A DNA stretch of 40,070 nt, taken from positions 1 to 40,070 of the IMG/VR virus record IMGVR_UViG_3300031711_000011, one strand, 5' to 3'. Every line of letters begins with the position of its first letter. The stretch's first letter is position 1. This stretch comes from a virus. The notes below the pieces were generated by a model. The model did no database searches. It was not told the DNA's origin and saw nothing but the letters and a program-made list of their open reading frames with translations. Below are positions 1-40,070 of this stretch, piece by piece. The translations under genes were made by a program, and so were the position numbers.

Positions 1-1062
1 GCCGAGTTCGAGCAGCGTGTCGGCAGCGTCGCGCACCGTCTTCGCGCGGTTGGAACTGGTGAGCCCGAGGAAAGAGAGTAAACCGGTTTGGCTGGGGATT
101 GAGAGCGCCGCAGCGCTGCCCGACGTATTGGCTGCGTTGTTCGGGATGTCGGCACTGACGAGCGCCCGGAAAACCGGCTTCAGCGCCGATCCGCTGACTG
201 GTCCCGCGAACACTTTATTGGCGGCTTGCGTCGCGTGGGTGAGGGCTATGTTGCCGGTGGCGTCCGCGCACAGCGGCCCCGATGCAAAGAGATTCGAGTA
301 GGTGTCGCCAGTGGCGCAAACGGCCAGGTTCCCGTTCACCTCCGGCAGCATCAGCAAATAATCCGCGCTATACGCGTACGGGGATTCCAGAGTGATGCCG
401 TGGTCCCAGGCGTAATCCTTGAAGCGCGCGCTGCCGACGCCAACCGTCTGGGACGGTCCCACCTTCAGCAGCTCGGGCACCAGGTCGCACTCTCCCGGCG
501 GCGAGGTCAAAGCGCAATCAGGCCCAGGAGGGCCTTGCGGGCCGGGCGGGCCGGCTGTGGTCAGAGTGCCTGGAGTTCCAGATGGAACGTATTTCCCGTA
601 ATCGCACGTCGTCGTGTTCGATCCGGGGTCAAAGCTGCACCATGCCGAAGCGCTCCACGCCGGCTGAATGCACGGATCGGCTACCCAGGTCTGGCCCGTG
701 ACGTTGTCGTGGATCGTGTCCTGGTAGCAGAAGTTGGCGGGGTTTGCCTGCGTCACGTCCGCGAGCTGCAGCGCGCCGTACGCTGCGGCGATATTGCCGG
801 CCACCACATTGAACTTAACCGGCCGGGGAATGACGCGGCCGGCCGCGGTGACGTTGGGATAAACCGGCGTCCCGTGCGCATCGGCATACGGCGTGAAGGT
901 GATGCTTCCGCTCTGGAGCACGTTGCCCGCGGCGTCCGCGATCGGTAGCGAGTTGGTAAGCTGCGCGTACGGCGGATACGTCTGCGCCGCGCAGGGCACC
1001 ACCGTGATCGCGAGGAGCGCGAAGACACGGAACGCGCAATGCTTCAGTATCTGTGGTTTCAT
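1..1062 (-). CDS. Secreted/surface collagen-like, tail-fibre-like protein (partial, 3' end cut)
   Basis: The frame is open from ATG 1062 to the left edge, giving at least 354 residues with no stop. The first 27 residues look like a signal peptide: basic start, hydrophobic FALLAITVV core, then CAAQ at a possible cleavage site. A short collagen-like run (GPPGPQGPPGP) lies near residue 175. Further on is an SADIPNNAANTSGSAAAL stretch of the kind found in phage tail-fibre and collar proteins. The start overlaps the stop of the upstream 130-aa gene (ATGA), so the two are co-transcribed at the distal end of the early operon. It could be a receptor-binding fibre or a lysogenic-conversion surface protein. 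A signal peptide would be odd for a virion fibre. The function is inferred; the open frame is certain. Confidence 0.75.
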   Translation of the reverse strand, partial: MKPQILKHCAFRVFALLAITVVPCAAQTYPPYAQLTNSLPIADAAGNVLQSGSITFTPYADAHGTPVYPNVTAAGRVIPRPVKFNVVAGNIAAAYGALQLADVTQANPANFCYQDTIHDNVTGQTWVADPCIQPAWSASAWCSFDPGSNTTTCDYGKYVPSGTPGTLTTAGPPGPQGPPGPDCALTSPPGECDLVPELLKVGPSQTVGVGSARFKDYAWDHGITLESPYAYSADYLLMLPEVNGNLAVCATGDTYSNLFASGPLCADATGNIALTHATQAANKVFAGPVSGSALKPVFRALVSADIPNNAANTSGSAAALSIPSQTGLLSFLGLTSSNRAKTVRDAADTLLELG

Positions 1063-1451
1063 AAAGCTCCCTGCTGCGCCTGGGCGATGGCCGCCCATGT
1101 TGTGCTGGATGGGCTGGACGGCAGCACGAATTGCGCGAACTCGGCGAATGGGGCGAGCAGCTCGCCTTCCGTGGTGTAGAAAAACGCGCCGTAGGTAGCG
1201 GCTGGATTGTCCTGGGAATCTGTTGTCGACTCCAGCGCCAGTGAAGCGATGGTGAGGTTGGTTCCGGAGAGTGTGCACGCCGCCGGCACAAAGAAATTGC
1301 TGCTCTCGGTCTGGTCAGCGCTGGGTTTGCCGCAGTTCACTACCGTGCCATCGGCCGCGATGAACGATTGCAACGCATAAACCCTGAGCTGCACGTCGCT
1401 GTTGATCTGCCAATTGGGGATAGTGACCGAGGCGATGGTGATCGAGGCCAT
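1059..1451 (-). CDS. Beta-rich fibre-associated protein, 130 aa
   Basis: This 130-residue protein is rich in T, S, V and I in alternating patterns (start MASITIASVTIPNWQI) and contains LALESTTDS and SSTTWAAI segments. Such sequence is typical of small beta-sandwich modules near phage fibre genes. It has no signal peptide or catalytic motif. It sits 27 bp after the two-HTH gene and overlaps the collagen-like gene by ATGA. It may be a fibre subunit, or a chaperone for the next gene. No family is recognised with confidence. Confidence 0.7.
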   Translation of the reverse strand: MASITIASVTIPNWQINSDVQLRVYALQSFIAADGTVVNCGKPSADQTESSNFFVPAACTLSGTNLTIASLALESTTDSQDNPAATYGAFFYTTEGELLAPFAEFAQFVLPSSPSSTTWAAIAQAQQGAL

Positions 1452-1478
1452 GCGCCCATTCTTCGCGCGCGCGAGTCT

Positions 1479-2003
1479 TTAAGAGTGAGCCTCAAGCAAG
1501 GCGAGAGAATGATGCGAAACGGGCCGATGTTCGCTGCGCGTTTCGCGCTCGCGCACGCGTTCGAGGTAGGCCGCAAAAGAGCTGCGGGAGAATCGCCAGC
1601 CCATGCCCAGCTTGTACGCCTCGAACCGCCCTTCCTCCACCATCTTGTAGATCGGTGTCGGCGTTGAGTAGCCGAGCACGTCCTGCACTTCCTTGATGCC
1701 GATGGTGTCGCTGAGCGGGAACGGCAGCAGATCCTCGTCGCGGTGGCGGAAGTGCGGCGAATCGAGCGCCGGCCGCCGATCGCGGATGGCGTGCTCTGTG
1801 CGCAGCCGGTCGCAGAATTCCACAATCGAGGAGTACTTCACCCGCTTGCGCGAGCCCTTCCGGTAGTCCACGATGGCGATCTTCTCTTCCAGGAAGAGGT
1901 TGCGCACGGCCGAGTGCGATATCCCGAGGATCTTCATCGCGCGCTTCATGTCGACGTATTCGCGCTCGGGGAAAGGGAGCAGAAGCTGGTCGACGTTAGC
2001 CAT
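1479..2003 (-). CDS. Double excisionase/MerR-type HTH DNA-binding protein
   Basis: The 174-aa protein carries two similar winged-HTH units. The first, about residues 15-68, has YVDMKRAMKILGISHSAVRN. The second, about residues 100-152, has IGIKEVQDVLGYSTPTPIYK followed by GWRFSRSSFAAYLERV. Both follow the excisionase/MerR pattern, in which a helix-turn-helix is followed by a basic wing and a recognition tail. A GAGGAGG ribosome site lies 6 bases before ATG 2003, and the start overlaps the upstream GemA-like gene by 8 bases. Its place late in the early operon suggests a regulator of later transcription or of DNA architecture. The duplicated domain is visible; the target is unknown. Confidence 0.8.
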   Translation of the reverse strand: MANVDQLLLPFPEREYVDMKRAMKILGISHSAVRNLFLEEKIAIVDYRKGSRKRVKYSSIVEFCDRLRTEHAIRDRRPALDSPHFRHRDEDLLPFPLSDTIGIKEVQDVLGYSTPTPIYKMVEEGRFEAYKLGMGWRFSRSSFAAYLERVRERETRSEHRPVSHHSLALLEAHS

Positions 2004-2550
2004 TGCGTGCCTCCTCGCCGGCGGCCGTTGGCGGGGCTTTCGGCTGCCACTTGCCCTGGCGCGAGGCCATGCCTTTGAGCGCCCAGTAAACGCGGTTGGC
2101 TTGCTTCAGCGTGCGGATCTGCGGGTTCTCGCGATTCGACAGCGGCGAACGCGGCGAGCGCAGCCAGGCATCGAGCTGTGCCTGACTCCAGCCCAGCAGA
2201 TCGCGCACGTAAATCACGCGGTCCAGGTCCTCAGCGGTGGCCAGCGTGATCTCGTTGGAACTGTTGCCGCGCCGGCCTTCCGTGCCGGCCTTGTGCGCGG
2301 CGTCGCGGTCCAGCCGGCGGCGCGGCGGCCGCGTGGCGGCGATGCCGAGCTGCCCCTGCGCGGTGTCGATGAGGTGCTGCGCCTCGCTCAGCGTCAGATC
2401 CTTGAAGCTGGCGATGGGCCGCTGCACCAGCATCTGCGCCCAGCCGATCCGCGCCTCACGCGTGGCCGGCTGCTGCGTGTGCGCGCAGAGCTGGCCGTAA
2501 AGCACCTGCAGGCGCTTCATCTGGCCGTCGCTGATGGAGTGACTCGTCAC
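1996..2550 (-). CDS. GemA/gp16-like phage regulatory protein
   Basis: A GTG start at 2550 is chosen because it overlaps the upstream stop (GTGA) and gives a compact 184-aa protein; the open frame extends further upstream only as non-coding-looking sequence. Residues 5-69 include MKRLQVLYGQLCAHT and a TREARIGWA segment, then SFKDLTLSEAQHLIDTA. Residues about 98-160 contain RDLLGWSQAQLDAWLR and a TLKQANRVYWALKGM helix. The two-helical-module layout resembles GemA (Mu gp16, DUF1018), which modulates host gene expression and DNA supercoiling in Mu. The assignment rests on motif resemblance and operon position and is tentative. Confidence 0.6.
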   Translation of the reverse strand: MTSHSISDGQMKRLQVLYGQLCAHTQQPATREARIGWAQMLVQRPIASFKDLTLSEAQHLIDTAQGQLGIAATRPPRRRLDRDAAHKAGTEGRRGNSSNEITLATAEDLDRVIYVRDLLGWSQAQLDAWLRSPRSPLSNRENPQIRTLKQANRVYWALKGMASRQGKWQPKAPPTAAGEEARNG

Positions 2551-2747
2551 GATTGCTTTCTCTTCGGCCTTCCCGGCGCGCGCCGCGCATCCTCGCCGCA
2601 GTGCTGACAGATCAGCGGCTTGGGAGGTCTGCGGCGCGCCCGCCAATCCTTCACCTTGCAAATCGGCGAGCAGAAGCGCCGCGTGCCTTCCACCGGGTTG
2701 TGGCACTCCGGCCACTGGCACTGCCGGTGATATTCCTCGGTGGTCAC
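2547..2747 (-). CDS. Small zinc-finger-like protein, 66 aa
   Basis: GTG 2747 is preferred: it forms a GTGA overlap with the preceding stop and has GGAGAG five bases upstream. Upstream in-frame GTG 2813 would give 88 aa but would overlap the previous gene deeply. The protein has CQWPECHNP, RRFCSPIC and CQHCGED clusters, enough for one or two zinc sites, and a basic C-terminus (RRAPGRPKRKQS). Nucleic-acid binding is a reasonable inference, but no named family is assigned. Confidence 0.7.
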   Translation of the reverse strand: MTTEEYHRQCQWPECHNPVEGTRRFCSPICKVKDWRARRRPPKPLICQHCGEDARRAPGRPKRKQS

Positions 2748-2995
2748 TTGCGCTCTCCAACGCCCTGCTGCTTGCCATTCCCTAATTGCTTCAAGTTTGG
2801 CGACGCGTAACACGAGTCGCCATCCGCGTCCGTCACCTTGAGAAAAGCCACTTCAACCTTCGCCGTCTCGATGACCTGAGAGGCTACTTTAGCGATCGCC
2901 AGCGCGCGGTCGATCTCCATCGGCTTGTCGTCGTCTTTCAGCGCTTCGATGGTCTCAAAGAGATGGTTGCGCAGATCGTCCATCGTGTTCTTCAT
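2744..2995 (-). CDS. Small hypothetical early protein, 83 aa
   Basis: ATG 2995 is preceded by GGAGGAAGG four bases upstream and overlaps the stop of the HNH gene (ATGA). The first 60 residues are amphipathic helical sequence (MDDLRNHLFETIEALKDDD, then IDRALAIAKVASQVIETAKV). The length and helical pattern resemble small phage proteins that accompany HNH or replication genes. No catalytic residue or known domain is seen. It is a well-supported gene of unknown function. Confidence 0.75.
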   Translation of the reverse strand: MKNTMDDLRNHLFETIEALKDDDKPMEIDRALAIAKVASQVIETAKVEVAFLKVTDADGDSCYASPNLKQLGNGKQQGVGERK

Positions 2996-3816
2996 GCAGC
3001 CTTCCTCCGTTTGGTCGCCATGGCGCGTATCACGCCTTTCAGGTAAATGACCTCCTTCAGATCCGGAGGCAGGTTGTGAATTGTGTTGCGCCGCATCATC
3101 TCGGCATCGGTGATCAGTTCCAGGTTCTCGATTGCGCAGTTGCTGCGGTCGCCGTTCTTGAAAACAACCTTGTGTCCAGCGGGGATCGGGCCGCGATGCT
3201 CTTGCCAAGTGCGGTGATGCAGGAGCGGCCAGATGTCCTTGTGCCATCCTGCCGGCAGCCCGTTGATGCGCTCACGGATTTTCACGCGCAGGAAGCCTTC
3301 CGGATCAGCAACCACGGAACCGACTGGGTGCCACAGCTTCTCTGCAAAGCCGCTGCGGTTGCCTTTCTTGAACTGCGTTTCGCTCATTCGGCCGACGCTG
3401 TAGCCGGGGCGCCGCTGCCCCTTGTTCGCGGGAACGTGGCCTTTCGGAAAGCGATTCCCTTTTCCTGATTGCGCGAGCCCAGCTCCGCACGCGGCCGCGC
3501 ACACCTCCATATATGCGTCGCTCTTCTTGAGTCCCATCTTCCCGGCCTGCTGGTATACCTTTCCACGCGAGCGGCCCAGCAGCTTCGCGATTTCGTCAGT
3601 GCTCGTCTCTGCGTACATGCGCTTCAGCGTGGTCCGTTCTTGTTCACTCCAGCGCTCGCGTTCAAATTTCCGCGGCCGCAGATCGAGCTCCCGCTGCATC
3701 TTGCGCGCGGTGCTTTCCTCGCAGCCGAGGCGCGCAGCGATCGCCGCCGGCTCCTCGCCTTCCAGCGTGAGCCAGGTCAGCCGCTCGATGCCGCGCTTCG
3801 TCCACTGAAACATCAC
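2992..3816 (-). CDS. HNH endonuclease with N-terminal HTH region
   Basis: The start is GTG 3816 or ATG 3813, both served by GGAGG upstream; the ATG overlaps the previous stop. Residues 1-95 are helical with two HTH-like stretches (EPAAIAARLGCEESTARKMQ; TSTDEIAKLLGRSRGKVYQQ). A Lys/Gly-rich linker with repeated F-KG and NKG motifs follows (FPKGHVPANKGQRRPG, MSETQFKKGNRSG). The C-terminal nuclease region, about residues 190-240, has LLHHRTWQEHRGPIPAGH and FKNGDRSNCAIENLEL, the HNH_3 pattern with H-H, N and N-x-x-N-L. Such phage enzymes may act in replication, packaging or as homing-type nucleases. The gene is in line with its neighbours, not inserted into another gene. Confidence 0.85.
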   Translation of the reverse strand: MMFQWTKRGIERLTWLTLEGEEPAAIAARLGCEESTARKMQRELDLRPRKFERERWSEQERTTLKRMYAETSTDEIAKLLGRSRGKVYQQAGKMGLKKSDAYMEVCAAACGAGLAQSGKGNRFPKGHVPANKGQRRPGYSVGRMSETQFKKGNRSGFAEKLWHPVGSVVADPEGFLRVKIRERINGLPAGWHKDIWPLLHHRTWQEHRGPIPAGHKVVFKNGDRSNCAIENLELITDAEMMRRNTIHNLPPDLKEVIYLKGVIRAMATKRRKAA

Positions 3817-4082
3817 GCGTTCCTCCTCGCGATCGCGCGCTGCTGGTGCGGCGTCAGAAGTGACGCGGCCGGCTTGACGCCGCTGGCGATCATCCGATCG
3901 ACGATTGCCTGCAACCGCGGCTTGTTAATGCTGCTCAGCGTGTCACCCTGTTCGTAATAACTGACGTAGGGATGCTCTTCGCAGAGCGCGGTGTTGATCT
4001 CATAAGCCGCGCAGCCGGAAAGCCGGCGGCCCTTGATCGCGTCCTGAAAATGCTTCAGCTTTATGCTTTCGTCGCTGCTCAT
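3813..4082 (-). CDS. Hypothetical early protein, 89 aa
   Basis: ATG 4082 has GGAGG four bases upstream and overlaps the previous stop (ATGA). The protein begins MSSDESIKLKHFQDAIKGRR, has two cysteines that do not form a clear metal site, and ends in a basic PHQQRAIARRNA tail. Its first half suggests a short helical domain. No family is recognised. Tight coupling on both sides supports expression as part of the early operon. Confidence 0.7.
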   Translation of the reverse strand: MSSDESIKLKHFQDAIKGRRLSGCAAYEINTALCEEHPYVSYYEQGDTLSSINKPRLQAIVDRMIASGVKPAASLLTPHQQRAIARRNA

Positions 4083-4336
4083 CGCGCCTCCAGCCGGCTT
4101 TTCGGGCCGCGCTTTTTCAGGAAGAACTCGGCGCGCTCGCCGTCGTCGACAAAGTGGCAAAGGCAATGGCAGTTTTTCGCCGCGCACGAGCTGTGGCTGT
4201 CGCTGGCGCAATAGCTCGATCGCCACTCCGGATCGGCCGTTGCGCGCAGGCACCGTTTCGTCGGAGTTGAATACGCGCCCACGGAGTCGCGCAGATGCTG
4301 CACCTGGCGGTCGAAGTAGATGGAGAACTGCGTCAT
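4079..4336 (-). CDS. Cys/His-rich small protein, 85 aa
   Basis: ATG 4336 overlaps the upstream stop (ATGA). The centre of the protein is packed with metal-ligand residues: SSYCASDSHSSC, then KNCHCLCHF. This could hold one or two zinc ions. The C-terminus is basic (FFLKKRGPKSRLEAR), which fits nucleic-acid contact. It belongs to the set of small Cys-rich proteins spread through this operon. The exact fold and role are unknown. Confidence 0.7.
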   Translation of the reverse strand: MTQFSIYFDRQVQHLRDSVGAYSTPTKRCLRATADPEWRSSYCASDSHSSCAAKNCHCLCHFVDDGERAEFFLKKRGPKSRLEAR

Positions 4337-4599
4337 GCCGTCCTCCGCTCCGCGCCGGCGGCGCCGACGCTGGCCACCGGCTTGCGCGGTGGCAGGCCGT
4401 TGCGCAGCAGCTCGCGATTGACCAGCATCTCGCGGATATCCGCGCGCCGGATGCCGTGGCACCGGAGACCTTCCCAGATGTACTGCGCGCCGATGCCGAT
4501 CTCGGCCGCGGCGTCCTTGACGCAACCATCGTGGCGCAGGACGCACGCGAGGAAGTAACGGAAACGGAAATTGCGAATGGCTTGCCGGTACCGGGTCAT
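4333..4599 (-). CDS. Fis-like helix-turn-helix regulator, 88 aa
   Basis: ATG 4599 is chosen for its AAGGAAG ribosome site and its ATGA overlap with the receiver gene. Residues 15-50 (FLACVLRHDGCVKDAAAEIG followed by IGAQYIWEGLRCHGI) match the Fis/HTH_8 pattern: a first helix, HDG turn, AA-x-x-IGI and a recognition helix. Such domains bend DNA and often act with activators. A short Pro/Ala tail follows. In Mu the middle and late activators Mor and C are small HTH proteins. This protein could fill a comparable role, but it lacks the length of Mor/C, so the role is open. Confidence 0.7.
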   Translation of the reverse strand: MTRYRQAIRNFRFRYFLACVLRHDGCVKDAAAEIGIGAQYIWEGLRCHGIRRADIREMLVNRELLRNGLPPRKPVASVGAAGAERRTA

Positions 4600-5033
4600 G
4601 CCAGCTTCCTTTCCTCGGCCGAGGGCGCGGCCACCACAGCCGGCAGCTTGCGCACGCTGCCCTTGCGCGGGCCGCGCTTCCGCGCCGACATAATCTTGAT
4701 CCGCTCCAGCAGCTCCTGCGGCTGGCACTTTTTCTTCGACAGCAGCGCGTCGGCCGCGTGGAGCTGATCCGCCATCTTCACCGGGTCGCCGAGCAGAATC
4801 ATGGGTACGTGGTGGGCGATCTGTTTCAGTTGGCGCACCAGCTTGTTGCCGCCGGCCGGCAGCGCCCAGTCAACCAGCGCCAGTTCCACCAGGTGCTCCG
4901 AATAGAACGCGATGGCTTCCTGCGCGGTGCGCGCCGCCAGCACGCGGAAACCGTTGGTGGAAAGCATGAATGAGAGCACCGACAGGTCGTTCTCGTTCGC
5001 GTCGACGCAAAGGATAATTTTCTTGGGTCTCAT
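4596..5033 (-). CDS. CheY-like response-regulator receiver protein, 145 aa
   Basis: ATG 5033 overlaps the previous stop (ATGA). Residues 5-117 form a receiver fold: IILCVDANEND (D11), ELALVDWALP with the phosphoacceptor-position D55, HVPMILLGDP, and LLSKK with the conserved-position K100. Two of the five key receiver residues are altered. The second acid of the N-terminal pair is A12, and the Thr/Ser switch position is G82. Phosphorylation may therefore be weak or absent. After the domain comes a basic tail (SARKRGPRKGSVRKL) that could bind nucleic acid. No output domain or kinase is nearby. It may interfere with host two-component signalling or sense host state; this is inference. Confidence 0.85.
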   Translation of the reverse strand: MRPKKIILCVDANENDLSVLSFMLSTNGFRVLAARTAQEAIAFYSEHLVELALVDWALPAGGNKLVRQLKQIAHHVPMILLGDPVKMADQLHAADALLSKKKCQPQELLERIKIMSARKRGPRKGSVRKLPAVVAAPSAEERKLA

Positions 5034-5365
5034 AGCGTCCCTTTCTGTTGTTGCAACTTCTTTGCCTTCATCTCGCGTTTGCGGCGCCGGGCCGCGGCCT
5101 TCGCCGATCGCTGCCGCCGCACGAATGTCTTTGCTGCGCCGTGTGGATCCGCGAGGAAGCGTTCGCAACGACGGGTGCTGCTGATAACCCGTCCGGTCTT
5201 TCGCGCCGCGCGCACATCTTCAAGAGTGAGAACGTCGCGAATACCGAGATAGCTCAGCGTGCGGCAGAGACTGCCCACCAGAAGCATCAGCGCATCGCGG
5301 CTTAATTTCTCCATCTCCACCTGGACAAGTTCGCGCGGACCTTCGACAAAATTGGGCAGAATCAT
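5030..5365 (-). CDS. Hypothetical basic-tailed early protein, 111 aa
   Basis: ATG 5365 overlaps the upstream stop (ATGA). The N-terminal half (MILPNFVEGPRELVQVEMEK, then ALMLLVGSLCRTLSYLGI) is helical and partly hydrophobic. From about residue 75 the sequence is strongly basic (RRQRSAKAAARRRKREMKAK). It is likely to contact nucleic acid, but no domain is recognised. It lies directly before the CheY-like gene, which may point to a shared task. Confidence 0.7.
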   Translation of the reverse strand: MILPNFVEGPRELVQVEMEKLSRDALMLLVGSLCRTLSYLGIRDVLTLEDVRAARKTGRVISSTRRCERFLADPHGAAKTFVRRQRSAKAAARRRKREMKAKKLQQQKGTL

Positions 5366-5688
5366 GCGGTGGCCGCCTTTTCCTGTTTCGCGCCTTCGCT
5401 CTTTAGTTTGAGTAGCCGGTCGTACTTCTCCTGCAACGCCTGGCGCACGTCCGCGGGCTTGCCTTCTTCCGTGGCCACATTCATCTGCGCGGCAGTCACG
5501 GCGAGCAGGTAATTGACCCGGCTACCGTAGACGCGGCCGGCGCGGGCCGTGGCGTATACCTCCGCGCGCACCGTGCAGCTCACCATGTCCCAGTGGCGCA
5601 GGCACATCAGGTGAAACCGCGGGATCCTCGCCGTGCAGCCGATCGCGGCGCACTGTGTGCTGAGATCGGGCTTAAAGTTGGACTGCAT
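5362..5688 (-). CDS. Hypothetical protein with Cys/His cluster, 108 aa
   Basis: ATG 5688 is used because it forms a TGATG junction with the preceding gene; the longer upstream frame is unlikely. Near the N-terminus are CAAIGC and HLMCLRHW segments that could bind zinc. The remainder is helical, with VNYLLAVTAAQMNVA and a coiled-coil-like ALQEKYDRLLKLKSEGAK end. It is another member of the small Cys-rich set of this operon. Function unknown. Confidence 0.7.
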   Translation of the reverse strand: MQSNFKPDLSTQCAAIGCTARIPRFHLMCLRHWDMVSCTVRAEVYATARAGRVYGSRVNYLLAVTAAQMNVATEEGKPADVRQALQEKYDRLLKLKSEGAKQEKAATA

Positions 5689-5906
5689 CACCTCACCTCC
5701 TCGGGCCGCGGACCGTAGAGCATTGGGCGATAAAGCCACCCGTGATAGCGATTCGTTTCGGGAAGTTCCTTGTGCCGCGCGGTCATCCTTGTTGCGAGAC
5801 GGACGGCGGATATCGCGCGTTTTTTGGCCCCAATCTGCAAATTGGGCTCCCAGGTGACGCCGCCATCGCGTGAAAGTTCGATGATCCAGACCTCATGCTT
5901 CTGCAC
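5688..5906 (-). CDS. Small hypothetical protein, 72 aa
   Basis: Translation starts at GTG 5906 after an AAGGAGG ribosome site. The protein reads as a small alpha/beta domain: beta-like VWIIELSRDGGVTWEPN, then a helix with AVRLATRMTARHKEL and a WLYRPMLYGPRP end. It overlaps the upstream gene by 14 bases. No family is recognised. Confidence 0.65.
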   Translation of the reverse strand: MQKHEVWIIELSRDGGVTWEPNLQIGAKKRAISAVRLATRMTARHKELPETNRYHGWLYRPMLYGPRPEEVR

Positions 5907-6117
5907 CCTGTGCCTCCTTTCTGCGGCGCTCGATCAGCTCGTCCAGGAGCTGCGCCGTCTTGCTGGCGCGGAGCCGCTCGCTTACGGTGTTTTCGGGGTC
6001 GCGGTTGACCTGGACGAAGTGCTCGCGCAGCACCAGGACTTCTCCGATGCCGATGGGCGCCGCGTCGGCCGGCGTCTCCGCGCTGGGAGTCTCAAATAAA
6101 GTGGATCGATCCCTCAT
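5893..6117 (-). CDS. Small hypothetical protein, 74 aa
   Basis: ATG 6117 overlaps the previous stop (ATGA). The chain is acidic in the first half and has a VLVLREHFVQVNRDPENTVS strand/helix region, followed by a helical LLDELIERRRKEAQ tail. It contains no cysteine cluster and no known motif. It is supported only by reading-frame continuity and coupling to its neighbours. Confidence 0.6.
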   Translation of the reverse strand: MRDRSTLFETPSAETPADAAPIGIGEVLVLREHFVQVNRDPENTVSERLRASKTAQLLDELIERRRKEAQGAEA

Positions 6118-6335
6118 GCCTTCTTCTTTCCCCGGAGAATGTCCAGCTTGAAAGTTGCGGTGCGGATGGCGCGCTTGAGAAACCGCTCGCGCCGAATCGA
6201 CTGGGAGAACGCCGTCCCGAAAACCCCTGGGCTGTTCAGTCTCAGCCGGCGCAGCTCGCGTTTGAGATCGAGCCGCTGCAGGCGGAGCCACTTTATGGTT
6301 TCCGCGAGATCGTAAAGCTGCAGTCCGTTGCTCAT
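6114..6335 (-). CDS. Small basic helical protein, 73 aa
   Basis: ATG 6335 overlaps the winged-helix gene's stop (ATGA). The protein is very basic and helical (TIKWLRLQRLDLKRELRRLR; RRERFLKRAIRTATFKLDIL), with a KKK end. It probably forms a two-helix hairpin that contacts DNA or another early protein. No family is recognised. Confidence 0.6.
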   Translation of the reverse strand: MSNGLQLYDLAETIKWLRLQRLDLKRELRRLRLNSPGVFGTAFSQSIRRERFLKRAIRTATFKLDILRGKKKA

Positions 6336-6796
6336 GCGCTCATCCCCGCGCGGAGGGCGTCAATGATGTCCAGGGCCGCGCGTTCCCCGATGAAAACCTT
6401 CATCACGTCGATCTCGGTGCGCACCTGGTCGCGGATGTTGGCGATCATGATGTTGAGATCCTGCTCCGTGATGGCGATGAAGTAGCCGCCGCGCAGGCCC
6501 AGCTTGGATGCGGCGATGGGCACGCGGAAGGACAGCCGCAGCGACTGCGCCGCGTCCTTCACCGCGCGCTCGCCCAGGCCCGTTTGCCGGCTGATTTCGC
6601 GGATGGTGACGGTGTTGGCGTGGCCGCGGCGAAAGCGCACAGCGGAGAGAACGGCATTTTCCTTCGGCTTCAGCGTCTCACCAAACTTGCCGCCGGGCTT
6701 GCCCATCAGCAGGGCGAGGATCTCCGCGTCAATGCGCTGGACGCGCTCGGCTTCCGTTTCAGGAAAGAGTCCGGGTTGGACGGCGGCGGCGGTCAA
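6332..6796 (-). CDS. Winged-helix DNA-binding protein, 154 aa
   Basis: A TTG start at 6796 forms a TTGA overlap with the upstream stop and has GGGAGGG upstream. The first 45 residues include FPETEAERVQRIDAEILALL. From about 60 to 115 a winged helix is visible: TVTIREISRQTGLGERAVKD, a following helix, then VPIAASK and a GGYFIAITEQD wing and strand. This order is common in phage regulators that open with a helicase-loader-like or primosomal winged helix. A helical tail follows. It may act in early regulation or replication. Confidence 0.7.
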   Translation of the reverse strand: MTAAAVQPGLFPETEAERVQRIDAEILALLMGKPGGKFGETLKPKENAVLSAVRFRRGHANTVTIREISRQTGLGERAVKDAAQSLRLSFRVPIAASKLGLRGGYFIAITEQDLNIMIANIRDQVRTEIDVMKVFIGERAALDIIDALRAGMSA

Positions 6797-7083
6797 TGGA
6801 TCAGCCCTCCCTGCGGCGGTGCATACAATTCACCGCCGCATTTCATCGCGGCCAGGGCGGCGACGGTGTTTTCCCGCCATTTGCGCACGGCCTGCACGCC
6901 GCCTTCCGCATTGCCGGTGCGCAGACAAGCCCTCGCGACGTTGAGGCACGCGGCTGCCTGGAGATGCTTGCTGCAGGCCTCGCCCATCAATTCGTCCAGC
7001 GCGCCGGGCCGTCCGTCGATCTGGGCCGCGGCGAAGTGCTCCGTGGCTTGTTCAATCAATTCCTGGATGCGCTCGTCTGTCAT
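6793..7083 (-). CDS. Hypothetical helical early protein, 96 aa
   Basis: ATG 7083 overlaps the stop of the gene upstream (ATGA). The protein is almost wholly helical (TDERIQELIEQATEHFAAAQ; LQAAACLNVARACLRTGN) with a VRKWRENTVAALAAMKCGGE end. The cysteines are not arranged as a zinc site. No family is recognised; the gene is supported by coupling on both sides. Confidence 0.65.
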   Translation of the reverse strand: MTDERIQELIEQATEHFAAAQIDGRPGALDELMGEACSKHLQAAACLNVARACLRTGNAEGGVQAVRKWRENTVAALAAMKCGGELYAPPQGGLIH

Positions 7084-7331
7084 TGCACGGCCTCCGTTGT
7101 TACCAGCGAGTCTTCGAGCAGCTCGCCGCATTCCTTGCACCAGGTGCGGTGGACGTGATGCTTGCGGCCGAAGGAATCGATTGGCAGCGGCACCTGGCGC
7201 GTGGCCATCTCTTCGCCGGGCGCGATGGGATCGGAGCACTCATCGCAGATCTCGGCGACGGCGGCGCGCACCCACTTCATGAGCAGGGCACCGTCGCCGT
7301 CGCGCACCTCGCGGATGGTCGCGCCTTGCAT
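7080..7331 (-). CDS. Small zinc-ribbon-like protein, 83 aa
   Basis: ATG 7331 forms a TGATG junction with the previous gene. Two CxxC pairs, ICDECSD near residue 30 and WCKECGE near residue 66, are separated by about 35 residues with HHVH between them. That is the layout of a treble-clef or zinc-ribbon domain. Such modules in phage early operons usually bind nucleic acid or remodel a host protein, but no partner can be named here. Confidence 0.7.
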   Translation of the reverse strand: MQGATIREVRDGDGALLMKWVRAAVAEICDECSDPIAPGEEMATRQVPLPIDSFGRKHHVHRTWCKECGELLEDSLVTTEAVQ

Positions 7332-7546
7332 CAGTTCGCCTCCTGCTGCTCAGCGCGGCATCGTGGGCAGAGATCGACGCGCGCGCCCTGCGGAGTGACG
7401 CGGCTACTCCAGCCGGCCCGTTGGCGGGCTTCCTGGCGCAGATCGCGCCCCGTGAAAATTGCGCCGTCCATCGGGCCGTCCGCGGGGAAGAACTGTCCGC
7501 ACGTTTCGTGATTGGCGCAGTAGAGCTGGATCCGCGTGACGATCAT
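7331..7546 (-). CDS. Small Cys-rich protein, 71 aa
   Basis: ATG 7546 is preceded by GGAGG six bases upstream and overlaps the previous stop (ATGA). Ligand-type residues occur as YCANHETCGQFF at the N-terminus and LCPRCRAE at the C-terminus, a typical split zinc ribbon. The middle contains GRDLRQEARQRAGW, a pattern also seen in the 63-aa protein at 9357-9548 (ELRADLKKRLGW). The two look like distant paralogues. Confidence 0.7.
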   Translation of the reverse strand: MIVTRIQLYCANHETCGQFFPADGPMDGAIFTGRDLRQEARQRAGWSSRVTPQGARVDLCPRCRAEQQEAN

Positions 7547-7821
7547 CGACGGCCTCCGTTGCTGCGGGCTGCGGCCGTGCGCCGCTTCAATTCGTGATCC
7601 AGGAGCTTGATGCCTTCGCCGAGCGCGCCGATGTCCTTGATGGCGCGGTCCAGGTCCTCCTGGGGCAGCGCCACCGCGCGTTCGTCCTGGGATGCGTAGG
7701 CGGCTAACTTCTGCATGGTGGCGCCGATGTCGTCGAGCAGCGACTGCGAGGCTTGCCAGAAGGTCCAGGCCAGGTCAGGCGCTTCGGCTCGCGGCTGCGG
7801 GATGGTGGCCCCCGCGGTCAC
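7543..7821 (-). CDS. Hypothetical helical protein, 92 aa
   Basis: GTG 7821 overlaps the upstream stop (GTGA). After a short Pro/Ala-rich start the protein is a long helical stretch (FWQASQSLLDDIGATMQKLA; DLDRAIKDIGALGEGIKLLD) with a basic end. It may form a coiled coil or helical bundle. No family is recognised. Confidence 0.65.
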   Translation of the reverse strand: MTAGATIPQPRAEAPDLAWTFWQASQSLLDDIGATMQKLAAYASQDERAVALPQEDLDRAIKDIGALGEGIKLLDHELKRRTAAARSNGGRR

Positions 7822-8510
7822 TGCTGCACCGCCTCGCCCGCGCCGTCCGCCTGATTCCGGTAGCCGTAGCCGGAAGCGCCGACATGGGTACCGTCGCCGG
7901 TCACTATTTCCGCGGCGTCCATCTCATGCTGTGTCAGCTCACCTTCGTCCGCCTGGGAGACGGGGCAGAGCCCATCGGCCGCGGAAGGAACGTACGCGGG
8001 ATCCCGGTGCGAACTCGCGTGGCGCCTGAGCCGTTCTTCGAACTCGGCCGTGCAATTCGCCGTGCCAAGGATCGGGATCGCCGGCTCAGCGGCGTGGACA
8101 TAAGTTGTGGACCGCTTCAGGGAAAAGCGCAGGAACGCGTCGGACTTCTGCTCAACGTCGAGGTCCTCCCACCATTCGTCCAGTTCGTCTTCATCGAGAC
8201 AGCAGACGGCTGTGGGCGCGTCGAAGGGTAGTCGTTCGGCAACGGGCTCCAACCCGGCCAGTAGCCGCAATTCGGGATCATCCCCAACAACGCGCATTCC
8301 TTCCTGTGAACGCTCAAATAGGTCGAATTCGCCGTTTCTATGGGTCTGTTTGCAGAGGCCCATCGTTGCGAGCGTGCTTAGCTCGAAAACGACCAAGGTC
8401 AGCGAAGAGCATGGCTGTATGCTTGCGAAAATCTCGGCGGCAGTGGCCGCTGCGGCCCTGCGATAGAGATCGAGGAGCAAAGATTGGCGCAGTGAATGGA
8501 AATCTGTCAT
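7818..8510 (-). CDS. Hypothetical acidic protein, 230 aa
   Basis: ATG 8510 is chosen because an upstream GGAGGAACCT ribosome site fits it; the frame is also open upstream across the neighbouring gene, but only as an antisense-type shadow. The N-terminus is helical (DFHSLRQSLLLDLYRRAAAA). The centre is very acidic (CLDEDELDEWWEDLDVEQ), and the C-terminal third is low in structure. No catalytic motif is seen. The acidity would suit a DNA-mimic or host-protein inhibitor, but that is a guess. Confidence 0.65.
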   Translation of the reverse strand: MTDFHSLRQSLLLDLYRRAAAATAAEIFASIQPCSSLTLVVFELSTLATMGLCKQTHRNGEFDLFERSQEGMRVVGDDPELRLLAGLEPVAERLPFDAPTAVCCLDEDELDEWWEDLDVEQKSDAFLRFSLKRSTTYVHAAEPAIPILGTANCTAEFEERLRRHASSHRDPAYVPSAADGLCPVSQADEGELTQHEMDAAEIVTGDGTHVGASGYGYRNQADGAGEAVQQ

Positions 8511-8536
8511 AGGTTCCTCCGGTGACGTTGGTTGAG

Positions 8537-8567
8537 GCCGGCGCGGGCTGAGCGGGCGCGCGCCGGC
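8537..8567. other. Strong intergenic hairpin inside early operon
   Basis: A perfect 9-bp inverted repeat (GCCGGCGCG at 8537-8545, CGCGCCGGC at 8559-8567) with a 13-base loop lies in the only sizeable gap of the early operon. On the minus-strand transcript no U-run follows it. It is more likely an RNA-stability or attenuation element than a full terminator. Confidence 0.5.
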
Positions 8568-8572
8568 GGGGT

Positions 8573-9106
8573 TTACTTCTTCGCGCGGGGGGTCCTGGCG
8601 GCTTTGGCGGCGGCTTTCTCTTCCTTCTTCCGCAGCACGGTGGCCAGGGTGACGCTCAGCGACGGCGCCTTGGAGTCCACCTTGAAGCAGCGGGAGAAGA
8701 TGCCCAGCAGGTGCGTCTGCGCGTCCTGCTTCATGCCGCCGATGGCGAAGGCGAGGATCTCCGCCGCGCCCTTGAGCAGCGTGTGGCTGGTTTTGGTTTG
8801 GAAGAGCTGGCCGAATATCCGCGGCTTCTTGGCCCGCGAAAGCTCGGCCTGCAGCTCCTTCACTGTGGCCTCGTCGATGTCGATGGTTGATCCCACGGTG
8901 GAGTCGGCGATGTAGATGACGCCTTCCAGGCGCGTGGTCTTCTCCGCGTGGGGCGCGAGATAGCCCTGCGCCTGCACCGCGGCGAGCAGCTCGCCCTTGG
9001 CTGCGCTGCGAACCTGGTTGGCCTGCTCCACCGCGATGCACGCGTTGTCGTAGGCAATGCAGAGATTGTCGATCTCCTCGGGCGTGTAAGTCTTCTTGTC
9101 GGTCAT
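8573..9106 (-). CDS. Hypothetical early protein, 177 aa (Gam-like position)
   Basis: ATG 9106 overlaps the upstream stop (ATGA). The N-terminal 45 residues are helical (EEIDNLCIAYDNACIAVEQA). A middle region (EGVIYIADSTVGSTIDIDEA) is beta-like, then comes PRIFGQLFQTKTSHTLLKGA and a basic KKEEKAAAKAARTPRAKK tail. Its place after the ATPase gene, its size and its helix-then-compact-domain plan recall Mu Gam, which protects DNA ends. The sequence match is too weak to assert this. Confidence 0.65.
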   Translation of the reverse strand: MTDKKTYTPEEIDNLCIAYDNACIAVEQANQVRSAAKGELLAAVQAQGYLAPHAEKTTRLEGVIYIADSTVGSTIDIDEATVKELQAELSRAKKPRIFGQLFQTKTSHTLLKGAAEILAFAIGGMKQDAQTHLLGIFSRCFKVDSKAPSLSVTLATVLRKKEEKAAAKAARTPRAKK

Positions 9107-9357
9107 CGGACATACCTTTCGCTGGGTGGTGCGGTGAATGTTTCAAGCCATTGCGAGAGCCGCTTGTGCATGCAGGTATCGCCGCAGATGTGCTCGACGG
9201 TTACGCCGGGTACCGGATCGTGGGCGATGGGATCGTTGATGGGCAGGAAGGCGATGCCGCAGACGCCAACGGCGGAGACGCGAGCGACGAACCAGTGATT
9301 GTTCTGGCGCTTCGCGATCCCGCACACGTTGCACGTAATCTGCTGGTCGATTGCCAT
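9103..9357 (-). CDS. Small Cys-rich protein, 84 aa
   Basis: ATG 9357 makes a TGATG junction with the previous gene and is preferred over an upstream in-frame start at 9378. Metal-type clusters are CNVCGIAK near residue 10 and ICGDTCMHKRL near residue 60, with an intervening beta-like region. The C-terminus is QWLETFTAPPSERYVR. It is probably a zinc-ribbon protein of unknown role. Confidence 0.7.
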   Translation of the reverse strand: MAIDQQITCNVCGIAKRQNNHWFVARVSAVGVCGIAFLPINDPIAHDPVPGVTVEHICGDTCMHKRLSQWLETFTAPPSERYVR

Positions 9358-9548
9358 CACTTGCCGCCCTTCAGGCAACCAGGGCAGACATCGCGCCAGC
9401 CCTTCTCCGTTTTGTAGGAGAGCCAGCCGAGCCGCTTCTTCAAGTCGGCGCGCAGTTCGCGCTCAGTCATCTCGCTGGTGTCCACCGAATCACAGCCTTC
9501 CGCGCAGTTATCGCAGCGGATCAGCATGTATTTTTCCGTCGCCATCAC
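9357..9548 (-). CDS. Small zinc-ribbon protein, 62-63 aa
   Basis: The start is GTG 9548 or ATG 9545; AAGGCGG precedes both. The protein has IRCDNCAEGCD at the N-terminus and DVCPGCLKGG at the C-terminus, joined by RADLKKRLGWLSYKTEKGW. This is the classic short two-knuckle zinc-ribbon layout. It resembles the 71-aa protein at 7331-7546. Confidence 0.75.
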   Translation of the reverse strand: MMATEKYMLIRCDNCAEGCDSVDTSEMTERELRADLKKRLGWLSYKTEKGWRDVCPGCLKGGK

Positions 9549-9805
9549 TTACCGCCTTCGGTGGAGGCCACGCGCATTTGCGGCTGGGGCTGCGAGAGGA
9601 TCTGGCGGACGCGGCCGGAGTGGAACGCCACGAATACCGTGGCGGCCACCCAGAGCAGCATGAGCGCGATGCAAAAGATGAGGGTGTAATTGGCGCAGCG
9701 GCCAACGTGCCGGGCCAGCATCAGCAAACGCCGCTGCCGCACCCAGCTTTCGTAGCGCACGGCCGGCGTTCCGGGTGCGAATGTGTAACGCGAAGTTGCA
9801 TTCAT
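9545..9805 (-). CDS. Single-pass membrane protein, 86 aa
   Basis: ATG 9805 overlaps the stop of the ATPase gene (ATGA). One clear transmembrane helix is present at about residues 40-62 (YTLIFCIALMLLWVAATVFV), preceded by a basic segment (RQRRLLMLARHVGR). The inside-positive rule would put the N-terminus in the cytoplasm. It is the only obvious membrane protein of the early operon. A role in superinfection exclusion or membrane targeting of an early complex is possible but not shown. Confidence 0.7.
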   Translation of the reverse strand: MNATSRYTFAPGTPAVRYESWVRQRRLLMLARHVGRCANYTLIFCIALMLLWVAATVFVAFHSGRVRQILSQPQPQMRVASTEGGK

Positions 9806-10827
9806 GCGACAGCCTCCGTTGTCTCAGGAACCGGTTGCGGGGTTGCGGTCTGCGCCTCGGCGCGGACCTGATTGAGGGCGTTGGTGAGGGTGCGGACATT
9901 GATGTAGGCGCGGCCGTTCTCAAACGCATCGCGCGTGGTGGCGGCGGCGATGAGCTTCTCTATGACCGCCTCAGCCTGGCGCGCGGGGCGGCCGGCGAGC
10001 AGCTCGCCGATCTCGCGCTCGACGATGGCGCGGGCCTCGGCGCGATCGAGCCCCGGCAGCCGGACCTTGTCGATAATCCGGCTATTCCACTGCTCCAACG
10101 TGGCCGAGAACTCGTCAAACTTCTTTTTGAGATCGTGCGAGCCGGCCAGGAGCAGCGAGAAGTGAGGCGGCTGATCGAGCAGCTCGCGCAGAGTCTCAAA
10201 ACACTCGATGGAGAGGTGCTGCGCCTCATCCACGGCGAGCAGCACACGGTTGGCGCGGTAGTCGAAGCGGATGCTCTGGAGCATGGGATCGATGTCGTTG
10301 CCGGCGCGGCAGCCCAGGGCGATGGAGACGCGGCGCACCAGGTCGCGGGGACGGATGCCCTGGCGCGCGTAAACGTAGAAGGCGCGGGCTCCGCCCTCGT
10401 CGGCGAGCTGCTCGCGGTTGAGGCGCTGCACCTCATGCTCAAGGACAAAGGTTTTCTGCGATCCGGGCGGCGCGTAAAGCATGTACGCCACCGGCCGCGG
10501 CAGCAGCTTGCGGAAGGTCTCGCGGATGAGGCGGACGTTGGCGGTCTCGTACAGCTCGCCCAGGATGAAAGCAGGCGCGCCGATGGGATGCGCGTCCATG
10601 AATTCCGCGGCGGCGCGCTGGATGTTGCGCCCGGTGCCGCCGACCTTCTCGTACGTTCCCGCGAGAAAAAAACCAAGCGCCGACTTCGAATAGTTGATGC
10701 GCCGCGCAAAGTCCGGCACGGACAAGCCCGTCCGGGAAAGGTAGTCGCGGATCCGGTCAGCGACCGCCGTGTTGACGCCGGCTTCCGCTGCCAGAGCTGC
10801 GCGGTTGCCTTGGGTGTCGATCTTCAC
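9802..10827 (-). CDS. MuB-like transposition ATPase with N-terminal HTH, 341 aa
   Basis: This is the AAA+ partner of the transposase: it binds DNA, selects target sites and delivers them to the transposase. Residues 35-58 form an HTH (GLSVPDFARRINYSKSALGF). The Walker A-position loop is APPGSQKT (residues 119-126), slightly different from the canonical GxxGxGKT. Walker B is VLLAVDEAQ (D200, E201), and sensor-like LLLAGSHD follows. The length is close to that of Mu B (312 aa). The gene overlaps the transposase stop by ATGA, as expected for coupled synthesis. Confidence 0.9.
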   Translation of the reverse strand: MKIDTQGNRAALAAEAGVNTAVADRIRDYLSRTGLSVPDFARRINYSKSALGFFLAGTYEKVGGTGRNIQRAAAEFMDAHPIGAPAFILGELYETANVRLIRETFRKLLPRPVAYMLYAPPGSQKTFVLEHEVQRLNREQLADEGGARAFYVYARQGIRPRDLVRRVSIALGCRAGNDIDPMLQSIRFDYRANRVLLAVDEAQHLSIECFETLRELLDQPPHFSLLLAGSHDLKKKFDEFSATLEQWNSRIIDKVRLPGLDRAEARAIVEREIGELLAGRPARQAEAVIEKLIAAATTRDAFENGRAYINVRTLTNALNQVRAEAQTATPQPVPETTEAVA

Positions 10828-12917
10828 TTCAGGTCCTCCAGGATGTCGGCTGCGATCTGGGTGGCCGTGCGCGGGGCCACGGCGTTGTGGTTGGGGCGCA
10901 GGCGGGGTTTGCGCTGGGTGATGACGGGCGAAGTGTTGGAGGGAAGCTGAAGGCGCGAGAAGAGCATCTCCTCGCCATTGCGGGCGCCGGCCGCGCGGGC
11001 TTCACCGGCGATGGCTGCGATGGTGAGCCGCGTGGCTTTTTCAAGGCCGCGGCGCAGCTCCATGCTCTGGCCGATCTCGGCCTGGACATCGGCGTCGTTG
11101 GGAGCAAATCGGGTGAATGCCTGCGCCACCAGCCAGGCCAGCGGGCGGCCGTCCAGGTCGCAGGCCACGGCGTGCTCGGGATCGTGCGCGTCGTAGGCGA
11201 CGAGGATCTCCGACTCGTTGAGGTGGTGCATGGAGGCCCACGCCTGGCGGTCTTCAGGCTGCGGCGTGTAGCGGCGCTTGTTGAGGCGGACGCCGCAGGA
11301 GTCGACCTTGCAGCGCTTGTACTCAGCCATCAGCAGCGCCAGCGCGGTGAAGTCCGGGGCGGGCTTCTGGTTGGGATTGGGGTTGTCGGCGAAGACTTGA
11401 TTGGGGCTGGCGCCGTCCATGCCTTCGCCGGTATGAGGATGATTGTTGTAGTCCGAGATCCACTGCAGGCAGCCGAGGATGAAGGTGCTGGCCGGCATGT
11501 GGCCGGACTCCGCGACGCGGCCGCGCTTCATGAGCCAGCGGTGGCGGCTCATGGCTTCCTCAGTGGCCTCAGGGCGCGTGAACGGCGTGCCGCTGGTGTA
11601 ATTCGCGCCCAGCGAGTCATAGCCGGTGTGCTCTGTGCGGAAGAAGCGCTCAATGCCTTTCGATTGCGGGTGGCGCGGGATGCAGTGAGTGACGCCGGCG
11701 CCGATGCGGGCGATGAAGCCGGTCTCCTCGATGGGGGCTATCTGCTCCCATCCCATCCGCGAGAAAGTGAAGCCGCTGGCCGCGCCCTTGGCCACTTTCT
11801 TATAGTCCTTGCCGTTGTCGACATAAAAAAGATCGGGAGGACCGAAGTCGATGACCGCGCGCAGGATGGTGGCATTGATGGCGCTCGATCCGCCGAACCA
11901 TGCCCAGCTTGCGCCCACGATCTTGCGGCTGCGGTAATCCATGAACGCGGAGAGCACCACGCGCACCGGCGCGCCCAGCGGCTGATCGGTAAACACATCG
12001 TTGGCGACTTCGCGATCGTGGATCATCAAATCCCCAACCCAAATTTGGTTGGCGTAGACATCGGTGTAGCCGCGGATGAGGTACGGCGCCATGCGCTCCC
12101 GGTACGCGCGCTTGCCTTCACGGGCCAGGGCGGAGATGGCGGGAGAGACGGCCTGGGGGAGGAACGCGCGGACGGTTTCGTAGCTCGGCAGATCGTTGGG
12201 ATCGAGGCCGAGAGTTTCAGCCTGCGCGCGGATCTGCTGCCAGATGACGGAAACGCTTTGCCGGCTGCCGCGCAGCTTTACGCTGTCACCGCGTGTGTCC
12301 ACATCGCCCAGCCAGAGATACGCGGCCAGCAGCGCCGCTTTGCGATTGCGCGCGAACCATCTGCTCTGGCCCTTGTCGCGGCGGATGCGATCGGCGAGGG
12401 CCGGAAAGCCGCCCTGGCGATAGCGGGCCAGCCAGCGCTGAAGAGTGCGCGCGGTGAGGCCGTCATTGCGCTGCTCCAGTATCCATTCCGTGAGGCGCGC
12501 CTGGCTGTCGAGCGGGCGGCCGTCCGGCAGGCGCAGATGCAGGAAGGCGCGCGGATCGGCGGCGAAGTCAATCAAGGGTTGGATAGTGGCGTTGCGCTCG
12601 GCGGCCTGCTGCTGCGCCTCGGGATCTTTCAAAAGGACGGGATAAGAGGACACTGCGGAGATTCCTGAGAAGAGCGGGCCGAGCGGCGCCATCGGGAGGA
12701 TTGTTGCCGGCTGCGATGGCGCCGCTGTTCTGGGGAGGGAGCTTAGAAGGTATTCGCGCTGCGTGCGGCCGGAGGTGCGCGGCGCTTCGCGAGAGATCAC
12801 TTCACCCGAGGCCGCTTTGGCTCTCAGCCAGCGCTCGGTCCAGCCGGTGCGGCGGATTGTTTCCTCCGCCGAGATCCAGTCCGGCGCGACCAGGGCGAGC
12901 TGCGAGAGCGCGGTCAT
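10824..12917 (-). CDS. MuA-type DDE transposase, 697 aa
   Basis: This enzyme cuts and joins phage ends to target DNA for integration and replicative transposition. An N-terminal winged-helix region covers about residues 12-55 (AEETIRRTGWTERWLRAKAA). HTH-type sequence follows around 130-180 (TARTLQRWLARYRQGGFPAL). The catalytic core has D296 in IWVGDLMI, D367 in FYVDNGKDYK and E423 in GIERFFRTEHTG, the DDE triad. A beta-barrel-type region (KRRYTPQPEDRQAW) and a basic C-terminal tail come after it. The size is close to MuA (663 aa). The start ATG 12917 overlaps the stop of the triple-HTH gene (ATGA). Confidence 0.95.
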   Translation of the reverse strand: MTALSQLALVAPDWISAEETIRRTGWTERWLRAKAASGEVISREAPRTSGRTQREYLLSSLPRTAAPSQPATILPMAPLGPLFSGISAVSSYPVLLKDPEAQQQAAERNATIQPLIDFAADPRAFLHLRLPDGRPLDSQARLTEWILEQRNDGLTARTLQRWLARYRQGGFPALADRIRRDKGQSRWFARNRKAALLAAYLWLGDVDTRGDSVKLRGSRQSVSVIWQQIRAQAETLGLDPNDLPSYETVRAFLPQAVSPAISALAREGKRAYRERMAPYLIRGYTDVYANQIWVGDLMIHDREVANDVFTDQPLGAPVRVVLSAFMDYRSRKIVGASWAWFGGSSAINATILRAVIDFGPPDLFYVDNGKDYKKVAKGAASGFTFSRMGWEQIAPIEETGFIARIGAGVTHCIPRHPQSKGIERFFRTEHTGYDSLGANYTSGTPFTRPEATEEAMSRHRWLMKRGRVAESGHMPASTFILGCLQWISDYNNHPHTGEGMDGASPNQVFADNPNPNQKPAPDFTALALLMAEYKRCKVDSCGVRLNKRRYTPQPEDRQAWASMHHLNESEILVAYDAHDPEHAVACDLDGRPLAWLVAQAFTRFAPNDADVQAEIGQSMELRRGLEKATRLTIAAIAGEARAAGARNGEEMLFSRLQLPSNTSPVITQRKPRLRPNHNAVAPRTATQIAADILEDLK

Positions 12918-13702
12918 TGGCCGCCTCCGCGCGTTGCAATCTCGGCGTCGACGCGCGCCATCTCGGCGCGAATGGCAGCGAGTATCCTCTCGGAGCGATG
13001 ATGCCCGGCGGCAGCCGAATACACCGTTACGCGCTGTACCTTGAAACGGGAAGCTACGCGACCGTAAACGCCAAAGTACTTACGCCCGCGCGAGAATAGG
13101 TTCCGTTCCTCTTTTGAAAAGGGGCGCGCCGAAGGATCCGGGAACGCGGCCGGTGCTGAGTCTGCTTCTTTCATTTCCTCGCGAAGTGCAGCCAAGATGG
13201 ATCGGCTGCAGGTTTCCCCGCGCACGACGCAACTGACCGCGTCCGGGCTCACGTTTAAGCGCGCCCGCACTTTCGACTGAACGCCGTAATAGCGTCCTCC
13301 CAGTCCGAACTGCCGCCGTTCTTTTTGAGTGAAAGGCGGGTCATACGCGGAGGATTTCGTGTAAACAAGATCCAGCGCCCGTTCGCCTTCCAATCGGACG
13401 ATGGTAGTCAAAATGGCATTGGCAATGTGGCGCGAGCGGGCTTTCCCCCGGAAAACATTTCTGAGCACCCCTGGGGAAACGCCGATCTCCCTCGCGATCT
13501 GTGCGAGAGTTCCACAGTGGGGACCGCCTGCACGGAACTTGCGCATCAGGTCTAACGGGAGGACCAGGAAGCCGCCGCTGAGTCCATCGATCTTCGAGGA
13601 ATCGCCAACAAGAAGATCGGCTTTTCCGCTCACGATCACCGCGATCATCGCGGTGAGGAGATTGCCGAGCTGCTCCATGCGAGAAGGCTGATGTCCTTTC
13701 AT
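12914..13702 (-). CDS. Triple HTH-module protein, 262 aa
   Basis: Three related DNA-binding modules follow one another. The first, about residues 62-105, has TLAQIAREIGVSPGVLRNVF. The second, about 124-178, has GVQSKVRARLNVSPDAVSCV. The third, about 195-251, has GVYGRVASRFKVQRVTVYSA. Each ends in a G-x-x-x-S-x-x-I-x-x-A helix, and modules two and three both begin F-T/S-x-E-R and end in an E-M helix. The N-terminal 45 residues are helical and moderately hydrophobic. The position between the Cro-like gene and the transposase suggests an early regulator or a DNA-bridging factor. No known family with this triple layout is recognised. Confidence 0.85.
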   Translation of the reverse strand: MKGHQPSRMEQLGNLLTAMIAVIVSGKADLLVGDSSKIDGLSGGFLVLPLDLMRKFRAGGPHCGTLAQIAREIGVSPGVLRNVFRGKARSRHIANAILTTIVRLEGERALDLVYTKSSAYDPPFTQKERRQFGLGGRYYGVQSKVRARLNVSPDAVSCVVRGETCSRSILAALREEMKEADSAPAAFPDPSARPFSKEERNLFSRGRKYFGVYGRVASRFKVQRVTVYSAAAGHHRSERILAAIRAEMARVDAEIATRGGGQ

Positions 13703-13950
13703 GCCGCCTTCTCCATGCGCCGCGGCCTCTTGAGCCGGGATATAATCCGTTCCGCTTCATCCAGAAGGCGGCAGGAGATGCGGGCGGAAACGTGTAGTCC
13801 GAGCGCAACTTTGCGCACATGGCTCGGCGAAACCCCCGCGTCGCGGGCCACGCGACTGAATATCCCGTAAGGAGCGTTTTCGAAGAGCGGATGGATGGGC
13901 CGCTTTTTACGCAACGACTTTGGGGAAAGTCTGTTAATTTGGTACTTCAA
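13699..13950 (-). CDS. Ner/Cro-like single HTH protein, first gene of early operon, 83 aa
   Basis: Translation probably begins at TTG 13950, which has AGAGGG about eight bases upstream; no better start exists before the switch region. One HTH module (GIFSRVARDAGVSPSHVRKV, then GLHVSARISCRLLDEAERII) matches the modules in the next gene. Mu Ner, the first early gene, is a small HTH protein that damps early and repressor transcription. The position and size here fit the same role. The early promoter lies about 30-55 bp upstream. Confidence 0.8.
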   Translation of the reverse strand: MKYQINRLSPKSLRKKRPIHPLFENAPYGIFSRVARDAGVSPSHVRKVALGLHVSARISCRLLDEAERIISRLKRPRRMEKAA

Positions 13951-13976
13951 ATCTTGTCCCTCTGAGGTTGGAAGAG

Positions 13977-14005
13977 AGAATATCGGTGACCGACAAATCT
14001 GTCAA
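13977..14005 (-). promoter_or_regulatory. Leftward early promoter
   Basis: On the minus strand there is a consensus -35 TTGACA (14005-14000), a 17-base spacer, and a -10 TATTCT (13982-13977). The start site would fall around 13970, shortly before the ribosome site of the TTG-initiated first early gene. One operator lies fully inside the spacer, so a bound repressor would block RNA polymerase. Confidence 0.75.
13983..13993. promoter_or_regulatory. Operator O1 (TCGGTGACCGA)
   Basis: This is an 11-base near-perfect dyad with one central base. It lies in the spacer of the early promoter and contains the likely GTG start codon of the repressor. An identical copy lies 31 bp away, about three helical turns, so dimers could bind the same face of the DNA. 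Confidence 0.7.
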
Positions 14006-14474
14006 CAGAAAAATCGGTGACCGATCTTTGCCCGAAGATGTCAAGGCAGAGATCAAGCAACTCCGCTACCGTCTGGACCTGAACCAGCGCGAGTTCGGGG
14101 AACTCGTTGGCGTGCCTCCGAACGTGGTGTCGGAATGGGAGAAGGGGCGTTACGCACCCTCGGCCACCGCGCTTATCGCGATCGGGCACATCGACGCTGA
14201 GAAAAGCGGCTGCTGGTACCAGAGGGCCGGTGCGAAATACGCGGAAAGGCTTAAGAAGGTTTGTCCCAGCAATGCAGGCTCTCCCGCAGAACAGGGCATC
14301 GATAAGGACCTTTTGACCTATGTCATAGAAGCGTTGCACGCTGAACTGTCGATAAGGGGACGCGAAGTCTCGTCCGGCACGTTCGCCGAGATAGCAGTGT
14401 TGTTCTACGACCTTTGTCACGAAGCGGGGCAGCGGGACTCGTCGCTTGCGGGGAGGCTCCTGAAAATCGCATGA
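13986..14474 (+). CDS. XRE-family phage repressor (c-type), 162 aa
   Basis: The start is taken as GTG 13986, which has GGAAGAGAG upstream; a TTG at 13968 has no usable ribosome spacing. Residues 22-66 are an XRE HTH (LRYRLDLNQREFGELVGVPP then VVSEWEKGRYAPSATALIAI). The rest is helical and lacks the Ser-Lys protease residues of LexA/CI proteins, so self-cleavage on SOS is unlikely. The gene diverges from the early operon, and its 5' end carries both operators, which predicts autoregulation. It is the most likely lysogeny repressor; a Cro-type role is the main alternative. Confidence 0.8.
   Translation: MTDKSVNRKIGDRSLPEDVKAEIKQLRYRLDLNQREFGELVGVPPNVVSEWEKGRYAPSATALIAIGHIDAEKSGCWYQRAGAKYAERLKKVCPSNAGSPAEQGIDKDLLTYVIEALHAELSIRGREVSSGTFAEIAVLFYDLCHEAGQRDSSLAGRLLKIA
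14014..14024. promoter_or_regulatory. Operator O2 (TCGGTGACCGA)
   Basis: This second identical operator is just upstream of the early -35 box and extends to the 13-base dyad ATCGGTGACCGAT. Its 31-bp spacing from O1 suggests cooperative binding by the adjacent XRE-type repressor. It falls inside the first codons of that repressor gene. Confidence 0.7.
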
Positions 14475-14509
14475 GCAGTTCAAACTGAGGGTTAATTCTG
14501 GGGGAAGAC

Positions 14510-15127
14510 GTGACGGACGATGGCAAACGACTGAGAGTCGTCGAACAGATCAAGGACGTTCTGGACAGCGCGAGGCCGGAAGATATTGCACCCGACGCCG
14601 GCGTCTCAATAAATGTGACGGGGAAAGGCGGCAACCGAATTGCCGGGCGGGATTTTTACGACCAAAGCGTCAGGGTCGAAAAGGTGACGCCGCCCGTCGT
14701 GATAGTGAAGACGGGCGAAGGCGTGCTTAATGCGGAAGAGAAGGCGGAGGTGCAGCGACTGGTGAATGAGGTCGTTGATGGCTCAGGCGCGAGGAGGAAG
14801 CGAAGGACCCACGCTTCTGTCTACGCTCAGCTAAAGAGATTCATGCATGTGAACTCTTATGCTGAGATTCTCCGATCAGATTTCTCAAAGGCGGTTGCCT
14901 ATCTGCGAAGAATGGGCGCGATAGACAATTCCCTTCCCTCCGCTCATAAGAGGAACCCTCATTGGCGGCAAAAACGGATCGCGGCCATCCATGCCCGCTG
15001 CAAAGAGCGGGGGTGGGAGGAGTGGAGAGTAACGCGCATGAAGGAAAAGTTCGGCCGCGGGTCGATGACCCAGATGCCGGATTCGGAAATCGAGGCGCTT
15101 TATCGGGCCGTGATGTCCAAAAAGTGA
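14510..15127 (+). CDS. ORF6C-like regulator/antirepressor-type protein, 205 aa
   Basis: GTG 14510 has a GGGGGAAG ribosome site. Residues 33-48 (SINVTGKGGNRIAGRD) match a short beta-turn motif that recurs in phage and defence-associated proteins. Residues about 75-135 (NAEEKAEVQRLVNEVV; YAQLKRFMHVNSYAEILRSD; FSKAVAYLRRMGAI) follow the ORF6C pattern found at the C-termini of phage antirepressors. A C-terminal helical, basic region ends in IEALYRAVMSKK. It follows the repressor by 35 bp on the same strand and is probably co-transcribed. It may modulate repressor activity; the pattern match is moderate. Confidence 0.65.
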   Translation: MTDDGKRLRVVEQIKDVLDSARPEDIAPDAGVSINVTGKGGNRIAGRDFYDQSVRVEKVTPPVVIVKTGEGVLNAEEKAEVQRLVNEVVDGSGARRKRRTHASVYAQLKRFMHVNSYAEILRSDFSKAVAYLRRMGAIDNSLPSAHKRNPHWRQKRIAAIHARCKERGWEEWRVTRMKEKFGRGSMTQMPDSEIEALYRAVMSKK

Positions 15128-15141
15128 GAAAGTGGGCGAGT

Positions 15142-15726
15142 ATGGCAGGCTTCTCATTCGATATTAGATGCGACTATGTTCGAGGGCCGCTCGCTGCTCG
15201 GATGACGCGCAATATCCTCGAATGGAACTCGATTGAGGACGTCGATGCCGTAGACGCGATCGTGGGTGGCGTGCTGGCGTTGGTGAACGCCGGGCAGACG
15301 GAAAGCGAATTCCTTAGATGGTGCGACAGTGTCGAATCTCCCTGGCAACTCGGGCGCCTGGATCGCAGTTCGCGGCAAATCATATTTGACAGCATTGCGT
15401 TCGAAGCCTCTTCCTTTGAGCGGTTGAATCAGATGCGCGAGCCCGACACGGCGGCCGCGCTGCCGCTGTGGCGTTATTGGATTGGCGCGGAGTACTGCGC
15501 GCCCCATGCTTGCTTGGACGGCTTTGTGGCGAGGCACGACGCACCGGTTTGGGAGTCGATCTACCCTCCAAATGGCTGGATGTGTGGATGCTCTGTGACT
15601 CCGATGCTGGAGTCAGACCTAAAGTGGGAGAGCAACCCTAAGTTTTCGGTCAGCAACGAGATTATGGAATTGTGCCTGTCCTGGTTGAATGAGTATCCGC
15701 AGCGAACCTATGATTTGCTGCGCTGA
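15142..15726 (+). CDS. Stand-alone MuF (SPP1 gp7) C-terminal-domain protein, 194 aa
   Basis: The start is ATG 15142; an in-frame GTG at 15124 that overlaps the previous stop (GTGA) is an alternative. Residues about 40-160 align with the C-terminal half of the phage's own head-morphogenesis protein at 23220-24047. Shared segments include LPLWRYWIG versus LPIWQYWTV, H-x3-LDGF, DAPVWESIYPPNGW versus DDPVWLKIYPPNGF, and CGCSVTPMLESDL versus CRCSVIPILESDL. The portal-interacting N-terminal half is absent. It sits in the repressor cassette, not with the head genes. It might interfere with head assembly of other phages or act as a toxin/effector; both are inference. A GC content below that of the neighbours hints at separate ancestry. 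Confidence 0.8.
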   Translation: MAGFSFDIRCDYVRGPLAARMTRNILEWNSIEDVDAVDAIVGGVLALVNAGQTESEFLRWCDSVESPWQLGRLDRSSRQIIFDSIAFEASSFERLNQMREPDTAAALPLWRYWIGAEYCAPHACLDGFVARHDAPVWESIYPPNGWMCGCSVTPMLESDLKWESNPKFSVSNEIMELCLSWLNEYPQRTYDLLR

Positions 15727-15731
15727 ACAGT

Positions 15732-15751
15732 CGGCATCCCCTAAAATGCCG
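15732..15751 (+). terminator. Possible weak terminator after regulatory cassette
   Basis: A 6-bp stem (CGGCAT 15732-15737, ATGCCG 15746-15751) with an 8-base loop is followed by CGTTT. It lies just after the MuF-like gene stop and could separate the lysogenic transcript from the lysis genes. The stem is short, so it is only tentative. The rest of 15727-15898 shows no confident promoter. Confidence 0.35.
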
Positions 15752-15874
15752 CGTTTGGTAACTGCAAACTCCGCCTCATCTCGCATCGTAATTGGCCTTT
15801 GAGCCGCTCACGCGCGGCGTCTCGGCAGCGCTCTTAGTCTGACTTCGTCCTCGCCTCCGGGGACGTTGGCGATC

Positions 15875-15900
15875 ACACATTCTTTGAAAGGAGAATGTGT
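15875..15900 (+). promoter_or_regulatory. Hairpin enclosing the endolysin ribosome site
   Basis: A perfect 9-bp inverted repeat (ACACATTCT 15875-15883, AGAATGTGT 15892-15900) has an 8-base loop holding most of the AAGGAG ribosome site. The GTG start at 15899 lies in the closing arm. When folded, the start codon is paired and the SD partly looped. This could delay or tune endolysin translation. Confidence 0.55.
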
Positions 15901-16549
15901 GGAGCGGCCAGAGCGCGCAGCCAGAAAGGGCGGTCCCGAGGCCGCCCGGTTGCGCATAAGCGGGTACCGCGGCGGAGCGGGGAAACCGCCGCGGAAGCCG
16001 CCGCGCCCGGAGCCGGGGAAGCGGAGGCTCAAGGTGAACGCGCTGCAGCGAACATTCCTGGACACGATTGCGCCGTGGGCGCAGGCCGCGCAGCGCAAGT
16101 GGGCTGTGCCGGCGAGCGTGACGATGGCGCAGGCGATTCTGGAGAGCAGCAACGAGAAGGGCTGGGGGCAGAGCGACCTGGCGCGCGAGTGCAACAACTT
16201 TTTCGGGATCAAGGCGGCGCACAGCGCGGCTCCGAACACCTACAAAACTTTTTCAACGCATGAGTACGTGGGCGGCGAGCTGGTGACGGTGCCGGCGGAG
16301 TTTGCGCGGTACGACTCGCCGGCGGAGAGCTTTGAGGCGCATGCGCGGCTGCTGGCGCGGGCGCGGCGGTACTGGCCGGCGATGCGTGTGCGGACCTCGC
16401 CCGAAGCCTTTGCCGAGGAGCTGCAGCTCTGCGGCTACAGCACCAACCCCAACTATGGGCGGAGCCTGGCGACGCTGATCCGGCTCTACGACCTGACGAA
16501 GTACGACGTGCGGCCGGATGGCCCGGCCGCGGTGCAGGAGGCGGCATGA
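15899..16549 (+). CDS. Endolysin, glucosaminidase (GH73/FlgJ-like), 216 aa
   Basis: The enzyme should cleave the glycan strands of peptidoglycan at lysis. The GH73-type domain covers about residues 47-200: MAQAILESSNEKGWG with E82 as probable catalytic acid, NNFFGIK at 99-105, YDSPAESFEAHARLL, and CGYSTNPNYGRSLATLI. The first 45 residues are basic and Pro-rich. GTG 15899 has AAGGAG five bases upstream. A second in-frame GTG at 16034 has GGAGG six bases upstream and would give a 171-aa domain-only form. There is no signal peptide, so release depends on the holin gene downstream. It overlaps the next gene by ATGA. Confidence 0.9.
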   Translation: MERPERAARKGGPEAARLRISGYRGGAGKPPRKPPRPEPGKRRLKVNALQRTFLDTIAPWAQAAQRKWAVPASVTMAQAILESSNEKGWGQSDLARECNNFFGIKAAHSAAPNTYKTFSTHEYVGGELVTVPAEFARYDSPAESFEAHARLLARARRYWPAMRVRTSPEAFAEELQLCGYSTNPNYGRSLATLIRLYDLTKYDVRPDGPAAVQEAA

Positions 16550-16746
16550 GTCTTTTTCATCGGAAACCAATGGTGGGCCGCAAGCTGACGTGCTCGCAAT
16601 GCGCGCACAGAACAGTGAAGGGCACGATGCGCGTGCTGCGCTCGGTGGTCTTCGTCTTTTGTCCGGACTGCTGGATCGATAAGCATGAGGCGTGCGAGGC
16701 GCAGATGTGTTCCGTGGCCGGGGTACGGCAAAAAGCGGCCGCTTGA
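16546..16746 (+). CDS. Small Cys-rich protein in lysis cassette, 66 aa
   Basis: ATG 16546 overlaps the endolysin stop. The protein has TCSQCAHR near residue 20 and FCPDCWID near residue 40, a two-CxxC zinc-ribbon layout, with a beta-like VLRSVVFVF between them. No membrane segment is present. Its role in lysis or late regulation is unknown. Confidence 0.65.
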   Translation: MSLFHRKPMVGRKLTCSQCAHRTVKGTMRVLRSVVFVFCPDCWIDKHEACEAQMCSVAGVRQKAAA

Positions 16747-16768
16747 GCGCGGCGAGAGGAGAACGGCA

Positions 16769-17254
16769 ATGGCAATCTTCGACAGTTTTGTGAAGCCCGT
16801 GCTGGACAGCGTTACCACAATGATCGGGCAGTTCCACATGAGCCCGGAAGAGAAGGCGCAGGCAACGCAGGCGATCAGCGACGCGGCCGAGAAGGCGAAG
16901 GCCGCGGCCGACGATTACGAAGTGCAGCTCAACGCCATTGCCGGCCAGAATATCCGCGCCGACGCGCAGAATGGCGACAAGTACACGTCGCGGGCCAGGC
17001 CGAGCTTTATGTACGTAATCATCGCGGTGTTCGCGTTCAACTACATCGGCATCCCGCTGGCGGAGATCTTCGGCTCAAAGGTGCAGCCGATTGAGCTGCC
17101 GGGGGATCTGCTGACGCTGTTCGGGGTGTGCGTGACGGGCTACGTGTTTGCGCGGACGGCGGAGAAGGTGACGGCACTGCCTGGCGACAGCCAGATCAAG
17201 CTGCCGTTCGGGCTGGGATCGATTGGCAACAACGCGCCGGGGGCGCAGAAGTAA
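16769..17254 (+). CDS. Holin (3TM/GTA-release type), 161 aa
   Basis: The holin forms membrane lesions that release the endolysin. ATG 16769 follows a GAGAGGAGA ribosome site. The N-terminal half is an amphipathic helical region (PEEKAQATQAISDAAEKAKA). Then comes the family signature DKYTSRARPSFMYV, followed by hydrophobic segments at about 78-98 and 112-130 (DLLTLFGVCVTGYVFA). This order fits the 3TM holin family also seen in gene-transfer agents. The short tail is soluble. Confidence 0.85.
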   Translation: MAIFDSFVKPVLDSVTTMIGQFHMSPEEKAQATQAISDAAEKAKAAADDYEVQLNAIAGQNIRADAQNGDKYTSRARPSFMYVIIAVFAFNYIGIPLAEIFGSKVQPIELPGDLLTLFGVCVTGYVFARTAEKVTALPGDSQIKLPFGLGSIGNNAPGAQK

Positions 17255-17264
17255 GGGAGGACAT

Positions 17265-18164
17265 ATGCTGGCGCATGTTCTGACTTTTGTGATCGGCATC
17301 ATTTGTGGCTTTGCCATTTTTTGCCTGGGCATGGTCTACGGCCGCCGGCGGTGGGCTGACGCGCTGACCAAGGAACAGCAGATCACCACAGCTCTGCGAA
17401 CCGAGGTGGCCAGGCTGCGCACCGATCGCGACGATGCGAGGGCGACGATTACCCAGATCAAGGGCGCGGCGGCCGAGGCGAAGCTCGACATCAAGAAGGT
17501 GTTTCCATTCCTGACGCTGATTTGCGCGCTGGGTCTGGGACTGCTGGACGCGGCCATGACCCTTGCGAGTTGTGGCGGCAATTATGCGTATGCGCAGGCG
17601 AACACAATCACGGTGCAAGCGCCGATTTCGCCGGGGATTATCCTGCCCGCGCCGGGCGTGTACTACTCGCCGGGCACCGATCTCGAAGCGCTGGATGCGC
17701 AGGTGATTGAAGTGGCGCAGCCGGGCACGAACATTGCCTTTGCGGCGTACACGCTGACCGACGAAAAGGTTGTGGACGCGCTGGCGGATCGCGCGGCGCA
17801 CGGCGTGACGGTGCGGATCTACCTGGACCGGGGCGAGCTGCAGGCGGAGTGCCGGGCGGACGCGACCTGCGCGCGGATCCCGCTACACAAACTGATTGGG
17901 GCGCCGGGCGTCGAGATCCGGGTGAAGCGATCGAAGGTGCTAATGCACTTGAAGGCGTACGAGGTTGAGGTGAACCGGCCGGAGGATTTCGACGCGTTTT
18001 ACGTCCGCGACGGCTCGGCCAATTTCAGCGAGGCGGGAGAGCGGCGCCAGGACAACAGCCTGGCGCTCGCCACCGACCCCAAAACCGGGGCCGCTTTCGG
18101 CCTGAAATTCCGGGCGATGTGGGCTCGGCCGGACAACCTGACGGTGGCCGAGGCGTTGCGGTAG
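17265..18164 (+). CDS. Membrane-anchored coiled-coil/PLD-like protein of lysis cassette, 299 aa
   Basis: ATG 17265 has GGGAGG upstream. Residues 1-24 are a membrane anchor (LTFVIGIICGFAIFCLGMVY). Residues 28-70 are a charged coiled coil, as in Rz-type spanins, and 80-103 form a second hydrophobic segment. The remainder is a phospholipase D/nuclease-like domain: SPGTDLEALDAQVIEVAQPG, RIYLDRGE, and an HKD-type motif with HLK (H228, K230), DAFYVRDGSANFSEAG and a following QDNSLAL. The aspartate of HxKx4D is not in the usual place, so activity is uncertain. It may attack membrane lipid or DNA, or bridge the membranes, during lysis. Confidence 0.8.
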   Translation: MLAHVLTFVIGIICGFAIFCLGMVYGRRRWADALTKEQQITTALRTEVARLRTDRDDARATITQIKGAAAEAKLDIKKVFPFLTLICALGLGLLDAAMTLASCGGNYAYAQANTITVQAPISPGIILPAPGVYYSPGTDLEALDAQVIEVAQPGTNIAFAAYTLTDEKVVDALADRAAHGVTVRIYLDRGELQAECRADATCARIPLHKLIGAPGVEIRVKRSKVLMHLKAYEVEVNRPEDFDAFYVRDGSANFSEAGERRQDNSLALATDPKTGAAFGLKFRAMWARPDNLTVAEALR

Positions 18165-18375
18165 GGCTCAAAAACCCGAAATGCCCGTTGCCGGGCCTTG
18201 AAGGGGGGTAGGTGCATTCCGGGGTACTGGGGTACGCACCGGCGTTTCTGTACCGCGGTACGGCATTTTTACGTGCGATCTGGAGGGGGATTTGGCAGTT
18301 GGGGAGATGGTTTAGGCAATTTTGGGGTCTGGAGGGTGTTTTGGACGAAGTGATGGCGGTTTTGGGGGAGGGCGG
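18165..18375 (+). other. G/T-rich intergenic region with a 12-bp palindrome
   Basis: This is the longest gap between late genes. It contains a tandem GGGGTAC pair, a perfect palindrome GTACCGCGGTAC at 18250-18261, and then many TTTTGGGG-like runs up to the ribosome site of the next gene. The G-runs on the plus strand could form a G-quadruplex. It may separate the lysis transcript from the morphogenesis transcript. No sure promoter is seen. Confidence 0.5.
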
Positions 18376-18903
18376 ATGGCAGGGTTAGGGTTTGCTGGGG
18401 CGGCCAAGCCGATGGAGATCCAGGCGCGGTTCCGGGCGGGGTGGGTCCAGTACGCCGCGGTGACCCTTGGCGGGGCCGGCGGCATCGCCGTGGTCCTGGC
18501 CGTTTTCAACCTTCTTCAGAAGCAGCCGGCGGACGGTTTCAAGCTGCTCGTCGCGTGGGGCCCGTACCCGTTCATTATTCTGGTCGGCCTGGCCATCGTG
18601 GGCAAGTTTCTCTCCCGGCTGAGCGATTCGCTGCAAACCACGTTCAGCGCGGTGGTGGAGAGCAGCCAGCAAAGCGCCTCAGCGCATACGGAGACGGCGA
18701 AGGCTGTGACCACGCTGGCCGACGCCACCACGCGGCTGGCGGAGCAGGGCGGCCACTCGGCGGACGAAGTGCGGCGCCTGGCGATTTTCGCGGCACAGGA
18801 ATTCCCGTCAGTCTACGAACGGTTTGACAGAACGGACGCGGCGCTGGGGAAGCTGACCGGCGCGGTGACTCAACTGCTAGAGCGAGGGCGCGATGGTAAC
18901 TGA
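18376..18903 (+). CDS. Two-TM membrane protein with C-terminal coiled coil, 175 aa
   Basis: ATG 18376 follows GGGGGAGGGCGG; the open frame extends upstream only through G-rich intergenic sequence. Hydrophobic segments lie at about residues 24-48 (VTLGGAGGIAVVLAVFNLL) and 63-82 (YPFIILVGLAIVGKFL). A long Ala/Thr/Ser-rich coiled-coil region follows (SAHTETAKAVTTLADATTRL) and a soluble tail. It overlaps the winged-helix gene by 11 bases. It could be a spanin-like or holin-related protein; no family is certain. Confidence 0.7.
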   Translation: MAGLGFAGAAKPMEIQARFRAGWVQYAAVTLGGAGGIAVVLAVFNLLQKQPADGFKLLVAWGPYPFIILVGLAIVGKFLSRLSDSLQTTFSAVVESSQQSASAHTETAKAVTTLADATTRLAEQGGHSADEVRRLAIFAAQEFPSVYERFDRTDAALGKLTGAVTQLLERGRDGN

Positions 18904-19213
18904 ACTGGAACTTCGGCAGATGAAACGCCGGCGCGGCAACATGCTGAAGCTGATCCGGCAGGGGCATGAGAACCAACTGGACCGGATGAACGACTCGGCG
19001 CTGCTGGGGCTGATGCAGGACATCGGCTCGCACATGAGCCCGCACCAGGTGATGACCATGCTGCAGGACCTGCAGGAGCTGGGCTACGTGAAGTTCGACC
19101 AGCACTTCGACGCGGAGAAGGAGCGTTACGTCGCGGAGCGCATCATGCTGACTTCGCTGGGGACGGCTGTCGCCATCCGGCGGCACGACAACGACAACGT
19201 TCTTTTCAGTTAG
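18893..19213 (+). CDS. Winged-helix phage protein (Mu gp26 position), 106 aa
   Basis: ATG 18893 overlaps the preceding gene. The protein starts with a basic helix (LELRQMKRRRGNMLKLIRQG). It then has a winged-helix pattern (DSALLGLMQDIGSHMSPHQV; MLQDLQELGYVKFDQHF; YVAERIMLTSLGTAVAIR). Proteins of this size and fold commonly precede the small terminase in Mu-type phages. A role in terminase assembly or DNA recognition is likely but not proven. Confidence 0.75.
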   Translation: MVTELELRQMKRRRGNMLKLIRQGHENQLDRMNDSALLGLMQDIGSHMSPHQVMTMLQDLQELGYVKFDQHFDAEKERYVAERIMLTSLGTAVAIRRHDNDNVLFS

Positions 19214-19220
19214 GCGGGTC

Positions 19221-19934
19221 ATGAACAAGCGCAAGGCAGTCACGGCCGCGAAACGGCGTCCCAGGACGGGCGAGAAGCGGCGCACCAACCAGCCGCTGAA
19301 GATTGACCGGCTGCCGGTGCAGGCCAGGACTGCGATCAAGGACCTGCGCGATGCGGGAAGCACCTGGCAGGAGATCGAGGAGTTGTCGACGCTGCGGCCG
19401 GACGAAGGCGGCTTTGTGGATTGGAGCAAGCTGGACGCGAAGACGCGCCGGCTGTTCCCTGGAAATCGCGTGCCTCTGGAAACTCTGCGCCGCTGGTTCG
19501 ACATCAGGGTGAGCCAGGTGGTGGCGGACCTGGCCGCGCGCTCAGTACAGGCGCGGGAGATTGCCGAGGCCTTCGCCAAGTCCGTTGTTAAGGGTGAAGA
19601 CGAGGCGGTGCTGAACGCGGCGCGAGATCTGATTTTGGGCTTTGTGGGTGAAGACGCGACGGCGAAGGGGCGGCTGGCCGCGGCGAGCAAACTGATTGCA
19701 CTGGCCGAAATGCAGCAGGGGCGGCGCGCCAACGACATCAAGGAGCGGAAGGTGGCCACCGACGAGCGCAAGCTGAAGCTGCTGGAAGCGCGCGAGGCGC
19801 TGATGCGGCGCAAGCTGGAGGCCGAAGCGGAGAAGGCCACGAAGAAACTGAAGCGCGGCAACCTGAAGCCCGAGGACCTGGCGGACCTGGTGCAGCGCAC
19901 CTTTGGCATTGCACCGGGGGCCGCGCATGCCTAA
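19221..19934 (+). CDS. Small terminase subunit (DUF3486/Mu gp27-like), 237 aa
   Basis: It recognises phage DNA and recruits the large subunit for packaging. The N-terminus is basic (KRRPRTGEKRRTNQPLKIDR). Next is the family's HTH region, about residues 28-95: LPVQARTAIKDLRDAGSTWQ, EIEELS, and LETLRRWFDIR. Residues 100-215 are helical with a long coiled coil (DERKLKLLEAREALMRRKLE). The C-terminus has KPEDLADLVQRTFGI. The length is as usual for the family, and the gene directly precedes the large terminase with an 8-base overlap. Confidence 0.9.
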   Translation: MNKRKAVTAAKRRPRTGEKRRTNQPLKIDRLPVQARTAIKDLRDAGSTWQEIEELSTLRPDEGGFVDWSKLDAKTRRLFPGNRVPLETLRRWFDIRVSQVVADLAARSVQAREIAEAFAKSVVKGEDEAVLNAARDLILGFVGEDATAKGRLAAASKLIALAEMQQGRRANDIKERKVATDERKLKLLEAREALMRRKLEAEAEKATKKLKRGNLKPEDLADLVQRTFGIAPGAAHA

Positions 19935-21411
19935 AGCTACAAACGTTACAAATGTTACAAAGCTGGCGCCTGCTCTGCCCCTGCGCCGGTACCAGACGCG
20001 CTGGGTGCAGGATCACTCGCGCTTCAAAATTGCGGTCAAGTCAGCGCGCATCGGCTTTACCTTCGGCACCATGCTGGAGGCGGTGCTCGATTGCGTTGAG
20101 ACACCGAAGACCACCTGGACCGTGCTCTCCGCCTCGAAAGCGCAGTCAGTGGAAGCGATTGAGACCGGCAACCGCCAGGTGGAGTTTCTGGAAGGGACGG
20201 CCGAGCTTTTCCAGAATGAGGACTGGTACGACGAGCTGGGGCGGATCGAAGGCATCCAGCAGCGCATCACGTTCCCCAACGGCGCGCGCATTATCGCGCT
20301 GCCCGCCAATCCCCGCACCGCGCGCGGTTATCCCGGCAACGCCATCCTGGATGAGTTTGCGCACCACGAAGAGAGCTACGCCATCTGGGCGGCCATCACG
20401 CGCCAGGTGGCGCTGGGGCACAAGGTTCGCGTACTCTCCACGCCGAACGGCGAGCAGGGCAAGTTCTACGACCTGTGCAAGGAACTGGGCCTCACAGACG
20501 GTGTTGAGCCTGAGTTCAACTTCCAAATGGTGAAGGGCTGGAGTGTCCACTGGATCGATGTCAACATGGCGATCGCGGACGGCTGCCCCATCAACATGCA
20601 GGAGATGCGGGACCTGATCAAAGACGATGACATCGTCAACCAGGAGTTCTACTGCGCGTTCCTGAAGTCCGGTGGCGCGTGGATCCCGCTGGAACTGATC
20701 CAGCGCGCGGAGAATGACGGGGCCACGGTGGACTGGCCGGGCGGCTACGTCGCGAGCAATCCGCTCTTCGGCGGCATCGACGTGGGCCGCACGTCGAACC
20801 GCACCACATTCTGGCTGAAAGAAAAAGTGGGTGACGTGCTGGTGACGCGTGTGGCCATGGCTCTGCACAACATGCCGTTCCCCGAGCAGGCGCGCAAGCT
20901 GGCGCCGCTGGTGAAGCTGACCCGCGTGACGGCGATCGACTCCACCGGCATGGGCATCGGGCTCTTCGACGATCTGAACGAGCTGGCGCCGGGGCATGTG
21001 ATGGGCGTGAACTTCGCGGGCTCGAGCCGGGCGCGCGACGAGCAGAAGAAGAAGCATCCCGCGCTCTCTTCAGTGGCGGACGGCGCGGTGCGCCTGAAGG
21101 TCGACATCGCCATGAAGCTCAAAAAGAGTTTTGAGGAAGGCCGCGAGCGGATCCCGTACTCGCTGGACATCCGCACGGAGCTGCAGGCGGTGAAGCGCAC
21201 TGCCACGGCCACCGGCGTCACTTTCGACGCGCCGCAGATCGCGATCGAGACCGGCGTTGCCGGCGGCAAGAAGCAGAAGGCATACGCGCACGCCGATCAC
21301 TTCTGGGGCTGCGGCCTGGCCACCTACGCCGCGAACGCCAACGTGATCACGCTTGAAATCAGCCAGAATCCGGCGAGCGCCGGGATCTCTTCGCAAATTG
21401 GAGGATATTGA
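19927..21411 (+). CDS. Large terminase subunit (Mu gp28-like), 494 aa
   Basis: This is the packaging motor and headful nuclease. ATG 19927 lies within the end of the small-subunit gene. The ATPase domain has a deviant Walker A KSARIGFTFG at 38-47, a TWTVLSAS strand, and Walker B AILDEFA (D142, E143), followed by the LSTPNG coupling motif. The RNase-H-type nuclease has acidic residues at D285 (GGIDVGR), D338 (TAIDSTGMG) and D457 (YAHADHFWG). Length and motif order match the gp28 family. Confidence 0.95.
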   Translation: MPKATNVTNVTKLAPALPLRRYQTRWVQDHSRFKIAVKSARIGFTFGTMLEAVLDCVETPKTTWTVLSASKAQSVEAIETGNRQVEFLEGTAELFQNEDWYDELGRIEGIQQRITFPNGARIIALPANPRTARGYPGNAILDEFAHHEESYAIWAAITRQVALGHKVRVLSTPNGEQGKFYDLCKELGLTDGVEPEFNFQMVKGWSVHWIDVNMAIADGCPINMQEMRDLIKDDDIVNQEFYCAFLKSGGAWIPLELIQRAENDGATVDWPGGYVASNPLFGGIDVGRTSNRTTFWLKEKVGDVLVTRVAMALHNMPFPEQARKLAPLVKLTRVTAIDSTGMGIGLFDDLNELAPGHVMGVNFAGSSRARDEQKKKHPALSSVADGAVRLKVDIAMKLKKSFEEGRERIPYSLDIRTELQAVKRTATATGVTFDAPQIAIETGVAGGKKQKAYAHADHFWGCGLATYAANANVITLEISQNPASAGISSQIGGY

Positions 21412-21412
21412 G

Positions 21413-22876
21413 ATGGCAGACGAAGCCGTTGACAAGGCCGCGCCGCCGCTGCCGCCCAAGGGATCGCTGATCTCAGACCAGGCGCTCTACCTTACGCAGA
21501 TCTCGCTTTACCGGAACACCATCGCATTTGGCGGCACGCGCAACCCGAGCACCGTGTGGCAGAGCATGACTTACAACCAGGCCACCACGATGGCGTACTA
21601 CCGGGAGCTGGAGGAAAAGGACTCCGACGTTGCCAACTGCCTGGACTCGCTCAAGATGAGCGTCACCAAGCGTCAACGCAGCGTGGCACCCGCCAACGAC
21701 AAAGATTCGCGGGCGGTGGACACGATGGAATTTATCGAAGCGCAACTTGCCGCGGTCGACTTTGACGCAGTGCTCGATTGCATTTTGGACGCAGCCGGCT
21801 ACGGTTTCAGCGTGCAGGAGCTGATGTTCGACGTGAGCGCGGGACAGGCATCGCTCACGGGTATCGACGATTGTCCGCAGGAGCTTTTTCTTTTCGGCGA
21901 TCGCTTCCGCCCCCAGGTTGGGCCGCTGCAGCTTCTCGAATCGCCCTGGGCGTCGAGCGGCGCCGAGGTTCCAGAAAACAAGTTCCTCATCACCACTTAT
22001 CGCAAGCGCGGACGCGACCGCATGGGGCGGCCGCTGCTGAAGGAAGTGTTCTGGGATAGCTGGTTCAAGCGCAACGTGCTGCGCTTCTGGCTGAAGTTTG
22101 CGGAGAAGGGGCCGGGCACGGCCGTGGTGCGCTACGCCGACTCCAGCGACCCAGAACAGAAGCAGCTTGCCGCGGACCTGGCGCAATCGATCGTTGACGG
22201 AACCGCGGTGGGCGTGCCCGCAAATTTCCAGATCGAGCTGGAACTGCTGAAGACGGCGCGCGCGCAGGATCCGGCCGTCTATCAAAAGCTGAAGGAGCAC
22301 CACCAGTATTCGATTGCGCGCCGCATCCTGGGTGAGACGTTGACCAGCTTCGGCAACGAAGGGGGAACGGGGTCAAAAGCGCAGGGCGACGTGCATGCCG
22401 ACACTTTCGATTCTCGTTCCATGTCCCTATGCTCCGCGGTGGAGAAGGTAGTAAACCTGCAACTTGTGGCTCCGCTGGTGCTATGGAATTTTGGACCGGA
22501 TGCGCCGATGCCCGTATGGTCGCTGGATAAGAAGCAGAAGCAGGATCTGCTGCAGCGCATCAACATTGACGCGACGGCGCAGCGCATGGGCAAGAAGATC
22601 CCGGTGGGCTACATGAACACGACGTACCAGATTCCGCTGGCGCAGGGTGAAGACGCCGAGGATCCGAACGACGTGCTGGTGCCGAACGCGGCCGCGCCTA
22701 ACGTGGCCATCACGGACCAGGCGCGGGCCAGCTTCAGCGAGGGCAAGGACCAGGCCGCGGGCGAGCTGAAGCAGTTTGACGCGCTGTTTGCGGACCTTGC
22801 CGCCAAATCGCGGCGGGTGATGAAGGCGCGGATCGGCGAGCTGGCGGCCGAGGCGCGGCCGGCGGTGGTGAAGTAA
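21413..22876 (+). CDS. Portal protein (DUF935/Mu gp29-like), 487 aa
   Basis: The portal forms the dodecameric DNA channel at one capsid vertex. ATG 21413 follows GGAGG and is one base past the terminase stop. The N-terminal region has a Pro-rich segment and then SDVANCLDSLKMSVTKR. The core has GYGFSVQELMFD, FRPQVGPLQLLE, NKFLITTYRKRGRDRMGRPL and WFKRNVLRFWLKFAEKGPG, the recurrent DUF935 signature. RRILGETLTSFGNEGGTGSK and a helical C-terminal end follow. The size and neighbours are exactly as in Mu-type heads. Confidence 0.93.
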   Translation: MADEAVDKAAPPLPPKGSLISDQALYLTQISLYRNTIAFGGTRNPSTVWQSMTYNQATTMAYYRELEEKDSDVANCLDSLKMSVTKRQRSVAPANDKDSRAVDTMEFIEAQLAAVDFDAVLDCILDAAGYGFSVQELMFDVSAGQASLTGIDDCPQELFLFGDRFRPQVGPLQLLESPWASSGAEVPENKFLITTYRKRGRDRMGRPLLKEVFWDSWFKRNVLRFWLKFAEKGPGTAVVRYADSSDPEQKQLAADLAQSIVDGTAVGVPANFQIELELLKTARAQDPAVYQKLKEHHQYSIARRILGETLTSFGNEGGTGSKAQGDVHADTFDSRSMSLCSAVEKVVNLQLVAPLVLWNFGPDAPMPVWSLDKKQKQDLLQRINIDATAQRMGKKIPVGYMNTTYQIPLAQGEDAEDPNDVLVPNAAAPNVAITDQARASFSEGKDQAAGELKQFDALFADLAAKSRRVMKARIGELAAEARPAVVK

Positions 22877-23227
22877 ATGGAATTGATCTATCACCAACCA
22901 GTCGGACAGAACAGGCCGAAGCGCGGCGACCTGGTCCAATCCAACGTTGGTGACAAGCGCGAGCGGACCTGGCTGGTGCTGACGACTCACGTTCTGCCGA
23001 CGCGACGGTGCGACTTCATGGGAATTACAGCGCAGCGAACGCGGGTCTGGGCCGAACGATGGTGGGAACTGGATCCGGAGATTCGCACGGGTCTCTTCCG
23101 CAGCGCCGAGCGCGCCGGCGGTCAGCGTCTCCACGAATTCCGCAGATTCCCGCCGAAGCGTAGACCCACCTTTGAGCAGTACATGAGGAGCGGACTGCTG
23201 AAGACCGCTGAACGCTGCAATGGCTGA
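22877..23227 (+). CDS. Hypothetical protein between portal and MuF genes, 116 aa
   Basis: ATG 22877 directly follows the portal stop, and the gene overlaps the MuF gene by 8 bases. The protein has a compact beta-type start (MELIYHQPVGQNRPKRGDLV, ERTWLVLTTHV), then RVWAERWWELDPEIRTGLF and a basic FRRFPPKRRPTFEQYM end. It has no signal peptide or catalytic motif. An insertion at this site of the head module is unusual and may modulate head assembly. No family is recognised. Confidence 0.7.
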   Translation: MELIYHQPVGQNRPKRGDLVQSNVGDKRERTWLVLTTHVLPTRRCDFMGITAQRTRVWAERWWELDPEIRTGLFRSAERAGGQRLHEFRRFPPKRRPTFEQYMRSGLLKTAERCNG

Positions 23228-24047
23228 TCTCGCGCACCCCGCTCAGTACCAGCTCGGCGAGCTGCTCGCCGCGCACCTGGCCGCGGCAGATGTGCTGGGC
23301 CGCGCACAGGTGGTGCGTACAGTCCACAAGCGTACCGGCCGCGCGATCGAGATCGGGCAGCGCACTTCGCGGATCCACTTCGGTGAGGCGGACGACGCCG
23401 GCGACGATTTCCCGATTGCCTTTAAGACCAGCCTGCCCAACGACGACATCGCCGCTTATCTGCGCAACCTGACGCCGGTGAGCCGGGAGGTGTTCGACGG
23501 GCTCACCGCCGCCTACCGCCGCGATGCGTTTACCCTGGCCGGCGTGGCAGATCAGCGATTGATTGCGAAGATCCACGAGGAGCTGGTGGAGCTGGCCCAG
23601 CGCGGCGGCACCGGCGAGGAGTTCAACGAGGCCGCGGATCAACTGCTTTCCGACGCCGGCGTGGAGAGCCTGAGCGCGTTTACGCTGGACACCGCATTCA
23701 ACACGGCGATGCAGCGCGCCTTCAGCCGCGGCCGCTACGACCAGATGAAAGAGCCGTCTGTGATCGCAGTGCTGCCGATCTGGCAGTACTGGACGGTGGG
23801 TGACGATCGCGTGCGGCCGGAGCATCGCGTGCTGGACGGCTTTGCGGCGCACGCCGACGATCCAGTGTGGCTGAAGATCTATCCGCCCAACGGATTCAAC
23901 TGCCGCTGCAGCGTGATTCCGATTCTGGAAAGCGACCTCAACCCGAAGGCGCTGGAAGAGGCGAAGACGCCGGGGTTGGCGCGGCTTCCGCTGCTCGCGA
24001 TCCTGAAGGTTCCGCAGCCCGGATTTGGCAAGGTTTTCGCAGCGTAG
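23220..24047 (+). CDS. Head-morphogenesis protein (MuF/SPP1 gp7 family), 275 aa
   Basis: This is a minor head protein that sits inside the capsid near the portal. The N-terminal half is helical (QLGELLAAHLAAADVLGRAQ; LTPVSREVFDGLTAAYRRDA). The MuF domain covers about residues 115-240: the ELAQRGGTGEEFNEA region, then FNTAMQRAFSRGRYDQM, LPIWQYWTV, EHRVLDGF, DPVWLKIYPPNGFNCRCSVI. The conserved His and Cys-x-Cys are present. The stand-alone protein at 15142-15726 copies this second half. It overlaps the 116-aa gene by 8 bases. Confidence 0.92.
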   Translation: MADLAHPAQYQLGELLAAHLAAADVLGRAQVVRTVHKRTGRAIEIGQRTSRIHFGEADDAGDDFPIAFKTSLPNDDIAAYLRNLTPVSREVFDGLTAAYRRDAFTLAGVADQRLIAKIHEELVELAQRGGTGEEFNEAADQLLSDAGVESLSAFTLDTAFNTAMQRAFSRGRYDQMKEPSVIAVLPIWQYWTVGDDRVRPEHRVLDGFAAHADDPVWLKIYPPNGFNCRCSVIPILESDLNPKALEEAKTPGLARLPLLAILKVPQPGFGKVFAA

Positions 24048-24102
24048 GCGAACTTTACTCCCCGCTCACCGCACCCCGCGTCCCGCGCGTGAGACTCATC
24101 GC

Positions 24103-25440
24103 GTGGCATCCCTCACCAAGACGGTGGACGGCAAAGCGCTGCCGGCGGACAAGTTCGCCATGGTCGGCGATCCCGATGATGTTTCCACCTGGCATCTGCC
24201 TGTCGACGACGATCATATTCAGTCGGCGGTGGACAGGTTCGGGCAGGAGACGCACGGATCGGCCGAACAGAAATCCAAAGCCGCGCAGAAGATTGCCGCC
24301 GCCGCCAAGGCCAAGGGGATCGATACCAAGGCTTTTGAAGCGAAATATCTGAAGTCCACCGCGCATGCGGACTTCGGCGGCCAGTGGATCGAGATATTCA
24401 AGGCCGGAAAATACGCACCGCAGGGAGACTGGAATGGAACCGCTACCGCGAGCGATCTTCAACGTGTAGCCGCGAGCTACGATCCGGTGTTTCACGAAGC
24501 GCCGGCAGTGATCGGGCACCCCGCGGACAACATGCCCGCGTACGCGTGGACCGATCGGCTGAAGGTGGACGGCGACAAGCTGCTGGCCAAGTTCCGCGAA
24601 GTTGATCCGGAGTTTGAATCGGCGGTGCAGACGGGGCGATTCAAGAAGCGCAGCGCGTCGTTCTACCTGGACGGCGGCAAGCTGGCCGGGCTGCGGCACG
24701 TAGGTTTCCTCGGCGCCAAACCGCCCGAGGTGAAGGGCCTGAAAAATCTCACATTCGACGATCACGGCCAGAGCTTCGCAGTCGCGGAGTTCGGCGAGGA
24801 GGAAACCGTGGAGAAGTCTCTGAAGGAGCAGCTCGCCGAGCTTTTCGCTCCCATCCTTGGCGGCAAGAAGGACGCCGCCGCCAGCTTCAGCGAAACCGAC
24901 GTGCAGGCGGCTGTGGTGAAGGCAATTGCGGACGCAACCAAGCCGCTGCAGGACCAGGTGACCACGCTGAAGAGCGACCTGGACAAGCAATCCGCCAGCT
25001 TTGCGGAGCGCGAGAAAAAGATTGCCGGCAGCGAGAGCGCGCAGCGCGCGGCCGCGGCCATCGCCGGGCTGAAGGAAAAGGGCCGCTGGATCCCCGCGTT
25101 CGACAAGCTGGGAGGCGCCGTGCTGTTTACCGCACTGGCCGAGAGCACCGTGACGGTCGAGTTTGGCGAGGCCGACAAGGACGGCAAGAAACCCACGGTG
25201 ACGCCGCTGCAGGCGCTGGTGACCTTTATGGAGAGCCTGCCCAAGATTGTGCCGCCCGGACGCCTGGTGGAGATGGGCACGGCATCGGCGCGGCAAGCCA
25301 AGGGCACGGGCGATCCGTTTACCGACGCGATCAACGCCCGCGCCAAGGAAAAGAACATCAGCTTCTCCGAGGCCATGACGCAGGTGGCGGAAGAGAGCCC
25401 CGAGCTGTCCGCGTTTCCGCGGGCAGCCGGAGCGGCCTAA
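24103..25440 (+). CDS. Capsid maturation protease/scaffold (Mu I/Z-like) with N-terminal extra domain, 445 aa
   Basis: The start is taken as GTG 24103, giving MASLTKTVDG; the ribosome site is weak. Residues 1-75 form a small domain, MVGDPDDVSTWHLPVDD followed by AQKIAAAAKAKGID, resembling the DUF6582 type. Residues about 95-215 match the Mu gpI protease region: HEAPAVIGHPADNMPAYAWT, KRSASFYLDGGKLAG, GLRHVGFLGAKPPEVKGL. The remainder is an acidic, helical scaffold, and a GTG at about 24808 before EKSLKEQLAEL could start a separate scaffold form as in Mu Z. A coiled coil (KSDLDKQSASFAEREKK) and a DPFTDAINARAKEKNISFSE end follow. Confidence 0.85.
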   Translation: MASLTKTVDGKALPADKFAMVGDPDDVSTWHLPVDDDHIQSAVDRFGQETHGSAEQKSKAAQKIAAAAKAKGIDTKAFEAKYLKSTAHADFGGQWIEIFKAGKYAPQGDWNGTATASDLQRVAASYDPVFHEAPAVIGHPADNMPAYAWTDRLKVDGDKLLAKFREVDPEFESAVQTGRFKKRSASFYLDGGKLAGLRHVGFLGAKPPEVKGLKNLTFDDHGQSFAVAEFGEEETVEKSLKEQLAELFAPILGGKKDAAASFSETDVQAAVVKAIADATKPLQDQVTTLKSDLDKQSASFAEREKKIAGSESAQRAAAAIAGLKEKGRWIPAFDKLGGAVLFTALAESTVTVEFGEADKDGKKPTVTPLQALVTFMESLPKIVPPGRLVEMGTASARQAKGTGDPFTDAINARAKEKNISFSEAMTQVAEESPELSAFPRAAGAA

Positions 25441-25483
25441 GTTCCATTGCCGCCCACGGCGACGTGAGCGGCCCGGCGGTGCG

Positions 25484-25530
25484 GCGCCGGGGAGAGATTG
25501 CCGGGAGCCGCATTCCCCGGCGCGACTTTT
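25484..25530 (+). terminator. Terminator-like hairpin before decoration gene
   Basis: A 9-bp perfect stem (GCGCCGGGG 25484-25492, CCCCGGCGC 25515-25523) is followed by GACTTTT. It lies between the protease/scaffold and decoration genes, just ahead of the latter's ribosome site. It may partly stop transcription or protect the downstream mRNA. Confidence 0.45.
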
Positions 25531-25548
25531 GAAGCCCAGGAGGGCGCA

Positions 25549-26589
25549 ATGGCAAACATCTACGTTGAAGGCCAGGGACCGCAGGGACCGCAGAACAAGC
25601 TCTCCCTGGTTCCGGCAGACACGGCCGCGAACGGTTACACGCGCGGGCGGTGCGTGAACTTCGGCTCCGACAACCTGCATGCGGCGCTCGCGCTGGCAGC
25701 GGCCACGGCGTGCCTGGGCATCCTGGAAGAGGATGCCATCAGCACCAAGAATCCGGGCTCGGTCATCGTGCACGGGCCGGCGATCGCGCAGATCGGCGCC
25801 AGCATCTCCGCTGGGCAGCAGCTCACCACGGACGCCAACGCACGCCTGGTGCCGGCCACGGCGAATCAGCCGGTAGTTGCCGTCGCGCTCGAGGCGCAGA
25901 CCTACGTCGCGGCGAACAGCTCCGGCGTAACGAGCTGCGCGCTGGTGTTCTTCTTCGGCATGCTCGGCTCTCTGGCCCAGGTGGCCAGCGACGCGGTGAC
26001 GCATGCCGTTTCTTCGGGTGCGATCGCCATTGCGAACGGCGCTATCGGGCTGGGCAGCGCGGGGCCGCTGGCGATGACGCTGGACACGCCGACGCTGGCG
26101 CAGGACGGCACCGTCATCACCATCACAGCGGAAACGGCGCAGGCGCACACGGTGACCACATCCGCGAACAAGATCAACGGCGGCTCGCTGGTGCTCACGT
26201 TTGCGGCGCAGGGCGACACCGTGACGCTGGAGGCGACGGGGCAGATTTGGAACGTGCGCTCGCTTTCCGGTTCCGCGTCGGTGTTCGGCACGGTGACCAC
26301 GGCGGCCGCGAACGCAGCCATTGCCGTGGCAAGCGCGCTGGTGAAGCTGAACGGCGCGGGCGCGCTGGCGATGACGCTGGCGAACCCCACGGTGGCCCAG
26401 GAGCGCACCAGGCTGATGATTGTGGCCACCACCGCGCACGCGCACACGGTGACCACGGCAGCGAACAAGATCAACGGCGCCGACGACACCGTGACGTACG
26501 CAGCAGTCGGGGACGCAATCCTCCTGGAAGCGCGCAACCAACAGTGGATCGTGCTGGCCACCATCGGCGCAACCCTGAGCGAGGTGTAG
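25549..26589 (+). CDS. Capsid decoration-type protein with duplicated beta domain, 346 aa
   Basis: ATG 25549 follows a strong AGGAGGG site. Residues 1-135 form an N-terminal domain (EGQGPQGPQNKLSLVPADTA; SVIVHGPAIAQIGASISAGQ; TTDANARLVPATANQ) like small head-decoration proteins of the DUF2190 type. Residues about 165-255 and 262-345 are two similar repeats: HTVTTSANKINGG matches HTVTTAANKINGA, and LAMTLDTPTLAQD matches LAMTLANPTVAQE. The repeats are beta-rich and could protrude from the capsid. Its position before the major capsid gene supports the decoration role. Confidence 0.8.
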   Translation: MANIYVEGQGPQGPQNKLSLVPADTAANGYTRGRCVNFGSDNLHAALALAAATACLGILEEDAISTKNPGSVIVHGPAIAQIGASISAGQQLTTDANARLVPATANQPVVAVALEAQTYVAANSSGVTSCALVFFFGMLGSLAQVASDAVTHAVSSGAIAIANGAIGLGSAGPLAMTLDTPTLAQDGTVITITAETAQAHTVTTSANKINGGSLVLTFAAQGDTVTLEATGQIWNVRSLSGSASVFGTVTTAAANAAIAVASALVKLNGAGALAMTLANPTVAQERTRLMIVATTAHAHTVTTAANKINGADDTVTYAAVGDAILLEARNQQWIVLATIGATLSEV

Positions 26590-26615
26590 CAGGCGGCAGT
26601 TGGAATGGATTCAGC

Positions 26616-26639
26616 CCTGGGCCGCGCTAACGGCCCAGG
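26616..26639 (+). other. Perfect intergenic hairpin before the major capsid gene
   Basis: A perfect 9-bp stem (CCTGGGCCG 26616-26624, CGGCCCAGG 26631-26639) with a 6-base loop lies about 50 bp before the major capsid gene. There is no U-run after it, so it is more likely to be an mRNA-stability or processing site. Confidence 0.55.
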
Positions 26640-26686
26640 CGCAACGCAAAAGCAGAAGGCGGCAATCAGCCGCGGAGGGTAGGTAA

Positions 26687-27727
26687 ATGGGTGGATATGT
26701 TGGGTTGATGCCGGCGGGGACGCTGAACGTCGCCCTCTCGAACTTCGCCAAGGCGTATCGCGACCAGAAGCTCGTCGGCGATCTGATCTGCCCGCGCGTC
26801 CCGGTTGACCGGCAGAGCTTCCAGTACGTGATCTGGTCGCAGGACGATTTCCGCGTGCCGGATTCGACGTACCGCGCGCCGGGAACCGAGCCTAACTCGA
26901 TCCGCAACAGCTACAGTACGGACACGTATTTTGCCCGTGCGCACGCTCTGCAGGGCGACATCCCGCTGGAGACCGAGGCTTACAGCCAGGGCCTGGGATT
27001 CAGCGCGCGGCAGAAGCTGACCGCCAGCCTCACCAAGCGGCTGAACCTGGCCCGCGAGGTGGAGATCGCCACCGCCGCGCTGAGCACCGGCAACTTCCCC
27101 AACGGGACCACGCTCTCCAGCTATTCGCTGTGGGACACCTACATCACCAGCTCGGCGAATGACGTCTCGAACCCGCTGACCGACGTGGAAAATGCCAAGG
27201 AAGCGCTGCGCCAGGTGGGCATCGCGGATGAGGAGATGCTCCTGATCCTGTCGAGCCCGGTGGTGAAGATCCTGGCGAACCATCCGAAGCTGATCGATCG
27301 CTTCAAGTACACCAACCCGCTCGGCTACATCAGCATCGACCAGATCTCGTCTGCGTTCGGTGTGAAGTGCGTGCGCGCCGGGGCGGTGCAGGTGAGCAAG
27401 AACAACGCCAAGACCTGGGTGTGGGGCAACCACGCATTCCTGGGCTACGCGCAGAGTTCGCCCAACATGGAAGATCTGAGCTGCATGAAGACCTTCTCCT
27501 GGACGGGCGAGGCGGACGGCGGCGTGCAGAACGGCCTGGTGGCTCCTGGCGCCGAGGGATTCGCGGTGCAGGAGTGGCCCGATGCGCAGCGGTCAAAGAA
27601 GACGGTGTGGCAGAGCGCCGAGTGGTACTACGACACCAAGGTAACGGCGACCGAGACCGGGTACCCGATTCTGAACGCGGTCTCCGGCGACACCATGGAG
27701 ACGGTGGCAGGCGACACCGAGGGCTAA
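26687..27727 (+). CDS. Major capsid protein, 346 aa
   Basis: ATG 26687 follows a GGAGGGTAGG site. The size, the position directly after the decoration gene and the composition (few Cys, many small residues) fit the major capsid subunit. The N-terminus LNVALSNFAKAYRDQKLVGD, the mid-region ENAKEALRQVGIADEEMLLI and the C-terminal KKTVWQSAEWYYDTKVTATE match the mixed alpha/beta layout of HK97-type capsids of Mu-like phages. The gene is followed by a terminator, as is common after the most expressed structural gene. Confidence 0.88.
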   Translation: MGGYVGLMPAGTLNVALSNFAKAYRDQKLVGDLICPRVPVDRQSFQYVIWSQDDFRVPDSTYRAPGTEPNSIRNSYSTDTYFARAHALQGDIPLETEAYSQGLGFSARQKLTASLTKRLNLAREVEIATAALSTGNFPNGTTLSSYSLWDTYITSSANDVSNPLTDVENAKEALRQVGIADEEMLLILSSPVVKILANHPKLIDRFKYTNPLGYISIDQISSAFGVKCVRAGAVQVSKNNAKTWVWGNHAFLGYAQSSPNMEDLSCMKTFSWTGEADGGVQNGLVAPGAEGFAVQEWPDAQRSKKTVWQSAEWYYDTKVTATETGYPILNAVSGDTMETVAGDTEG

Positions 27728-27750
27728 GCGCCCTGAGTCATTGAGCAGGT

Positions 27751-27779
27751 GGGCGCGTCAGAAGATGGCGCGCCCTTTT
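27751..27779 (+). terminator. Intrinsic terminator after major capsid gene
   Basis: A 9-bp stem with one G-U pair (GGGCGCGTC 27751-27759, GGCGCGCCC 27767-27775) and a 7-base loop is followed by TTTT. It could cut down transcription of the downstream connector genes relative to the capsid gene. Confidence 0.65.
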
Positions 27780-27813
27780 CACAGAGACGCGGTTCCGAAT
27801 TCAGGAGGGAACG

Positions 27814-27981
27814 ATGGCGAACAATAGCAGCACAAAGAATGCTCCGGAAGTTGCCGAGTACAAGGTGCTCGGGAAGCTGAAGCATGACGGCAAAGACTAT
27901 CGCAAGGGAAGCAAGGTGAAGCTGACCGCTGACCAGGCCGCCGCACTGAAACCCTTCAACGTCATCGAGCCCGCGAAGTAG
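27814..27981 (+). CDS. Small phage protein, 55 aa
   Basis: ATG 27814 has AGGAGGGA seven bases upstream and ends at TAG 27979-27981. After a Ser/Asn-rich start it has a compact domain (EYKVLGKLKHDGKDYRKGSK, then KLTADQAAALKPFNVIEP). Tiny proteins with this strand-strand-helix pattern are common between capsid and connector genes in siphophages. It is too short to have been called by a simple length filter. Confidence 0.75.
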   Translation: MANNSSTKNAPEVAEYKVLGKLKHDGKDYRKGSKVKLTADQAAALKPFNVIEPAK

Positions 27982-28026
27982 TTTGTCGCGGGGTCACCAA
28001 TCGCACAGTCACCGATTCGAGAACAA

Positions 28027-28488
28027 ATGGCGTACGCGGCACAATCCGACCTGGTCCCGCTCCGCATCACCGCCGCGGAGCTGACCCAGCTTTGCCTGGA
28101 CGTGCCTTCCGGCAATCCGACGACGGACGCGGCCACGGTGGCCAGCGTTTGCGCGGCGGCTCTGGAAGAGGCGAGCGGCAAGGTGGACAGCTACTGCCGC
28201 GCGCGTTACGTGACGCCGCTGCAGGTGGGCGACGACGTGCGCGCCCTGACTCTCGACATCGCGGTGTATTTGCTCTTCAGCCGGCGGCGCAACGCGAAGA
28301 TGACGGAGACCATCCGCCAGCGCTACGAGGACGCGATCGCGTTTTTGAAGGACATTGCCTCGGCGAAGGCTTCGCTCGATCAGCCGGCCGGCCAGGCGCA
28401 GCCGCAGGCCACGCTGGCCGGGCCTCAGATGTCCGATCGCGATCGCCATCTCCAGTTCAGCGAACGCAACATCGAGGGCTTCGTATGA
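28027..28488 (+). CDS. Head-tail connector (DUF1320/Mu gp36-like), 153 aa
   Basis: The protein forms part of the neck that joins head and tail. It begins AYAAQSDLVPLRITAAELTQ, then has VCAAALEEASGKVDSYCRAR, YVTPLQVGDDVRALTLDIAV and YLLFSRRRNAKMTETIRQRY, which together are the DUF1320 signature. The C-terminal 35 residues are Gln/Pro-rich. The start ATG 28027 has no strong ribosome site. The gene overlaps the next by ATGA. Confidence 0.92.
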   Translation: MAYAAQSDLVPLRITAAELTQLCLDVPSGNPTTDAATVASVCAAALEEASGKVDSYCRARYVTPLQVGDDVRALTLDIAVYLLFSRRRNAKMTETIRQRYEDAIAFLKDIASAKASLDQPAGQAQPQATLAGPQMSDRDRHLQFSERNIEGFV

Positions 28489-29198
28489 TCCGCATCGACG
28501 CCACTCGCGTGCGCAAGGCCCTGGCGCGCTACGCCTCGAATCTCCATCCCTCGAATCGCGCGCGGTTGATGCAGATCCTCGGCCTGGGGCAGCTCCGCAG
28601 CATCTACAAGACGTTTGCGGAGGAAGGCTCGCCGGCGGGAAGCTGGCCGGCCCTGGCACAGAGCACCATCAAGCGGATGAAGGGCAAAGCCGCCGGGCAC
28701 AAGTTGCTGATCGGCCGCGGCACGCTGCGCAATTCCATCCGCGTGCAGTCGGACGAGACGCGCGCCATCATCGGCACGGGACTGATCTACGCGCCGGTGC
28801 ACCAGTTCGGTTCGCGCGACCGCGGCGTGGGCATCGGCCCGAAGACGGAAAAGGAAGCCGGCGCGACGGTGAAGGTGAAGGCGCACAGCTACACGCTGCA
28901 TCCTCATCTTGAAGGCAGGCAGCGATCGCTGCGCCTGGAAGGGCCAGCGCTGGAAGGCAAGCGCGCTCCCCGAATGCGCTACACGCTGACTGGCCCGCGC
29001 AACCTTTCGCGGCAGACGCTGAAGGAAGGCGGCCGGCGCGAGGCGCTGAAAGTGAATGTGGGCGCGCACCACCGGCACCAGAACATTCCGCCGCGGCCGT
29101 TTCTGGTGTTCCGTCCGGAGGATCCGCAGCGCATTGAGACCGAAGTACGGATCTGGAACGAGCAGCAGGCGGCCAGCGCCGGGCTGGAGGTGAAGTAA
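28485..29198 (+). CDS. Virion morphogenesis protein (Mu gpG-like), 237 aa
   Basis: ATG 28485 overlaps the stop of the connector gene. The family of tail-completion proteins is recognised by RARLMQILGLGQLRSIYKTF, WPALAQSTIKRMKGK, KLLIGRGTLRNSIRV, GTGLIYAPVHQFGS and a late IPPRPFLVF motif. An insertion of about 60 residues, rich in Arg and His, lies between the last two motifs. The role is in joining the tail to the head. It is coupled to the next gene by TAATG. Confidence 0.9.
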   Translation: MIRIDATRVRKALARYASNLHPSNRARLMQILGLGQLRSIYKTFAEEGSPAGSWPALAQSTIKRMKGKAAGHKLLIGRGTLRNSIRVQSDETRAIIGTGLIYAPVHQFGSRDRGVGIGPKTEKEAGATVKVKAHSYTLHPHLEGRQRSLRLEGPALEGKRAPRMRYTLTGPRNLSRQTLKEGGRREALKVNVGAHHRHQNIPPRPFLVFRPEDPQRIETEVRIWNEQQAASAGLEVK

Positions 29199-29668
29199 TG
29201 CCTACCATGTTTCTGCCCGACGACGTGGAGACCGCGCTCTCCGATTTACTGAAGGCCCAGCTCACCGGCATTGAAACGTCGCCGATCGGCGAGGCCGATA
29301 TCGACGACGATGACCAGCTTGTGCTGAAGATGCCTTGCGCGCGGCCGCGCTACGCCGCCAGCTCCTACGCCGAGTCAAATGACCTGACGCAAACCACTTA
29401 CAACGCGGAGCACGCTTACGAGATCTGGTGCGCGGACGAGAACCTGACCAGCAAGGAAGCGCAGCGCCAGGCCGCGAAGGCAATTGTGCGCCAGGTGCTT
29501 CCCGTGCTGGCCGGCGCGCGGCTCACCATGCCGGACAACAGCGCCAGCAAGACCGCGCCTATCCGCCTGCTGGGAATCGATTCGATTGTGGGCGACGTGC
29601 TGGGAATGATTTATGTGGTGCGCGTTTCCGTGCCGGGTATCGCGCAGTTCTCGGGGGTGAACGCATGA
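29198..29668 (+). CDS. Mu gp37-like (DUF1834) tail/connector protein, 156 aa
   Basis: The gene follows gpG as in Mu-type phages and shares the TAATG junction. The protein starts TMFLPDDVETALSDLLKAQL, has a GEADIDDDDQLVLKMPCARP strand region, AHAYEIWCADENLTSKEAQR and VGDVLGMIYVVRVSVPGIAQ. The alternating strands and helices match the DUF1834 and tail-terminator-like layout. It is likely to cap the tail tube. Confidence 0.8.
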   Translation: MPTMFLPDDVETALSDLLKAQLTGIETSPIGEADIDDDDQLVLKMPCARPRYAASSYAESNDLTQTTYNAEHAYEIWCADENLTSKEAQRQAAKAIVRQVLPVLAGARLTMPDNSASKTAPIRLLGIDSIVGDVLGMIYVVRVSVPGIAQFSGVNA

Positions 29669-29958
29669 GGAAGCAAAGCAAGATCGAGCGCCGCTCCGAT
29701 TACGTGCGCATCCAGTTGACGCCCGAGGGCGAGGCCTTTGCCGCCGGCGCGCTGCGCGTGAGTAATCGCCACCTGGACTACATCTTCAAGCCAGGGGAAG
29801 TGCAGGAAGTGGTGGAGCGGTACGAGTGGACGCACGTCCTTGGCGGCATGAAGACGCCCGAGGGCGCGCCCATTTTCACGCTGGTGGACGACGAACCGGC
29901 CGCCGAAAAGGCGGCGAACGAAGTCAAGCAAGGGGGAGACGCCAATGGCGGGCTTTGA
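29665..29958 (+). CDS. Small tail-module protein, 97 aa
   Basis: ATG 29665 overlaps the previous stop (ATGA). The protein has a beta-rich first part (RIQLTPEGEAFAAGALRVSN; DYIFKPGEVQEVVERYEW) and a charged C-terminus. Mu-type phages often have a short protein here before the tube or sheath gene. The sequence does not match one family clearly. It overlaps the tube gene by 14 bases. Confidence 0.7.
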   Translation: MRKQSKIERRSDYVRIQLTPEGEAFAAGALRVSNRHLDYIFKPGEVQEVVERYEWTHVLGGMKTPEGAPIFTLVDDEPAAEKAANEVKQGGDANGGL

Positions 29959-30946
29959 ATCACAGAAAAAATCGGCACGGCTGCTTTACTACGCGCCCAA
30001 CAAACAACCGTCGTACGGCACCGCCCTGGTCAATGGGAAGTTTGTCGCCGGCTGGCAGCAGCGGTTCGACGGCGCCGGCATCCTGGAACTGACGCCGACG
30101 AAGCGCACCGACAAGAACATGGCGAAGGGCACCGAGTTTGCCACCAACGAGCAGACCACGGGCTGGGACCTGAAGTTCGGGCACAAGTCCGACCTGGACG
30201 CGCGCCTGGCCGGCATGATCATGGCGTTCCTGCTGGGCTCGGACACCATTACCGGAGGCAGCGCGCCCTACACGCACAGCATGGCGTTTGAGGAGACCAC
30301 CACGCAGGCGGTGGCCACCAGCATCTACATGGTGGACACGGCGGCGATTGAGCGCACGCTCATCGACATGGCAATCAGCGACGTGACGCTGACCATTCCC
30401 GCGCGCGGCCCGTGCACCATTGAAGTGAACTGGATGGGCACGGGGCACTGGACCAACGGCACGCAGGCCACGCCGCCGGCGCTGGACCAGCCCACCTACA
30501 TCCTGGGCTCGGACTGCACCATGCAGCTCGGCCCGGTGGGCAGCCTGGCGTCCATGGTGGGCCGGCACATGACCACGACGTGGAAGTGGTCTACCGGCGT
30601 GGTGAATCACACCGCGCCCGGCGGGGGACTCTACGGGCTGTTCCCGCGGCTGGGACTGCGCAAGTTCAGCTTTGAATCGACCATCGCAGCCAAAGACACC
30701 GACGACATCTCCACGCTGCTTGAAGCGGACACGCTGTGCGGGCTGACCTGGGCCATCAACTCGGGCGCCCAGGCGCAGTTCAACATCACCGTGCCCAACT
30801 GCAGCCTGAAGGCGGCGAAGATGGGCTTTGACGGAAACATGACGGTGTGGCAGATCGAAAGCGACGAGACGCTGATGCTGGTGAGCGGCGGATCGCCGTT
30901 TACCGCGCAGGTGATCAACGGGGTGGCCAGCTACCTGGCGTCGTAA
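29945..30946 (+). CDS. Major tail tube protein, 333 aa
   Basis: Hexamers of this protein stack to form the siphovirus tail tube. The pattern of many short strands with MAGFESQKKSARLLYYAPNK, TDKNMAKGTEFATNEQTTGW, LAGMIMAFLLGSDTITGG, GTGHWTNGTQATPPALDQPT and FGLRK-like repeats fits the siphophage tube-2 type. It lacks a sheath partner, which supports a non-contractile tail. Its size is common for tube proteins with an added domain. Confidence 0.85.
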   Translation: MAGFESQKKSARLLYYAPNKQPSYGTALVNGKFVAGWQQRFDGAGILELTPTKRTDKNMAKGTEFATNEQTTGWDLKFGHKSDLDARLAGMIMAFLLGSDTITGGSAPYTHSMAFEETTTQAVATSIYMVDTAAIERTLIDMAISDVTLTIPARGPCTIEVNWMGTGHWTNGTQATPPALDQPTYILGSDCTMQLGPVGSLASMVGRHMTTTWKWSTGVVNHTAPGGGLYGLFPRLGLRKFSFESTIAAKDTDDISTLLEADTLCGLTWAINSGAQAQFNITVPNCSLKAAKMGFDGNMTVWQIESDETLMLVSGGSPFTAQVINGVASYLAS

Positions 30947-30949
30947 GAG

Positions 30950-30977
30950 CAGGGAACAGGGAACAGGGATCAGGGAT
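30950..30977 (+). repeat. CAGGGAW heptameric tandem repeat (4 copies)
   Basis: Two CAGGGAA units and two CAGGGAT units run head to tail just after the tube gene stop. Heptad repeats of this sequence are an uncommon signature that I associate with Acidobacteriota-type genomes. They lie in the leader of the next small gene. Confidence 0.8.
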
Positions 30978-30999
30978 CAAAAAAACAACGGAGGCAACA

Positions 31000-31257
31000 A
31001 TGCACTACGGAAATGGTGAAGAAGCAAGAGTCGGCGACCTCGCCGTGTTTATGGAAAACGATGAACAGGTCGCGGGTCTTGTCAGCAAGCTGCTGCCGAG
31101 CTGCGGCTCAACCTGCAACCTTCAAATCATGCCGCTTGCACAACGGACCGGCACAGATGGCTCATGGTTCCCGATTGTGGGCCAGAGCGGCTGGTACAAA
31201 ACAGCCAGCAGTGGATTTCCGCTGGTCCCCAAAGAGGGACAGCAGGCGACCGGCTGA
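31000..31257 (+). CDS. Hypothetical protein after tail tube, 85 aa
   Basis: ATG 31000 has GGAGG upstream. The protein has a strand-rich start (GEEARVGDLAVFMENDEQVA) and a C-terminal QSGWYKTASSGFPLVPKEGQ. Two cysteines do not form a clear site. It lies between the tube gene and a strong terminator, suggesting expression together with the tube. No family is recognised. Confidence 0.65.
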   Translation: MHYGNGEEARVGDLAVFMENDEQVAGLVSKLLPSCGSTCNLQIMPLAQRTGTDGSWFPIVGQSGWYKTASSGFPLVPKEGQQATG

Positions 31258-31271
31258 CACTTTCGCATGAC

Positions 31272-31310
31272 CGGCGCGCGTCCGGTGACCTTGATGCGCG
31301 CCGCCTTTTT
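31272..31310 (+). terminator. Intrinsic terminator after tube/85-aa genes
   Basis: An 8-bp GC stem (CGGCGCGC 31272-31279, GCGCGCCG 31296-31303) is followed shortly by TTTTT (31306-31310). Transcription beyond it would be reduced, lowering synthesis of the chaperone and tape measure relative to the tube. The rest of 31311-31434 holds a second small hairpin (31383-31399) and the ribosome site of the next gene. Confidence 0.7.
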
Positions 31311-31434
31311 CCTGTAGCACCGGCTGCGTTCTACGGCGGCCGAGAGACCGGCGCTCACGCTCTGCGAGGCGGTCAAGATTCACGGAGTCCTTCACTCCGC
31401 CGGCAACACAAAATCCAACCGTGAAGGAATTTCC

Positions 31435-32187
31435 ATGACTACATCCGCATCTCCGCTTATTAACCTGGCTGCCGGACGCACGATCGTGATCCAGCAAAAA
31501 GGCCACGCCTACACCTTTAAACTGCGCCGCATTGAGGAGAAGGACTGGCTGCGCTACTTCGCGGCCATCGTCTCCACATCAGAACAGAAGGGCCGCGAAG
31601 TGACGCGCGAGACCGACGCCACCAGCGCCGGCCTGGAACTGCTGGAGACCGTTCTTGAGAGCGTGGACGGCTACCGGCTACCGGCGGGCGTCTCCGGATT
31701 CAGCGAAGCGAGCGACCGAAGCTGGATCAGCCAGATCCCGATGGGGCATCGACTGGGCGTGCTGGATGTGCTGATGGACGTGCGCCTGGCGGAGGACGAG
31801 GATGACGAGCTGCCATTGACGCTGGGGACGGAAACGGTGGCGCTGGAAGTGCTGTGGACGGCGAACGCGGATGGCCACATGACGCGCGTGCGCACCGTGC
31901 ACGAGTTCCGGCCGCCCAGCGCCGAGCAGACGCGCAGCTACATGCGCGAGAGCAGCCGAGCCCGCGTGGTGGGCGGGGCGCGCAGCGGCAAGACCATTTA
32001 CACCGGCGCGCAGAAGTCGCTGTGCGGGATCTACGACGAGCTGATTGTGAGCGTGGCCGGCTACGCGATCAACGGCGAGGAACTGGGGCCGAACGCGGCG
32101 GCGGAGAAGATTGCGCAGTGGATGGACGCGCGGCACAAGGTGGCGGCGGCCTCGCGGCTGTTTGCCAGTGTGGAGACGGAGGGCTGA
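31435..32187 (+). CDS. Tail assembly chaperone-type protein, 250 aa
   Basis: ATG 31435 follows GTGAAGGAATTTCC. The protein lies between tube and tape-measure genes, the usual place for the chaperone that coats the tape measure during assembly. It has GHAYTFKLRRIEEKDWLRYF, ELLETVLESVDGYRLP, RLGVLDVLMDVRLAEDE and a helical C-terminal end (NAAAEKIAQWMDARHKVAAA). No frameshift site linking it to the next ORF is evident. The role is assigned mainly by position. Confidence 0.75.
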   Translation: MTTSASPLINLAAGRTIVIQQKGHAYTFKLRRIEEKDWLRYFAAIVSTSEQKGREVTRETDATSAGLELLETVLESVDGYRLPAGVSGFSEASDRSWISQIPMGHRLGVLDVLMDVRLAEDEDDELPLTLGTETVALEVLWTANADGHMTRVRTVHEFRPPSAEQTRSYMRESSRARVVGGARSGKTIYTGAQKSLCGIYDELIVSVAGYAINGEELGPNAAAEKIAQWMDARHKVAAASRLFASVETEG

Positions 32188-32345
32188 TGAACCGCTTCAA
32201 AGGGTTGAATCACGACGCGAAGATCTGGCACAGCGCCAGCGGCCCGCTCAAAAGCCTCAAGGTGAAGCGGCCCGCCGGCATGAGCGGGCGGCAGTGGAAG
32301 AAGGCGAGAAAAACCGCTCGCCGACAAGAGGCTGTGCCCGCATGA
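32187..32345 (+). CDS. Small basic protein, 52 aa
   Basis: ATG 32187 forms a TGATG junction with the chaperone gene, and GGAGGG lies upstream. The protein is highly basic (RFKGLNHDAKIWHSASGPLK; WKKARKTARRQEAVPA). It may be the second chaperone partner or an RNA-binding peptide. It overlaps the following gene by ATGA. Confidence 0.65.
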   Translation: MNRFKGLNHDAKIWHSASGPLKSLKVKRPAGMSGRQWKKARKTARRQEAVPA

Positions 32346-32728
32346 TCGACGTCACGCGCGACCAGGAAGGGCTGATCCAGGCAGTGCAGGAACTGCTGGA
32401 GGAGGAGTTTGCCTTCTCGCGCGTGCGGCGGATCTTTGACGCGGCGGAGGGCGAAGAGCGCGAGCACGCGCTGCGCAGCCTGCCGCCGCGCTTGCTTTCT
32501 CCGGGCTACTACCGCTGGGCCGCATACCTGTTGTGGCTGGAGCAGCGCACTGAATTTCTGAGCCGCCTGGACGCCGCGGAGATGGAAGGCCTGGTGGCGG
32601 TGAAGCGGGCGCGCGGCCAGTGGGAATCGCAGCATCCGGCGTGCCCCTGCGGCGCGCGCCAGGAGAGCCGCTTCCAATCGCACTGCATGAGCTGCGGGCT
32701 TACGTTCCACAAGCGGGAGGCTGCATGA
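32342..32728 (+). CDS. Hypothetical protein with C-terminal zinc ribbon, 128 aa
   Basis: ATG 32342 overlaps the previous stop. Residues 1-95 are helical (GLIQAVQELLEEEFAFSRVR; YYRWAAYLLWLEQRTEFLSR). The last 30 residues contain ACPCGARQESRFQSHCMSCG, a compact zinc-ribbon site. A chaperone-like helical part with a zinc tail just before the tape measure is unusual. Function unknown. Confidence 0.7.
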   Translation: MIDVTRDQEGLIQAVQELLEEEFAFSRVRRIFDAAEGEEREHALRSLPPRLLSPGYYRWAAYLLWLEQRTEFLSRLDAAEMEGLVAVKRARGQWESQHPACPCGARQESRFQSHCMSCGLTFHKREAA

Positions 32729-35700
32729 GCGGCGCGTCCGGTTCCGATATCCAGATCTCCATCACCGTGGTGGACAAGAACGGCGTGGCCACGGTGCAGC
32801 AGCTAGAAAACGCTGTGAAGAGCCTGGGAGACGCCGGAGAGACGGGCGGCCAGCGCGCGGGCAACGGCATGAAAGCGATCGGCGGCCACGCGCTCACCTC
32901 GCTGGATAACGTGAGATTGCTCCGCGACGATCTGGGTATCCGTATCCCGCGCTCGATGGAGAGAGCAATTGCGCAAAGCCAACTGCTGAGCACGGCCATT
33001 GGCGGCATTGGAACGGGGTTGCTGGCCGTGGGCAGCGTGGAGATCTTCGCCCGGCTTGGCGAGGGCATTTACAACGCCTACGAAAAGTATGTGAGCCTGA
33101 CGGCCGTGGCGCAGCAGTACAACGAGGAGCTGGCGAAAAAGAAGGACGAAGACTTCATCAATCCCCACACTATCGAGACGGCGATTCTGCGCCTCAACCA
33201 GGCGACGGAGTCAGCGCAAAAGCTCCATGACGTGGCTGTCTCAATGCGCGGTGACTTCTGGTCAGAGGTGGCCGCCGGCTTTGGCACGGGGGGACTACAG
33301 GGCGGAGTGTTGGCAGGCGCAACCAATCTGGTGGGATCGCATGGCCTGGAGGAATCGTCTGTAAACGCGCGCGGCCAGGCGGATGCGCTTGAAGAGAAGG
33401 ACGCGGAGCTGCAGCAGCGCATGTTGCTCGGTCGCATCGACCTGCGGCACGCCGGCGACGCTGACCTGAAAGGCCTGGCGCAGATCAACGCGGAAGAACA
33501 GAAGCGGCTGCGGACCATTGAGCAGCAGGCTATATACGCCAGGGGACTTGATAGCGCAAAGGGCAATCCAGCGGCGCAGGACGCGATCGGCGCCGCCGAA
33601 CACCAGCAGATGCAGATTGCCGAGGTGGAGGCGAACGCGAAACGCGCGGAGCTGGCCCGTAATGAGATTGGCGAGCTGGAGAAGCTGCGCGCGCAGGCGC
33701 TGCAGGCCGGACTGCAGGGCAACGCGCTTTACTACGCGCAGGAGCAGAGCGAGATCGACAGCGTCACGCGGAAGTTCCTTGACGGGCAGATGACGCGCGG
33801 CACAGCGATCAACGAGGTTTACGCCATCCAGGACCGCTTTTTTGGTGAAGCGCAGAAGCGCCAGGACGAGCTGGACGCGCAGACGCGGAAGATGGAGGCC
33901 GATGCAGCTACCGCTGGCCTCACCGGCATCGCGAGGATCCAGGCCGAAAATCAGGCGGCGCTGGCGGCGATTGACGAACGCGAGCGGAAGGAAGGAGCGG
34001 GATCCGAAACGGGCGCGCAAAAGAAGGACTTCGATCGCCAGCGCGCGGCCACCGGACAATCAGGCGCGCAGAAGCAGGCGGAGAGCGAGCGCCAGTACTA
34101 CGAAGAGATGACCCAGATGATGGACGGGTTTGTTGGCCACAACCTGCAAGGGTACGCACAGATTGCGTTGGAGGCGCAAAAGGACGCGGAGCAGGTGGCG
34201 AAGAAGTGGGGCGAGACGTGGGGCCAGATGACCATGATGGATGCCGGCTACCTGGATTCGCTGGAAAACATGGCTGCGAATATTGGGCAGATTTACGCGC
34301 GCGCGGACCGGGACGTGGTGAAGGAACACCAGCAGACGATGGACGAGCTGCGCAAGGAAGAGGAGCTGGCGGCGCGCGACAGCCTGCCGCCGTGGGTTGC
34401 CGCGGAGCTGGGAATTAAACAGGAATTCGACGATCGGCTGCACAAGGCGAAAGAGATAGAAGATCAGCAGCTTGCATATGCGGGCGCGAACGCCGATTTG
34501 CGGTTCAAAATTGAGCAGGATTACAACGCGCGAGTGACCGCGGCGGCGGCGGTGGCGAACGCGCAGATGCAGCGCCAGATGGAGGAGACGCGGGACAAGC
34601 TGGCGTCGTCGCTGAACAGCTTCTTCCAGAACCCGGCGAAGTTTATTGAGAACCGCGCCATGGAAACCGCGTTCCAGTACATGGCGAACGGGATGATGCA
34701 GCTTTTCCAGGGGCACCAGGGGAACGCCGGCGTTGGCGTGCTGGGCTGGCTGTTCGGGATGAACGGGCAGGCGTCGACCTCGACCAATCCCGGCACGTTT
34801 GGGCACAGTCTTTTTTCGAGCGGCGGCGACACGACGGGGTTCAGCGCGTTCAGCGCGGGCTCGTCGACGCTGCAGACGGGCGCGCTGACTCTCCAGACCG
34901 CGTCTCAGACGCTGCTGCAGGCCGCACAGAGCATGATGACGCAGGGCGGCGGCGCCGGCGTGGCGGCGGATCTGGGGCTGCCGGGCTTTGGAGGAATCTC
35001 CTCCGGATCCACGTCGTCCGATCTGGGAAGCGCCGTGGGATCGGCGGCCGCGGGTGGAACGGGCGGCGGCGGCGGCATCAGCGACGCCGATATGGCACAA
35101 CTGGCAGGCGACACCGGGCCAAACGCGAATGGCGGATTCAGCAGCGTGGGCGGCGGCTTGACCCAGGGCGCGGCGGCGGCCGGCGGCACCACCGGCAAGT
35201 GGATGGGCGTGGGCGGCGCTGCCGTGACGGGCGCGATGGGGCTTTACAGCGCGTATGAGAATTCAGACCCGGTGGGGGGAGCGATCAGCGGCGCCATGAG
35301 CGGCGCGGAGATTGGCACCGCGTTTGCGCCGGGAGTGGGGACGGTGATTGGCGCGCTGGCGGGGGGGGTGGCGGGGCTACTGGCGGGACTGTTTGGCGAC
35401 AAGGGGAAAGGCGAAGCGCAGGACCTGGACTGGAAGACGATTCAGCCGGGCATTGCGAACGAGCTGCAGCAGTTCAACTCCGGGCAGACCGGATACAACC
35501 AGGCGGCGCAGTATCTGGACCAGCTTCAGGTGGAGTCGATTGCGCAGACCAACTCATGGGGCAGCGGCGCGCGGAGCTGGTACTCAGGACACATTCTGCC
35601 GGAGATTCAGGCGGCCCAGGCACAGCTTGCGCGGGAGGAAAAAGGCAACCGCAGCCTGGTGGGCCTGAGCGCGGCGCAATACCACACCGGCGGCATTGTG

Positions 35701-36021
35701 AACGACTTTGGCGACCTGGCTCTGAACTCCGCCGAAGGATTCATCCTGGCCAAGCGCGGCGAGACCATGATGACGGCGGCGGCCACCAGCAGCTACGCGC
35801 CCATGCTGCACGCGATGAACAACGGCGCGATAACGCCGGCGATGCTGCGCGGATCGCAGATGGTGCCGGCCGGCGCGGGCGCGGGCGGCGGCGCGCCGAT
35901 TTACATAAGCGCATGGGATGCGCAGAGCGTGCAGCAATGGCTTGCGCGCGGCGGCGCTACGCAGATCCGCCAGGGCAGCAACATGGCCACGTCGCAATAC
36001 GGCGGGAAGGGAGTGCGCTGA
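32725..36021 (+). CDS. Tail tape-measure protein, 1098 aa
   Basis: The tape measure sets tail length and may be ejected with the DNA. ATG 32725 overlaps the previous stop (ATGA). The N-terminal half is predicted coiled coil, rich in Q, E, A and K (LDAQTRKMEADAATAGLTGI; EKLRAQALQAGLQGNALYYA). A hydrophobic stretch lies near residue 95. The C-terminal third is Gly-rich with membrane-like segments (GTVIGALAGGVAGLLAGLFG). By the usual rule of about 0.15 nm per residue the tail would be roughly 165 nm long (inference). Confidence 0.93.
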   Translation: MSGASGSDIQISITVVDKNGVATVQQLENAVKSLGDAGETGGQRAGNGMKAIGGHALTSLDNVRLLRDDLGIRIPRSMERAIAQSQLLSTAIGGIGTGLLAVGSVEIFARLGEGIYNAYEKYVSLTAVAQQYNEELAKKKDEDFINPHTIETAILRLNQATESAQKLHDVAVSMRGDFWSEVAAGFGTGGLQGGVLAGATNLVGSHGLEESSVNARGQADALEEKDAELQQRMLLGRIDLRHAGDADLKGLAQINAEEQKRLRTIEQQAIYARGLDSAKGNPAAQDAIGAAEHQQMQIAEVEANAKRAELARNEIGELEKLRAQALQAGLQGNALYYAQEQSEIDSVTRKFLDGQMTRGTAINEVYAIQDRFFGEAQKRQDELDAQTRKMEADAATAGLTGIARIQAENQAALAAIDERERKEGAGSETGAQKKDFDRQRAATGQSGAQKQAESERQYYEEMTQMMDGFVGHNLQGYAQIALEAQKDAEQVAKKWGETWGQMTMMDAGYLDSLENMAANIGQIYARADRDVVKEHQQTMDELRKEEELAARDSLPPWVAAELGIKQEFDDRLHKAKEIEDQQLAYAGANADLRFKIEQDYNARVTAAAAVANAQMQRQMEETRDKLASSLNSFFQNPAKFIENRAMETAFQYMANGMMQLFQGHQGNAGVGVLGWLFGMNGQASTSTNPGTFGHSLFSSGGDTTGFSAFSAGSSTLQTGALTLQTASQTLLQAAQSMMTQGGGAGVAADLGLPGFGGISSGSTSSDLGSAVGSAAAGGTGGGGGISDADMAQLAGDTGPNANGGFSSVGGGLTQGAAAAGGTTGKWMGVGGAAVTGAMGLYSAYENSDPVGGAISGAMSGAEIGTAFAPGVGTVIGALAGGVAGLLAGLFGDKGKGEAQDLDWKTIQPGIANELQQFNSGQTGYNQAAQYLDQLQVESIAQTNSWGSGARSWYSGHILPEIQAAQAQLAREEKGNRSLVGLSAAQYHTGGIVNDFGDLALNSAEGFILAKRGETMMTAAATSSYAPMLHAMNNGAITPAMLRGSQMVPAGAGAGGGAPIYISAWDAQSVQQWLARGGATQIRQGSNMATSQYGGKGVR

Positions 36022-36818
36022 TGCCGCAGACGGACATCATGAACCCGACGCCGCACCACCCGCTGAACCCGGACTATAGTTTCCAGCGCAAGCGGCCGGT
36101 GACGCACCTGAACCAGAAGGCGAAGCTGGGCGCGCCGTACTTCCGCAACCTGACGGACGTGGGCCACCAGTTTCTTTTGAATTGGATGGACCGGCCGGTG
36201 GAAGCCGCGGACGAGCTGAAGTGGTACTACGAGCAATATCGCGACGGCTACTTCACCTGGATTGATCACGAGGGCGGCGGCCGAAACTACGTGGGCCGCT
36301 TCAGCTCACCGGTGGAACCGCAGCCCACTGCGCACAATCACTGGTCCATCCAGATGGTGACCTTTGACGAAGTGCCGGGGGCCACCATGCTGCAGTATCC
36401 GAACCGCTGGGATAAGGACGCCATTTGGCAGTTGCTGGTGAGTGACTTTGGCGACGTGATGGTGGCCACGAACGGAAGCTGGACGCTGACTGCGAACGCA
36501 GCCGCGCTGAGCAAATACAACTGGGTGGGAGCCAACACCAACACCACGGACTGGGCCGCGTACCGTTACCTGGGCTACGGCTTTCAGTTCTGGGCTTACA
36601 CCGGGCCGGCGATGGGAAAGGCCAACCTGGTGCTGGACGGAACGGTACTGACGACGATCGACTTTTATTCCGCCGGCAGCACGCAAAGGGTGATGCTGTG
36701 GCAGCAGCTCGCGGTGCCGCTGGGCGTGCACCTGGTGCAGCTTGTGGCCACCAACACCAAGAACGGCGCATCGAGCGCAAACACCGTGGCGTGGGACGCG
36801 CTGAAGGTGATGCGATGA
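36021..36818 (+). CDS. Distal-tail-type protein with C-terminal carbohydrate-binding-like domain, 265 aa
   Basis: ATG 36021 forms a TGATG junction with the tape-measure gene. Residues 1-130 look like a tail-tip adaptor (NPDYSFQRKRPVTHLNQKAK; LKWYYEQYRDGYFTWIDHEG; WSIQMVTFDEVPGA). Residues 145-265 follow the beta-sandwich pattern of galactose-binding modules: GSWTLTANAAALSKYNW, YGFQFWAYTGPAMGKANLVL, TIDFYSAGSTQRV, LGVHLVQLVATNTKNGAS. Such domains help phages hold surface sugars. The order tape measure, this gene, DUF2163-type gene, tip gene is usual for this phage type. Confidence 0.8.
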   Translation: MPQTDIMNPTPHHPLNPDYSFQRKRPVTHLNQKAKLGAPYFRNLTDVGHQFLLNWMDRPVEAADELKWYYEQYRDGYFTWIDHEGGGRNYVGRFSSPVEPQPTAHNHWSIQMVTFDEVPGATMLQYPNRWDKDAIWQLLVSDFGDVMVATNGSWTLTANAAALSKYNWVGANTNTTDWAAYRYLGYGFQFWAYTGPAMGKANLVLDGTVLTTIDFYSAGSTQRVMLWQQLAVPLGVHLVQLVATNTKNGASSANTVAWDALKVMR

Positions 36819-37555
36819 ACCTGCCTCCGGCTCCCAACGCGCCGAAGGCAACGCCCGCGGCGGGCTCACTGGCGGGGATTGTAGGCGCGGCCTCGGGCCA
36901 GGCACCGGTATTCCTGCTGGACGTGGTGCGCACCAACGGAGACAGTTTCCACTGGGCGGACGCGCCGTTTACCACCACACCTGTGCACACCGGCAACACT
37001 CCGGCGTGGGCGGCAGGGCTGCTGAATCCGCCGCCGATTTGGGATAACTACTACTTCCCCTGGCTGATGAACGCGGACGGATTCCACCTGTACCGGACCA
37101 TGCAGGCCGACTCGGCGACCTTGGTTGTGCAGAATGTGACGGGTAACTCCCTGCAGCGCGACGTGGCCGGCCTGCTGCGCGGAGCTACATTCGAGGGCGC
37201 GCTGTTTGCCTTTCGTATCTTCCAGCCGGAGTCGCAGGAGGCCACATTTGAATATCATGGACGGCTGACCCTTGTAAGTGCGGGCGAAATGCAGTGCCAG
37301 TTCGGCACGGTGCCACTGTTCGACGAGGGGAACGTTGACGCGAACCCTTACGAGTACTCCGAGATGTGCCAATGGACTTACGCCCACCCAGGCTGTGACG
37401 ACGCCACGAACAATCCCTGCCAGAACACCTACTCCACCTGCAGACAGACCAACCGCTTCCGCGGGGTGCTGAACACGTTCCAGGTAAATGTGGGCAACGG
37501 CGACACTTTGGCCCAGATACAGACGGCGGTGCCCAACCGCGCGAGGATGTTCTGA
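36815..37555 (+). CDS. DUF2163/phage BR0599-family tail protein, 246 aa
   Basis: ATG 36815 overlaps the previous stop. The first half is beta-rich (VFLLDVVRTNGDSFHWADAP; TFEGALFAFRIFQPESQEAT). The C-terminal part has the family's cysteine pattern, YAHPGCDDATNNPC then NTYSTCRQTNRFRGVL, which may bind metal or form cross-links at the tail tip. It corresponds to the gene next to the tip or hub protein in many siphophages and in gene-transfer agents. Confidence 0.85.
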   Translation: MNLPPAPNAPKATPAAGSLAGIVGAASGQAPVFLLDVVRTNGDSFHWADAPFTTTPVHTGNTPAWAAGLLNPPPIWDNYYFPWLMNADGFHLYRTMQADSATLVVQNVTGNSLQRDVAGLLRGATFEGALFAFRIFQPESQEATFEYHGRLTLVSAGEMQCQFGTVPLFDEGNVDANPYEYSEMCQWTYAHPGCDDATNNPCQNTYSTCRQTNRFRGVLNTFQVNVGNGDTLAQIQTAVPNRARMF

Positions 37556-39675
37556 TGCCGGCGCAGAACTTGACCACCGCGAACGTGGGTATTCCGATAC
37601 CGCTGGCGTACGGGTTCAACCGGATCACCGGAAATCAGCTCGGCTTCATAACTAACCCGCCGTCGACGTCGACGCCGCCGTATCCGCCCATGGCCGGCAG
37701 TTTTCCGCTGATGCAGGTGGGCTTTTGGGCCGGCGGCGAGGGGGAGTGGGACGGCCCCGACTCGGTGTTTATCTTTAACAGCCGGATGCTGGCGTACTCA
37801 TCGAACGGCACCTATATTCCGCCTGACCCAACGACGGGCACGATTCCCCCGGACGGCAGCTCCGACTACACGTCGCCGCTGGTGGGCACGCTGAATTTCT
37901 TCCACTTTCATCCGGGAGTTGATGCGGCGCTGAACGGGCACCCCGATAACGCGAAGCAGGGACTCGATTCACTGTGGGGCTGGTTCAAGGGCCTAGTAAC
38001 TTCGCTGCGCTACACACGCACCGCTTACTGGGGAATAGGTTGGACGCCACAGATTGGCTCGAGCCCCGGCGCGATGACCCCCGTGCTGGACATGCGTTGC
38101 ATGCGCTGCCGGATCTACGACGCGAGCGGCAACCAGATTGGGTACCAGTTCACGACTAATACCATTTGGCATGTTGTGGACATGTATCTGCGCCGGATAG
38201 TGAAGCCGGAATACCACATTGATGCGACCCTGGGGCCTGACCCTTTAACCGATGCGGAGCGGAATTGCTTCCGGTGGGACCTGATTGCGGCGGCCGCAGA
38301 CGCATTCGATGCACTCGGTTTCAGCGGTTCCTACGCGTTTACGGCCGGCGGCAACGTATCTGCCGCGGTGGAACAGATGCTGCTGGTGTGCCGCGGTTAC
38401 AGGCAGTTTCCCGCCGGCCAACTCGCGCTCTATGTGGATGGTCCGCGGGATCCGGTTTTCACCGTCGCCGGCGCGATGCTGCTGCCGAATTCATTCCAGG
38501 CAGACGAGTCGCTGGTGCACCAGAACCCTAACAGGTACATTGCCAACTGGCTGGAAACCAATTTGCCGGCCGTATGTGAGATTGCGACCATCTCGCGGAG
38601 TGGGAGCACCACCACAATCACGACCACCGGCCCGAATCCCTGCGCGGAGCATGACTTTATTGTTGTGGGCGGCGTTGAGGATGATCGCTTCGATTCAGGC
38701 TATTGGGTGCAGAGCGTGGACGACAGCGGGGTGATCACAGCGATCGGCGGATCCGCGCCTGACAGTACGTCTTCGGCTGGGGGGTTTATTGGCTATCTGG
38801 AGGCGCGTTTCTCCAAGCGGGCGGCTGAAGCACCGCCTCACCAGCAGCACCAGATGGCGATGGGCCAGGTGCTTCCTCCGAGCGCCGGCGGCAGCCGACT
38901 GAAGAGGGTAAAGGTCACTTACGATTACGCTAACTCGACATGGCAGCAGGCCATGCTGGTGCTCTTGTATGAGCGCTACCGGGACATCGGAGCGGACGTA
39001 GCCCCCTATCAGCCGCCGCAAAAGGTGCAATTAACTTTGTGGTCCGAGAGTGTAGATACGCCTGGAAATATCTTATGGAAGCGAGCTATCTGCGGAAATG
39101 TGATTACGCTGGACGAGACTGTCTTCCATGAGTTTGCCGGGTTATGGGAGATTGTTGAGGTTGAGCCGCATGGCTTGCAGGTGGATCCACTGCTGCAGGG
39201 CGGCGGCGAGATTCCCCAGCCGAGCGCGAATGCGGGCACGATCATTTTGACGCTGCAACAGTGGAATGCCGCGCGGTTCAGCGTGACCGCACCGGTGGCG
39301 ACGGCGAGTTTCCAGGTTGTGCCTGGCTCCTTCTTATTTAGCGGCGCTGGGGGAACCAGTTGGGCTGTTACGGGCGGAACTGTGACCTTGACCTCTGCCA
39401 GCGGGCCGCCGTCAGGGACCTATGAGATCACGGTAACGTGGTCGGGCATTACGGGCACAGCACCTGCCGGCGGCTTGCTGGATTACGACGATGGGGGCGT
39501 GGCTGTGTATTCGAATCAGTTTCCGATCCAGGTGGTGATTTATGACCCCACCAGCGAGGGGGGGAATTGCGTCTCGGTTTACCCGAGCGGGAGCACGCCA
39601 CCGGGAGGGTCCTCTGTGATCCTGACGGTGGCATCCCCGCCGGCTTTGGCGGCCAGCGCTTCCTACACCGTGTAG
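37555..39675 (+). CDS. Tail tip/host-specificity protein, 706 aa
   Basis: ATG 37555 overlaps the stop of the DUF2163 gene (TGATG). The N-terminal region (NVGIPIPLAYGFNRITGNQL; FPLMQVGFWAGGEGEWDGPD) is typical of the hub-forming tail tip. A central part has AVEQMLLVCRGYRQFPAGQL and KVQLTLWSESVDTPGNILWK. The last 130 residues are Ig-like or fibronectin-like (GSFLFSGAGGTSWAV; GPPSGTYEITVTWSGI). It is the last phage gene on the plus strand and likely contacts the host receptor. No separate fibre gene follows. Confidence 0.85.
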   Translation: MPAQNLTTANVGIPIPLAYGFNRITGNQLGFITNPPSTSTPPYPPMAGSFPLMQVGFWAGGEGEWDGPDSVFIFNSRMLAYSSNGTYIPPDPTTGTIPPDGSSDYTSPLVGTLNFFHFHPGVDAALNGHPDNAKQGLDSLWGWFKGLVTSLRYTRTAYWGIGWTPQIGSSPGAMTPVLDMRCMRCRIYDASGNQIGYQFTTNTIWHVVDMYLRRIVKPEYHIDATLGPDPLTDAERNCFRWDLIAAAADAFDALGFSGSYAFTAGGNVSAAVEQMLLVCRGYRQFPAGQLALYVDGPRDPVFTVAGAMLLPNSFQADESLVHQNPNRYIANWLETNLPAVCEIATISRSGSTTTITTTGPNPCAEHDFIVVGGVEDDRFDSGYWVQSVDDSGVITAIGGSAPDSTSSAGGFIGYLEARFSKRAAEAPPHQQHQMAMGQVLPPSAGGSRLKRVKVTYDYANSTWQQAMLVLLYERYRDIGADVAPYQPPQKVQLTLWSESVDTPGNILWKRAICGNVITLDETVFHEFAGLWEIVEVEPHGLQVDPLLQGGGEIPQPSANAGTIILTLQQWNAARFSVTAPVATASFQVVPGSFLFSGAGGTSWAVTGGTVTLTSASGPPSGTYEITVTWSGITGTAPAGGLLDYDDGGVAVYSNQFPIQVVIYDPTSEGGNCVSVYPSGSTPPGGSSVILTVASPPALAASASYTV

Positions 39676-39719
39676 CTATATGGGGGAAGGGGATTGTTGT
39701 GGGGTTGTGTGCCTATGAA

Positions 39720-39739
39720 AAACCGTATATTTTCGGTTT
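39720..39739 (+). terminator. Possible weak late terminator
   Basis: A 6-bp A/T-rich-ended stem (AAACCG 39720-39725, CGGTTT 39734-39739) with an 8-base loop lies 45 bp after the last structural gene. It is weak but well placed to end the late transcript before the phage end. Confidence 0.35.
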
Positions 39740-39748
39740 GCGAGGAAA

Positions 39749-39821
39749 TTACCGGAATTCTTTGTCGCTGCTTGCGACACGTAATTCCGGTAACCATCGA
39801 CACGTAATTCCGGCAGCCACA
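39749..39821. repeat. Putative right phage end with three transposase-binding sites
   Basis: Two direct copies of CGACACGTAATTCCGG (39775-39790 and 39798-39813) have starts 23 bp apart. A third copy in opposite orientation (39752-39767, 13 of 16 matching) lies inward. Read inward from 39821 the end begins 5'-TGTGGCTGCCGG, with the TG typical of Mu-type ends. Three clustered sites near a terminus match the Mu end plan. The exact terminus is inferred. A remnant of an IS21-type end is the main alternative. Confidence 0.6.
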
Positions 39822-39863
39822 TGCGGCAGCGCGATCCCCGGCAAAATCTCTTAGTCTCGAATA

Positions 39864-40070
39864 ATGGACCATCGAGGGGTGCGCGTCATCTTCATCCGCC
39901 ACGGCGAAAGCACAACCAACGCGGGCGCCGTCTGCGAAGACGGTGCCCTCGTGGAGCTGACCGAGCGCGGCTGGCAGCAAGCGCGCGACCTTGCAGCCGG
40001 CTGGACCGAAACTCCGGACCTGATCGTCACATCTCCCTACACGCGCGCTCGCCAAACGGCCCAGCCCACC
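39864..40070 (+). CDS. Host histidine phosphatase (PGM-like) family protein, partial
   Basis: ATG 39864 opens a frame that runs off the window (69 codons seen). The RHG signature VIFIRHGEST carries the catalytic histidine, and LTERGWQQARDLAAGW and LIVTSPYTRARQTAQP follow, all standard for the phosphoglycerate-mutase/histidine-phosphatase superfamily. It is on the far side of the putative phage end and is the only host gene here. GTG 39879 is an alternative start. Confidence 0.9.
   Translation, partial: MDHRGVRVIFIRHGESTTNAGAVCEDGALVELTERGWQQARDLAAGWTETPDLIVTSPYTRARQTAQPT

Follow-up and report, generated by a model that had tools for sequence, protein, structure and literature searches.

The window analysed here is the whole 40,070-nucleotide stretch of the virus record IMGVR_UViG_3300031711_000011, and it raises the question of what a small receiver-like protein, encoded on its own in an early operon, can do for a phage. 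The carrier is Mu-like: adjacent genes for a MuA-like transposase (10824..12917, minus strand) and a MuB-like ATPase (9802..10827, minus strand) lie in the early operon, both named by eye from their sequences, and homologous pairs, with MuB beside MuA, are found in 14 related loci. The receiver gene (protein P0001, 145 amino acids; 4596..5033, minus strand) belongs to the same operon, is preceded by the ribosome-binding site AAAGGGA, and shares ATGA overlaps with both neighbouring open reading frames (ORFs). Its start overlaps an upstream ORF of 111 amino acids (5030..5365, minus strand), for which profile searches found no family match, and its stop overlaps the gene of an 88-residue Fis-like helix-turn-helix (HTH) protein (4333..4599, minus strand), a candidate partner whose own stop overlaps the following ORF in turn. 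The ribosome-binding site and the ATGA overlaps, together with syntenic homologues in six of the 16 loci that were fetched through MuA as anchor, establish that the receiver gene is real.

The sequence-only reading had described this gene product as a degenerate CheY-like receiver with a basic tail, which keeps D55 and K100 but has Ala in place of one Mg2+-binding acid and Gly at the Thr/Ser switch; these assignments proved correct, the residues being D11, A12, D55, G82 and K100. Over residues 7-112, the protein falls inside the receiver family PF00072, scoring 36.6 bits (E 5.5e-9) where the cut-off is 30.2, and a phmmer search of the PDB matches it to PhoB receivers (E 5.6e-7). The AF2 model has the (beta-alpha)5 receiver fold at a mean pLDDT of 87.6, with alpha4 unformed and the C-terminal 25 residues forming a low-confidence tail, and receivers head the list when this model is aligned structurally with VIA-align (Z 18-20). 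Pfam and AF2 reveal no fused output domain on the chain, which consists only of the receiver and the 25-residue tail, the HTH ORF being separate. The net charge is +3 at the N-terminus, -1 in the core and +7 in the tail.

Phosphotransfer by a functional receiver relies on five residues (the two acids of the DD pair, the phosphoacceptor D, the T/S switch and K), and the window protein has lost two of them. The second Mg2+-binding acid is replaced by A12 (4998..5000, minus strand) and the Thr/Ser switch position is occupied by G82 (4788..4790, minus strand); the phosphoacceptor position D55 (4869..4871, minus strand; codon gac) and the active-site Lys K100 (4734..4736, minus strand) are kept. 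Judged by its sequence, the protein is a pseudo-receiver, defined as a receiver in which one or more of these five positions lack the required residue (PMC12632262). It is not an aspartate-less receiver (ALR), as D55 is present. Acidobacteria are rich in ALRs (PMC4395418), and phages are mentioned neither in that survey nor in the pseudo-receiver review (PMC12632262).

A single-sequence search of viral contigs gave no match, and the relatives came instead by way of the MuA-anchored loci and then of a profile. In the six MuA-found loci, the homologue occupies the same place in the early operon and is 32-53% identical to the window protein. All seven sequences, the window protein included, start with MRPKK, and past the last helix each has either ARKRGP(R/K) or ARRHGPRK. 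They differ at the phosphoacceptor position, where the residues are D, K, G, V, R, D and E. The profile scan of viral contigs placed the family in 50 viral loci, a few of them duplicates, and Mu-like viral loci with the receiver number 20 in all. Some receiver-bearing contigs are without Mu genes; these are probably tailed phages, an assignment to which a match to TerL, itself a broad family, in 15 of 25 of them lends support short of proof. Several phage copies score below the PF00072 cut-off or have no Pfam match, so that annotation misses the family. The sequence-only reading had held that a lone receiver is rare in phages. This agrees with the single weak match among 50,697 isolate-phage records, but not with the 50 viral loci, nor with the other phage receivers listed in BFVD. 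Receivers of other phages (Alteromonas phage V22 CDS-30, Myoviridae sp. ctrnx29 and the uncultured Caudovirales 'CheY FOG') have the same receiver fold and are distant from the window protein, at 14-19% identity in structural alignments. Plasmids yielded matches only to ordinary two-component proteins, and anti-phage defence libraries only marginal ones (E 0.003 and worse).

The family is lineage-specific and also has a chromosomal member. A genome scan returned 163 matches, and the 80 that were kept all lie in Acidobacteriaceae-type genomes; the window protein is up to 72% identical to these host copies over the aligned stretch, and the window phage genes are absent from all 80 kept loci. The host homologue is present, usually as a single copy, in 141 of 150 sampled genomes of the family Acidobacteriaceae. 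Host copies score 64-67 bits against PF00072, and most share a neighbourhood: about 60 of the 80 loci have a PhzC-PhzF (PhzF-like) gene upstream, and 53 encode a PIN/TRAM protein downstream. The locus L087:6646-9640 is an example, in which the receiver lies between these two genes, an order seen in most of the Acidobacteriaceae loci that were examined. Among the conserved neighbours there is no conspicuous histidine kinase. The host homologue is a core, stand-alone receiver of the Acidobacteriaceae (MRPKK...ARKRGPRKG; e.g. L092, L145 and L087), with which the window protein agrees in fold, length and terminal motifs. Both have Gly at the switch position, which is found in 55 of the 80 host copies, and alpha4 is missing from the host model as well as from the phage model. 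These two features are therefore not the result of degeneration in the phage, and G82, which had been taken as a mark of degeneracy, is indeed present but is shared with most host homologues. In contrast to most mobile copies, the core receiver has retained DD, D55 and K in the majority of species, and unlike the window gene it has a conserved chromosomal neighbourhood and no ATGA-coupled HTH neighbour.

A third setting is provided by conjugative elements, whose copies came from sampling weaker second copies in host genomes. Each of ten genomes holds one strong host copy, and some of them a clearly weaker second one. Some of the second copies (L205, L207 and L210) lack the terminal motifs and are response regulators of the ordinary kind. 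Six others (L174, L203, L204, L206, L208 and L209) belong to one element family, widespread in Acidobacteria, in which VirB-type genes stand before the receiver. At L209:8284-11125, for instance, a wholly degenerate copy follows directly after virB8 and precedes a C5-cytosine methylase gene, both of these neighbours being recognised by Pfam; the neighbours in the other conjugative-element loci match those of L209 by eye, as far as sequence extends. These receivers have lost the whole active site and have no Pfam match, but they start with MRPK or MKPK and end in LC(A/T)RKRGPRSAA. Two further copies look like parts of other integrated elements, one (L172) lying near an integrase and a HerA-type ATPase, the other (L173) near ParB-like and MazG-like ORFs; the integrase and the last two ORFs were named by eye. 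A survey of acidobacterial prophages had been proposed as a check, and it has uncovered a core host homologue with relatives in Mu-like phages, in other tailed phages and in conjugative elements. The window gene is no isolated oddity: it belongs to a family with a core receiver in the host and with relatives on mobile elements that are defective in phosphorylation.

How far has the active site decayed in this family? The counts for mobile copies refer to 45 viral rows, which were compared with 80 host rows. D55 is lost in 30 of the former and ten of the latter, and at least one of the two acids of the DD pair, D and K is lost in 43 and 28, respectively. Host copies keep D11 in 68, D12 in 70, D55 in 70 and K100 in 64 of 80 rows; the corresponding numbers for Mu-like phage copies are 5, 1, 8 and 3 of 20. 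Position 12 is acidic in 73 of the 80 host copies and in four of the 20 Mu-phage copies (one D, three E). An independent-pairs test of D55 loss gave 2.7 for and 0.0 against, with p about 0.25 on few supported pairs.

These losses bear on two proposals, titration of a host kinase and sensing of the host's state, in which a phage receiver would take up phosphoryl groups and so drain or read the host signal. The window copy may allow residual phosphorylation, as it retains D11, D55 and K100, and two viral copies (L029 and L031) even keep DD, D and K complete. Set against this, the window protein itself has neither the second Mg2+-binding acid nor the switch residue, 43 of 45 viral rows have defects, and the conjugative-element copies have no active site at all and lie below Pfam detection. 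Purifying selection meanwhile acts on the rest of the protein. Neither titration nor sensing by phosphorylation finds support at the level of the family, and we regard such a role as very improbable.

Loss of the active site does not mean loss of function. Values of dN/dS between related phage copies are 0.14-0.27, indicative of purifying selection, and the codons of the tail motif vary synonymously, which shows that selection acts on the protein; together, these observations mark the phage copies as working proteins and not relics. A functionless passenger, kept by chance after capture, could account for the related Mu-like phages that do without the receiver (e.g. L006, L007, L009 and L014). 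It is scarcely credible in view of these dN/dS values, the conserved operon position and the recurrence of the gene in three kinds of mobile element.

What selection has kept are the two ends. The N-terminal motif MRPKK (residues 1-5; 5019..5033, minus strand) is near-invariant in phage, conjugative-element and host copies. The second basic motif, ARKRGPRK, follows alpha5 (residues 117-124; 4662..4685, minus strand); in 77 sequences, G121 and P122 are invariant and A117-R120 are at least 90% conserved. Within the phage copies, R2, P3, K5 and A117-P122 come near the top when positions are ordered by conservation, and the active-site positions come halfway down or below. Part of this conservation reflects ascertainment, as MRPKK seeded both scans and the C-terminal motif seeded the viral scan. 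The sets free of it are the MuA-found phages, described above, and the HMM-found genome copies (43 rows, three of them duplicates), which all keep both motifs or close variants. Two more specific readings of the C-terminus were rejected. The tail has no Pfam match to an AT-hook, nor any other recognised DNA-binding motif, and its core RGP differs from RGRP. A conserved ERRxA at the C-terminus of phage copies had suggested a ClpX-type degron, but the underlying bases are the ribosome-binding site (AGGAAG/GGAGGA) of the next gene together with its ATGA/GTGA overlap.

Our tentative answer to the opening question, to which we give a little less than an even chance, is that the window protein is a phosphorylation-independent homologue of the host receiver, which competes with this receiver, or takes its place, by means of a basic, putatively nucleic-acid-binding face. 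This reading draws on the homology, the synteny, the recurrence in mobile elements, the loss of phosphotransfer residues, the purifying selection and the conserved basic termini. Both termini, one where beta1 begins and the other where alpha5 ends, would be on the opposite side of the fold from the phosphorylation site, and since they point away from the active site, the two basic ends can form one surface. Binding of nucleic acid would be the simplest function for such a surface, although its target may be DNA, RNA or a protein. Made early from a translationally coupled operon, the protein of the mobile element would occupy the host protein's target or compete for it, or would mix with the host protein itself, while being deaf to the host phosphorylation signal; the host protein would thus be held or displaced at its targets during infection. 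An earlier suggestion, that of a DNA-binding pseudo-receiver, fares best among the original proposals: the pseudo-receiver part holds by definition (PMC12632262), and the predicted DNA binding is the best surviving option, since nowhere else is the family as conserved as at its two basic termini.

The same termini could serve contacts between proteins. A phage receiver may bind the partner of the host receiver, or form heterodimers with it, with the basic ends touching this partner and not nucleic acid. The close homology to the host protein fits such mimicry, as does the precedent of pseudo-receivers that act by hetero-interaction, e.g. WhiI/BldM (PMC12632262), and the termini would be conserved whatever their ligand. 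On the other hand, the alpha4 part of the usual dimer and partner surface is missing from both phage and host models, and the core diverges to about 30% between phages whereas the termini stay fixed, which suggests that the ends are the main interface. Mimicry at the protein level is a possibility to be taken seriously, albeit an unlikely one.

The adjoining HTH gene invites another explanation, namely that pseudo-receiver and HTH protein form a split regulator of phage promoters, regardless of the host protein. The window HTH protein has no Pfam match of its own, and a profile built from three homologues joins it to small Fis-like HTH proteins. In L005/L068, L048 and L062, an HTH gene directly adjoins the receiver in the same ATGA-coupled arrangement; it also does so in the unrelated, non-Mu phage L028, where the protein scores against HTH_8 at 3e-11, and it lies one to two genes further away in L002 and L003. 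Mu loci without the receiver have no HTH match, among the few with long enough flanks (L006, L007, L009 and L014). Yet the HTH gene is nearby in only about six of 21 Mu-like receiver phages and the pairing is absent from the conjugative elements, and we consider the split regulator improbable. Under our preferred reading of a phosphorylation-independent homologue, the co-translated HTH protein may lend promoter specificity in the window phage, most members of the family being without it.

Receiver folds without phosphotransfer residues are known from pseudo-receivers and atypical response regulators such as ChxR, HP1043, FrzS and BldM/WhiI (PMC12632262, PMC3960148), for which, as for the window protein, phosphorylation-independent working is to be expected. 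The window family differs from these in having no fused output domain, in its basic tails at both ends, and in occurring both on mobile elements and, as a core homologue, in the host. Pseudo-receivers as such are common. How bacterial pseudo-receivers switch remains a mystery (PMC12632262).

In its distribution, the family resembles the xenogeneic silencers H-NS/Sfh, Lsr2/CgpS, MvaT/Pmr and Rok, which likewise combine one core host protein with many phage and conjugative relatives, and have a basic C-terminus with an RG-containing motif (PMC7074111). It differs from them in its unrelated fold and in having neither a Q/RGR nor a winged-helix domain. The window protein is no member of the H-NS/Lsr2/MvaT/Rok family, as its sequence matches receivers throughout in Pfam and the PDB, bar a sub-threshold decarboxylase, and the likeness is offered solely as a works-like hypothesis. 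Extended to the host, it would make the core acidobacterial receiver a nucleoid-type or anti-mobile-element regulator, whose basic ends bind DNA and whose phosphorylation tunes this binding, and which phosphorylation-blind mobile copies escape or seize. We think this rather a long shot; if true, it would represent a receiver-fold analogue of the H-NS/Lsr2 systems.

The core host receiver, mostly intact, and dozens of naturally occurring variants on mobile elements now lend themselves to comparison. Loss of the active site with retention of two short basic motifs points to the working surface, which small mutations can put to the test. If mobile elements take the receiver gene time and again, the host protein probably controls something important to them. 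To our knowledge, the phage-host biology of the Acidobacteria phylum is almost unstudied.

How often the gene was taken was addressed with a receiver tree of few columns and many long branches. The L011 receiver is nested in the host radiation (five-row set, support 100/99). The majority of the remaining Mu-like copies form one long-branched clade apart from it, which makes at least two acquisitions or exchanges likely. The window copy falls near host sequences, and may be either a recent capture or a basal phage member. For a single capture by all Mu-like phages, the window and all Mu rows were tested as one clade. This grouping was rejected (p 3e-10), but it is over-strict in excluding viral rows without Mu genes that nest among the Mu rows. 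With fewer rows in the tree, a clade of the window, L011 and the core Mu rows was disfavoured (p 0.02).

Finally, several neighbours of the receiver gene deserve mention. A phrog_18063 protein is encoded at 5362-5688 (minus strand) in the window, one or two genes ahead of the receiver, and directly precedes the receiver in L011 and L013; because this neighbour recurs, this position in the early operon resembles a fixed slot. Two genes past the receiver, a Cys/His-rich ORF of 85 amino acids (4079-4336, minus strand) ends in KKRGPKSR, reminiscent of the receiver tail motif, and is the only other window protein with this pattern among those checked. Further along the early operon lies an HNH endonuclease with an N-terminal HTH region (2992-3816, minus strand; phrog_1891, 1.8e-47). 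A Cys-rich protein of 88 amino acids (2547-2813, minus strand), conserved across many related Mu-like phages, ends with the AT-hook-like sequence APGRPKRK.
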